This document shows, one piece after another, positions 1 through 64,000 of a DNA stretch of 64,000 bases. Position 1 is the first letter of the stretch; every line of letters begins with the position of its first letter. A program made the translations under genes and the position numbers. This DNA comes from Circinella umbellata (lineage: Eukaryota > Mucoromycota > Mucoromycetes > Mucorales > Lichtheimiaceae): positions 682,001-746,000 of the forward strand of contig JAIWNF010000005.1 of assembly GCA_025093555.1 (NCBI GenBank), in the 5' to 3' direction. The notes beneath the pieces are model-generated. The model saw only the letters and a list, made by a program, of their open reading frames with translations, did no database searches and was not told the DNA's origin.

Positions 1-116
1 TGCAGCTGCTGGTTCTGACACATTATGTCCCCAAAAAGTTGTGCCCCCAAAGTTGAATCAGATTATGGCTCTGAGGACTGGAGAGCATTTGATTACAAGA
101 TATCACTACCGTGCTA

Positions 117-658
117 TTATTGAGCTCGAACTGGAGTACTTGTTAGTGCTGTAAAGCCAATAGCCACGTCCGAAAAAAAAACGAGCGTGGTATAATCGAG
201 CACTTTCAGGGGTATCAGGGCACAAAATTCCTCGTTGAGGTCGAATCTTGACTTTGGATTTTCCCATTTCCACCGTCCCAGTAGGGATATACACTCTTTG
301 ATTTTCTGAGCCTTTTTGACACTCGCCGACAGTTGCATCGAATGTGTGTGGTCTTGTTTACCCCAGAGCTACTAGTCGACCACGTCATTGTACTTTTGGG
401 GTAAAATGATTTTGTGGGAGGAATGTCATTGAATGGCGAGACCAGTGTGTTGATGAACTCCCAATCTTATAATCGTGCCACACTTAACGTCGCGGTGGAT
501 TGCAAACGTCCTCCTACCCGGGAAATGTAAAAAAAAAAAAATCCGCCAGGTAACACGTTCAGTGCTTTGACAAGTTCAAAATCATCCCATCCAGGTATCA
601 TCTTGTACATTTTCGGATTGGAATCTGGTAAGAAGATAATACAATGGGTTCCGTCCAT
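117..658 (-). pseudogene. Decayed coding remnant, family not recognised
   Basis: The minus strand reads as protein-like sequence in two frames. From 658 a frame starting MDGTHCIIFLPDSNP runs to an in-frame TAA at 467-469. It stays open beyond that stop, with DWEFINTLVSPFND directly after it, to about 350. Near 340-350 the sense moves to another frame, beginning QLSASVKKAQKIKECISLLG and running to the stop at 117. One internal stop plus one frameshift in a stretch more GC-rich than the DNA beside it indicates a broken gene, not chance open frames. There is no recognisable catalytic motif, and I do not know the family. It could be a dead transposon-borne gene, since the segment at 47-78 resembles sequence next to the inverted-repeat element near 20.9 kb. 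Function unknown. Confidence 0.45.
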
Positions 659-786
659 GCATCACAAATGCAGAACGATGAAGAAAACTTGGTATTGTCG
701 TCAGGAACATCGTCATTATTATCGGCTGTATGATTGCTTAGTGCTGTGCAGCAGAGTTCTAAACAAAAATAATATTTACTAACCAA

Positions 787-3700
787 ATCTAATACGTGTT
801 TATGTTATTGTTAACATACTATATAAAACTTACATATCAGACAGAAATGTTGCTTTGTAATCTGAGAGGGTTCTTAGTAGACAGAGCCGGATTGGACTCG
901 TAATCCGTAATGTAAAAAGTCATTTAATGAAAAAATGTGTGTTATTTACTAGATGTCACAACAATAAAGTTATTTTTTTTTCATATAAAAGGTGTTTTAT
1001 AAGATTGTGTAAATAATGGTGGTCGAGATTCTTAAAGAATGTAAAGCATTGGCAATGGGAGGTGTGTTTTTCACAATTTGTTATTTGTGTCATGAAAACA
1101 TAAATGATAATAAACTATGTAAAGCAAACAAAGAAATAAAATTAGTTATTTAAAACGATCTTATTTTATTTTAAAGCCTTTCTCTTTCTTCTCCTTTTTT
1201 TTAAAGCTCTTCCCCCCAAGAAAATGAACTTGAAGAATTAATTACATTACCTCCACCACTTGATACTCTATGAAAATCAATACCTGTATATCTATATATT
1301 AACAATGAAAAGTACCAGGTGTAAAAACACAAGTTTTATTTAATATGAAATAATACAGTCTACGTATGATAAAACGTATGTATCTAAACATGAATTTATA
1401 TAAAATATAATATATGAAGCATATTGTATAGAATTTGATAAGTTATGGTTTAATTATATAATAAAAATTCTTAATATGCTGATTTGATTATATAACAGTA
1501 TGATGATGATAATAAATTTGATAGTGATATTCTGTATATTCAATATGTAGGAAAAGAACAAAACATTTTTTAAAAGAAATTATAGAAATAGATTATAGTA
1601 AAATTTTGGAGCTTTTACCTATAATAAGAGCTGGAGTTTAGATATCAAATATAGAATATGTGTTGTTCCTTGTTTGTTAAAAGACATATAGAAAATTATA
1701 AGAAATACTATTTTCCTTGGTTCAGTGTCTATCTGATGACTTCAATTTCTACTTAACTTAGTAGGCATAATGAACGCGACTCAAAAAAACAAGAGGCTAC
1801 CAAAGGAACTGTACGTATTAGAGCAATAGACATACGTGCAAAATAAGTATAAGAGAGTTGTGGGAAGAAGTGTGTTTGTAGTATTTTTATTAAAGTCATA
1901 TATCATATATATTAATACTTTTTTTATGTCGATTAATTTACGAGGATAATATATTATTTAATTCGGTGTTACCAGTTATAATCGATTTATACTATGATAA
2001 TTATTCTTTCTATATTCTACAACTTAGACAGTACGTAGTACGTACGCGGTATTCTATTCACAAAACGAGGTACATACTCAATAGTTTTCTATGAATATTA
2101 ATTGAGTTACAAAGCTAATTAGAAAAATGACATTGAAGTGAATTACGTAGCACTATATTGTTATTAGTGGTTTTTTGAAAGAACTGTATGAGCTGTACAT
2201 ATTGTTACATAAGATGTTATTTGCTAATTATTTTGTATTGTTATCTTAAACAGTATATTACTTATGCAATAAAAAAAGAGGGGGGGGCTAAAAGTGGGAA
2301 ATCGATTTGTAGTGAAATGAACATTTAGTAAGCTGTAGTATACATCAAGAAATAAGGTTCTCCGGAGAATAATGGGGTTTCTGAAGGAATCGCCTAAATA
2401 GGTAAGTCTATCTAAAGCCAAACTTCTTTAAGCTTTATGATACGATATATATAAGTATGCTAACTAAAAAATGGTACATTGAACATATTTAATCTTGAAG
2501 TATTATTATCAAAAATCAGAATCGAAAAAAGCAGCTTTTATATCTGTTATTGATCACAGCACATCAGTACTATTGACATCTTTGCTTATCATTTGATTTT
2601 CCTGGTGAAGAAATATTGTAACAAATTTCTTATGGTATATAAATACCCAATATAGCTGGTTATATATATCAGTTTGATTAGAAATTATTTTTCCTTTTTC
2701 ATTTTGAAACTAACAGTGAACTCAAAAAACATGTCAAACCCACATAGTAATATAAACCTGTGGAGTGACAATTTAACTGGCTATATAAAAAAATCACATG
2801 AATATTTTTATTTAAACAGCATTTAGGGTAGTAACGTAGAAGTTGTAAATTGTAACTCCTTTAAATTAAGAACATGAACATATGTGGTGTATATCCTAGA
2901 TAACATTTAGTAACTATGTAACGATATTTGTTATTAAAAAATAATACGTAATAAATGACCAATGTATCTTTATCTTTTCAATATGTAACAAATATAATTT
3001 TATTTAAATGACTGGTAACAGTAATCGATTAATTAGTGGGGCAGTATTTCGATTTAAGCATTTCTTGGTACTGTATACACATATCTAATTTTACACAAAT
3101 TTGTTAGCTGATTTTAATAATAATAAAAAAAAACAATAATATACATGTGCTGTCAACAGATCACCGCTTACTCACAGCAAAAATTAAAACAGTGTTATTT
3201 TTCTTCTTAATTGGGATATAAATATATACCAAGGAACAAAAAAAGGGGTAGGAGTGCTTAAAGGATTTTTAAAAAGGAGGGAAATGATAATAAAGGGAGA
3301 CAGAGAGGGAGTTGTTTATAAAAAAACAAATAATATGTTTAAAAAACAGAGGTGTTTATTATTATGATTATTATTTTGGGGGGGATAAGAAGAAAATAGA
3401 AAGGACGATCCAACGTTTACAATAATTGCTTTACGTCGTACAAGAACACATTTTTACAAAAAAAAACCTCATGTTTCCATAGCAAAAAGTCATATATGGA
3501 CTAAATCTATTTTCAATTGTCACAGCAACCAAAAAAAAAATTGCTTTGAGTGGCTCTCTCAAGTCGCTTTCACTCTTTTGATTATCATACACATTCTTTC
3601 TTCCTTTCCTTTAAAACACACACGCACATACATATATTCAAAGTATTATACATATAATACTACCCGACTGCAGCTTTTTACACTCAAAATATAAAAAAAA

Positions 3701-4017
3701 AGACTGTTAATTTTCTGTCCTTTCCTTTAACCTTTTCTTTCCTCCTCCCCCCTCCCTTCCACACCTTTTTTCCCCTTTCTCTTTATTTTTTATTTTTTAT
3801 TTTTTGCACAGCGAGTTGAATAGTAGGACGAAACCTTTTTTTTTTTTTTGACAAGTCTTCATTTTACTGTGCACTACATTCCTTTATTATTATTTTATTA
3901 TTCTCTTTCTACATTGAAGACAACTTCAATTAATTTCACTCCATTCATTATATATATATATATATATTATAATTACTATTATTTTTGTTTTATTTTATTG
4001 ATTTTTTGTAACAATTG
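787..4017. other. AT-rich intergenic DNA; 5' region of the Num1-like gene
   Basis: No convincing gene is visible on either strand. The sequence is mostly A/T with homopolymer runs. From about 3540 to 3790 it becomes rich in C/T tracts (for example 3719-3782). A (TA)n run lies at 3951-3967, just ahead of the Num1-like start codon. This resembles the promoter and 5' leader style of other genes in the window, so 3540-4017 probably holds the promoter; no specific factor site can be named. Confidence 0.6.
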
Positions 4018-7000
4018 ATGACTCCAATCCCAAAACCTTCATTATCAACACCAGCGACATCAGGTCTTACTTCATCCCTTGTGCTTCCAACACCATCCAC
4101 TTCAACTTCAACAAACTCAACTCGACAAGTCGTTGAACGACAGATAGCCGAACACGAAAAATTATTACAAGAGTCCAATAGTGGAATAGGAAAAAACGTA
4201 TTGATCAGACAAATCAAACAACTTAAAGATAAACTCAAAGAAATGGATCATTTACAACAACAACAACAGCAGCAAAAACCCCAGTTACGCCGTCAAGCTT
4301 TGGGATCCACTTCAACATCTATGGATGATACACCTCCAGGAGGTTTAGATAAACTACGTAGTTTAGAACGCGATGTATCAAGCTATCGATCACCTAGAGT
4401 AAGTTTTCTCTATCATATACATATATAATTTAACTATATACCCTTGACCTCTTTAATCTTTTTTTCTCGCTCCCATCCCCTTCTTTTATCCCAATCGCCC
4501 CTTAAAAACTTGGGTCTTTTTTTTTTTACTTTCATACATTATTAATATATATATATATTGGTTCCCCTTATAATAATGTACAATTAGTTGCTTGGTAATC
4601 ATCCGATGCCTAGTCCATCCAATTCAGGTCTTGACTCTTCATCATTATTACCACTTCCTCCACCACCAACTGGTTCAACACCAACGAAACGCCGTTCTAA
4701 AGTACCCAATGCAGATCGTCGCAACACAGATATTGAGTTTGCAACTGAAATCGGTCAGGGATTATTGTTGGAAGTACGAAAAATGCAAGCATTATTACAA
4801 GAAAAAGAGGAACAATTAAATCAACTAGAAATTCAAAAAGCTGATATGGAACGTGCAGCAGAAGCAATGGCAAAACAACTAAGACAACGTGAAGAAAGTG
4901 AAGGTAAATACGCAAAATAAACAAAAAAAAAGCAGTAACAAAAAAAAAGTATACATGGTGAATGATCTTATGAATGATGATTTTCTAACATAAAAATGAG
5001 GGGGTTATTCTTGCATCATGAAACGGTAAATGAATTATGATTATTTTTTGGGGGGTGGGGTTATACTTTATTTTGATCTGTATTTAAAGAACGATTAAAG
5101 GAAGACACGTGGAACCTTGAATTGGCAAAACAAGAGCTTACCATTAGTGTCACCGAACTACAACAAAACTTACACAAGTCAAGTACCGAACAAAACCGAT
5201 TAACGAAACAGGCCAATGATTTACGGTCAGAAATTGAAAAACTTCGTTCAAGTGAGGAGAAATTACAATCGATTGTGGAAACTATGAAACAACGACATGA
5301 ACAGGACATGTCATCCATTCGTCGACACGCTGCTGGTTTACAACGTGAAAAGTTGGAACAAAAAAAACACATTGACACCTTAACGTCTGAATTAGCTATT
5401 GCTAAAGCTCAACAACGAATTGCTAAGCGTAGTTTTTCGGATATACATGATTCGGCAAAAAACAAAAAGACAGACCTACTGGATATAGGGTCTTCTGGAG
5501 ATGGATCGGGAACCGATCATGAAGGACAAAGTTCAAAAGAATCACCACCTGGATCACCCAAACAACAACCTACACGTAATCAACAATTAGAAGTCGAAAC
5601 ACTTAAAACATCTTTGGCACATGCTCATCGTATGGTTTCTAATTTGCGCAGCAATTTACATCGTGAAAAAACCGAGAAATTCGAATTTAAGAAACTCTTG
5701 GCTGAATCACAAGAGACTATCGAACAATTGCAGAATGAACCACGCATGTGGGAGGATGCATCGACACGTAGTGCGGCCGATGTGAAACGATCGCACAAGG
5801 CCAGTGGAGGAAGTGGTAATGGCAAACGTCGAAAGGGTAGTACAAGACGTAAGCGCGTGGGCAGTCGGACACCAAAGGCAGGAGAACAGCAGGAGAATAT
5901 TGACGATATCGAAGAAGTAGTTGATTCATTTACGGATGTAGAAGAAGAGTCGAGCGTTTCTTCTGATGAGGAGGAAATGTTAGAACGTCGTTTGATGCAG
6001 AATGATATTTCTACTGCGGGATTCACGTCATTATCAACGGAATTGGCTTCAACACCAAAGGAAATGACATTGGGTGATCAGTTATCGATGGCCCTGTCAT
6101 CTTCATCACTACCACAGTCTGTACCACCACGTTCATATGTTGACACGGGAACACAGACGGAATTGGAAATTGATAACAGACAAGTTCAAACCGAGACGCC
6201 AGAAGTAAAGAGTACAGAAACCAGAGCAACTTCTCCTATAACCACTGATGCAGCAATCGGAACTATGGCAACTTTCCCTGCAACAACTGATCCAGCAACT
6301 GTAACAACAGAAATTAAGGAAACTTCTTATATAGCGAATGATGAACCAATTGCAGCAACAGTACCGGTAGAACAAGAAAAGAATATCGCAACTACATCAG
6401 AAATCAACAATAATGGCAACATTACAGTTAGAACATCTGAATTACAACGAGTTGATATGCCCAGTATGAGTGCAACACCAGTGGAGCAACGTACTCAACA
6501 TGTTCAAAGCGAATCAGTATCTGTTCCTGTGGATGCTGGAGTTACTGTGGATATAATTCAACCACAACAACCACAACAGTTAGAGGAAGTTGTCAGCAAG
6601 AAAGAAACGGATACAGTTGCTACTCAAACAAATTCCGCTACTATGGTATCGGTTGCAACAGGCTCTGATTCAGCTATCTGGAATGATTCCACACCTACCG
6701 TTGAATCATCAACATCCAGAGCGGGATCTACTGTTCCTGCTGTTGGCACCGCCGTCGCTACCACCGCTACTGCTACTGCTGCGGCTGCTGCGGCCATCGC
6801 TGCTACACAAGACCTTGCTGTCGGTAGTAGTGCACAAACCACAACCGAAGTGTACGGAAATTTAACGAACGCAGCTATCAAAAATGATATCCATCAAGAT
6901 GCAGCACACACCATGACCGCCACCCCCACTTTGGATCATATGTCGCAGCAACAACAATCTATCACAAGGGACATTTCAACTGGAACCTTACCTACAACAT

Positions 7001-9238
7001 CAAATTATGCATCGGATATGTCGAATCAAACATTGGAACCAACAGGAGTTGAAAATAAAATATCTCGAGACGACACGCATGATCAACAACATGTGGATTC
7101 TTCAACAAGTGCTTGGGCAAAGGAAGCTGAACTTGCATTTGATAGTGCACCTTCCTCGCGCTTCAGCAAATCACTGATGGGTCCTGGCGACAAGAGCAAC
7201 AATAATGATACTAACTTTTCTCATGTTTCTTCCGTACAAAAACATGTTTATGATACTGCTACTACACCCGATTCAACAACACACATGACTTCTGCCTTTG
7301 GCGAAGCTCCAACGGCAACGGAGTATTCAGCTCAACCACAATATCAAAATGGATCGATGGAAAGTACAGTTGCTACTGGTGATCAACAATCATCAAGTGT
7401 CGAAGCTATCAGTGGAAATGTGTATAATAATGAAAACGGTGAAAATAAGAAACATAATGTACTCTCTTCCGACTATGGTATATTATCATCACAAGTACCA
7501 AGTATTGCAAAGAATGGAGCATCAAGTGATACAAACAATAACATCATCACCAATAACCACAATAACATGGCTACAGATTCATCGAACGTTAAACATCATG
7601 ATGACACACGTCATGCACCTCAATGGATTGCGAATGGATCATTAGAAGTTCCGTTAAACACTTCTACTTCCACCACTACTGCTATTAACAGCTCAGCAAC
7701 AAATGAGGAGATTGATGGTCAAGAGCCCAAGACATTGACACAAACTGAGGCAGACGCCATGGTTGCACGCGCTGTTGAAGCTGCTCTTAACGCATATCGC
7801 AAGCAAGAGAAAACAGCTACTAGTCATCAAGAAATACGTTCAGTCCATCCTACTGTTGATAATGATGGTCATATTGAAACTTCATCAACTCTTGGTGTAC
7901 CTCTTCCTACGGCCATTGTTGTTGATGATACCAACAATAACAACATGAACACTAGTGAAAATAGTGGTAGTAGTCAAGTATTAGAGGGCCAACCACCAGG
8001 AAGACCTACTAGTCAACCACCTTCTACATTATTATCCAAGGCTGCAGCACGAGCAATTTCTGTATCCAGTCATAGTAAGATTGCACCACTTGAACAACCT
8101 TCTTTTAATAATGAAGAATATGGCACAGCTTATGTCAACCCATATACAATGACTTACACTAGCCGACGCCGAGAGTCAGGTAGTGTTTCAAGTGTATCTA
8201 CTAGCAACACAACAACAGATCGTCGACCTTCCATTACATCCTCGCAATTAGATGCAGCAGCACGTGGAGCTAATGGTATTTCAGATCCAAATGCAATTGC
8301 TTTGATCACTCAAACTATGATTGGTGATTGGTTATATAAATATACCCGTAAGACTGTTGGTAATGGACTTTCAGAACGTCGTCATAAACGATTCTTTTGG
8401 ATTCATCCATATACTCGTACATTGTATTGGAGTGCTTCTGCTCCTGGAGTAGATGGAAGAGAATCAAAAGCAAAGAGCGGTAAGTTTTATCTTTTTATTT
8501 TAAAAAAGAAAATGAATAAAATGACATAATGAAGTGTATACAAGAATTGAAACTTTTGATTCGAAACAAAAACTCATATGTATATAAATATTATTACTCT
8601 TGACATTCAAATACAGCATTTATTGAAGATGTATCTGCCATACCCGATCTTACTCCAAATCCTCCTGGATTACCACAAGTAAGCTTATTGATTCGAACAC
8701 CAGGAAGACAAATCAAGATTACTGCACCCGATACGTCAAGTCATAATGTCTGGTATGAGGTAAAGTATATTTTTTATTATTTCTCTCTTTCCCCCCCCCC
8801 TTTCTCTCCCTTCTTTTTATTTTCCTTTTTCGTATACCGTTCTTTACCAGACGAGAAATTAATTCAAAGCTTTTATACATAAATGTATAATAGTCATTAT
8901 CCTATCTTTTAGCACGTGCAAATGATGGGGATGGAACACCCAAGAAAAGTATTGATCGACGCGATATAACTGAATCTGTATCCACAAGTGCTGTCTCTAT
9001 TCTTAAAAAGCCAAGTTTTCAACGATTACGACCTGTTCGTTCCATTAGTTCTATAGCTGGAAGTACGAGAAGTATATCAAATCGTAGTCGAATTGAAGAT
9101 GATGATGATGAAGGACTTGAGGACGTAAGAATGTGTTGTAATGGAAAACATCATGTTTCAAAACTTGAAAAAGATAATCACCAGCATCCCTCTCCTCATT
9201 ATCGTACTCATACTAAAAGATCACAACTTTCTTCATAA
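4018..9238 (+). CDS. NUM1: Num1/ApsA-type cortical anchor with C-terminal PH domain
   Basis: Five exons join in frame: 4018-4398, 4588-4903, 5090-8479, 8617-8759 and 8894-9238, giving 1,524 residues. All introns are GT-AG. The N-terminal third has coiled-coil stretches (about residues 40-85, 160-200 and 235-320). A long Ser/Thr/Gln/Asn-rich low-complexity middle follows. A pleckstrin-homology domain of the Num1/ApsA/Mcp5 type lies at about 1309-1410, with a start around IGDWLYKYTRK, the basic RRHKRFFW, and an end at WYESLSYLLARAND. In yeasts and Aspergillus this family sits at the cell cortex through the PH domain, anchors dynein and mitochondria, and positions nuclei; that role is inferred here. 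The last intron was set by continuing the PH helix: the acceptor at 8892-8893 keeps SLSYLLA in frame, whereas the downstream AG at 8911 does not. The ATG at 4018 is the first in its frame. The tail after the PH domain is Ser/Arg-rich and ends at 9238. Confidence 0.9.
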
Positions 9239-9563
9239 TTTTAATTTTTTGTTCCTATAAATTTTATTTTTCTCACTCTCTATCTCACTCCCATCCACAT
9301 ACTCCCGTAAAGAATCACTTCACACTTTCCATCTTTTTATTATTATTATTATCATTAGTATCATTATTATTATTAGTATTTTCATGATTATATGAGAACA
9401 GAAAAAAAACTCATATATTACATATTTTTACACAACCACGCAAAAGAAAAAAAAACCTCTCCTTTTTGAACAACAATCACACATACATATATATATATAT
9501 ATATAAAAGAATTATTATTTGCATCATTAAAATCCAAATTACGTACGTATTTTTAATTATACA
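9239..9563. other. Convergent 3' intergenic spacer
   Basis: This separates the tail-to-tail Num1-like and NPR3 genes. It holds C/T-rich and ATT-repeat low-complexity DNA, a (TA)n run at about 9488-9504 and an ACGTACGT motif at 9541. Polyadenylation for both genes must lie here; no other feature is visible. Confidence 0.6.
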
Positions 9564-12131
9564 CTAAAAATGATATACATGTACAATGCTATCTCTATAG
9601 TATTTCAAGACGAGACTAAGTTGTCTTCTTGACACACCTTCTCTATACATGATTTCTTCAATATGATGTTTTCCATCCATATATGGAGTTAATCTAATTT
9701 TTTTTTAAAAAAATTTAGTTTCTCTCTCTTTTTTTTTGTAGTGGTGACACAAAGTTAAAATTAAATAAAGTTTAGAGAGTTTATTTACCTTTCAAACAAA
9801 TCAGCAATTTCTTTAGGTACTTTATCATGTACAAGTCGTTTAAAACGATTCCTTGCTGATTCAATAAGTATTCCATTACTGGTTTGACCAGGGCTTGATG
9901 AAATGGTTGCATTATCTGCCATTGGGGTATTGGCAGGTGGAGATGCATTTATAAGAGGCGCACTATTACTATTACCATTTGAACTTCTTCTGCTTAATGA
10001 GTTATCATCTTGATCATCATCGAATAAGCTTGTACTAATGGGTGCCATCAGGACCAAAAACATATGTAATTGAATGACTAGATCTTTGCGAACCAAATAA
10101 GTAATAGCTTCAAGATATTGGTTTCGAAATTCCTTGGGTGCAATCATATGTAATGGTTTTGCAATAGATAATTGTGATAATAATCGTGGTAAATCAAGAT
10201 TTGGAATAGCTATATGCATTTTGAAATCGGCATTAAGACTCTTTAAACTAATAATATATATATAAGAGAGAATGAAAGATCGATGTTAATAATTTTTCTT
10301 TCCATATATATACATAATAGTTAAAAGAAAATCAATTAAGCTGGGAAAGAGAAGAATTTAATGATACTTTACTCATCAAGTTTTGCTTGTGGAGAGACAA
10401 CATAGATATTACGTGCATGAATGGTATGAATTAATTTAGCTTTTCGCCAGTAAATTAAATGAGCAGCCAGTCGGTATATTTGAGCAAGGGAACAATCAAG
10501 TAAAAGATGTAATTCTTGTAAACTATTTAAAGTTTATATGTGTATCATATATGAATCAGGTTTATATATTAGCTGTTATTGCCATCCTTTTTTTTGTCCT
10601 CTGTTTTCTGTTTTTTTTTTATTGGATAATAATAATTTTACCTTTGAGTGGGTGTTAAAATCTGAACAAGTTGAACTAAAGTAGGACTTGCATCCAATGG
10701 CATATTTTTCAACACTTCTTCTGGGTCTTCTAATAACAACAACGTATGGTATGGACAGATGGTTGGATAATTATCATATTCATAACCAGACATACCATAT
10801 ATATCCATCAGGGACGCATAATAATAATCTTGTGTTCTTGCCAGAGGTAAACCCATACCAGCATCTGCAGGTGTTACACCCACTGTTTCACCAAAAACAG
10901 GTATTTGAAGTGACAAGTCAATGAAATCATTGATAATAATATGTGCAATATTATTCGTCGATATAGCTTCATAGATTTGTTTGATATCTCTCGCCAAAGA
11001 GGATTCAAGTAAAATGGTCTGCATGACTTGTTCATATGGAGTACCCTTGTTCATTGCATCATCTCTGATAGCTAGAATTTTTTCAAATTCATCTTGAATA
11101 TATCCACATCGAAGTTGTTCATATTGTAAAGCAGCAGCATAACGTTGTATAACATGAGAATAAATCATATCGGTACGTGCATTCAATTCAAGATCAGGAG
11201 GTGACATAACAAATACGACATGAAATAATGTCATATGAGTAGTACCATTGTTTTTATTATTGTTGCTTTTGTTTTTATCTTTGTCTTCATTCGCTTGTTG
11301 CTTTTTCTTTGATTTTGTTGTTATTGATGTCGTATTATTATTATTATTATTATTTGTATTATCGTCGTTGTTATGGTTACTATCAATGTGATTATGAGTA
11401 TTATTATCGTTATTATCGAAACTATGATCACCCTCTATTCCATCTGCTAAAGTACTCGCTGTTCCTTTGTTACTGCGATTACAATCGTTGAATTCATCGA
11501 TATTTTTATTATTAGCATTATTAATATTACCGCCATAATTATCTTCTTCATCAGTTGTTTCTTCATTTGTTTCTTCATCTTCTTCTTCCTCTTCTTCTCG
11601 ATCATCGTCTTCTTCATCTGTATCTTCTTCTTGCATTGAAGCTAAACTAACTGGATGTCCAACAAAAGTAAGATCATCAACACTAAGCTGAAATTTACGA
11701 TCGCATAATTCAAGTCGTGGTGCAAGTGCATCTGCAAGAAATGATACATCAATATCAAAAATACTATCACGACCTGCAAATAAATCTTCTTTCTTTTGTT
11801 GCTGCTGCTGCTGTTGTTGTTGTTGCGACTGCTGTTGCTGTTGCTGTTGCTGCTGTTGATCTAAACTAGCATCGTCATTGGATTTACGTAACGATTGTGA
11901 TGCATTAGGTGGAAGTCGATCCGTTGCTGCTGCTGTTGTAGTAGACGATTCGGCGTGTTTTTTGAAGGTCGTTGTTTTTGTTGTATTATTTTTATTTTTC
12001 GAATATAAGGTTGTTGCGCTAATGTCTTCATAGTAAGATTCAGGTCGTTGTGGATTACGAGGATAACTAAACATAAAATGGTGGCCTCGAGTGGAATTTA
12101 CCACTAGTACAATGGCCAACAATGAATTCAT
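9564..12131 (-). CDS. NPR3: Nitrogen permease regulator 3 (SEACIT/GATOR1 subunit)
   Basis: Four exons on the minus strand: 12131-10642, 10522-10373, 10247-9789 and 9693-9564, giving 742 residues. The N terminus (LLAIVLVVNSTRG followed by FMFSYPRNPQ) is the typical Npr3 longin-like opening. The C terminus contains the conserved segment DGKHHIEEIMYREGVSR in the small last exon. Family knowledge: Npr3 with Npr2 and Iml1 forms the GTPase-activating complex that inhibits TORC1 when amino acids are scarce, at the vacuole. Residues about 75-300 are a low-complexity insert of poly-Gln, Glu/Asp and poly-Asn coded by trinucleotide runs, so the protein is longer than animal NPRL3. The start is placed at the ATG of MNSLLAIV. 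The frame is open eight codons further up (to 12155) and an AG lies beyond that, so a short upstream coding exon is possible. Confidence 0.9.
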
Positions 12132-12877
12132 GAAACATAAAGAGGAAGGAACCACGAAAGTTGCTTATGGTTAAAAAAGAGAGAGAGAGAGAGAGAGAGA
12201 GAAAGGGTCAGCTTATGCGGAAATTGGATTTTTTTTTTTTGTCAGGCAACTTACATATAATAGTTATTATTATGTGATACTTTTTCTAAGAAACCAGTTT
12301 ATATTGAGGTGCCTAAAGAAATATGTATCATACTTAATCTAAAACAGATTCCTTTCTTACTTGTCGAAGTTAATAAACTAAACCACGACTATGACTATTT
12401 ATAATAATAATAATTAATCTTAATACAGTAAACTGTTTCCTTATAAAATATTATATATAGAGAAAGCGATCATGTGTATATATGTTAAAAATTGTTTGTT
12501 CTATTTAACGTCTCCGATGAGCACAATTTTAGGTCTGATATATCAAACAGTATTAAGGTTATTTGTTAGAGACGTGCGACAAAAAGCAGGTAAAATGAAA
12601 AAAAAACACTGTTGTTGACACAGGGAAAAGATAGAAGAAAAATTAAAAGGTACAAAAAGTAAATGTTCATATATATTTTAATAATATGCTTACGGTGCTA
12701 TTGAAGAGAAAGAGGTCTGTGTAGCTGATGGGCTCATCTTTTATATAAAACCATACCTAAGCTCTGTGTAGTTATAGCGTGGCGTACCTAGTCTGGTTCA
12801 GGGAAAGGAAGTTGAGTTCATATTAAAAAAGCTTTATCGAGTTTTGGATCCATGTATTGCTGATAATTTGATCCTGC

Positions 12878-12960
12878 ATGTTAGCCAAAAAAAAAAAATG
12901 TGGCCCAAAGAAAAATGTTGTCCAAAATGTTAGCCAAAAAAAATGTAAGCCAAAAAAATG
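12878..12960. repeat. Degenerate tandem repeat, unit like (G)CCAAAAAAAATG
   Basis: Five imperfect units follow each other: CC(A)n followed by ATG, separated by TTAG, TGG, TTGT and TAAG. Unit length varies from about 12 to 20 bp. No coding or structural role is evident. Confidence 0.6.
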
Positions 12961-13094
12961 GGCGAGCTAACATTTTTTCACAGCAAGCATTTTTTTTCTC
13001 TAATATTTTGATGCGTAATAAAAAGATTCGAATAGTTATTTTTTTTATGACTACTTGTTTTAATATCAAATATGGAAGTTTGTGTGCAAAAATT

Positions 13095-13130
13095 GGTTCT
13101 GGGTGTTCTGGGTGTTCTGGGTGTTCTGGA
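13095..13130. repeat. 9-bp tandem repeat (GGGTGTTCT)n
   Basis: Three perfect head-to-tail copies of GGGTGTTCT with partial copies at both sides. The period of nine gives a Cys-Ser-Gly run in one frame, but nothing suggests that frame is translated. Confidence 0.8.
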
Positions 13131-13671
13131 AATTGTAGATGTTCAGAAAATGGCCCACATAAAAACGTTTGTATAATAGTTGTAGCAGCAATAATTTATG
13201 AATCAATAATATTGGAAGTGTCAAAAAAAAAAAAAAAGGTTAAACAGCCTTATCAAAGAGAAAGACAAAAAGCTTGATGGATTACGTAAAAAAAATTGAA
13301 GTCATGAGAAGATATACATGTTTGATCACTGATTGAAAGTGTGCTAATATTGTTCAGTTTGGGCTCTTTTAATACTTATGATGTTTGATTATCTTCCGTG
13401 CACGCCGTTAGATCTCCTTTCATGCAGCAGGTGTTTTTTTGGTTTTGGTTTTCTCATTATCTTTTGTACGTAATCAATACTATGCATATACCTGCCTACC
13501 TCTAAATTACTTATTGGTAAAGTCTTTTCTGTTTTTTTAAAAAAAAAAACATGGTTACATTGTTGATATATCTAATAACCTAGTATTATTATTATACCTA
13601 TTATATGTAGTAATAAGAATGTGCTGCACTTTCACTTGATTTAATATATTTACATCAACTTAAATTTACAG

Positions 13672-14100
13672 GTGGTATTTTTGCATCACCTTATACTGGA
13701 TTAGAAGTAGGGGGAGAATCATGGCAACTTTTATGGAAATGGATTTCTATACTGCAGCTGCTGTTGATCGTATAGAAAAAAAGTTATATTCCTGAAGAAG
13801 GAGATCAACAACCTTTTCGATATTTACCTGATCAAATCGATTTAGCTACTCATTTACCAAAACGTATTTTAATTACTGTTGGAGAAAATAAAGTATTATT
13901 AGATGAAGCGAGTTATTTATCATCTTGTGCACGTCATGGAGCAATTCATGTTACATTATTACAAGCTCCTAGACGCATTCATCTTTAGTCCATGTTACCA
14001 GATATTTTAGTAAAAGATATATATGTTCGACAAAATGCAGTAGATCATTTATTTAGCATTGTTGAACAACGTATTCGACCTGAAAAATATTATTCTTCTC
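13672..14100 (+). pseudogene. Broken alpha/beta-hydrolase (hormone-sensitive-lipase-like) C-terminal fragment
   Basis: A canonical acceptor (TTTACAG) precedes a frame reading GGIFASPYTGLEVGGESW. After a stop at about position 13774 it continues as IPEEGDQQPFRYLPDQIDLA and LPKRILITVGENKVLLDEA, then a second stop (TAG at 13986-13988) exactly where an active-site-like His-Ser-Trp segment would be expected, and then SMLPDILVKD. This is the C-terminal half of the alpha/beta-hydrolase-3/steryl-acetyl-hydrolase type: the DEA acidic residue region is present, the nucleophile half is missing. Around 13760-13800 a neighbouring frame reads AAAVDRIEK, suggesting one-base indels. No start codon or upstream exons are found, so this is a truncated pseudogene, not a functional gene. 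Confidence 0.7.
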
Positions 14101-15569
14101 ATTTATATATCATTCAATCATTTTATTATTATTATTTTACTTCTTGTAGCAGTAAACCAATCTCTGCTCTCCCCTTCCTCTTTACTTTAGTAGTAACAGG
14201 ATAAAAATTATTATCATCACAATCATAATAACTTTTTAAATCAGATCTAACTCATGCCCCGCCTTTATAAAGACAAAAAAAGTGACATCAAGGCACGTAC
14301 GGACGACGCCCAATGGGGCCAGAAAAATCCAGGTTAAAAAAAAGTGGTGCCAGTAACATAAGGTAGTGCCCACCATTTATTTTATTTTTTGGCACACCAC
14401 ATCTTGCTGTGACGTAACAAGAATCTTTTTGCGCTGTGCCAGTAACAAAAGTATATGAGAAAGGGAAACACAAGTTACCCAAAAATTGTCCATCGATATT
14501 GTTTCACACAGCAACTCCGAAAAAAAAGCACAGACCCTTTTGTTTTTGAGAAAGGAAACAAAGAAAAGAGTTAGCAGATATAATTTAGTTTCAAAGAAAC
14601 AAGTTGTTTATTTGTGTCCCAGAGATACTTTAATTGAAATTTTGTAATTAAATCCTATTGTGCCAAATGTGCCAAAACTTCCCATGGTAATCGCTTGTGG
14701 TTGATTAATTCCTGTATCTCTTCTTAAGTAAAACGTAAAAACATACTTATAATTTACATACCTTTGGAATATTAGTAGCACTATGTAAAACGTGAAATGG
14801 GACATTATATGCTACGTAATATATTTTGTTGAATGAATAAAGACGTAGCCGCATAGCATACAATACTGCAAAGAAAAAAAACATCCAGCGTTGCTTCAAT
14901 GAAAGATACTGTATAATATATGGATATATATATTATGTACAATGACATTTCGTTAAATCAGTGTCAATGTTTGAACCTGTTCAACCTTTATAAGGTTAAT
15001 CTGATAGATACAGAATATGTTGTAAGACTTACATATTAGAAAAGAATTAGTAGATTAAGCTGGTATAATTATACGTTAGTCTTTATACTGCGCTTAAAAC
15101 ATTTGATAATAAAATAACTAGTATATATTTATAATATATTGACAAGAGATGAATCAATCAACAACACAGGATCTATTAATATAGACCATGGTGAGTAAAG
15201 TAACCGTATAAATCCTGTATAAAGATAAATTTTACTTGTACACTCATTTCTTTAATTAATATTATTTAAATATATTACAGCTAAACATACTTTCACCTTT
15301 TACTTACTAAATTATAAATTCCAATAGATGTTCTTTTTTTATATTAGAAAAGTTTTTTTTTTTGTTATATTCATACTATTTTAAATGTGTTCTTGAAAAA
15401 AAAAAAGCTGGTTTTTAAAAAAAAAATTAGGATTCCAAAAAGGGGAAAATACATTTCCCGTTCTTTCGAAACAGCGATCGAGCATAATTTATTTTAGTTT
15501 CCCTTGGTTACTTTCTTAATAACCCTTCTCGCTTCTCTTTCTTTTTTCATAAACCTAAAAATTAAAATT
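14101..15569. other. Intergenic region upstream of the aldo-keto reductase
   Basis: Mostly AT-rich. 14276-14520 is a more GC-rich patch with several GTGCC/GGCAC motifs (for example near 14345, 14370, 14390 and 14440) and may be transposon debris, but no partner end was found. The last 200 bases hold poly-A/T tracts and C/T-rich leader sequence before the ATG at 15570. Confidence 0.5.
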
Positions 15570-17264
15570 ATGTCTTCAGGTCGCGCATTTCAACTGTAAG
15601 TGAGCTTTCTACTTTGTTATTTTTTTTTGTTTCTCGTTAATAATTATATTATATAGCAATACAGGTGCTCTTATTCCTGCAGTCGGTCTTGGAACATGGC
15701 AATCCAAACCTGAAGAAGTGTATCAGGCTGTTTTGACAGCTATTAAGGCTGGGTACGTAGAATCTTTTTAATTTGACAAAAAAATTATCCTTTATTTTAA
15801 TATGTAATTAAAACCGTTTTTTTATATAATAAATGATAGATATCGTCATATCGATACTGCTTCAGTTTGTATGTTAAATTAAAAACCTTTCTTTTTTTAA
15901 AAAAAAAAACTACAGTATATTAATTCTCATGACTAATGTGAGTCATTTATTATTATAGATCGAAATGAAGCTGCTGTAGGAAAAGCTATTAAAGATTCTG
16001 GTATTCCTAGAAAGGAACTTTTTGTTACCACCAAACTGTATGTTTTATATAATTACTTTACATTTACAACCAAAAAAAAACTAACTTATGTATGTATATT
16101 ATATATATAAAATAGTTGGAATAATAGTCATTCCCCCGAATCTGTAAAAGCAGCACTCGATCAATCACTTGCTAATCTTCAACTTGACTATCTCGATTTA
16201 TATCTTATGCATTGGCCAATGTAAAAAACTATCTTTTATTTTTATTTTGCTACGATAAAGTGTATCATAATGTGTACACGACTAAAAATTGTATATTGTT
16301 TTAATTTTTAGTGCTTTCCAAACTTCTTCACGTACCTTTCCTCGTGATGAAAATAAAAAAATCTTGATCGGTTCAACTGATTTCACTGAAACGTATGCTG
16401 TAAGTAATTATAAAAAAAAAGGTTGTGGGGGGAGATCTCAAAATCTGTAAAAGAAATCACGTAATCAGGTGTAACCTTACATAAAAATTTATTATCTATA
16501 AAAAAAATGTTTAGGCTATGGAAAAACTATTAGGTCCTCGTGTACGTGCTATTGGTGTTAGTAATTTTACTGTTGCTAACCTTGAAAAATTATTGAAATC
16601 AGCAACGATAACTCCAGCTACTGTTCAGGTAATATATAATTTCAGATCATAATCTACGTATAGCCCAAAAAAAAAAAAACAATTACTAAATTTATATTAT
16701 ATTGTTTCCATTGTTTGTTATTAGGTTGAAATTCATCCATACTTTCCTCAAACAGAACTTGTTGATTTTTGTGAAAAACATAACATTCATGGTAAAAAAA
16801 ATACAAATTGACAGACTACGATACTCTTTACTTATTATCATCTACGTATAATAACAAAAATATAAATAGTTACTGCTTATAGTCCTCTCGGCTCGACTTC
16901 ATCCCCGGTGATGCAAGAACAAGTTGTTGTAAGTAATTTTCTTTTATAAAGTTATATATATTATCTGAACTCTATTTCTTATCATTATACGTAAAATTTT
17001 ATTCTTTGAAATATATAGATTGATATTGCAGAAAAATATAAAATATCACCAGCTCAAGTATTATTAGCTTGGGGTGTTCAACGTAATACTTCAGTCATTC
17101 CAAAATCTGTTACACCCTCCCGTATTATTTCTAACTTTCAAGATGTTGTTCTTACCAAAGAAGATATTAAACTCTTAAATGATTTATCAAAATCTGAATA
17201 TGCGGGTCGTTTATTAGATCCGTCTTCTCTTTGGGGTGTTGAAATTTTCCCTTCCAAGTTATAA
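15570..17264 (+). CDS. Aldo-keto reductase
   Basis: Ten exons: 15570-15595, 15657-15752, 15840-15868, 15959-16037, 16116-16220, 16312-16399, 16515-16628, 16725-16791, 16870-16928 and 17019-17264. They join in phase to 302 residues, a normal length for the family. The fold markers are in order: GLGTW near the N terminus, [29 protein letters not shown], and IPKS near the C terminus. The catalytic tetrad is visible as D46, Y51, K76 and H109. The enzyme should be a cytosolic NAD(P)H-dependent reductase of aldehydes or ketones; the substrate cannot be read from sequence. The intron density (nine introns in 909 coding bases, most 60-115 nt) is the highest in the window. Exon 3 ends at 15868 rather than at the earlier GT at 15865, because only that junction restores VYRNE. 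Confidence 0.92.
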
Positions 17265-18509
17265 AGCCTATTATTTTTACCTGCAAAGTTTTAATAGACT
17301 ATTTAGCAATTCAAAAATACTTGAATAAAATATTTTAATTAGCTTAAGAAATATACTCTACTTTAAATGTTGTTTATTATTATTATAATAAGTACTTATA
17401 GTAAAGGGATTGAAATAGAATAGTCTTTGACTTAGGCATTAAAGAATTTAAACATGCCATCTACTTATATAACTGTTATTTATATATACTCAGTAAATTA
17501 TAATAAGTTTACAACATCAGTCTTTTTTTTTCTCTACTTATTGGGGGAAAAAAAGTAGAAAATGTTCTCATTTACTGACAGCGAAATTTCTGTCTTTTAA
17601 TAAAGAACGTGGATACTAATTCAGTAGCTATTGACAATGGATTTTGTCTCTTATAATTGTTTATTTATATCTTTATCTAATTATTACGTACGTACGTATT
17701 ATTATAAATGCTATTAAATAGTTTACGTACACCTTTTCAAGTTGTCATATAAATGATAGAGTGTTTCAATCGTAATGTTTTTTTTATATCCCTTATAATA
17801 TTTTCTTCTTGATCCTACTTATCACTGAGTAGCTATTTCACTGTATATCAAATTTCAGGAATAAAAAAAATACATACATTTGTTAATATCTACGTAGTAA
17901 ATAAGTTGTTACAAAGTATATACCTTAAATAGAAATATGAATTCAAGCGAATTTATTGTATGTGACAAAGAGAGTAGTACTAGTAGTTTATTGGGTAAAA
18001 AAAATAAAGTATAGAAATATATACTCTTTAGACAAGTAATGATCTTTCTATCAAAAATCAATTATATAACAAACCTTCCAATCTAATCTTTTACTCGTAA
18101 TTACTTATTTATACAAATAGTATTATAATAATATAAACTCATTTTTTTTTATGGACGACCTTGAATAACCTGCTTTTTTTTTATTATCATTATTGTTTTG
18201 TTACACCAATTAATAGAGCTGAGTTACTTATTAAAAAAAAAAGAATTGGGTAAAAAAGGGGAAGGTATTTTATTTTTTTTGAGCACGAAAAAAGAAAAGA
18301 GCAGTAATAATAAGAAAACCCTCTTTCTTTCTTTCTTTCTCTCTTACTTCTCCTTTGTCATGACCTTTTTGTATTGAATAATACCCCTTCCTCTTTCATA
18401 TATATATATATACACACACACGTACACTCCTTTTATTTATTTATTTATTTATTTCACCTTCTTCTTTTAAATATACATATATTATAAATAAATTCTAAAG
18501 TCAATCCTA
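17265..18509. other. AT-rich intergenic region
   Basis: No gene seen. It includes a stacked ACGTACGTACGT motif at about 17690, and poly-A/T runs. From 18320 to 18450 there is a CTTT/CTCT tract, a (TA)n/(CA)n run and a TTTA repeat, which probably mark the promoter and leader of the Rax1-like gene. Confidence 0.55.
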
Positions 18510-20123
18510 ATGTCGAACCAACGTCCACCATTCACTAATGAACAATCTACAAAATCTACAATGTCAGCCTACGCACATATCTTGGACGATTTTCCAACAG
18601 ATGGGAGTAGTTCACCACAACGACAATGGAGTATTCGACAAGCAAATAGTCGACTTAATCCACTTGGACTTCACACTGCTTTAGAAAGTGATCTTAATCT
18701 TCATTATCAAGGAACACGAGCAATAGAAGAAGAAGAAAAAATGGGTGTTCACAATAATAATAATAATAATAATGGTATTCCAATGACTATCTTATCTTCA
18801 CCTACGAGTCCTAGACAACAACAACAACAACAACAACAATCTACCAATAATCCCTATTTATCATCTCCACCCATGTCACCTACAAGTTTTAAACATAAAA
18901 CCTATGGATTTAATGATCCATTTGCTGAAGCACCCATGGAAGCATGGCAAGAAATGAAAGATTATAATCTACGAGCGAATGGATTACCTACCTTGGATCA
19001 AATGATGCGTTTGAGAACCTTGACACCACTGACACAATCCAACTTTACAACCTTTTTACGTCGACGCGGTGTTCATCAAAATCTTAATTTTTTACTTGAA
19101 TTGGAAACACATGATAAACTTTGGCATGCTCACATACAAAGTAAGCGTAGACAAACAAGATCCAGTGCAGATCGATTATCCCAATTTTTAGAAAGTGCAG
19201 CAGAAAAGCCAGCCAATACAAAAGATACAATGATGATGATGTATGATCCAAATCATCATCAAGCAAGTCAATATACAGAAACACCGGATACACAGGATCT
19301 TTTACATCAACAACAGTATTTTCCATCAACAGAAGATGATGTACATACAGTAACAGGAAATAATAATCATAATAATAGTAGTACACCTGTATTACCTTCG
19401 TCACGAAATCCTAATGGTAAATCACTGAATCGACATGATTTAGAACAAAATGCAACAAGAATCTATCGTACCTTTTGTTCTCGTCATGATGCAGCACAAC
19501 CTATTCATTTACCCGATGATCATCGTGATGTATTAGATGAATTAATTGAAAAACATCATCGACCTGAACCTATTGTATTTGAATCCGCACGATCACATGT
19601 ATTTGAAGTGCTCAATGTATTTTATTATCCCCAATTTGTGGATAGTGTTTTATATACGAATTTAACTCAAACGAGTGCTCGTATAGCCTTAGTGATTGGA
19701 TTGATATGTTTAATTATTGGTTTTTCTGTTGAATTAAGCTTGATATTTCTGGATCAAGGGTCCATGCGAACGCGTTGGTGGGGTCTTTTACCATTTTTTA
19801 TCGGTTGGACCAGTTTAATTGCTGGATTCTCAGATTTTGCATGGTGGTTAGCTTTTACAGGCAAAAGGTAATGAAAGAAGAAGAAAGGAGGAGGGGATCC
19901 ATCAACCTCCTCCCCAAACAACTCAATAGTTTATTCATTTTATTTTACTTTTTTATTATTTAGTGAAATAAGTTTCTTTGTATTGGAACCTATTCAAGAT
20001 AAAACAGTACTTCATATTCATCGTAAAAGAGCCTTTATTTGGTTAGCATTAACAATTATTCTTGCTATTATTTCATGTATTATTTTCGTATTTATTCCTG
20101 GTTCAAGATTACGTTCATCCTAA
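18510..20123 (+). CDS. RAX1: Rax1-like RGS-domain membrane protein
   Basis: Two exons (18510-19867 and 19964-20123) give 505 residues. The N terminus is Asn/Gln/Ser-rich. A divergent RGS domain starts at about residue 155 (LDQMMRLRTLTPL, then FTTFLRRRGVHQNLNFLLEL). A low-complexity insertion interrupts it, and it resumes at about 310 (LNRHDLEQNATRIYRTFC) and ends near 385 (FVDSVLY). Three transmembrane helices follow at about 393-417, 424-450 and 477-499. This order, RGS then C-terminal membrane helices, is that of yeast Rax1, which marks old cell poles with Rax2 and influences polarity and bud-site choice. The function in a hyphal fungus is inferred. The intron falls in the loop between helices two and three, and the second exon ends with a short basic tail. 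Confidence 0.78.
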
Positions 20124-20981
20124 AAAGATCATTTTCCCTCCCTTTTTTTGATACATGTTTTATCACTGATCCCACTCTCTCCCCCCCCTCCCCTTTTTTT
20201 TCCCTCCTTTTATTCATCATCATCATCATCCATTTTACTGTTTAATATAATATAACCCAACATCTGATATATGTAGTTCTTTTTTTTTGTGCTCTGGTAG
20301 CCGAAAGACGAAAAAAAAAAGATATTTGTTAGTCGTAATAGTAGTTATTTCAAAACTTTTTCTATTTAATTTGTTTTCTTTCGTACATGTTCCTATTATT
20401 ACAATGGTGGGGAAAGAAAATATGAAAACACTATATAAATTATTTGTTCATCATGAACATACACACAAGTAAATAAATGATAATATCGTAACATATAAAG
20501 GCTATATTTATATAGTACTTATATAACCTCTATATGAAAAAGATGACTTATTGGACATATACCATATGTTAATGCCCAGCAAAACAATTAAGGTTTTGTA
20601 CTTGTAACTTTCCTGCAGTCAATTTTCATGCAGTTCTAGTGACCAAACTTTCCCAGGCAAAAAGAAAAAAAACATCGACCAATTATGTAGGAATTTGCTT
20701 ACCCTTTCTTTCCTTAATAAGACAAAGACTGTGGTCCCATTGCAAGTAAGTTAGAGTCTGAGGAGTAAATGAGAAAACTGAAATGAGTTGTATAACTCAA
20801 TATAAATCATATTTTATCAGGAGAGCCATTTAGCTCAATGTGACATTTAGATCACTTTAAAATTCTAAGCTAACAAAAATAAAAATATCACTTTCTGGGA
20901 GCCCCATAATCTGATAACTTTGGTGCTACATACTCAACAACATCAGCTATAACTGCAAATGCGGTCACTTATTACAGCGTT
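20124..20981. other. Intergenic region between the Rax1-like gene and the inverted-repeat element
   Basis: AT-rich with C/T-rich tracts just after the Rax1-like stop, probably its 3' end. 20893-20924 (GGGAGCCCCATAATCTGAT and following) shares a 12-mer and flanking bases in inverted orientation with 47-78. No gene is visible. Confidence 0.5.
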
Positions 20982-22716
20982 GGAAGTTAAATTTGGCAAC
21001 CCAAAATGAAAATGAGCCATCTGAGCGATGTCAAGCCAATTTGGGCTACTCATTTCTAAAAATGGCGTGATGAGTTTTGTCGATATCGTCGTACCGCAGA
21101 AGGTTCCTCATCATCCGCAGCCACTCAAGAGAAAGAAGTAACGGGGATCGATATTGATAGTAATAATAATCGAGTAATTCGTTAGTATCAGACACCAATG
21201 TTTTTTTTTGTTCTTTTTCGTTCGTTACAATAATTCGAAATCAAATATTTGAAACACCAGAACAATTAACAGTATTTGACTGTCGTCAAGGGTCTCCACA
21301 TCGATCGGTCTAAAACAAACTGTAGTCAATGATGAATAAAATGAAAGAATTGTTTTATAAAATGTAATAAGTGAGGTCGGATGGTGGATGGACAAGAAAG
21401 TGAACCAATTTTTTAAATAGTTTTCTTATTCAATTATTTTTTTATATACTTTTCTTATATAAGATTCACTCTTTATTATATGTTACACATTTTTTTTCTC
21501 TACAAAATTTACTTATGATGGGTCTTTTTTATATGATTTATAATGGAAATAAATGATTAATATAAAGCCCTTTATTTAGGAGATATTCATTAATCCTTTT
21601 AATAATATGAATAGGATCAATTAATTACTATGTAATTATAAATGATCTCCTTTCTCCATGATACTTTGATTTAGACCTTCTCGTGGTAGTATCATAAATA
21701 AATTATTAATTTTTTTACATATTGTTAAAACCAAATATAATAATGGCCAAATTTCATGATTTTATTTTTAAGTATTTTTGCAAGGGTAGTGGGAAATACT
21801 ACAATCTATGTTACTAATAAATTGAATGAATCTTTCTTTCTCTATACGTTTAAATAGCTCTTTGGGTTATAACCATTGAAAAAAAAGGATGCTCTATTAG
21901 TTTGTTGTGTTAAAGGCGGAGGAATGAAAAAAAAATATAGTCTATATCAGATTCAATGAAAATAATCTATTAATGCAAGATAAATGGATGACATACGTAT
22001 AAAATGAGAAAAACTACGTAGCGAAGATTGCATATTTTTTTTTTCAACAGACAGCATTGATACACGGGTATGTAAGATCCGTAACTATTCTTTTAAAATG
22101 TTTTCTGATCAATTAGGTGGGTGATTGAGCTCTGGTCTCTGAGAGAAAAATGACGGCATGTAGTATAATATTGATCCACTTGATGATAAATCTAGTAGCT
22201 AACAAGTTATCATAATTATTTATGAAGAGTGATATTTTATAATTATAGAAGAAGCCTTTATATCATTAACTTTGTGAAAGTTATAGTTTGAAAATTATAT
22301 AAAAGTTGTTGCACCTTTTTAAGGTAACAATAAAGACAAGAATTTTGATCCCCTTCAGACAAAATACTGTTGTCGAACCTACATCAAGACGTTCACAGCC
22401 TACTATGAGATGCGACAAGTCTCAAATTTAAAATAAAAAAAGCTCTTGCTTTCTTTATTTTGAAACTTGGACATATACATTTATTTGTCGAAATCTTTTA
22501 TACATTGTGTTTTCACTTTTCTTTTTTCTCTTACATTTCTTTCACAACATAGAAAACATAAAGTGAACAGAGTTATGGGTCATGGAGCCCAGTTAGTTAT
22601 ATATGTTTGACATATCTTGGTTTAAACTCAAATCATGCCATTTTTAGAAATGAGTAGCCCCAAATTGGCTTGACATGGCTCAGCTATTTCATTTTGGGTG
22701 GCCAAATCTAACTTCC
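20982..22716. mobile_element. 1.7-kb non-autonomous element with ~90-bp terminal inverted repeats
   Basis: The left arm (20982-21074) and the right arm (22627-22716) are imperfect reverse complements: both read GGAAGTT(A)AATTTGG-like sequence, ACCCAAAATGAAA, then TGTCAAGCCAATTTGG, GCTACTCATTTCTAAAAATG and a TGA-rich inner end. A few mismatches and one- or two-base indels separate them. The interior (21075-22626) has no open frame above 60 codons, so it cannot encode its own transposase. A short frame from the left arm (21009-21185) is protein-like, with one stop. No clear target-site duplication was found at the outer ends, so the class (DNA transposon, MITE or deleted copy) is open. Confidence 0.65.
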
Positions 22717-22813
22717 CTTATATGATATAGCACTTTTTTTTTTCTCTCACGCTACTTTTTCCTTTAAATTAGTTCCGTAAACTATATTTTTCCAAAAAGT
22801 TTAAACGAATTTA

Positions 22814-23908
22814 ATGACTGATACAATTACCATTGAAGACATTCAAGCAGCCGCTGCGCGTATTAATGTGCATCGAACACCTATTTTAACGAGTACTGCT
22901 ATTAATACACTTGCTTCTGAAAATGCTGGTGCTCCTTTAGAACTTTTTTTCAAATGTGAACCATTACAAAAGACTGGATGTAAAGTATTTTTCTTTTTAT
23001 TATTGCTATTATTTTAAAAATAAAAGAATAGTTTATTAAGACAACAATAACCCTTTTTTTGAATTACATAAGCATTTAAAATTCGTGGAGCTACGAATGC
23101 CGTAGAATTACTGACTGATGTAGAAGCGAGTAAAGGAGTCGTCACTCATTCCTCAGGTAATCATGCTCAAGCCCTTGCTTATGCTGCACGTGCACGTGGT
23201 ATTCCAGCCTATGTTATTATGCCAAATACATCTCCACAAGTGAAAAAGACAGCCGTCAAAGGATATGGTGCCACTGTGATAGAATGTGAACCCACACAAG
23301 AATCACGTGAAACAACAGCACAAAAAATTCAGCAAGAAACAGGAGCCACATTTATTCATCCCTATAATAATCCACATGTCATTGCAGGTCAAGGTACGAT
23401 TGCATTAGAAGCCATTGCTCAAGAACAACGTTCCTTTGATGCATTGATTATACCTGTGGGAGGTGGAGGAATGTTGTCAGGAAATTCCATTGCTACCAAA
23501 GCACTCAGTCCTAAAACATTGGTTTTTGCTGCTGAACCATTGGAAGTCAATGATGCTTTTCAAACATTTACAACCAAAGAAAGGACTCGAAATAAAGTGG
23601 GTGCAAAATCTGTGGCGGATGGATTATTAACCAATTTGGGTGATATAGCTTATTCTGTTGTCATGAAAAATGTGGATGATATCTTTGTTGTCACTGAGAA
23701 AGAAATTATCCAAGCCATGCAATTGATATGGGGTAGAATGAAACTTTGTATTGAACCGAGTGCAGCCGTAGGACTTGCTGTCGTTTTATATAACAAGGCA
23801 TTTCACAGTCGTGTACAAAAAGATTCAATCAAGAGAATTGGTATTATATTATCCGGTGGAAATGTTGATTTTGCTCATGCTATCGATTTATTTGAAAAAT
23901 TTAAATAA
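22814..23908 (+). CDS. Serine racemase / threonine dehydratase-type PLP enzyme
   Basis: Two exons (22814-22979 and 23073-23908) give 333 residues. It belongs to PLP fold type II. The Schiff-base lysine is K58 in KTGSFKIRGA, a motif split by the intron. The phosphate and substrate loop SSGNHAQ is at 82-88. A glycine-rich PLP-phosphate loop (PVGGGGMLSG) lies near 180-190, and SGGNVD near 314-319. The single-domain length, with no C-terminal ACT regulatory domain, fits serine racemase or yeast Sry1 (3-hydroxyaspartate dehydratase) rather than anabolic threonine deaminase, which is about 500 residues. Likely activity is racemisation and/or beta-elimination of serine or a related hydroxy-amino acid in the cytosol; sequence alone does not separate these. 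There is no mitochondrial presequence. The start is the first ATG after a C/T-rich leader, and the short N-terminal arm before the fold (TIEDIQAAAARI) is normal. Confidence 0.9.
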
Positions 23909-24734
23909 TTCACTCTGTCTCACTCACTCATTGTTTTTGGACAGTTCCCCCCTTCTTCTTCTTCTTCTTCTTCTTCCTCCTCCTCCATTTTTTTATCTGT
24001 TTCAATTTATTCAATTGTATTTATATAAACCCCCCCCCGGATCATGATGTAACTTTTAAAAAAAAAGGAAATTGTTTGTTTTCTTCTATGTTTGATCGGG
24101 AAATTAGATCGCGATGGTGGGGGGGAGAAGAAGAAGAGGAAGAAGGCGTGTTTTTTAACACTGTATTTCCTTAAATAAGCTTGTAAACTTGAAACCAAAA
24201 AGTCTTTTTCTCTTTCAAGTTGGATAAAAATAAAGGTAAATTAAATAATTGAATCTGTAATCGAAAATGGGAGGGAAGGTAAAAATTCATGCATAATTAT
24301 TTCCTCAGAATCAAAAGAAATCGGTGTTTTTTAATTTAGATCGGATACTTGTACTTACGTAGCCTCAGTAACAAAAAAAAAATGAAAATGAAAATGGGAT
24401 GTGAATAAATACATAATATGTATATACTATTTATAACATGCTCAAATTGTTTGTTTGTTCATATATTTATATATAAATATATAAATATATGTATTTATCT
24501 AGAATGTTTTTACTTGTTATATATTTTTATATTGGCTTGGCGTAAAATTATGCAAAAAAAAAAGCTGGGTCTAGAGATGTATGCTAAGCATATTTTGAAC
24601 GGGATATTATTTTTAGTTGTCCAAATATTCGGCGCAGTAAAAAAAAAACCCAGGGATTTCTGTTTTCTCTCACAAATAACTTTTTTTTTTTTTTTCTCCC
24701 TTTTTTTTTCTTTTCAATTTTTTTTTTAAAATAA
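23909..24734. other. Intergenic region with CTT/CTC microsatellite
   Basis: Holds a (CTT)n(CTC)n run at about 23950-23985, then AT-rich DNA. The last 60 bases before the Nudix start are a long T-rich pyrimidine tract. No gene or RNA is recognised. Confidence 0.55.
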
Positions 24735-25778
24735 ATGAGTGTTCCCAATCCAACATTTCAACCATCATCAGAATCAATACAACAAGCAGAAAATATTGAA
24801 TATACTAAAAAAGCAAGACACGGCCATGGAAAAGATGTGACAGACCAAAGTGGTGTCCGACAAGTAGCCGGTTGTCTTCCGATTGATCCTGTGAATAGAC
24901 GATTTTTACTTGTTTCTTCAAGAAAGAAAGCAGGAGCATGGGTTATTGTAAGTCAATCATAGATATAAAAAGTTTGTTGGGGAGGGAGGGAGGAGGAAAG
25001 AAGAAGAGATATATATTCATTCATTGATTCATTCATTATTAGCCAAAAGGTGGATGGGAAGAGGATGAAACACAAGAACATGCTGCCTTACGTGAAACAT
25101 GGGAAGAAGCAGGTATTAAAGGTAATATTATAAGACAAATTGGTATATTTCAAGAACGAAAGAAAAAAGGTGTCAAAGCACACCATTGGATATTTGAATT
25201 AGAAATAAGTGAAGTTGTTAAAAAGTTTCCTGAGAAAAAGAAACGTGAAAGACGATGGGTAATTTTCTCTTCTTTTCCTTGGGAGGGAGGGGGGGAGAGA
25301 GAGGTTGGATGATAATAAACTAAATGATTTTGTTATAATATAGTTTACATATGATGAAGCGTTAATTGCAACAAAATCAGCTTATTTACATGATGCTATT
25401 CGACTATCAAGTCTTAATCCTGCTATTACTTCACCTCCAAATAATAATCCATCCACAATACAAGATCAATCTAGATTGAGTAATAGTAGTAGTAGTGGAT
25501 CTCAACAACAACAACAACAAATACATCCACCTTCTCCACCACCACCACTACCACCATCACAGCAACAACAACCTCAATTTCAACAACAACAACAACAACC
25601 TCAATTTCAACAACAACAACAACCTCAATTTCAACAACAACAACCACCACCATTACAAGAGCAACCACCACCATTACAACAACAACAAAATGAACTTCCT
25701 CCTTCTCCTCCTCATGTTGAAACTGGTAAAAAATCATTAGGCAAACAATTAAAGTCATTGTTTCAAGTTAAAAAATAG
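24735..25778 (+). CDS. Nudix hydrolase, diphosphoinositol-polyphosphate phosphohydrolase type, with Gln-rich tail
   Basis: Three exons (24735-24947, 25043-25258 and 25344-25778) encode 287 residues. A complete 23-residue Nudix box starts at G74: G-x5-E-x7-R-E-x2-E-E-x-G-I, with the metal-binding REx2EE (R88 E89, E92 E93) intact. It is preceded by AWVIPKGGW, as in the DIPP/Aps1 branch that removes phosphate from diphosphoinositol polyphosphates, diadenosine polyphosphates or polyphosphate. The catalytic domain ends near residue 170 (YDEALIATKSAYLHDAIR). The last ~115 residues are low complexity: poly-Gln, poly-Pro and repeated PQFQQQQQ units coded by CAA runs, closing with a basic GKQLKSLFQVKK. 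The tail probably varies in length between strains. The stop is 128 bases from the 3' end of the convergent ADP1 gene. Confidence 0.88.
25528..25689 (+). repeat. CAA/CCA trinucleotide repeat inside the Nudix gene
   Basis: Runs of CAA interrupted by CCTCAATTT give three near-identical PQFQQQ units and Pro-rich spacers. Being made of triplets, length change keeps the frame. Long trinucleotide runs of this kind also occur in NPR3, in a different gene context. Confidence 0.8.
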
Positions 25779-25906
25779 AATTTTTCATGATCCCTTTCTT
25801 TATTCCCCTTTCCCTCTCCCTCACCTCCTTTTTTTTAAGAAAACAAAATTCATTGTTTTTATTATCATTATTATAAATATTTAATAAAGCTTTTTTTTTT
25901 TGTTGT

Positions 25907-28900
25907 TTACCGACGTTCTTTTACAAAATATTTTAAAAATAGAAATGATGTTGATAAAGTAACGATAACAAATAAACATAATCTTGTGACATCCATCCAA
26001 AATGCTTGTCCATTAAATCCAAATCTTGCAAGGATCACAGAACCTGGAATTTGTATATCAGCAATTGATTTATCACGTAATGTAATATCTTTGAGTTCAT
26101 TGACAATTAATGCTTCATATCCATAATTAAAAAAGCTCAAGTATTTTAACCAACTATATTATAAATATATGAAATTAGTTTAGTTTATCTTTCTTTGGGA
26201 AACGATATCCTGTAGTTTCTTCTTCTTCTTCTTACTTTAAAAAACTAGGAATATGATCTATAATAAAGAAAAAAAGGCAAATAGTGAGCATCATAAAATA
26301 ATTTATCCCTTTCTCTTCCTCCCCCCCCTTTTACTTTACCTTTATTAAGAAGGAATCCTCCAAATAACATGGAAAATAACATGACAAGACTTGCAAGTAA
26401 ATTGGCAGCAGAAGCATTTTTGAATGCTGTAGCAAAACAAAGACACAATCCTGCTGCTGCAAGATTAAATAAAACCAACACCAATAAGAATTTTCCAAAG
26501 ACAACCAAAGCTGGATTTAATCCCACCATATAATAACTGATCGATCCCATGACAAGTGGAGGTAAAACACGTAATGGAATAATATCAAATAAAACCTTGG
26601 CACAAAAATAACTTGCAGGATTATAATATCCATTTTCTCGTTCTCGCATGAATAAAACACGTTCTTTACTGAACATGTCTAATGCACTTGTGGATGCAAA
26701 TCCTAATAAGGCACACATGAAGAATAAAACACCTAATCGATTTTGTACACCTGATAGATCAACATCCACTTGCCAAAATAAACTACCCAATAGAACACCG
26801 AGTAAAGCAGAGCAAATTAAATGAGCAAAAAATAAAAATGGGTTACGATATAGGTTGATAAATGTTCGAGAAGAAAGAAGAGACTATATATACATTAATT
26901 TGGGTGGGGGGGGTTGTTAGTAAGAAATAAAAGTTGGATCATGATATAAAATTGTGTGTTTATAGAATACATTACAAGCTCATGAAAGAATTGAACCATG
27001 GATAAAGGAGAATAATAATTATTTTCCTTATTTGAATCCATCCAAACTGAAAATCGAACATTATTTCCAGAATTCGTATCATCCATAGACTGTCTTATTT
27101 TTGAACGTACAGTGTTGTAAAGAGTGGATGTTTTATAGGATTCGATCAGTTGATATGTATGATTGGATTCAGATAAAAGTGTAAATTCAGATGAATTGTG
27201 TGATTCATTTGTATTGATATCTCGTACTGTATCTGATATTAATTGTCGCGTTTCTTCTGTTGTTGACCCAAAATCTTCTAAGGGTTGTGAACTAACGATA
27301 GAGGATGCGTGACTTTGGGGCAGTGCAAAAGATCTATTGTCATTCATATCATCGTCCTCATTATCATTTATATCATCCGGTCGTTTCATTGTCAAATCAA
27401 CTAAAAATAAATAAATTTAATTTATGGTTTCTTTTATTTTATTTTTAATCAAATTATTTACTTACTTAAATAATCGGCTACATTATAATCCGTTGGGACA
27501 GGAAATCCAATATCTCGAAAGAAATGGGATGTTTGATTGGCAGGTCCAAAATATACCTATAAGTATTAATCAATTCATTGTTCTTTTTTATAAAAAGAAA
27601 ACAGATTCCTACTCACCGTATTTCCTCCAGCAAGTAACATGAGTGAATCAAACATTTTAAAAATGTTAGATCTAGGCTAAAAAAAAAGAATAATAAGAGT
27701 ATATATAGTTTAATCCTATGTATAGGATGATTTAAAAAACAAAAAGCAGGGTAATATTTACTTGATGTATAGTCACCACCACTGTTCGTTTGCCTTGTTT
27801 TGTTAATTTTCGAAGACATTCCATTACAACACAAGCATTAAAAGCATCCAAACCACTTGTAGGTTCATCCAAAAATAATAAACTTGGACTCGTCACCAAT
27901 TCTTTACCAATACTCACACGTCTTTTTTCTCCACCACTAATACCTCTTTGACCTGGTGTTCCAATCGTTGAATTTGCAATGGATTCTAATCCAAGTTCTT
28001 GAATAACATCGGCTACTCGTTTTTGTTTTAAACGTAAACTCATTTTTCGAGGTAAACGTAACATGGCAGCATACATTAATGTTTCGTGTACAGTCAATGT
28101 CCCCATTAATGTATCATCTTGGTCCACATAACCAGATAATTGTTTAAACCGTTTTCGTGTAGGTATTGAACCATTGATCATAATACTACCACTAGCAACA
28201 CCCCGTTTATGTTTTCGTGCCAAGATATCTAATAATGATGATTTTCCTATTTTTGATAATAATAAAATTAGTTAGTAATAATCCAACTAAATGTTTTATT
28301 TTATTTTTTTCAAAATTACCTGCACCAGAAGGACCCATTACAGCTAATAATTCACCAGGTTCAACATAGCCTGATAATCCAGATAATATATGTTTACCAC
28401 CTATATATTATATAACATATATAAAGTCGTTTAATATAAAATATAGAGGTGTCCTATGTGTTATATTATAAATAAATAAATAAAACTCATTACCAACAGT
28501 ATAAGATATATCATCAAATGCTAAATGAACTTCTTTTCTCATATCTTCAAACATTTCTTGTGCAATAACATCGTCTTGATTGTATTCATTTAATTCTATT
28601 CGAGATCCAAATAAAAGTTGTTGTCTTTTTGCTGTTGATTTAACAACCAAATAAATAACCATGCAAGCGAATACAATGGCTGATAAGATAACAATTTCTG
28701 TCATTCGAGAAAATTCACGTTCCTACGTACAAATATCATGCATTCTCTTCTTTTAATATAATTTTTTATTGTATAAAAATATAAATATATATATATAAAA
28801 CTTACGATTGGATGAACATCAAGATAATCTTGTACATTAGCACATTCTCCAACATCACAACTTAAACCTATATTATCCGGGAATACGCTTACCAAAGTCG

Positions 28901-30048
28901 AATATTCTTTCATAATAAATAATTAATTTTATGTACATTATAAATTTGTATAATTCTTATTACCATTGTACCAGCAATTTTTTCCGTCTTTACAAAACCA
29001 TTCAGAAGGTCCTTTTACATTGGCAATAAGTTCAGACATATCTATAAATTCAAAATTAACACCCCATTTTTGTTTTTTAAAAAAGAAAAAGAAGCATATT
29101 TAATATCAACTTACCAACTTCTTTACCACACATAAAAGCACCTTTCATACAACCACAATTTGCTTTTGAACATTTTCCATGAACATCATTTCCATCACTA
29201 GCTTTTTATAGGATATTCAGATATGAAACATAGATATTAGATAACTCTTTCTTCTTCTTATCTCTTCCTCTTTCTTTTTCCAACTTGATAATTACTTGTT
29301 TGAATACATTCTGAAAGATTACAATAGAATTGTTCTTCCGTATCTTTCCAAAATTGAAAAACACATTCTTGCTTTTGCCAATCACATTGTAATGAAATAG
29401 CTGTATCATCAATCCATGGTATATCTACAATAATAATAATAATAATAATAATAAGAACAAATGATCCCCCCCCACACACCTTTCATAACAATTAATTTTT
29501 CTAGAAAATTTACTTGTTGTATCACACCATGCATGCATTGATTTTAATCCAATAGCTGACTTGATACATTTTCCATTGACTCCTTTTCCAGGTATACATG
29601 CTTGATCATTTTGACATACATTACAATTAACTCCACCCCATCTATTTTGATAATATTAGATCCATTCAAATATTACTTTTCTTTTTGTCAGTTTTACAGT
29701 ATACTTGTTTTATATTACCCGTCGTCACACGCACACTGAGAACCCTGTCGTGTTGGTCTATCAGGTTCATAAAGTGATCCACATAAAGGTTCTTTACAGT
29801 CCATTCCACCTATAAAAAAAAAAGTTATCCATGGTCAATGTCTTTTTGTTTAACGTACTTTTATTACAAGACGAAAACTTTTGTTTCATTGAAACTTTAC
29901 CCCATCCAGGAGGACATTGACAAATACCACTTGGATCACAAGTACCTCCATTCGTACAAGTGTCTGTTGGAAATTGACAATTAAAACAAGGTGGACATTC
30001 TGGATTTTGTCTCTTCAAAAAATGAGCTCTTTTAGATACATTAAACAT
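25907..30048 (-). CDS. ADP1: ADP1-type ABCG (White-family) transporter with extracellular EGF-like region
   Basis: About 16 exons on the minus strand join to roughly 1,000 residues; the last is 26153-25907. Order: Cys-rich luminal/extracellular part with EGF-like ECPPCFNC and CQCPPGWG and further Cys pairs (about 30048-28800). A transmembrane helix follows ([17 protein letters not shown]). One nucleotide-binding domain comes next, with Walker A GPSGAGKSS split by an intron, ABC signature ISGGEKRR, Walker [13 protein letters not shown] and the switch His TIHQ. Then an acidic linker, and six-helix membrane domain (RNPFLF, then LSGVQNRLG and [11 protein letters not shown]). The order and the cysteine pattern match yeast Adp1, whose substrate is not established. 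It is a half-transporter and should dimerise. No signal peptide is encoded before 30048; MFNVSK is the first ATG of the first sure exon, and an upstream leader exon is likely (see 30606-30698). Confidence 0.85.
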
Positions 30049-30605
30049 TTCATATAGTGCGGGGAAGGGGGGTTTATGCACCAAAAAAAAAATAATCTAT
30101 ATAAAAGAAAAAGTGTGGGAGTATGAAAAAAAGAAAAAATTCGCAGGAAAAAAAAAGGGTTTTTAGAAAAGAAAGAGTGGAGGGTTCAGGTAACACACAT
30201 AGCCTTGAAACAAAACTGGAGTTTTTGATCTACGTTTTTGAATTGTTGCATAAAAGTGATCCACCATCTCAATATCTCTAGATCCTCATTAAAAAAAAAG
30301 TGGCCTTCTCTCCCCCCCCCCTTTTTTTTTTCTGGACAAAATAAGAATTTATATAACAACTACATAAAGAATTCTTTCAATAATCTTATGAATGATTTCA
30401 TTAACTATTATAGACAATTTTCATATATTATATAAATACATTTATTAATACATATGAAAAGATCATAGTTGCTTTTAGTTATATATAAAAATCAAATAAT
30501 GAATTGCAAGTAATACGTAGGAGAAAAAAAATAGCTTGGATTTTGTTATTGGGGGGGAAGGAAAGGAAGAATGATTGAAAGACTCGCTAATAATAGATAC
30601 ATTAC

Positions 30606-30698
30606 GTAACTAGAGAATTCAATTCGAGTTTTTTGTGTAATAAAGAAGAAGAGTATTAGGGAAATAAAAAGAATCCTAACTTTGACCCGCATATTCAT
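30606..30698 (-). CDS. Candidate first exon (signal peptide) of the ADP1-like gene
   Basis: A 31-codon minus-strand frame starts with two Met residues followed by basic residues, then a hydrophobic core (ILFISLILFFFI), and ends at a GTAATG donor. A good acceptor (CTTTTATATAG) just before 30096 would join in phase 0 to a frame that continues into MFNVSK at 30048. The product would gain the signal peptide that Adp1 proteins need. Against it: the intron would be 509 nt, longer than others in this gene, and the joined residues [12 protein letters not shown] look like translated leader DNA. Confidence 0.3.
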
Positions 30699-31296
30699 CG
30701 TTGTCAAGGTATAACTGAAACAGGGGGGGGGGGGTTGTCTCTCCATATATTAGAAACTGGAGTACGTATATTACTATCATAGTCCATTTTTTTCGCTCTA
30801 AGAAGGGATTAACACTAGGTATTTTACTAGAGCAATGTCAATCAGCCATCCATGTAAACGATCACTACGTACGTAACCATTCTATATATCTTCTATCTTT
30901 CTTTTCTCAGGGAACAATGTATTTTTTTTTTCGTTTTCGTATGTTCCATGTTTCCATTTATCGTTAATTTGATCACTTTACTAGCTCTGTGTGTTTTTTT
31001 TGGAATAAATCTGTAAACACACACACACTCCTCCTTTTTTTACAATCCAAAACGATCATAGTAGAGTTTGAATCATTCGAGGCTGATAAAGAATATTATC
31101 TTCTTCTTTCTTTATTATCTCAATGGATTACATACAGCGATGTGTTTGAGTGTGTGATCATAACATTGTATGGTGCTATGTAAAAAAAAAGGATTTTTGC
31201 TCATGATTTAATATGTTGTTGAGTTGCTGTTGAAAATAAAAAAAAATGCTACTATTTTTTTTGACTAGCTTAGGAATAGAGAAAAAAAACAGCCGT

Positions 31297-32000
31297 GTGG
31301 TAGTGATGGTAACACTACGTCAACCCAAATACAAAACGGTAGTTTAAGCCTACGTACTTGTGCAGACGAATATAATCCTGATAGTAATTATCAGGACAAT
31401 TGTAATGTTATCACCACCCCAACAGGCTCTCATACCATCGAACAGAAACCTGCTATTATTCACTCTTATCATACATGTAAATTCCATCCTTTCTTATGGC
31501 TAATGGAACCAGCCAATATATATTTCCATAAAAAAATCAACGATTCGAAAGTTTAAAAAGATATGACTTAATTAAAGAAACTTTTGCAGAATAATCATCA
31601 TGTTTTTTTATTTTATTTTTCTAATTTTATATATCGTTAAATTCTTTACATCATAGGTTACCTGATAAACATTAAGTGGGTTATATGGAAACTACGTAAG
31701 TACGTACATGGAACATTCTTACTTTACAATATGAAGTTCGATTCAAAAGGTATATTCCAGCTAATACTACCTCTCAAATTCTTGTGGTGGATACGTAATT
31801 TCATCAGGTATGATTGAATTATATAATTTATAATTTTTGGGCAACCCACAAGGTAATTAAAATTACCCTATTAGGAAGGTAGAACTAATAATGATTTTTT
31901 TAGGCATCATGCGCCGAGTATTGTGTACCTAGAAATGAAAGACGAGAATCACACTGCACAAAAACCAACAAATGTTGGAAACCGAAAGTCATTATCTTTT
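31297..32000 (+). pseudogene. Possible decayed multi-exon gene, family unknown
   Basis: Several pieces look like exons. 31297-31480 follows an ACAG acceptor, reads PCGSDGNTTSTQIQNGSLSL and ends at a GTAAAT donor. 31658-31694 lies between an ATCATAG acceptor and a GTAAGT donor. About 31745-31805 reads RFKRYIPANTTSQILVVDT, then a stop just before a GTATGA donor. 31912-31990 follows TTTTTTAG and reads ASCAEYCVPRNERRESHC, rich in cysteine. The pieces can be chained in phase apart from the stop, and no start codon fits. I do not recognise the family. It may be a dead gene or an active one whose true splicing I have not found. Confidence 0.35.
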
Positions 32001-32803
32001 ATGAAATTATAGTATTATACATGTGGAATAATACCCCCCTCCCCTTATTTTTATAATTTTCAATTAGTTAGTTAGTAGTACGTAGTTTCTATGATGATGT
32101 CCATTTCCACTTTTTTTTTTTTTGCTTACGTATCTGGATAAATTTTGATCTTTATTATAGATAGATATATGAGGAGTACGTAAGATATAACACTTTATTA
32201 TTATTATATATACTCATATACTGTAATAACAAAAAATTAGTCTTACGTATTCGATAACACACTTATATAATATACTTTTATATTATTCTACATGAGATGG
32301 AATACCTAACATATTATTTTTACTCCCCTTTTTTTTAAAAAAGATCATAAAATGGTCAAGAAGGGGAGCCACTTTCTATAAATTAATTATCATAATGATT
32401 GTGTTTTTAGATACGATGGATCCTATATATTTATTATGTTACAAAGAATGGAGCGGAGAATTAAAGAAAAGTAATAAGGCATAAAAAAAAAAGAAGCTGA
32501 GTGGGTTTATGTGTTTGCTGCATACCATTAACTCATAAAAAAAAAAGCTGATTATTTTTTTTAGACTACCGCGAATTTGTGTAGCATATACTCACATACA
32601 AAGTACATAAACTTTCTTTTTTTTTTTTGTCCTCCCCTTCTCCTCTCTTTTTCTCTTTTTCTCTTCTTTTTTTTTTCCTGTAAGCTACTTTTTCTTTAAA
32701 AAAAAACTTCTTTTATATATATATTAATATTATTTATTTATTTTCGGATTCAAAATCGTTATTATTGAAAAAAAAAAGATCAAAAGATATATATAAGAAA
32801 AAA

Positions 32804-35251
32804 ATGACGACGACTGATGCTATTATGAATAATAATAATGACGATACCATAACAACAAAAAACTCAGTAACAGAAGAAGAAAATAAACACGGCGGTAGAG
32901 ATCGTTCAGGGACTATCACTGCACCACCTCCACCTCGTTCACTTCAATCCCAGAGTTCGATTTCATCTGGATTTTCACTTGATGATGCTCAAAGTCATAC
33001 TTCTTCTATAGATACAAGTGGAACCGAGAAAGATGAAGATAATACCAAGAAAAATCAGCAGCCGACACGGGTCCGACGACAGCGTGGATTGACTGTAACA
33101 CAAAGCTCACGCCCATCAGATCCTCAACAAAATAATGAAGAAGAAGATAGTTATAGTACAGCAGATGATGATGATGACAATGATCACAACACTAAAAAAG
33201 AACCATCTAATCAACAAGAACAAAATAATCATAATAATCATAACAATGAAGAACTCTCTAAACAAATTCAAGATTTAATGGTGCAAGATCGACCTTCATT
33301 AGAAGATGATTATGTACAAAGCAATGATGAAGATATGGATGATGGTCGGTCCAGTCCAAAAAGTGTTCATTCTACTGTATCTTCTTCTTATAGTGTTGTT
33401 TCAAGTGCATCCAATTATGATTTATTATTAGCACGACTTGGTACTCCACAACAAAGTAGTGGAGTAACAAGTATGGGTCGATCTTCTTCTTCAACATCCT
33501 CTACTTTTGATCATCATTTTATAGTCCCTAATGGTGGTGGTGGTGGCTCGATGGATCAAATAGTATTAGAACAAACAGATATTGAAAATCATGGAGAAGA
33601 AGAAATTGATTGGGGTAAAAAATAATAATAAAGAAGATGGAATGAATTAATGTGCATATTTTTTTTTTTAAAGTTGCTTTATTAAGGGACCGAAATCTAA
33701 CTATTTTCAAAAAAAAAAAAAAACACTTCCCCTCTTTTTTTATTTCTCTCCGCAAATAGAGTTTTGGTCCAAGGTAGTATCGGATTTTAAAGCAGTTAAA
33801 GCACCTACTTTACGACATCATCTTCAAAGAGGAGGTGTTCCACCTTCCTTACGTGGTACTGTCTGGCCATTATTAGCCAAATCCAAGGATAATCGATTAG
33901 AACAACAATATATGCGTTTGTTAAAAAGCGAATCTGTTTATGAAAAAGCGATTATTCGAGATTTATCAAGGACATTTACAAGTATTGACTATTTTCAAAC
34001 AAAGGATGGTCAAGAAGCATTATTTAATGTTGCCAAAGCATATTCTCTTTATGATGCAGAAGTAGGCTATTGTCAAAGTGTTTTATTTATTGCTGGACCT
34101 TTGTTACTCAATGTAAGAATCTATATCCCATTTTTGTTTTTTTAACTATTCGGTACAACACTAAACACAGAAGTAAAGTAAATCTTGACTTATTAATATT
34201 TTTTTGGCCATACGAATAAAATATATGTATATACATTAGATGCCTGAAGAAGAAGCATTTTGTGTACTTGTACAAATAATGACACGATATGATTTACGGG
34301 GTCAATTTAAACCTCAACCTGATCTTTTATCCCAACGACTATACCAACTGACATATTTAACAAGAGATCATTTACCTCATGTACAACGCCATTTCGAATC
34401 TCAAGGAATTCAAACAAATATGTATGCTTCTACATGGTTTATATCATTATTTGCATACAAATTTCCCTTAGAAGTTGTATTTCGTATATATGATATTTTT
34501 CTTTCGGATGGTATTGAAGCACTTTTTCGTATTGCTCTTGCACTTTTAGAAAGAAATCAATCCAATCTATTGGTTTTGGAATATGATAAATTACTTCGAT
34601 TTCTTAAACATGATCTTTTACTGATATATGAGGTGAGTTTAATAATTTTTGAAATCTTTCCCCTCTCCCCCCCTTTTTTTTTACTTTCTTTCTAACTTAA
34701 AAAACCATGTATATCATTAGGATGCGACCAGTAGTCTTATTTTTGATGCGTATCGTGTCACTATACCAGCAAAACGACTCGATAAACTAGCAAAACAATT
34801 TCAAGCTGATGTAGCACGTAGTAATTCCGAAGTAGAAGCTATTGATAAATTACGAAAACAAAACAAAGCATTGAATGATATGATTAAACAATTAAAAGGC
34901 AACCTCGATGATATAAACAAAGAACATGGAATGGTTGCCAGAGAATTAATAGAGTCCAAGATGGAAATTGCACGTGTTCATGACGAAAATGATGCACTTC
35001 GACAGCAATCCTATGATTTAAAACGTGCCTTGGAAACATTACCCACCGAAGTAGAAAACCGAGTCAAAGAAGAAATGGAAACGTTGACTGGAAAAAATGC
35101 AGTATTGGTAAAACGGAACACCTCCTTGGAAGATCAATTGGGATATATGGAAAATATGGTGATGGAAATCAAAACAAAGTTTGCAGAAAGTGAAAATGAA
35201 CGTGTTAATTTACAACAACGATTTGATGATTTAAAACGACTTATGGATTAA
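32804..35251 (+). CDS. TBC-domain Rab GTPase-activating protein (EVI5/Gyp5-like)
   Basis: Four exons (32804-33614, 33760-34112, 34240-34632 and 34721-35251) encode 695 residues. The first 270 are a disordered acidic, Ser- and Asn-rich leader. The TBC domain runs from about 290 (GGVPPSLRGTVWPLL) to 510. It carries the arginine-finger motif IxxDxxR in IIRDLSRTF (about 335-343) and the glutamine-finger segment YCQSV. DWEFW just before the domain is typical of the EVI5/Gyp5 group. Residues about 550-690 form a long coiled coil rich in Glu, Lys and Leu. The product should stimulate GTP hydrolysis by a Rab (Ypt1/Sec4 or Rab11/Rab35 class) on Golgi or secretory membranes; which Rab is unknown. The start chosen is the first ATG; a TTG 13 codons upstream is in frame but not a normal eukaryotic start. 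Confidence 0.9.
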
Positions 35252-35558
35252 TAATAAGATAATAAAATCGTATTGTAATTTTTCATCTATCCTTCAATTT
35301 AAATATATATACACACACATACGTAGAGAGAGGGGGGGGAGAATTAAATAGAACTGTTTTTAATATGACTCATGTACGTAGATAAAGTTTTTTTTTTTTT
35401 AATTAAGAATGTTAATATAATATTACAAGAAAAAATGATTCTGTGTTATCAAAAGAAATGTGTCCTACGTCCACAAATAAATTATTAAGAACACTTATTA
35501 GAAATATCAAAAATCTCTATGACTACAACCTAGCTTTTTATGCATATTATTATGTTAT

Positions 35559-37768
35559 TTATAAAGCATCATCCAAAACATGACCAAACCATTGTTTTTC
35601 AGGACGTTTACGTTCAATACCAGGTGTCTTTTCACACACTTTGGCCATACGTAACAATAATGCTTCATTCCACCATTCTCCAATAAGTTGCATACCGACA
35701 GGTTTATTATTATGAAATCCAGCTGGAACACTTAGAGCAGGAAGACCTGTAAAATTGGCCAATGTAGCATAGGTCATTGTGTGTATCGTTTTGACCGTAT
35801 CCGACATACCGTAACGGAAAGCATTTTGAGGAAGTTCTGGAGATGTGATAGCCGTTGTAGGTAATAATAACAAATCAATTTTATCTTGTTTAAAAATTCG
35901 ATTCATTTGATCGATAACTTGAGTACGGACTTGTTGAGCTTTATAATAATCTGTTGCAGTGAGCTGGTTGGCTATGGTCATCATTATTTGAGTGGATGGT
36001 GTATACTTTGATTTCGAAGTTTTGCTTTTTAATAATTCTTGTCGAGCAAATGTGTTCATTTCCGTACAAATAGTGATGGAATGTGCTAATAATAATCATA
36101 AAATATAAACAGATTTAGAAATTACAGAGTCTATCATCCAGATGACAAAATAGATTCCATATCAATTGAATGATATGCTTTTTGTTTGTTACCAATTCCA
36201 GCAAGATCAATACTTGGAAGTTCAATTTCCACTATTTTTGCACCAAGATGTTCAAAATGTTTTTGAAATCGACGTATATGATCTAATATTTCAGGTTCAC
36301 CAATTTTTGATTCCCATTGAGGAATAGTAGCAATTGTAAGACCTTGTAAATTTTCTGTTAAGTCATAACCAGTGAGAGATACAGGAGGTTGATACAGAGT
36401 ATTTGGGTCCTTTGCATCAGGACCAGCAGTAATTGCATAGGTCATTGCCAAATCATCTGCTGTTGCTGCAATTGGACCATACACATCCAGTGTTTGTGTA
36501 AGAGTTACTAATAAAGTTAAAATAAAAATAAAACCCAAGTTAATATTTTATAATATACAGCAGTATATAAGAAATATTTATAGAATAAAAACTTACATCC
36601 ACCATATGAAGAGAGGCGACCAAATGTAGTTTTTAAACCATATAAACCACAAAATGAAGATGGAATTCTATCATATATTATAAAGTAGTGTTAAAAAGCC
36701 TCAATGTACATTAATATTAACTAAAACTATTTTATTACCGAACAGATCCACCTGCATCTGCGCCAATGCTAATTGGAACAAGACCAGCAGCTACAGTAGC
36801 TGAACTTCCACCACTAGATCCACCACAAGAACTGATCAAATCATAAGGATTTAATGGAGTACCCGTATTAGGATTCACCGTAAACACACTAAAAATGAAA
36901 AAAAAAAATGGAATGGTATTAATAAATCTAGATCAATTAAAAAAATACAAAAAAAAAAAAAAGAGATACTTTACTCCCAACCAAGTTCTTGCATTACAAC
37001 ATGACCCAAAATAATGGCACCAGCATTTCGAAGCCGTTGAACAACTTCAGCATCATATTCAGCTGGTTTTCCATCATTGATAAAAGAAGTACCTCCTTTT
37101 GTTTCAAAACCTTGAACATTCATTTCTTCCTTGATAGAAACGAAAACACCATCCAATGGACTGATAGGATTACCTTGCTTATATCTTTCAGTGGATGCAG
37201 CAGCTTCCTCTATTATTTTATTAGGATTTATCGAGCGCATCCAATGATATTTTGAGTTTGATTCTTCCAAGATTTTGAGTAACGATTGTGCTACCTACAA
37301 CAAAGTAGTAATTAAAGTTGAGTCAGCAAAAGGTTGTGAGAGAGAGAGAAAGAGAGAGCTTTTAATTTTACCTTGGTAGGGGTGATTTGTTGTTCGTTAT
37401 AGGCTATATGATAATCCCAAAACGAATAGAAAGGCGAATTACTTTTGTTTTCATATTTTAGTTGGGCCACTAAACTCGTATTATTTTCATTTTGATTCCT
37501 TGAAAAAGAATGTTTATGGTCATGAGGAATGGGTAAAAGTGTAGGCATGTCTACCAGATTATGATCACGTAATTTGAATAAACGAGCATCTTTAGCAAGT
37601 TTATAGGGTACATAGGGTAACCAATCAACCCATTTGGCAGCTATTGCTAGTGACCAGCCATATAATGCTGGTGCATCAAACTTTTATTTTTATTAGATAA
37701 TTGATCCATACTTATTGAGTATTTTCTGTTTTTTTAAAAGAATCTACATTTACCTTATCATCATCCAT
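35559..37768 (-). CDS. Amidase-signature-family hydrolase
   Basis: Seven minus-strand exons (37768-37754, 37680-37372, 37294-36975, 36888-36739, 36667-36597, 36507-36193 and 36085-35559) give 568 residues. The Ser-Ser-Lys triad of the amidase family is visible: Lys in VSIKEEM, the bridging Ser in GGSSGGSS, and the nucleophile Ser in [11 protein letters not shown] followed by [10 protein letters not shown]. The length and the N-terminal extension before the core resemble fungal acetamidase and fatty-acid-amide-hydrolase-type enzymes rather than the shorter GatA. Substrate is unknown; it would release ammonia or an amine from an amide. The first exon encodes only five residues (MDDDK). The GT at 36192 was chosen because it yields [12 protein letters not shown], a normal amidase segment; reading through gives a premature stop. 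The neighbour RPL4 is divergent. Confidence 0.88.
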
Positions 37769-38475
37769 ATTTTTTTTTTGAAAAGAAAAAAAAAAGTAAA
37801 TAAAATAGAATCAGAAAGAAAGGTTTAAATATCTCAGGCTATTTTATTTCATTTTTTTTTACAAGAGATTTTTGTTCTTTGACGACATGTGCTTTGTGCA
37901 ACCTCAAAGTATCTCTTTGAATACATTAATGCAGAAAAGAGTTAAAAAATATCTCATCTTGCTGAATTAATTTGAAAAATTCTATCAGACAAAATTCGCT
38001 TCTATGTTTTATATATTCAGCGCGATCAATAAACCATGCATGTTATGAAAATAGTACGTTTATCATCCTATAATTATTAAGGTAGTAGGTGTTTTGATCA
38101 CTTTTATTCTCCAACTCTTATTGTTTCTTTTTCTAAAAGTTACACAAATTTGACAAGCGAAAATATATAATACAATTCGAATTTTATTAACAAAATAATT
38201 TAAATACTCCATAAAATATATACTAATAATACTTATTCTTTAAACAACATGGAAATCAAATGAATGATATTAAAAAAGAAAGAAAACCTTTCATTTCTTA
38301 ACAAAAAAACATTCTTTAGACGAAGAGAGAGGCTTGGGGAAAAAACAATGTTCAAAGAAGTAGGTTTCAGACACATCGCCAGCTTTGGAGCGGAGTTCAA
38401 TGAACTAATTTTAACAAAATTGGAAACGTGTCGTGAAGCTCAAGTACTTTCTCTTTTGTTATTAGTTCTTTAAAG
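37769..38475. promoter_or_regulatory. Shared divergent promoter region of amidase and RPL4
   Basis: A 707-bp gap separates the two start codons, which point away from each other. The half next to the amidase is AT-rich. The last 170 bases before RPL4 are less AT-rich and end in a pyrimidine-rich stretch (TTTCTCTTTTGTTATTAGTTC) typical of ribosomal-protein gene starts. A 41-codon open frame (38348-38473) stops two bases before the RPL4 ATG; whether it is transcribed is unknown. Confidence 0.5.
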
Positions 38476-39967
38476 ATGGTAAGGATGGGGCAAACTTGAT
38501 ATTTTTAGATTAAAACGAGACGATATACAACTATACATCATAAAGGATACAGCCATTTTTTAAATGGATGGATTAAAATGATGGATAGATGGATGAAAAA
38601 CGAGATTGAAAAAAAAAGATAAATAAATTCAGGGATTCAAAAAGAAGTACTTTTTTTTGAATCCTGAATGGGGAAAGCGATTCTCAATTTTTATAAAGAA
38701 ATTATGAATGACTCAATAAACATTATTTTTTCTTTTGAATTACATAGTCTGCTGCCAGACCCGTTATCAACGTTTACTCCGAGAGTGGCAAGGGTGCCAA
38801 CGGTACCGTCGCTTTGCCCGCCGTCTTCAAGGCTCCCATCCGTCCTGACATTGTTAACTTTGTCCACACCAACATGGCCAAGAACAAGCGTCAAGCCTAC
38901 GCCGTTTCCGAGAAGGCTGGTCACCAAACCTCTGCCGAGTCCTGGGGTACTGGTCGTGCTGTCGCCCGTATTCCCCGTGTTAACGGTTCTGGCACTCATC
39001 GTGCTGGTCAAGTAAGTATAATTTATTGATTATTATTATCATTATTGTGATCCTTAATTATTATTTTTACGAAATGATTGAAACTAAATTATATATTATA
39101 TTTCTTTTATTTGAATAGGCTGCTTTCGGTAACATGTGTCGCAGCGGTCGTATGTTCGCTCCTACCAAGACCTGGCGCAAGTGGCACGTCAAGACCAACT
39201 TGAACCAAAAGCGTTTCGCCACTGCCTCCGCTTTGGCTGCTTCCGCTTTGCCCTCGTTGGTCATGGCCCGTGGTCACCGTGTTGAACAAATTGAAGAAGT
39301 TCCTCTTGTCGTTAAGGATGCTGTCCAAACCTTGACCAAGACCAAGGAAGCCGTTGCTCTCTTGAAGGCTTTGAACGCTTATGAAGATGTTGTCAAGGTC
39401 TCCAACTCCCGTAAGCTCCGTGCTGGTGTTGGTAAGATCCGTAACCGTCGTCACCGTCAACGTCGTGGTCCCCTTGTCATCTACAACGAAGACAATGGTA
39501 TCGTCAAGGCTTTCCGCAACTTGCCCGGTGTTGAACTTTGCAACGTCCGTCGTTTGAACTTGCTTCAACTCGCCCCTGGTGGTCACGTTGGTCGTTTCGT
39601 CGTCTGGACCGAATCTGCTTTCTCCCTTTTGGATGAATTGTACGGTACCTACGAATCCCCCGCCACCTTGAAGAAGGACTACGTCTTGCCCGCTCACATC
39701 ATGACCAACCCCGATGTCAACCGTTTGATCAACTCTGATGAAGTTCAATCCGTTGTCCGTCCTGCTGGCAACAAGCTTACCAAGCGTCCCTTCACCCAAA
39801 AGAAGAACCCTCTTCGCAACACTGCCGTCATGGGTCGTCTTAACCCCTATGCTAACATCCTCCGCAAGGCTGAAAAGAAGAGCAAGGTTGCCAAGACTGC
39901 TTCTACCAAGAAGGGTGTCAACACCGCTGCTTCCAAGCAATTCTTGGAAACTTTGCACTCTGCTTAA
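38476..39967 (+). CDS. RPL4: 60S ribosomal protein L4 (uL4)
   Basis: Three exons: 38476-38478 (the ATG alone), 38748-39011 and 39119-39967, giving 371 residues starting [12 protein letters not shown]. The uL4 core is complete, including the long rRNA-contacting loop with [13 protein letters not shown] and [26 protein letters not shown], and [15 protein letters not shown]. It lies near the peptide exit tunnel of the large subunit and is essential. Codon use differs sharply from the neighbours: strong preference for C-ending codons (GTC, ACC, AAG, CGT and TTG), the usual mark of very high expression in this kind of fungus. Splitting the start codon from the body by a 269-nt intron is common in fungal ribosomal-protein genes. 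That intron contains a strong hairpin (38627-38669). An AATAAA lies 36 bases after the stop. Confidence 0.97.
38627..38669 (+). promoter_or_regulatory. Hairpin in the first intron of RPL4
   Basis: ATTCAGGGATTCAAAAAG pairs with the downstream CTTTTTTTTGAATCCTGAAT: about 17 base pairs with one bulged G and a loop of about five bases. It lies 80 nt before the acceptor. Intron structures are known to autoregulate some ribosomal-protein genes; that role here is only a suggestion. Confidence 0.55.
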
Positions 39968-40002
39968 GTTTTTTTCTTAACTCACCCAATTTGTGCGAGC
40001 GA

Positions 40003-40008
40003 AATAAA
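40003..40008 (+). terminator. Candidate polyadenylation signal of RPL4
   Basis: AATAAA 36 bases after the RPL4 stop codon, followed by T-rich sequence. This fits the usual eukaryotic signal, but no transcript data are available. Confidence 0.45.
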
Positions 40009-40470
40009 ATAAAAATGCTTACTTTTTTTTAAAAAAAATTGTCAAGCATTGTTTTAATTTAATTGATTTTGATTTTGGAATGGAATGAAAGTGGATATTG
40101 GAAATTATAAAAGAAAATGGGGTGGTTGACGGATGCTGTGTAGATTGTTATTTAGATTGAAATGGTTTTATTGAATCTCTGTTACATGCTGGTAGTTATA
40201 TTTTTTTAAAAAAAAAACAAAATGATATAGCATCTAATGTGTTTTTATTGATTTGTCTGAAAAGAGATCCATTGCTTAAAAAGTAATTCTCGACAAATTA
40301 ATTGTTATACGTTGTATCACACAAAAGTGCTAGTCGATGCATGATTTTTTAGAGTTAAATGTCTGTTTTTAATGCACAAAAAAACATTTGTTCCCCCGAA
40401 AAACTAAGGCAGTTCGTTCTATTGGGGAATACACAACAAAGATAGAACAATGCTAAATAATACTAGCATA

Positions 40471-40540
40471 GTGGAACCCCCGCTAATTTCATATTCATTA
40501 ACGTGTTCATATACCTCACTATTTTCACTGGAAAATAAAA
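40471..40540 (+). repeat. Transposon-end-like sequence (GTGGAACCCCCGCTAATTTC)
   Basis: The 20-base start is closely matched in inverted orientation at 43153-43180 and more loosely at 43550-43567, and in direct orientation at 47934-47960. A TA precedes it. This resembles degenerate ends of Tc1/mariner- or pogo-type elements; similarity beyond the first ~25 bases is weak. Confidence 0.45.
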
Positions 40541-40987
40541 AAAATTTGAAATTAATCAATATGATCAAAGAGATTGAAGCACTTTATTGGGATCATTTAT
40601 AATATCATATTCTACTATAATATATATTTTTTGTTGTATTAGTGCTCTATAAAAGTAGTCGCATTCAGGTAAGGATTAGCCAAAAAAGAAAAAGTCTGAA
40701 GATCTTTCTCAGTCAAATAACTTTTTTTTTTCTTTTTCATTAAGTTTGAGCATGCTACCTCGGTAATGGAGTCTCTGGAGACTTTTACTTGGTTTTGGAC
40801 GAAGTTGATTTTATTTTCAGACTAACTTCCTTTTACGGTGCTTCCATCAATTTACGATTTTACGAAGCTCAAAAAGTGACCATAAAAAAGCGGACACTTT
40901 TTTTTTTTAGCTCTCATCCACCTCCCGTCCTTTTAAACCCACAATGTCCTCAAACTCAAAAATAACTATTTTGTATTCTCAGGCAGC

Positions 40988-41223
40988 TTGTGCTTTTTTT
41001 TTGGAGTAGATCTGAATCCAGAAAATGAACTCATGTGTGAACGGGAAATCGACACAATGCCCGATGTTGAGCTATGCTATATAAATGACATCCCTACAGA
41101 ACCTTTTCTGGTGGCCAAAAACAGCATCAACTTTTTTCCATTCCGATACCAGCTATACCGCCGTAGTAGTAGTGAAGAGGAAAATCTACAATCAATATCG
41201 ATAAGCAACCAACATATACGTTA
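40988..41223 (+). pseudogene. Coding fragment, unknown family
   Basis: After a possible acceptor (TATTCTCAG at about 40982) a frame reads GVDLNPENELMCEREIDTMP, then DVELCYINDIPTEPFLVAKN and ends at a stop at 41221-41223. Residue composition is protein-like, but no upstream exon or start is clear and no domain is recognised. It lies between the two related transposon ends at 40471 and 43180, so it may belong to that element. Confidence 0.35.
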
Positions 41224-41381
41224 GTACTCTTGAATTATCTATTTATTCACTGACTATTTACATCTATATCTATACTACGTACTAAAAAGTTTAGATTTTT
41301 ATAAAACCCAAAAAAGGAAATTCTAACACCGACCTGCAACATACTTTGTATCGTATCCTCAAATCCAGCTTTGAATGCATA

Positions 41382-41525
41382 GGCAACCGTGGGTTTGAGG
41401 GGTTGCCCTCAATGTGGGGTCAAGGGGGGGTTTTACTCCCCCTTGCGACGTGGACCCGTTGAATGACACGAAGCGAAGCGAAGTGGCTCATTCAGTCGAG
41501 CGAAGCGAGACAGGGACCGCTAGTT
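41382..41525. repeat. GC-rich structured island
   Basis: About 140 bases, much more GC-rich than the surroundings, with G- and C-runs that can pair (GGTCAAGGGGGGG with ACTCCCCCTTG) and repeated GAAGCGAAGCGAAG blocks near 41470 and 41500. Boundaries are sharp. It is probably an inserted repeat or the end of a mobile element. A 78-codon frame crosses it but looks like translated repeat. Confidence 0.55.
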
Positions 41526-41885
41526 TATTAACTAATATCGCGAGTCTCAACTCATTGATTTTGTCAACAGCGCTTTTCTCATTACTGATCCTCGTAACGA
41601 AGCGGTTTATGAACGAAAAGAAGTATCTTCAGAAGAAATTTTTAACATAACAGCGGAGTATACCACATCAATATGAAAAAAAGAAACTTGCAGCTTTTAC
41701 ACAATTCGCAACAAAAAACGATGCACATTTTTTAAAGGCTCAGATAACAAGGAAACGTATGGATTCAGGTCATCGAGTTGAGCAAAAGATCGTATATTTC
41801 ATGAAAGCCGATGATCGAGGTATATACTGCTGTAAGCATGGACTGATTGAGGAAAAGAAAAGAAAAGAATCTAATACTTTATGTT

Positions 41886-42389
41886 GATGTTATGTTTGTA
41901 GTATTTTTAGCTCAAAATATTGGCAATTACCAAGGTCGATTTGAAATGTTAATAAAAGGGTTGAAGAAAGATGACTTTGAGGTTTTCGGATATGCCAGAA
42001 AAAGTCCACACAACTTGTCCTGCGAGTCATTAAAAAAGAATCTTCAAAATATGATTGATTGTTTGCGACATCGTTCATTAATGGAGTCTGTTTACGTCTC
42101 ACCAAACAGTCTCGCTAAGAGCTTGATTTCCTCACGAGACATGTCAAATACAGATGAGAAACTGACACAGATGAAGCTTGGCCATTGTTCTGGTAGCACA
42201 CAGAGTAAGTTTTAGAAAAATAGGAGAATTTAGAGAAAGAAGGTAGATTATGACAAGGCAGATTAATTCTTGATTTGGTATAGCTCTTTTGAAACATTTG
42301 TCATCCACTGAAAAAAAAGTGTGTCTTGTCATTGTGGACTACGCTGCTCTTTCAACAGTACCTGCCGATGTTCAGGCTTTAATCAAGTT
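41886..42389 (+). pseudogene. Fragment of a small spliced protein with a YARKS motif
   Basis: Exon-like 41886-42208 reads FEVFGYARKSPHNLSCESLK, then NMIDCLRHRSLMESVYVSPN and SSRDMSNTDEKLTQ. It ends at a GTAAGT donor. An acceptor (GGTATAG) at about 42283 opens LLKHLSSTEKKVCLVIVDYA, then ALSTVPADVQALIK. The two join in phase. YARKS followed by an Arg/Leu-rich helix and a VYVS strand recalls the N-terminal domain of serine recombinases, but the fragment is short and the catalytic context cannot be confirmed. My impression from memory is that similar small proteins recur in Mucorales genomes. It lies inside the interval bounded by transposon-end-like sequences. The upstream start is not clear. 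Confidence 0.4.
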
Positions 42390-43099
42390 AGTTTTGTTAG
42401 TACAATTCTTCATTTTATTGCACACACACACTCTCATTAACTTCACCAAAAATCAAGGAATGGTAAAAAAAAAAAAAAAAAAATTCACAACCCCCTTTTA
42501 TTTCACTTTCATAGCACTGAGCGGGATTAAATCCTTAACGAATAAAATAAAGAAAATTATATATGTGATAAATACGTATAAGGATTGTAAGTAAATTAGG
42601 ATACAGGATGGGCTGCTTTTTTATTACGCCACTTGCATGTTTTTTATGAGGATTTATTGAATGTTTATTTTCTTCTTATCTTTCTCTCTAATCCTTTAGA
42701 TATAGTACTAATACCAGGTGCCTTTAACAAGTCGGACTCATTTTTAGCTCATAATGCTAGTAATCAGTTGTTATGGTTTGTGGGCTAAATTTTTCTTCTC
42801 ATACTATACTGTTCAGCTGTCAATCCAACGTTAGATTCGGTTACTGTCATTGTGTTTTGGTATGTATAGAGCAAAAATATAGAGAGATCGGGAAAAAAAA
42901 TGAAAAAAAATTGAGTTATATAAAAAAAAAATATCTTTGTTGCATCTCTTGGGACTATATATGGTATATATGCGTTAAGAACAAGCACATAAAAATAATT
43001 TATTAATCATAACGTATTTTGGTACATTAAAAGATATACAGTACGTAGTGAGCTGAAGTATTCAATTTATATGCACATTCTTGGAAAAAAATTTCATAG

Positions 43100-43180
43100 T
43101 ATCCATTAATTTTCACACCCCTTTATTTTCACAAAAAAAAAAATGAAAAATGGCCCTATGAAATTAACGGGGATTGTCTG
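43100..43180 (-). repeat. Transposon-end-like sequence, inverted relative to 40471
   Basis: Read on the minus strand it begins CAGACAATCCCCGTTAATTT and continues CATAGGG. The core AATCCCCGTTAATTTCATA matches the end at 40471 at about 17 of 19 positions. It is followed on the plus strand by TA (43181-43182), the usual target duplication of Tc1/mariner elements. Together with 40471 it could bound a 2.7-kb element. Confidence 0.45.
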
Positions 43181-44509
43181 TATATATATATCAACAACTT
43201 ATGACAGTTTAAATAATGTTATATACGTATGATGCTTACAAAAGATATATACGTATAGATTTTGTAGTTAATAATGTGTAATAAAGGGTATCACTTAACA
43301 AACATGCTCTCATCATACAATCAGTAGAAATACGATTTATAATATACATACGTAATGTGAAGTAGGTATAGAATGTATCTCTAGATATTTACTACTGTAG
43401 TTATCTGTCATGATAAAAATAAATACAGTACGTAGCGATCTACTTATTCGCTTTTGTTTGATATATCATTATTATTGATCTACCCTAGTAATTGATAGAA
43501 AACTTTACACTTTTTTTTTCATAGAAAAAAATGAAAGTGTAGCTTTAAAATTAATAGAGGTTCCATATTATAAATTGTTATTATTACTTATTAGTCACCT
43601 TTCTTCAACCTCTCTCAGTCTCTCTCTGTCCCTCGCTCTGCCAAATTAGTGAGGAGACAAAGTATCAGGAGCACTAAATATACAGGGAAAATAGAATACT
43701 CACTTTTTACATGATAATAATATGTAACGAAAAACTGATCGGACCTGCCTATGCGAATATTCTTTTTCAGAGTAATTCTTATTCAAAAATCATTCCAGAT
43801 AAATTGACATATTAGCCACAAATATACAGTATTGCCTGCAATAATATACAAATTTTTTTCTTTTACGTAATCCATTACGTATTAAATAAAAAATATTAAA
43901 AATAATATTATACCGATTTTATTTTTTTTATACCTGCAACAAGCCAAGTAAAAAAAAAATTAGCGTTCAAGTGAAATGAGCATAAATTTATTTTGTTGTC
44001 TAATAAACTGTACGTATCAGAAAAGAAGAGAAGGCGATATTATTTAGTCTTGATGTTTAGCAACAGCTGTAGAATAAGAAATCATCAAGTTTAACTGTCA
44101 TCCTTCCATTGCCACACAAAATTGATTTGTTGGGTAATACAGAGAAATTGTAATTAACAACGGGTACCCCTTCTCATAAAAGGTTATTCATATGCTTGTC
44201 GTTATGCTGAAGCGTTCAATGTGTGATTGAAGTACTTCGTATAAAGATATAAAATAAGAAAGAAATAATACACCATGTTGTTGTATTTGAGTAATAAATT
44301 ATATAAAATAAAATAGAAATATGGGTTGTGGAAGTTTTTATACGTATTCAGGAATATTACGTCTGAATCCACAAAAGAGAAATCTTATAATGAGTCTATG
44401 AGGCTTTATGCTCAGAGAAAACTATTGTTAGGTCAATTTAATTGTTAAGACTAATAGATTTAAAGGTAAAGATAGAACTGAAGAAAAAAGTTATTTAAAT
44501 TATTTTGGG

Positions 44510-44830
44510 GCTATTTATACTATTTGCAATCATTATAGCACCTGCTCACTTCTGCAACATCTTTTAAAAAACCTACTCGAAGCGTTTGGCCCTATTTCAA
44601 ACTTGGTTTCATCTCAACAACCTATCGATCATATTCTCAATAGGTTACCACGTTCCGAAGTTGGCCTTACCCTTGGTAAATGGCAATCCACTTGGGCCGC
44701 CTTATTTCATGTACTCCGGGAAATAGACAGGCTCAGTCATCCTGCTGACACATATAGTTATGTTGAAGAACCAGCCCCTGAAGAAGCTCTTCAGGCAGCC
44801 ACATCAATTACATCCCCTCCCAACATATAA
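44510..44830 (+). pseudogene. 5'-truncated coding remnant, probably from a mobile element
   Basis: A frame open from about 44490 reads SLLQHLLKNLLEAFGPISNL, then LPRSEVGLTLGKWQSTWAAL, FHVLREIDRLSHPADTYSYV and a Pro/Glu-rich end, stopping at 44828-44830. The composition and codon use are protein-like and unlike the surrounding AT-rich DNA. No start codon is found and the frame begins abruptly. The family is not recognised with certainty; a retrotransposon-derived frame is a possibility. Confidence 0.4.
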
Positions 44831-45054
44831 GCTTCTCTTTGTAACTCTTCCTTTACCATATACATTGTCTTCTTATTTAATACCTAAGTTAAACATCTTC
44901 TCATTACTCACCAACTACTCCTCCACCAAACTTTTTTCCCATTAAGGGTTTTTTTTAGTTATGGTAGCAACGCTGTTAATATTCATTTTTATATATATTC
45001 TTATCCCTTTGTACCGCAAGGAAGCGACTGTATGTTCATAGACGAATGTCGTAG

Positions 45055-45117
45055 CTTCGACACAAATGTGTCGGAGCACGCACCAATAGTATCACGTAGT
45101 TTGGCATTTCGTGATAC
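45055..45117. repeat. Two adjacent short hairpins
   Basis: CGACACAAATGTGTCG (45058-45073) is a near-perfect palindrome with a stem of seven, extended by three more pairs. GTATCACG (45089-45096) pairs with CGTGATAC (45110-45117) around a 13-base loop. They lie 220 bases after the coding remnant at 44510-44830 and may mark the end of the same element. No terminator or RNA function can be assigned. Confidence 0.45.
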
Positions 45118-45643
45118 TTTGATAATAATAATAATAATAATAGTGGTACATAATAATAATAAAGGTAGTTATGTAAATATAAAAATGTCTTTAACTTTTA
45201 TACGTTACAATGCATCACTATGCCTCTTTTTATTTTTGTTTCAGAAACCTGATGATAATTATTCTTGATTCCCAGTTGTAATACCATATACATCTATATG
45301 ATAGAATGATGTTTGATATTTTGTATAATAGTAATTATCAAGTCGTTTATTACTGTGTATTACGCATGACGCGGTGTAGTTTAATAGATTGCTGATAGAT
45401 TCAAGCTAAATAAAGAGTAAAAACTCGATTACATTTTAATAGGGCTAAATTCCCTCAATAAACAGATAAAAAAAAAATAGAAAACGTTTACGTATATACT
45501 TTTTTTTTTCGGTTCTATCTATTTCTTTCATAAACTTTAAAAGCAGAATGTTCAAATCCAAGGTTGTCTCTGTCAATTCCAAGCTTTTTTATTATTTGAA
45601 AAATGGGTACGTATACGTAGAAGAAAAAAATGTAGCGTAGGTA

Positions 45644-46168
45644 CAGGATTTTGCATTCATTTCCGGACACAAACTTCAATTTTTTCGCTTATAAGAGTAA
45701 CTTTTTTCGCTTATGATGTTGATTTTTTTCGCTTATGATATACTATATTTTTCGCTTATGATGGCGGTGTTTTTCGCTTATGATATACTATATTTTTCGC
45801 TTATGATGGCATTAATTTTCGCTTGTAATACCTATATAATTTCTGACTTATGAGGTCTAAGAGATTTACATAAATGATAGGGGGAGTTTTTCGCGACTAA
45901 TACCAATTTTTCTTTAATATTTGCTGCATCTGCTTTTACATGATTAACCTAGTATCATATATCATAAGTGAAAATTAATGCTATCATAAGCGAAAAACAC
46001 CGACATCATAAGCGAAAAATATAGCATATCATAAGCGAAAAACACCGTCATCATAAGCGAAAAATATAGTATATCATAAGCGAAAAAAACCAACATCATA
46101 AGCGAAAAAAATTACTCTTATAAGCGAAAAAATTGAAGGTTGTGTCCGGAAATGAATGCAAATTCCTG
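45644..46168. mobile_element. 525-bp TA-flanked MITE with array-like inverted arms
   Basis: The ends CAGGATTTTGCATTCATTTC (left) and the reverse complement at the right (CAGGAATTTGCATTCATTTC) are nearly identical, and each is flanked by TA (45642-45643 and 46169-46170), as expected for Tc1/mariner-type insertion. The inverted arms (45644-45830 and 45960-46168) are almost entirely repeats of TTTTTCGCTTATGAT spaced about 22-23 bp apart: seven copies on the left and eight on the right, alternating two spacer types. The right arm has exactly one extra unit. The central ~130 bases are unique and non-coding. It is non-autonomous; the motif copies could be transposase-binding sites. The arms are still alike enough that it looks young. 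Confidence 0.85.
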
Positions 46169-46453
46169 TATACCTTATATGAAACAGTAGAAAGAAAAAA
46201 AGATAGTGAGGAATAGGTTTAAAATTAAAAAAAAAAAAAACCTACGTAATAGTTTTATATTTACATACGTAAAAGTATTAAAAAATTCATTGGAAGGTTT
46301 GAAAACAGTTGAAGGAACTGTTCTTTTAGGCTGCTTGATACTTGTAGAAAGGTACATAACACTTATTGAAAAGTTTTCCACTGGGGCTGTACTATGTATA
46401 TATATATATATATATATTGTCGTGCCCAATTTGCTATTGCTTTGTTTTTTCCA

Positions 46454-46559
46454 GACTCTTCGCGATACTATAGCTAAATGTTTTGACCATCGAAATCCTT
46501 TCCGTATGCGTATGCTTCAGCGTAATTACAATGAAGTATATAAAACTTATTCCGAATAG
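46454..46559 (+). pseudogene. Last-exon-like fragment, unknown family
   Basis: A pyrimidine-rich acceptor (TTGTTTTTTCCAG) opens a 35-codon frame TLRDTIAKCFDHRNPFRMRM, then LQRNYNEVYKTYSE and a stop. The frame looks like a real C-terminal exon, basic and helical, but no preceding exon is identified; the open frame just upstream runs through a (TA)n repeat. It may be the end of a gene broken by insertions. Confidence 0.3.
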
Positions 46560-47412
46560 AAGAGAACGATTTGATTGCCGAGTAGATGATAAAAAAAGAA
46601 TGAAAAAAAGAAGCAAATTCGCATCTAAGTGTTAATACTTATGTCTGACGGATATAAATAATATAGGTATCTAAAATAGTCTTCCAGTTGCAAAGATTCT
46701 GATTGAGAAATATTCTTCTCGTCAAGTTAGTCTATTTTTGTCATTATGAGAAGAGATCTAACGGTACATACGTATGTCATTTACTCATGCTAAAAAAAAT
46801 CATGTTTTGATTTGAGTACGTAGTAATGCTGACTGAATAGATTAATGATAATTTATATGTTTTTGATGTATATCTAGATGCGGTCAAACAAAAACAAGAA
46901 TATGCAAATGATGGTAAGATTTTAAATTTTTATTTTGATAAAGCTGATATCATATCTGTTTAGTTCATAAACTGATTGACTGGTTTTTGTTTATGTATTG
47001 TTATTTTACGTATACAGTAATAAATGGATGGAAATTGTAAATGTATGTACAGTGATTCACAATATATATATTTTTATCACTCCAGCAACAATAACAAGGG
47101 AAGTACTATTTTTTTTATGCTCCATTTGTTTTTCCTTTCACGTTTCTTTTTTCTACGTAACTGTATATGTCTAATTCTGGTTTTTTTTTTATATTTGGCA
47201 CAAGAAAGTGATATCGCAAAAGACAAATGCCAAATGACGCATTATGACGACGGGACTAAACAATAAATCGCAGTTATGGTTATCAACTACTTCAAATGAT
47301 ATCATTATTAACCATCGTATCTTTCTTTTTTTTTTATCTCTAGAGAATATATTTAAAAGTGAGCTGTTTACATGGCATTTTTGATTCTCGGGTAATGTAT
47401 TTTTCTTGTGAC

Positions 47413-47731
47413 TTACCTTACACATTGCCTTCTCAAAACTCTTCTACATGCCCCACAATAAACAATATTGGAACAGTTTGAAGTTGTTGATTGATCATGA
47501 CCGTAACTTGTAGTTTGAACGACAGCACCGAAAGCAACGACGACGACGGCACAACATGACAATAAACACAGTAACGTTACAACAACTGCCGTTGACAGAC
47601 CATTGTATCTGTCATAAATTAACTTTTTTCTATTTTCTAATAATAAAGGGGCCGATGATCCAGGTAGAGACTGGGGAGGTTGGGTTCTGACGCAATGCCA
47701 CTTCCACGTACGTTGGTAGTGACTCACCCAC
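47413..47731 (-). pseudogene. Internal-exon-like minus-strand frame with one membrane segment
   Basis: A clean acceptor (poly-A/T then TAG) at about 47732 and a perfect donor (AAG|GTAAGTC) at about 47416 flank a ~104-residue frame. It contains a hydrophobic helix (STAVVVTLLCLLSCCAVVVV) and a Cys-rich end (CSNIVYCGACRRVLRRQC). GC content is above the surroundings. Neither neighbouring exon could be found in a compatible phase. It could belong to an unrecognised gene or be a remnant of one; the family is unknown. Confidence 0.35.
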
Positions 47732-50700
47732 GTAACTATTTTTTTTTAAAAAGAAAAAGGTGTAAGAGCATAACAATTTTTATTTTAAGAGTGAATATCA
47801 AAGTTTTATCATATGTAATTTTTTTATTTTATTGTACCTTTGGTGACTTAGACTTCTTCCTGGAATAGTTTCTTTCTATCTTTTACTTATTATTTCAAAA
47901 AAGTACTCCTGTCGTCTCCATATAATAATAATACAGAGTGGGACCCCACTAACTTCATATCCGTAAACTTTTACATCTCAGCTAACTTAACGAAAGATCA
48001 TGGAATCGAAAAATTGTTTAATAAAGTTTTCACATTCACTTTAAATATGTTAAAAGGAATTAAAATTTTGAGCACTAGAAATAATTATGTGGTTAATACG
48101 GACGACAATAATGAGTTCATGATTTGTGTAGTTTCTTCTTTTATTGTCGATATCTATGTAGCTTTTGGGGATTTTGCTCATGTTCTCGTAAATTCATTAT
48201 ACATCTACACAAATTTGTATTTGAGGCGTAGCTAACTATATTATGTATATCTCTATTATAACAAAAAGAAGAACTATTAGAAAACAAAAGTAATGCTTAA
48301 TGCCCCAGAGGACTGAGATAAGCGAGAAGCAGATATTTATAATAGCCGGAATAAAAATAATCAATAAATTAAATATGTAATGTGAAATCTTTATGTATTG
48401 TTTTTTTTTGCTAATGATTCGATACCTTATTATCAAAAGAAAACAATACTCAAAAAGAAATAAATGTAGGGAAAAAAAGTTTGTTCTATAGGCTTTTTGG
48501 TGTGACGGATTACAGCATTATTTGTTCAATAATAGAAAGGAGTATATAAACATTCATTGTTTATTTCGTTCTACATACGTACGGTGCTACTTTTCATTAA
48601 TGACGTAAAAATACTGAATCTGCTGTACGTAACATATAATATTTAGTACTAATATCAAGTGGTATCATATGTAAATGATCTCTTATTTAAAAAGAAATGT
48701 CAACTTTGTAGTGACATGTGAAGCATAGATTTTATGTATGGGAAAGTTTTTACGTGTGAGACTACAAAAATAGGAAACTTGTGAGTCTGTAATTTATACA
48801 CACAAATAAAAAGTAAAAGAGCTGTCAAGTTTATTATCGTTTATTTTGTTTGTTGACAAAGTTACATTCTGACAAGTTTAAAGAGACACTTGTGAATTCA
48901 ACAACAAACAGTGGAGAAAGTGATCCGAGATTTGTTTCGTCATTCTTGCTGTACGTATGTATATACATGAATATATTCTATATACCAAACGCTCGTAATT
49001 TGACTATAAAACCAGCAAGACATGTGCAACGTACCTTTTGCACTATAATTTTTTTTGTAGTTGTATGAAGCAACGGAAACAATGTAATTTCCGCTCTTCT
49101 ATTATAGCAGTTAACTTAAACTTTTTCTAGTACTTTTTCTTCGTCGATACACTTTTCCATTGTTCCCATTGAGCCATATATTATCTTTTACTATTTGTGT
49201 TTTGTTATCAAAAAGCTGATCTGATATCCCATTTGTGGAGATGGTAATAGGAAAAAAAAAGCACGTTCTGTGCTAACTAGTTAAGCCAATCTTTACATCT
49301 TTTCAATTTTCATTTCTTCGGTCCACTTCTCCGGTTACGCAGTACCATTTTTGGTTAAAGATTCAATAACATTCAGCTATAAATAATACTAAAGCGGGAT
49401 TATTTTTTTTTTCTAAAAAAAAAGCGAAATAGCATTATAGATCAGTTTGCTTTGTGTATTTACTTTAGATCTGGAAGAATATTCTAATTTCATCATATTG
49501 TAAGCAAAAGTCAAGTTTATTATAACGAGTGGAGCTCTTTTGTAAAGCAAATCATGCTTTCAAATCAAAGACGGGAGCATAATATACAAAGTTGGTTTTG
49601 ATTCATGTATACATTAATAACGATTACTACCAGAAACCGCGGGTCACGGGATTTTATTGATAATGTTTTTGTGTATTCCAAAAATAAAAAAATAAAATTG
49701 TGAGTTGCTCTATAATATATTTTATGTAGGTGGTACGATATCCAGTTCATTAAAAAAATCAGTGCTTCTAATTCAATGAAAAAGAAGATGCGAACTTTAT
49801 AGCTTTTTATGTGTTAAGTTAACAAGTTAAAACTTTAAAACTTTAAAAAAAAACTTGTACTCGTTTTTTAATTAATAAGTTTGGATCCGTTACATTTCAT
49901 ATTTAGCACACGTGCAATATAAGAAGTAATCTTTTTTTTAAAAAAAAGATAATTGTTTCGGTACTCGTAAGTATAAGTTAGTATAGTTGTTATATGCATA
50001 ATATATGAATTTATAACCCTTGAGAATTGTACATGCAGCTTCTTGTGTGCTGAGATGAATTATGAAAAAGTGCCCTCTTTCTGTTGTCTTTTTTTAAGCT
50101 TAAAAAGGGATTCCTCATAAGAAAGGTGTGGGGGAAAACATTATAAAACGTAATATATTGTGTTACCACTGACCCCCCAAATAAGCTTTAGTACTTCTAA
50201 TCCTTCCCCCCAAAAAAATTCGCACAGTAATTGATGAAAGTAGATATCCTGAGAAAACTGTCAACTACAGACCAATCTATGGGAAAAAAAGGGTCGATCA
50301 CTTTAAATGAAATAATATTAAAACTTTGTTCTCATGACTTTTATTTTTGCCACGCGAAAAAATCTAGAAGGTATAAAAACCCTTGTTAGAATAACTTTTT
50401 TTTTACCCACATTTACATTTTTGGGAGCCATTGTATACATTTTTTGAATTGCATAAAAGGAAAAAGAAAAAAGTTAAGATGTGGCGATCCATTATAATTT
50501 GAAGAAAGGAAATTACAAGCAAAAAGTCCGCGCGAACATAGCAGAGGGACCGCGCGCACTCATGCTCGATGACAATAAATATGGTGCCCCCGTAGTTCAC
50601 TATCATTAATCATCATTATAAAACTTGTCCCCACTTATAAATGATCTCTTGACAAATCAATATCGTCCCCCTTTTTAATGTTTTCAATCGGAGCAGCTGT

Positions 50701-51915
50701 AAGGTCGTATTGTTGGGATTCATAATATATTGGTCCTACCTACGTCCTTTGCTTTATTATTATTTTCGGAGTGATAATTGCCTAAATGATTTTTTCTTTT
50801 GCGCGCCTTACCTCGTTTTTTTTCCCTGTTGCTAAATTTCATTTCATTTGATCGACTTGATTATGAAAGTTTATTTATTGTTTCATTTTTTGCCACACAT
50901 AAAAACTTAATATCCCAAATACTGGGATTCTCAAAAACTATTTCCTAAAAAAAACAATAGTTAATAAACCTCTATCTAAAAAGTAGTTTTTGTTACATTT
51001 AGTAACTAGAACGGGATCATAGTAGTTCTTATTTTGGATCACCATGGCAATAAATCAAACGCATCTAACCAAAATAAAAAGCACGGTGTGTTACATTTTA
51101 AAGTATGTTCGATAAAGTGTATAAGAATGGAAAGGCGTTGTGTAACGCCTGCGTTTTCATATTGTCCTCCGTTTTTGTTAGCTGAAATAAGAAAAAACTA
51201 GAGCAAATTCCTTTTCCGGCCTAAACATGCACTGTCGGATTGAAAACGCGGTTTTATAAAAATAATTGTATAGAAAAAAAGATACGAGACTTGTAATGTA
51301 ATAACAAGAATATATATATAATTGAGCATTCAAGAAGCAAAAAAAAAAAAAAAAATAGAAAAAAAAAATAGAAAAAAAACTATGATGACACGAAAAAAAA
51401 GATGACAGAAAATAAACTTGGAAAAATAAAATGACACGCTGTGGGTAATTCACATGGAAGCACAAAATAACCGAGACAAGATTTATAGCTTGTTGAAATA
51501 TGAATGGTTTTGTGGCATATATCAATAATTTGGTGTATCGATGCTATGGGTGTACAATCCTTTAAGATTTGCAGTAGAGTTTAAAGGTTAAAGAGAGAAA
51601 GGGGGGGGGATCCAATTTTTGCTTCAGATTTTTTTAGTGTTGAACAACCGACAACAAAAAAAAGGTACGTTTTCTACTAACCAATCCACCATTTGATCTT
51701 TAATATAAAGTCATCTCTTTCCTCTCTCCATTCTTTTAACCACCTAATTTTTTTTATATTTTTTACTTACCTTCTTTTTTTTTGTAATTAGTTGGCATTC
51801 TTCTTTTGAGAGAACTGCTTTCTTTTTTTTTTCTATCCTTTTTTTTTCCTTTTCATTGAAACGTTTGTTAAAAATCTCGTTCTACTCTCCTTAATACATA
51901 TATAATTTAAAAGCC

Positions 51916-54900
51916 ATGGCTGGTAGCTTCGAAGATGAAGCTAATCGGGCTTTGGCCATAAGTGGTCCCGATATGCACCACGAGGAACAACAAGGCCAAC
52001 ATCAATATTTGGCTCAATCACAACATAATAATAATAATACTCCACCTAGCGTTGAAAACAGTATCATGGAAGAGTATTCTGAAAAACCACCTCCTCCACC
52101 ACCACGACGATTTTACAAGCAAAAGAAATATTGGATCATTTGTTCTATTATTTCAGTCATTATTGTCATTGTAGTAGTTCTTTTGGTAATTTACGTTTTC
52201 TTCCCAATGATTGCTCAAGCTTTGATGAATCAATCAGGTATTGGCGTCGAAAGTTCAGATATTACTTTCCAACCTCCAGATAACCTTAGCAAGCGCGATG
52301 GTGAACAAGCTCAAACACTTGATATGAACGAAGCCTTTTACATGTCTATGACCAGTGAAATGAGTAATACTGGTCCATTCCCCGCTGATCTTGTCTTCCA
52401 CAATCCTATCAATGTATATTACAATGATACTCTTTTGGGTAACATTACTTTACCTGACTCTAAAATTGCAGGTGGTAAAGGTACTCTCAAGGCTGATACT
52501 CCTTTCTTGATTCAAAACACAACCTTCTTTGCCGCTTTTGCTAAAGAAATGTTGGCCAATGATGAATTCAAATGGAAGCTCAAGGGTAAAATTGATATCA
52601 CTGCTTTAACAAGGTAAGACATTCTATTTTATTCTATAATTTTTTTATTTATTTTATTTATACATCTAATACATTTATGTATCATTCTTTTTTAATACTT
52701 TTATAGAACTGCAACTGTTTCGCTTGATAAAGAAGTCACCATTCCTGGTAAGTCTTGAATATTCTTAAATAATTTTAGCTTTTAATATTAGAATATTACA
52801 TGATTATTTACCCCCCCAAAAAAAAAATTAATAAAACTAACTCGAAAAATTAATTATCTATTATATAGGTATGGGTGGCTTCCCTGAAGTTAGCATTCAA
52901 TCTTTCCAATTGCCTGGCGACGATCCTAATGGTGGTATTAAGGTTGAACTTGGTACAATCTTAACCAGTCCTTCTCCTGTAGGCGTTCAACTGGGTACTA
53001 TCAAGATGGCCATTGGTTACGAAGGTGTCGATCTTGGTGAAGTCTCTGCTGATGACATTACTTTGGTTAAGGGTAACAACAGTATCTTATTGAAGGGTAC
53101 TTTGAAGCCTCAGTCAGACCCTACTAATTTAGAAAAGGTTGGTGTCTTGTTCTCGAACTATGTTTCTGGTAAAATGTCTCAAACTTCTGCCGTTGGTGTC
53201 TCTGCTGCTCCTGATGGTACCAATTCCATTGGCTGGCTCTCTGAAGGTTTCCAATCTGTCCGTCTCAATGTTGGTCTCGGTGTTGACAAGCCTTTAGAAA
53301 TCATCAAGTCTGTTAACATGGGCTATCTTGATTTGTCTTTCAGTCCTGACACTCCATATGCTCCTGTATTATCTGCTCCACAAATCAATGCTGGTTTCGA
53401 AATTCCTTTCGGTTTCAGTTTGGATATCACTGAAGTTAAGCAAGATCTTCAAATGGCTAATAAGGAAACTGGTAGTTTCGCAACCATCTCTGCACCATTT
53501 GTGCCTGCTCAAAGTAATCAAGAAGCTGGTCAACTTTTGTTCGCCATGACCAATGATACTATTCAAGCCATCGAAGGTCAAGAAGATGCATTTGATGATT
53601 ATACTTTCTCGTTGACTGCTTTAGAATCCTACACTTTCCAAGTCAAGGGTGAAGCCACTACTAAAACTGCCACTCCTATTGGTAACATTACTTTAGGCGG
53701 TATCAGCTTGGATGTTCCAACATCTTTGAAGGGTATGCAGTTCCTTAACAGCACACCTACTATTATCAACAGCTTGGATGTTACTGGTGGTGAAACTAAT
53801 CATATGAACTTGGCTATCAATGTCACTATGAGTAACCCATCTGATTTCAGCATTTACACTGGTGATGTGTCTTTCGATATGAAGGCCGAGAACACTGTTC
53901 TTGGTTCTGTCACTTTGGGTCAACTCAAGTTAAATCGTGGTGATAACACTGTCGTTGCTACTGCCGCTTTTGACCCCAAGAGCTCTCAAGTCGGACAAAA
54001 TTTATTGTCTACTTTTGTTATGGGCAAGGATAACAACGTTAACATTGCCGGTAATGAAAATTCAACTCCCATCAAGTCATTGATTGGTGGTCTCTCTCAA
54101 ATCTCTATTGATTCCAAATTGCCTGGATTGTCTAGCCAACTTATTCAAGGTTCTCACCTCATTGTATTGAATGACACTCTTGAAACTGGTTTTGTCAATG
54201 TTCAAGTCTCTATTGGAAATCCATTCTCTGCTGGTTTGTCTATTACCTCAGTCAAGTCTTCCGTCACATACCAAGGCATGCCTGTTGGTAACATTGATCA
54301 AGATGTTTCCGGTAGCCCAATTGATATTGCTGGTCACTCTACTGTCCAGTCTTCTCCTTTGCAAATGAAGATGAATTTGGAACCTGCTGCCGTTGCCATG
54401 TTGTTGCGTGATTTGGCTGTCAAGCAAAATCTTGACACCCGCCCACTCGACGCTCTTTTGACTATGGGTGGTTTCCACATTAAAGGTCAAGAAAACCTTG
54501 CTGCCGATCCTGCTTTGTTTGATGGTTTTGATATTTCCAAGTTTGTCATGGACGCCATGAAAGGTTTGTTTGTTGATTTGCAACTTGAGTCTGGTTTGAC
54601 CATTGGTCAATATGTCAATACACTTCAATTTGCTCAAAGCAATGTATCTTGCTCTACCGATGAAACTGTTACCAAGTTGATTCCTGTTGTTGGTCAACCT
54701 ATTGTCCAACAAATTGTTGATGGTGCTGATTTGACTTTCGAAACCGTTACTCTTTCAGAACCTACCGATAATGGTTTCAAGGTTCAAATGGTTGGTTCGA
54801 TCACAAATACCGGTCCTATGGCTGCTTCTATTAGCTTTGCTAAACCTTTGGATGTCTCTTGGGAAGGCCGCGAGCTTGGTAAGGTTACTATGGAAACCAT

Positions 54901-57112
54901 CAAAACTCAACCTAATGTTGGTGCCAAATTCAACGTTAGTGGTGAATTCTCTATTGCTGATGCAAACTACATGGGTGACTTTGCCGTGTACATGATCAAC
55001 AATGAAAAGTTTGTCTGGGACATTAACAGTGTCGAAGGTGTCAACGTTGATGCTATTGGTTATGTGTTTACCAACATCAACATGACCAAACAAGTTTCCC
55101 TCACTGGTGCCAAGGGCTTTAAAGACTGTGTTACCATTCATTCATTCGATTTGCCTTCCAATGATCCAGCTGGTGGTATTTCGCTTACTTTACAAGTCAG
55201 CATTCAAAACCCATCTCAAGTTGGTTTTATGCTTGGTGGTGCTGGTTTCGAATCTTATTTCAAAGATATTCAAATTGGTATCTTGGCATCCGACGGTGCT
55301 GCTAATTTCCCTGCTGTCGGCGCAAGTGACATGGTCATGAAGGGTCGCTTGATTGCTCAAGAATCTGATGAAGGTATCGAAGCCATCACCGAAGTGTTTG
55401 CCAATTATTTGACCGCCAAAAATTCAACACTAACAGTGAAGGGTGCTTCTGGTTCCGGTCCTCAAGGGCAAGTCAGCTGGTTGACCAAGGGTTTCCAAAG
55501 CTTAAGTATCGAAAACGTTACTTTACCTGGACCTGAAGTTGCTCCTGAATTGATTCCATCAATTACTTTGTATGACATGGAGCTCGATTTTACCGCTGGT
55601 GCTTATTCTCCTACCTCTGGTTCCAACCTCGTTAATGCTCAGCTTAAAAATCCATTTGGTTTCCCTCTTGGTGTTAGCTCCCTCAACATGCAAGTCGACG
55701 CTTCATATCAAAACAACCGCGCTGCTCATTTGGATGTTCCTGATGTTCAATCAACCACCGATAATAATGGTCTTATCACTACTGCTTTCAAGGGCGTTCC
55801 ATTTGAAGTTTATGATGATGGCCAAAAGGTTTTCAATTCATTTACCAAGGCTCTTACTGAAGGTGCAAGTGTAACTTATGGCATGAAGGGTATTTCCAAC
55901 GCTCAGGCTGAAACTGCTGTTGGTAAACTCAAACTTACCGATATTCCTTTTGACATTGAAAGTAGCTTGGGCGGTAAGTTTTCCATTTACTATTTTATTT
56001 ATCTATAATATATTCAATTTTACCAACTGACTTTTATTTTTTTATTCCATTATCATAGGTTTCAAGAACTTTGATGGTAAGACCACTATTCTAGACATGG
56101 CTGTCTCTGGTGGTTCTCCCGAGGTAATTAATACGAAAACCTTTTCCCTTTCACAATTTTTTTTCGGAAAGCAAAAAACCACGGTTATTTATTTTTATTC
56201 TTATATTTTTTGCAATAGTACATTGAAGTAACAACTCATGTTTCTTTCAACAATCCATCAAACATTACTATCACTGTTAGTGACCTTTCTTTCGATTCCA
56301 TCATGAACGAACATAAAACTAGTGTTGGTACTATTGATATGAAGGATGTCGTTATCAAGCCTGGAAACAATACTTTTGAAGCCATGATGCAAATGAAGAG
56401 CCAAAAGAAGGAATTGGTTGATAAAATGGTCAGTATTTATATGACCGAATCTCAAGCTCCCTTGACCATTGTCGGTACTCAAGATTCCACAGATATTGCT
56501 TCACTTCAAGATGCTCTTTCTACTGTCCGTCTTGACACTACTATGAATGGTATTAATAGTCATCTTGTTGAACGTGCCGATGTTGAAGCCAGAGCTGCTG
56601 TCATTTTTACAAAGAAAGCCAAGACTTGGGTCACTTTGAACAATCCATTGAAGACTCCCTACAGTATTCTTAAGGTTTCTGTTGAAATTGAAAATCAAAA
56701 CAATGGTAAACCTTATGCTATGGGTACTATTGACTATGAATTGCCTGAACCTATGGTTGTCAACCCTGGCGAGCAAAAGCGCTCTGGTGAATGGCCTGTA
56801 GAAGTGGATGCCAACGCTCTTGAATTATTGGGACTGATTGGTGATGGTGAAATTCAAATTAGTTTGAAACAAAACGTTACAGTCCAAGTCGGTGATACTG
56901 ATGGTGGTTATTCATCTTATTTCTATTATTACCAAACCAATGTTCCTTGTGGCCTTGATATCACGTTGATGGGTATTTCTTTGCCTACTGACGAAGATCA
57001 CAAAGATAAGAATGATACCTCAAACCCGCTTGAAAAAACTGATTCTAATGCTACTGACTCAGCTAGCACTGTTGTTTCTGGTGCAAAGGATGCTATTGCA
57101 TCTGCTGCATAA
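51916..57112 (+). CDS. Large DUF3712-family single-pass membrane protein (Tag1-like)
   Basis: Five exons (51916-52613, 52707-52747, 52869-55973, 56059-56123 and 56219-57112) give 1,600 residues. A Pro-rich cytosolic tail ends in basic residues before one transmembrane helix at about 72-97, so it is probably a type II protein. The remaining ~1,500 residues lie on the far side. They are built from repeated beta-rich modules with PVGVQLGTI-, VKGNNSILLKG- and GWLSEGFQS/SWLTKGFQS-type segments, as in DUF3712 proteins related to AsmA/LEA-2 folds. Many N-glycosylation sequons (NIT, NNT, NVT) support a luminal or extracellular location. Yeast Tag1, a vacuolar protein of this broad type, has been linked to ending autophagy; that role is not shown here. 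Codon use is fairly C/T-ending, suggesting good expression. Confidence 0.82.
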
Positions 57113-57478
57113 AATCATCCCCCATTATTTTTTACTATATAAAAAAAACTGTAATATTTTCTAGAGCAAAAAAAAAAAACTTTCTGTTATACTTTATATT
57201 ATTTACTATTTTTTTGTGAATTCTTCAACAATATCAAAGTTCTTTTTTCTTTTTCATAGTTATTGTTATTATTATCATTATACTCCATTCCTTTTTTTAT
57301 TCTTTTTACGTCTTTTTATTACTCTTTTATTTTATTTTTATTTTACCTTTATATACCAAAAAAAAAAGTCTATGCTTATTATAGATACTTATTTTTTTTA
57401 CTTATTTTTTTTTCTTTTATAAAAAAAATGCTTATTAAAGTTTTATTATAGTAATGTTTAATTATTTTCAACATAATT
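57113..57478. other. Convergent spacer between DUF3712 and dehalogenase genes
   Basis: A 366-bp tail-to-tail gap composed almost only of T-rich and A-rich runs, holding the 3' ends of both transcripts. No other feature is visible. Confidence 0.6.
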
Positions 57479-58186
57479 TTATTTTTTTTCTTGAATGATA
57501 TACTCTGCAAGATTTTCAATAGAATTCATATTAATATCTGTAAAATCCAATTCATGTTCTGTGTGTTCACTTGGACGATAAATAAAAGCCGTTTTTAATC
57601 CTTGCTGCTTAGCGGCCAGAAGATCTGATTTATGTGCTGCAACAAGGCATACTTCTTGTGGTTTCAATTTCAATAATTTCACTGCGCCCATATAAACTTT
57701 TGGGTGAGGTTTGTAAGCTTGAAATAATTCGGCCGAAAAGATCGTGTCAAATGGCATACCACCACTCTTTTTTAAGTCCAATAATAAACGGACAGTCCCA
57801 TTACTGAGTGTTGCTGTCGTGGCAACCGAATTGAGTTTTTTAAGTCCAATATTGGTATCAGCCCAAGGTTCTAACCTATGCCAGACTTGTGTTAATTCAT
57901 TACGCATATCTTCATTAATAGGATTGATTTCTTCCTGTATCTCAGCCAAGATTTTATCAAGACCATTACGATAAACAGCATCTACATCTGGAATCACATC
58001 AGGTTGTGCTTTGGCAAAATTTTGCATACTTGTATAATATTGTTGTCGCCATTTGTCAGCTAAAACTTCGTAGTCTATTGTTCCAGAAGAAGAAATGGGT
58101 TTGACGTATTGCTTGAGTTCTTTGATGACGGATGTCCTCCAATCGACACACGTTCCGAATACGTCAAACACAAAGCTATTGATCAT
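57479..58186 (-). CDS. HAD-superfamily hydrolase, (S)-2-haloacid dehalogenase type II
   Basis: An intronless 235-residue protein, the usual length for type II haloacid dehalogenases. The nucleophile is D8 in FDVFGTCVDW. Motif II is LSNG (127-130), the motif III lysine is K159 in AYKPHPKVY, and motif IV is AAHKSDL (183-189). The cap domain occupies about residues 20-95. In bacteria such enzymes hydrolyse 2-halo-acids to 2-hydroxy-acids with inversion; many fungal members have unknown physiological substrates, so dehalogenation is only the family label. It is expected in the cytosol. Start and stop are unambiguous, and the gene lies between convergent DUF3712 and co-directional VPS13. Confidence 0.9.
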   Translation of the reverse strand: MINSFVFDVFGTCVDWRTSVIKELKQYVKPISSSGTIDYEVLADKWRQQYYTSMQNFAKAQPDVIPDVDAVYRNGLDKILAEIQEEINPINEDMRNELTQVWHRLEPWADTNIGLKKLNSVATTATLSNGTVRLLLDLKKSGGMPFDTIFSAELFQAYKPHPKVYMGAVKLLKLKPQEVCLVAAHKSDLLAAKQQGLKTAFIYRPSEHTEHELDFTDINMNSIENLAEYIIQEKK

Positions 58187-58413
58187 TTATATTTTTTGGT
58201 TAATATTTCTAATATGAAAGAGAGGTATATACTGTAGCTTATGCTTATGTACATATTTACGCTTTTACTTCTGAAAGTGACATTAGATATATGTTACAAC
58301 AAAGAGAGCAGACAAGATGAGTAATCCGTGTGAAAAAAAAGGAAGAAAGAAAAAGAGGTGAGAAATTTATGTACTGGCTTTATTTATGCAAGTTAATATA
58401 TATATATATACAT

Positions 58414-61400
58414 TTACACGCTAGGACGTCTTTTGGAATTATATTTAATCACAGCTTCTTCAATTCTTTTGAAGAACCATTCTCGTACTGTTTTATCTGG
58501 AATTACTAAAAATGGTTCCCAGCTCATACTACGCAGGTATATAGCAATTCCTGTTGGCTCAGCCTTGATTGTTTGAATTTCTGTAAAAGGTTCTTGCCAT
58601 TCTACTGCCAATCGGCTCGTACGTATTAACATGAGTCGATTAGACGTCAACATTGCTACTCTTTCATCTCCACTTTGTACAGGACAGTGCGCTATATATG
58701 TGTCATTAAAGTATTGACCACGTTCAGCATCCTTAAGCCACACTTGCCCTTGTGCTTCTCGTATGGAATATACCTATATAAATGCATATTAATGTACCAT
58801 ATGTTTTTATCAGTGATGAATCATAAACAAATATGCAATAGAGATTATGTAACCAGAAAAGATCATAAATGTTGTCATTGGTGTAACATAAAGCATCATT
58901 GTTTTTTTTTAATTTATCATCATGTGCTAACTTACCTTCAGGATGCTATCAGGTCCAATATAACGTGGAAAGCGAATTCGTCCAATATCATTTGTATCGC
59001 TTGACGTAGTGGAATTACGAATACCTTGTCCAACGTTGCTGGCCATATCGAACACCCCACCAACAGGTTTTGCAACAGCACTACAATTTTATTCATGGTA
59101 ATCGATTAAATATCTTTTTTTTGCTTGTAGGGTATTTATACAGTTTTTAAATAATTAAATAAATATGTTTACCCTAAAATACCCTTATACATGCCAGTGG
59201 CGAAACCCCCTACACCGCCTTTTCTTGCACCAGCAATAGGTTGTGTCTAACTTATGCAATAAAACTAAATTATTAGTATTCATGATATTGTATCCATTAA
59301 TTGAGGTTATACATTACCACTAATCCAGTAGCACCACTGATTAATCCATTAGCAAAATAATTAGCACCTTGAACTACACCACCAAATGCATGCCTTGGTC
59401 GATTGCGTGTCATATTCATTCTTCGACGATCCAAATATTCACGATCCATAGCCACAGCTGATAAACCTTTGCCCATGCTAGCTGTAAATTTAGAGAAACT
59501 ATCTGTTACACCAAATACACTCTTACGCAGAAATCCACTAAAACCCTAAGTAATTGTCATAACAGTATGAGTTAAGGTCACTTGTACATATATTATGGAC
59601 TTTATTGCCAGCGGTTAAAAAAAAATAAAACTTACTCTTGCAATACCAATACCCAAGTCTTGAGGTCTATCACTATAAATAAACCCTTGCCATGACTCAT
59701 AATACAATTCTGCTACACCTGAACTCAAATTATTGAACAAACCGACTGGGTTACCAAGAATATCTGCTGAGCCAAGCATCATATGAATTTGATTAACAAA
59801 TTGATTACTGTAATGAATATAAATACGGTTGGCAAGATCAGGCCCACTCGCTCGTAAGTTCTCAACCGCAAGAGCATTAAATCGCAATGGTGCGGCCTAT
59901 CCACATGTAATATAGCAGTGATTAGTTTTCTCTTAAATATTTTTTTTATCTCATTGATTTTCAAATCCTACCTGCATACTACCGATAGCCATTGTTAGTA
60001 CATCGACAATAAAGAATTGTGATCTGTTTATAAACGTTATATTCAGCAGTTAATACTCGTATTGATAATACTTTAATATGATTAAACAAAAATTTCAATA
60101 TATATATTGCTTTACCTCGTTTGATCATCATATTTATCTGTACGCATAAAGGACAAATCAAATGCAATTGGCTGTATATTGAGCATTTCAAAATAAAGTT
60201 GTGCAATACTATCTTGGGGTGTTACATCTGGTATATCGGTGCTAAATTCCCATTGTTTTCTATACAACCAAATAAAAAATGTCAAGTACAGCTTCATAAT
60301 AACTTGTGTAATAATAATTAACAAAAACTTACGTGTCATCAGGTGTCTCATTCCATCCTTCGACATCCAAATCCACAAAGTCAATAATAGCAAAGATAAA
60401 CTCAGAATCTACTTCTATACTCATTTCTTGTAATAAGACGGAAAAGTATTTAAAGTATAATACACCGTGCGCTATATATTTTACTCTAAGTTTAATTATC
60501 ACGTTCGTTTTTATGAACCTTTAAATAGACTTACAGTCATCCTTCACTCGATCCAATCCCAATTGGAAAGTGGGTAGTATTTCATTCTTGCTTTCAGTAG
60601 TAACGTTCGTCGGATACAGCAAAATAGGATATACTGCATCATATAATTGATTATCAATCTGAACCCATTTGATAATCCACCGTACCGATTGGTACATGTT
60701 GGATTCGGTAAACTTTAATTCAAGTCCACGGAAAGTAATATAAGCAATTTCCTGTAATCGTTTGTTGACCATTGAAAAAGCAATCTGAGACATCTTAAGT
60801 TCAACCACGAAGTGAATGACAGGCTTAATATCCACTGTTTCAAATCCTTCTCGAGCCACGGTTTCTTGTGAAGAAGCAGATAAGAGTGATGATACATCCG
60901 AAGTAAGTGGTCTGAAATAACTTTGTGATTGAACATAAGGTGTAAGGTAAAGCACTTGTGTCGATTGACGAGTCTTGATATCAATGGCAGTAATAGCTTG
61001 TCGTCCATTACGGTCTACATGTCTGAATGGAAGTTGACTACCAATTTCTTGCATATTAATACTTCGTTCACGTCCACCAATGTTCAAAATAAGCTTTTTG
61101 TCTTTAACAGCGGGCATATCCCATGAATAAGGAACAGTTTGACGAGCAGGTAGACGATATCGCCGGGTTCGATGATTTCGCATCTGATTATCTGTATAAT
61201 CGTCACGCAAGATAACAATGGGATCTTCTTGATAGAATGTCATATCTTCATCTGTTTGATTTACAATTCTGTAGGGCCATTCATCAGTCGCTTCTCTGCT
61301 AAGTACAATAAACACTGTGGCATCTTCCAAAATGGTTGTCACCCTCATTAATACAGAAGTAGACCCATCAGCACTTTCGAGTCGCACATGGACAATGCCA

Positions 61401-64000
61401 ATATCTTGAATATTGAAAGGAGCGGACCTAGCCAGAAAGAAAATAAACCTCTCTTTTAGTCTTTCCTGTCCCATTAAAATTATTTAGTTTATTTTACCAT
61501 GTATTATTAATCCCGGGAAGTTTGATAGATAATTGTTTTTCCGCATTCTTTCGTAAATTATACAACGGGATACGTTGGTCGGATCCAAGTTCATGATCTA
61601 CCCGAGATTCTGGTTCACGATACCGCACATCATCACTCATCTGGTTGCTCAGAATGAATCGTGGTGTAAACGTAATGACCTTTGTAAGTTTGTACTATTA
61701 TATCACGTCGTTTTAGTTAACATTTGCTTTATAACTTGCGAGTTATACAGTTGACATAAACAATTCTTTCTTTTATATCTAACCTTTCCTTGACCTTCTT
61801 GAACACTGATACCCAAATGTACTTCTTCAGAACCATTCATTTTGGGCAATGCTACATCTTGAGCACTACCAACAGCTTCAAAACTCAAAGGCTAAATGGG
61901 AGAAAAAGAAAAAAAATCAGTTAACTATACATCATTAAGGAATATATTCACATCCAAAAAAAAAAGTACTTCGCTCCAGTCTGATCCAGAAACTTGGATA
62001 TATGATCTATTACTGTTTTCCAATTTTGGATATGAAAACATGAACGGTTCAGACTATAAACAGCGTCGTATAGAAAAACAAATATTAAGTCAACAAACAC
62101 GAAAAAATAAAAACTATTTCAATATAATGGTTTTTGAATGAGTCAATATTTTTGCTTTTACCTTATTAAGCATTTTCCAAACACTAACTCCCTGTGATCC
62201 AGAAAACATAGAGTTTTGCCATGCTTGTTTTGGTCTGAAAGAAATAGCACAACCTGATTTATTGATCATTACATAAGGACAGTAAATCACATATTTACGC
62301 GCTCCTCCGGAATCCGGTATATCTCTAAAATATTACAAGAAATTGTTATAAATCAAAGGCAATCTTTCCTATGTAGTCTAACTTCCTTACAGCAAAGCGT
62401 TCAATTACTACATACATGGTATTAATTCTGAGCGTCAGCCGCACATTATCCTTGTTTGTAAGTTGTAATGTATCGTCAACATTAAGATCTTCAGTGCCTC
62501 TAGTACTAATGATAGCAAATTCGCTACTGCTATAGTCTGTCATAGTAACCAACAAATGTTAATCATCTTGGTCTAAACTTATATATTTTATAATATATAT
62601 CCGAGAATTATTAAGCGGCTTACCAGTATCAGGCATATGTATATTAATTAATAGCAAATGTCCATTCTCAATAACATGGAGTGGGGTGGTTCCACCTTTT
62701 CGTAAGAAGGAACTAAAATCTTGCCCAGATGTCTTATCAATAATTCTAAAGTTAAAATCATACGGTAATAAGTTTTCAACTTCAATAGGGGCGCTTAACC
62801 GAATCTTCATATTAGGATATTGTCTAAAAATATTTTACAGAAAAAAGAAAAATTAATCATCATCCTGATCTGTTTCATGTGCTTTTTTTATTGCTGCTGT
62901 TATACTTACCCATAATAGACATCTTTTTTCACAAGACGAGCATGTATTTGAAAAATAAATGGTGGCATATCGCCATCACGAGCCTTGCATTTAATTGTCT
63001 TGGGAGGTGGATTTGTAGTATTTGTAAATGATTTCCAATGAAGAGCATGATCAATCCAAGTATATCCAAACCCAGCTAAAAAATATAATAAACATTAATA
63101 AAAACGAAAAGTATATACTTTGGTAACATTTCCCTGGTTATACTAACCATCAGGTCGAATACAAAAGCGATTATGGTAAGCCTTTTCGATTGGTAACGGA
63201 TAATCTTCACCAGGTGCTATATATATATTACATAATGAGCGAGCCTGAAATAATAGTAAGAAAAGTAAATTTTCCAAAGAAGTAAAAAACAAAACTATAT
63301 ATTTACAAATCTTTTTGATAGGTCCATCCAACTGCTGACCTGAATCATCTAAAAGTCCAACCTCAATTGGTAATAATGTTCGGTTTTCGATCACCATAGC
63401 AGATCGAATAGTGACCAGTTTAGAATTATTGACGAGTTTAACATCAAATACGATACGGTGCTGCACATCATTAATTCTTGGTCGTAAACTAAAGGTATGC
63501 TCGCCTTGAATATCTACAGGTACATTACGAAGTGTTTCCCACAATGCACCATCAAGTTGAACACTAAGCATATTATTGGTCGATGTAGTTGTCTAACAAA
63601 AGCGTATATATTGTCTATAAGTGAATGATTTTCACCCCACTTTTTTTTTAGCGCTGTTAGAGTTTGTAGAAAAATAGCTTACCTCACGACGCTCTCGCCA
63701 ATCTTCAAACCACCACGGCATTTCCGCACCATCTTCAAGAGTCTTGACGACCATCTTTTCAGGACTTTCTCGATTCCATACATGAAGACGATATCCAGTG
63801 CAGTTGCGTAATTTATAAGGGGCTACTGTACCACGCTCACCATTATAAGCTGCTTCTTTTTGTTTGTCCCAAAGTTGAAGTGTTGCTGTCGCACTTTCCA
63901 AGAAGGTATGTGTAACATTGACATTCATGGTTCGACTTGATATTAATTTGATATACATTGGATCTTGTGTTGTTTTACGGTCCAATTTCAATTCAAAACC
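58414..64000 (-). CDS. VPS13: VPS13, C-terminal part (truncated by window end)
   Basis: About 18 minus-strand exons can be chained. The gene enters from beyond 64000 and stops at 58414, so the N-terminal chorein and lipid-channel part is absent here. Visible in order are VAB (Vps13 adaptor-binding) modules with ENRTLLPIEVGL- and SREATDEWPYRIVNQT-type repeats, the region with DSHGVLYFKYFSVLLQEM and VDSEFIFAIIDFVDLD, then the C-terminal ATG2-like helices (SGFLRKSVFGVTDSFSKFTA) and a PH-like end (WFFKRIEEAVIKYN). Vps13 transfers lipid at organelle contact sites. Introns are short. The junction after HVKDD was solved by an acceptor at about 60474 that restores SHGVLYF; nearer AGs give stops. Near 63240-63310 the frame stays open through intron-like DNA and no phase-consistent strong donor was found, so that junction is uncertain. 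Confidence 0.92.

Follow-up and report, generated by a model that had tools for sequence, protein, structure and literature searches.

A putative gene-less, foldback-like MITE of the IS630/Tc1/mariner type with arms built from arrays of a 15-bp motif

The window, a 64,000-nucleotide stretch of Circinella umbellata DNA, contains a 525-bp element that is best explained as a gene-less, foldback-like MITE of the IS630/Tc1/mariner type, with arms made of arrays of a 15-bp motif that is probably the binding site of the family's proteins. We assign this reading a probability of roughly 70%. The likely source of the MITE is a two-gene element of the IS630/Tc1 type that carries degenerate arrays of the same motif, TTTTTCGCTTATGAT. 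What appears to be new here is the presence of foldback-type arrays in an IS630/Tc1-type family, alongside a likely two-gene source.

We read the layout of the element directly from the window, where it spans positions 45644 to 46168 (Table 1). Between flanking TA dinucleotides lie, in order, a 29-bp end, seven units, a central region, eight units, and the inverted 29-bp end, and the near-identical ends start with CAGGA. The repeat length alternates between 22 and 23 bp; TRF reported periods of 22, 23, and 45 bp, the last corresponding to a pair of units. The left-arm count of seven excludes an eighth "unit" with four mismatches, which looser chaining picks up inside the central region. Inner spacers alternate between an ATRCTATA type and a GNCGGTG type, and the outermost and innermost spacers are unlike either. 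Because the two arms share their spacer order from the outside inwards, they are true inverted copies, one unit apart. Direct reading thus confirms the original prediction of a MITE with intact TA flanks, CAGGA ends, and arms of seven and eight units at a spacing of about 22 to 23 bp with two alternating spacers, except that the spacers at the array edges differ.

Table 1. Features of the window MITE (window positions) and genes of its proposed two-gene source (L039 positions)
Feature	Position	Strand	Remarks
TA flank, left	45642-45643	.	sequence reading
Left terminal inverted repeat CAGGATTTTGCATTCATTTCCGGACACAA	45644-45672	+	sequence reading; 29 bp
Left array, 7 units of TTTTTCGCTTATGAT	45681-45829	+	starts 45681, 45703, 45725, 45748, 45770, 45793, 45815
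Central region	45854-45949	+	common to family copies, the damaged C124 element, and the interrupted L050 copy
Right array, 8 units	45961-46131	-	starts (+ coordinates) 45961, 45983, 46005, 46028, 46050, 46073, 46095, 46117
Right terminal inverted repeat	46140-46168	-	1 mismatch to the left one
TA flank, right	46169-46170	.	sequence reading
Gene 1	L039 3299-4812	+	DDE-type relative
Gene 2	L039 5278-6711	-	IS630/Tc1-type transposase

The element is short, non-coding, bounded by inverted ends, and multicopy, as expected for a MITE. Its long inverted arms (45642-45830 and 45982-46170; 189 nt each, 93% complementary), with their internal tandem units of 22/23 bp, also give it the form of a foldback element. 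When up to four mismatches were allowed, the longest run of units in the left half was eight, compared with at most two in 300 dinucleotide shuffles, and exact unit pairs occurred 52 times across the genome, compared with none for a reversed-pattern control. A tRNA scan of the window returned none, and one open reading frame of the window had a fungal ribosomal protein L4 as its best match.

We searched the 50.8-Mb assembly (210 contigs) for relatives of the arms and ends. The end CAGGATTTTGCATTCATTTCCGGACACAA, with up to three mismatches, matched 73 times, whereas the reversed-pattern control gave no match, and 40 distinct related places were scored out of 55 candidates. The search foreseen in the original prediction therefore recovered a multicopy family with relatives rather than a single copy. 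TA precedes 55 of the 63 family ends examined (TA frequency, 0.098), in agreement with the TA insertion of IS630-Tc1-mariner elements, and it stands on both sides of 20 of the 24 two-ended elements, the exceptions being C68a, C68b, C135, and C167. The flanks of C68a and C68b look alike. The central regions of 16 other copies are 79 to 99% identical to that of the window copy, and because five of 136 copy pairs have identical central regions, some copies are recent. Two copies, C189a and C189b, have flanks that are reverse complements of each other and represent an inverted duplication of a single locus (G000:C189:696027-698814; L065 and L066).

Empty sites were sought with the joined flanks of four of the 16 copies (C178, C112a, C137, and C35). 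For C178, 23 of 25 rows cross the junction and the other two are its own flanks; thus, this copy lies in a repeat that is present elsewhere without the MITE. Joined-flank searches gave no clear empty site for C112a, C137, or C35 (one of them scored 40 of 61 candidates). The C112a and C137 copies lie at the edges of repeats. The C35 copy (L077, G000:C35:297409-297910) has inserted within another palindromic repeat, between its halves.

The proposed source is represented by a 5.6-kb element, L039 (positions 2553 to 8178), with two convergent genes (Table 1) and ends that match those of the MITE at 26 of 29 bases. Its terminal regions, inverted relative to each other and each about 0.7 kb long, are 91% identical and contain degenerate unit arrays, with 15 and 13 units at a loose threshold at which shuffles reach 11 and 8, and with four units in each arm at up to four mismatches, versus two and one in shuffles. 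A second element, L042, is about 97% identical to L039 over 4.9 kb; the changes between them, 4 synonymous and 13 non-synonymous in gene 1 and 1 and 5, respectively, in gene 2, are too few for an informative dN/dS. Convergent pairs of gene 1 and gene 2 also occur at C85, C165, C64, and C32. Because the degenerate TTTTTCGCTTATGAT arrays are already present in the two-gene source, multiple sites would be older than the MITE, and the apparent novelty of the MITE relative to that source is its more uniform units and the loss of genes.

Gene 2 of L039 matches DDE_3 at an E value of 2.2e-22 and the IS630 model NF033545 at 130.7 bits (cut-off, 100). Its triad positions, FIDE, YDNA, and NPIE, correspond by reading to DD34E. 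A search of PDB sequences with gene 2 returned Sleeping Beauty as the best match at an E value of 0.05, which fails the default threshold. A transposase of the DD(30s)E/D type with an HTH, as characterizes the superfamily, is thus found at the proposed source, and the MITE, itself gene-less, is tied to it through its ends, its motif, and the C124 element. A foldback element of the P or Mutator lineage would be expected to show a P- or Mutator-type transposase and a 7- to 10-bp target duplication; instead, we found TA flanks and, at the proposed source, an IS630-type gene.

The original prediction anticipated a relative with CAGGA ends and a DDE transposase. L039 is such a relative, with the qualification that its ends differ from those of the MITE at 3 of 29 positions, and our genome search found no element combining a MITE-type end with a transposase gene. 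Direct similarity between the MITE centre and L039 was considered and dropped, as the scores (47, with shuffles reaching 48, and 43, with shuffles reaching 47, in a second comparison) fall within the shuffle range. The link between the two goes through C124 (L080), a damaged element that joins a MITE-type array and centre to gene 2. C124 has 13 units with up to four mismatches, and its centre scores 91 against the MITE centre (best of 300 shuffles, 37) and 48 against L039 (shuffles, 37). Its gene 2, about 1 kb further in, is 65% identical over residues 1 to 232 with one stop, and its outer end has been lost and replaced by other sequence. Two further derivatives were found, an 821-bp foldback with L039-type ends (L043, 8149 to 8969) and a derivative of about 90 bp consisting of an end, two units, and an inverted end with TA on both sides (L044:642-735), suggesting that the foldback form arises repeatedly.

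A different partner is conceivable within the same genome. A separate, compact Tc1-like family, with elements of about 1.7 kb and the ends CAGTRTTTTAACTTGGTTTTCGGACC, is present at C1, C2, C57, C147, and L050:2730-4155. If this family had moved the MITE, the likeness to the 5.6-kb element would reflect older shared ancestry only. In the 1.7-kb family, seven full-length gene matches are 89 to 91% identical to the L050 protein, and six of these contain no stop; paired ends lie 1695 to 1718 bp apart at four places. Its ends loosely resemble those of the MITE, and one copy sits within the MITE copy at L050. However, its ends and 3' subterminal sequence (L079) lack the TTTTTCGCTTATGAT array, and the L050 arrangement looks like a nested insertion: the right end adjoins the MITE centre, and a left end could not be found at this site. 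We consider mobilization by this family unlikely, though a serious alternative. L050 had itself been a candidate autonomous partner, with MITE ends flanking a transposase, and was rejected as a nested 1.7-kb element; its transposase gene carries other ends elsewhere in the genome. Inside the same interrupted MITE copy, a sequence containing runs of CGCTTCGCTTCGG (L050:819-985) resembles a further insertion.

The arrays themselves vary among copies in a regular way. Seventeen of the 24 two-ended elements were laid out unit by unit (C13, C135, C142s, C167, C43L, C68b, and C189b were left out), and in all 17 the spacer order is constant from the outside inwards while whole units are missing or repeated. 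Units per arm range from one to eight across copies. These whole-unit differences fit either slippage or unequal exchange; the unequal exchange put forward in the original prediction accounts for the pattern, and slippage would produce the same one. Of these 17 copies, the window copy alone has the spacer variant ATACTATA, and it has it in each arm, which suggests exchange between the arms of one copy. In 14 of the 17 copies, the two arms resembled each other more than they did those of other copies, by small margins, and we dropped the idea of strong homogenization within copies, ATACTATA being the one clear variant.

Within the repeats, conservation is higher in the motif than in the spacers. 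Mean pairwise identity over 131 MITE units was 0.86 for the motif and 0.45 for the spacers, with corresponding values of 0.72 and 0.36 in C124 and 0.74 and 0.49 in L039, in a comparison biased by the units having been picked by motif; for L039 the difference is weak, as 679 of 20,000 permutations were as large. From this pattern we infer that the units are binding sites for transposition proteins, in line with the transposase sites of the original prediction. The arrays might otherwise be a by-product, slippage-prone tandem repeats carried along without any binding function. The range of unit numbers agrees with this, as do the TA flanks of few-unit copies (C142s and L044), which indicate that long arrays are unnecessary for having moved. 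Such passive carriage would nonetheless leave unexplained why the motif is retained while spacers vary (in the MITE and C124, and to a weak degree in L039), and why it is present in diverged elements with different spacers, and we regard it as quite improbable.

The predicted fold of the element strand has an energy of -287 kcal/mol, versus -96.7 +/- 6.1 for 100 shuffles (z, -31.5). The strand could therefore fold into a near-complete hairpin, much as originally predicted, and the folding result reaches no further. That the hairpin serves as a small-RNA source silencing the family would agree with this fold, which is, however, expected of any foldback element, and it is the least probable of the alternatives.

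We return to the two-gene source, which combines gene 2, seemingly a complete transposase gene, with a triad-deficient gene 1 ending in YFxCxCxxC. Gene 1 matches DDE_3 at an E value of 0.0033, under the curated cut-off, and the IS630 model at 30.3 bits, under the cut-off of 100. Homologues occur in C. umbellata, Circinella minor, and Phascolomyces articulosus, together with two further entries. We aligned 10 proteins (P0001 to P0010), two of which (P0003 and P0010) do not reach the first acidic position. All eight proteins that cover that position have T, G, C, S, or N there, and C32, read separately, has G; the second D is retained in seven of seven, and the third position is D in six of six as well as in C64, and N in C32. 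The C-terminal YFxCxCxxC is present in the five proteins that reach it. Wherever these positions are covered, the gene 1 members, which come from two Mucorales genera, are thus missing both the first D and the E; the entries outnumber independent lineages, since the three from P. articulosus are near copies. The gene 1 product is predicted to have lost the ability to cut, and because it is conserved between genera despite the D and E loss, it may act as a partner or regulator that does not cut. There is a parallel from another superfamily in Paramecium, where a family of catalytically inactive transposases assists PiggyMac (PMC8354472).

These parts suggest how the family might work. The gene 1 and gene 2 proteins would attach through their HTH domains to the end and to the units of the arrays and, once bound, would pair the two arms. 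The DD34E protein encoded by gene 2 would then cut at the TA ends, while the gene 1 protein would bind or regulate without cutting. The MITE, having kept the sites and not the genes, would be mobilized in trans by the two-gene family. Slippage or unequal exchange would add and remove units, and variants would sometimes spread between both arms of a single copy. A more specific version, which we offer tentatively and hold to be possible rather than probable, is that the arrays are loading platforms for the active DD34E transposase and a dedicated, conserved, dead DDE paralogue. This paralogue, marked by a C-terminal cysteine motif of its own, would coat the 22/23-bp arrays, pair the arms, and set activity, and the MITEs would be parasitic on the pair of proteins.

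Two properties make the family useful for further work. Copies with so wide a range of units per arm within one genome form a natural dose series for site number versus mobility. Since the proposed source also carries a conserved DDE-type gene 1 that is missing the first D and the E, it would allow a test of whether a Tc1-type transposase works with a dead subunit as its partner.

Tc1 transposons have been described in Mucorales, including Circinella minor, as Tc1-MP1 and Tc1-OP1; unlike the elements here, they are not credited with a two-gene or array structure in the available text (PMC9977792). More broadly, searches of the open-licence literature turned up no case of foldback-type arrays together with a two-gene DDE pairing in an IS630/Tc1-type family. 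Foldback elements with tandem arrays are treated there chiefly in the context of P and Mutator (PMC4079207, PMC3573991), whereas the family described here inserts at TA and is of the IS630/Tc1 type. Tetris/DAIBAM of Drosophila virilis is a non-autonomous foldback element with end repeats of about 220 bp and with ends common to a MITE (PMC4079207). It resembles the window MITE in having tandem repeats within inverted ends and no transposase of its own. It differs in that its authors assign it to Mutator, with 8- to 10-bp duplications, and found no transposase-bearing relative (PMC4079207).

Galileo/Foldback elements, members of the P superfamily in Drosophila, have long inverted ends in which tandem repeat number varies between copies and between ends, and these repeats have been proposed as secondary transposase sites (PMC3573991). 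The likeness lies in the very long inverted ends and the variable-number internal tandem repeats. The superfamily and the target duplications differ, and F-group repeat units measure about 210 bp, whereas the window MITE has 22/23-bp units, TA flanks, and associated genes of the IS630/Tc1 type. Sleeping Beauty, whose Tc1-type transposase inserts at TA and which needs all four internal sites (PMC7827188), shares with the MITE repeated binding sites within inverted ends (IR/DR), those of the MITE being putative. It has two sites per end and a single transposase gene, compared with up to eight units per array in the MITE and more in its relatives. Also comparable are the ITm elements of Paramecium (Tennessee, Sardine, Anchois, and others), IS630-Tc1-mariner elements that carry extra genes beside the DDE transposase, among them ORF2, which is present in all and has no assigned function (PMC5405496). 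ORF2 is not described in the available text of that source as a DDE relative, whereas gene 1 here, a probable DDE-fold paralogue, has diverged from the transposase beside which it lies.
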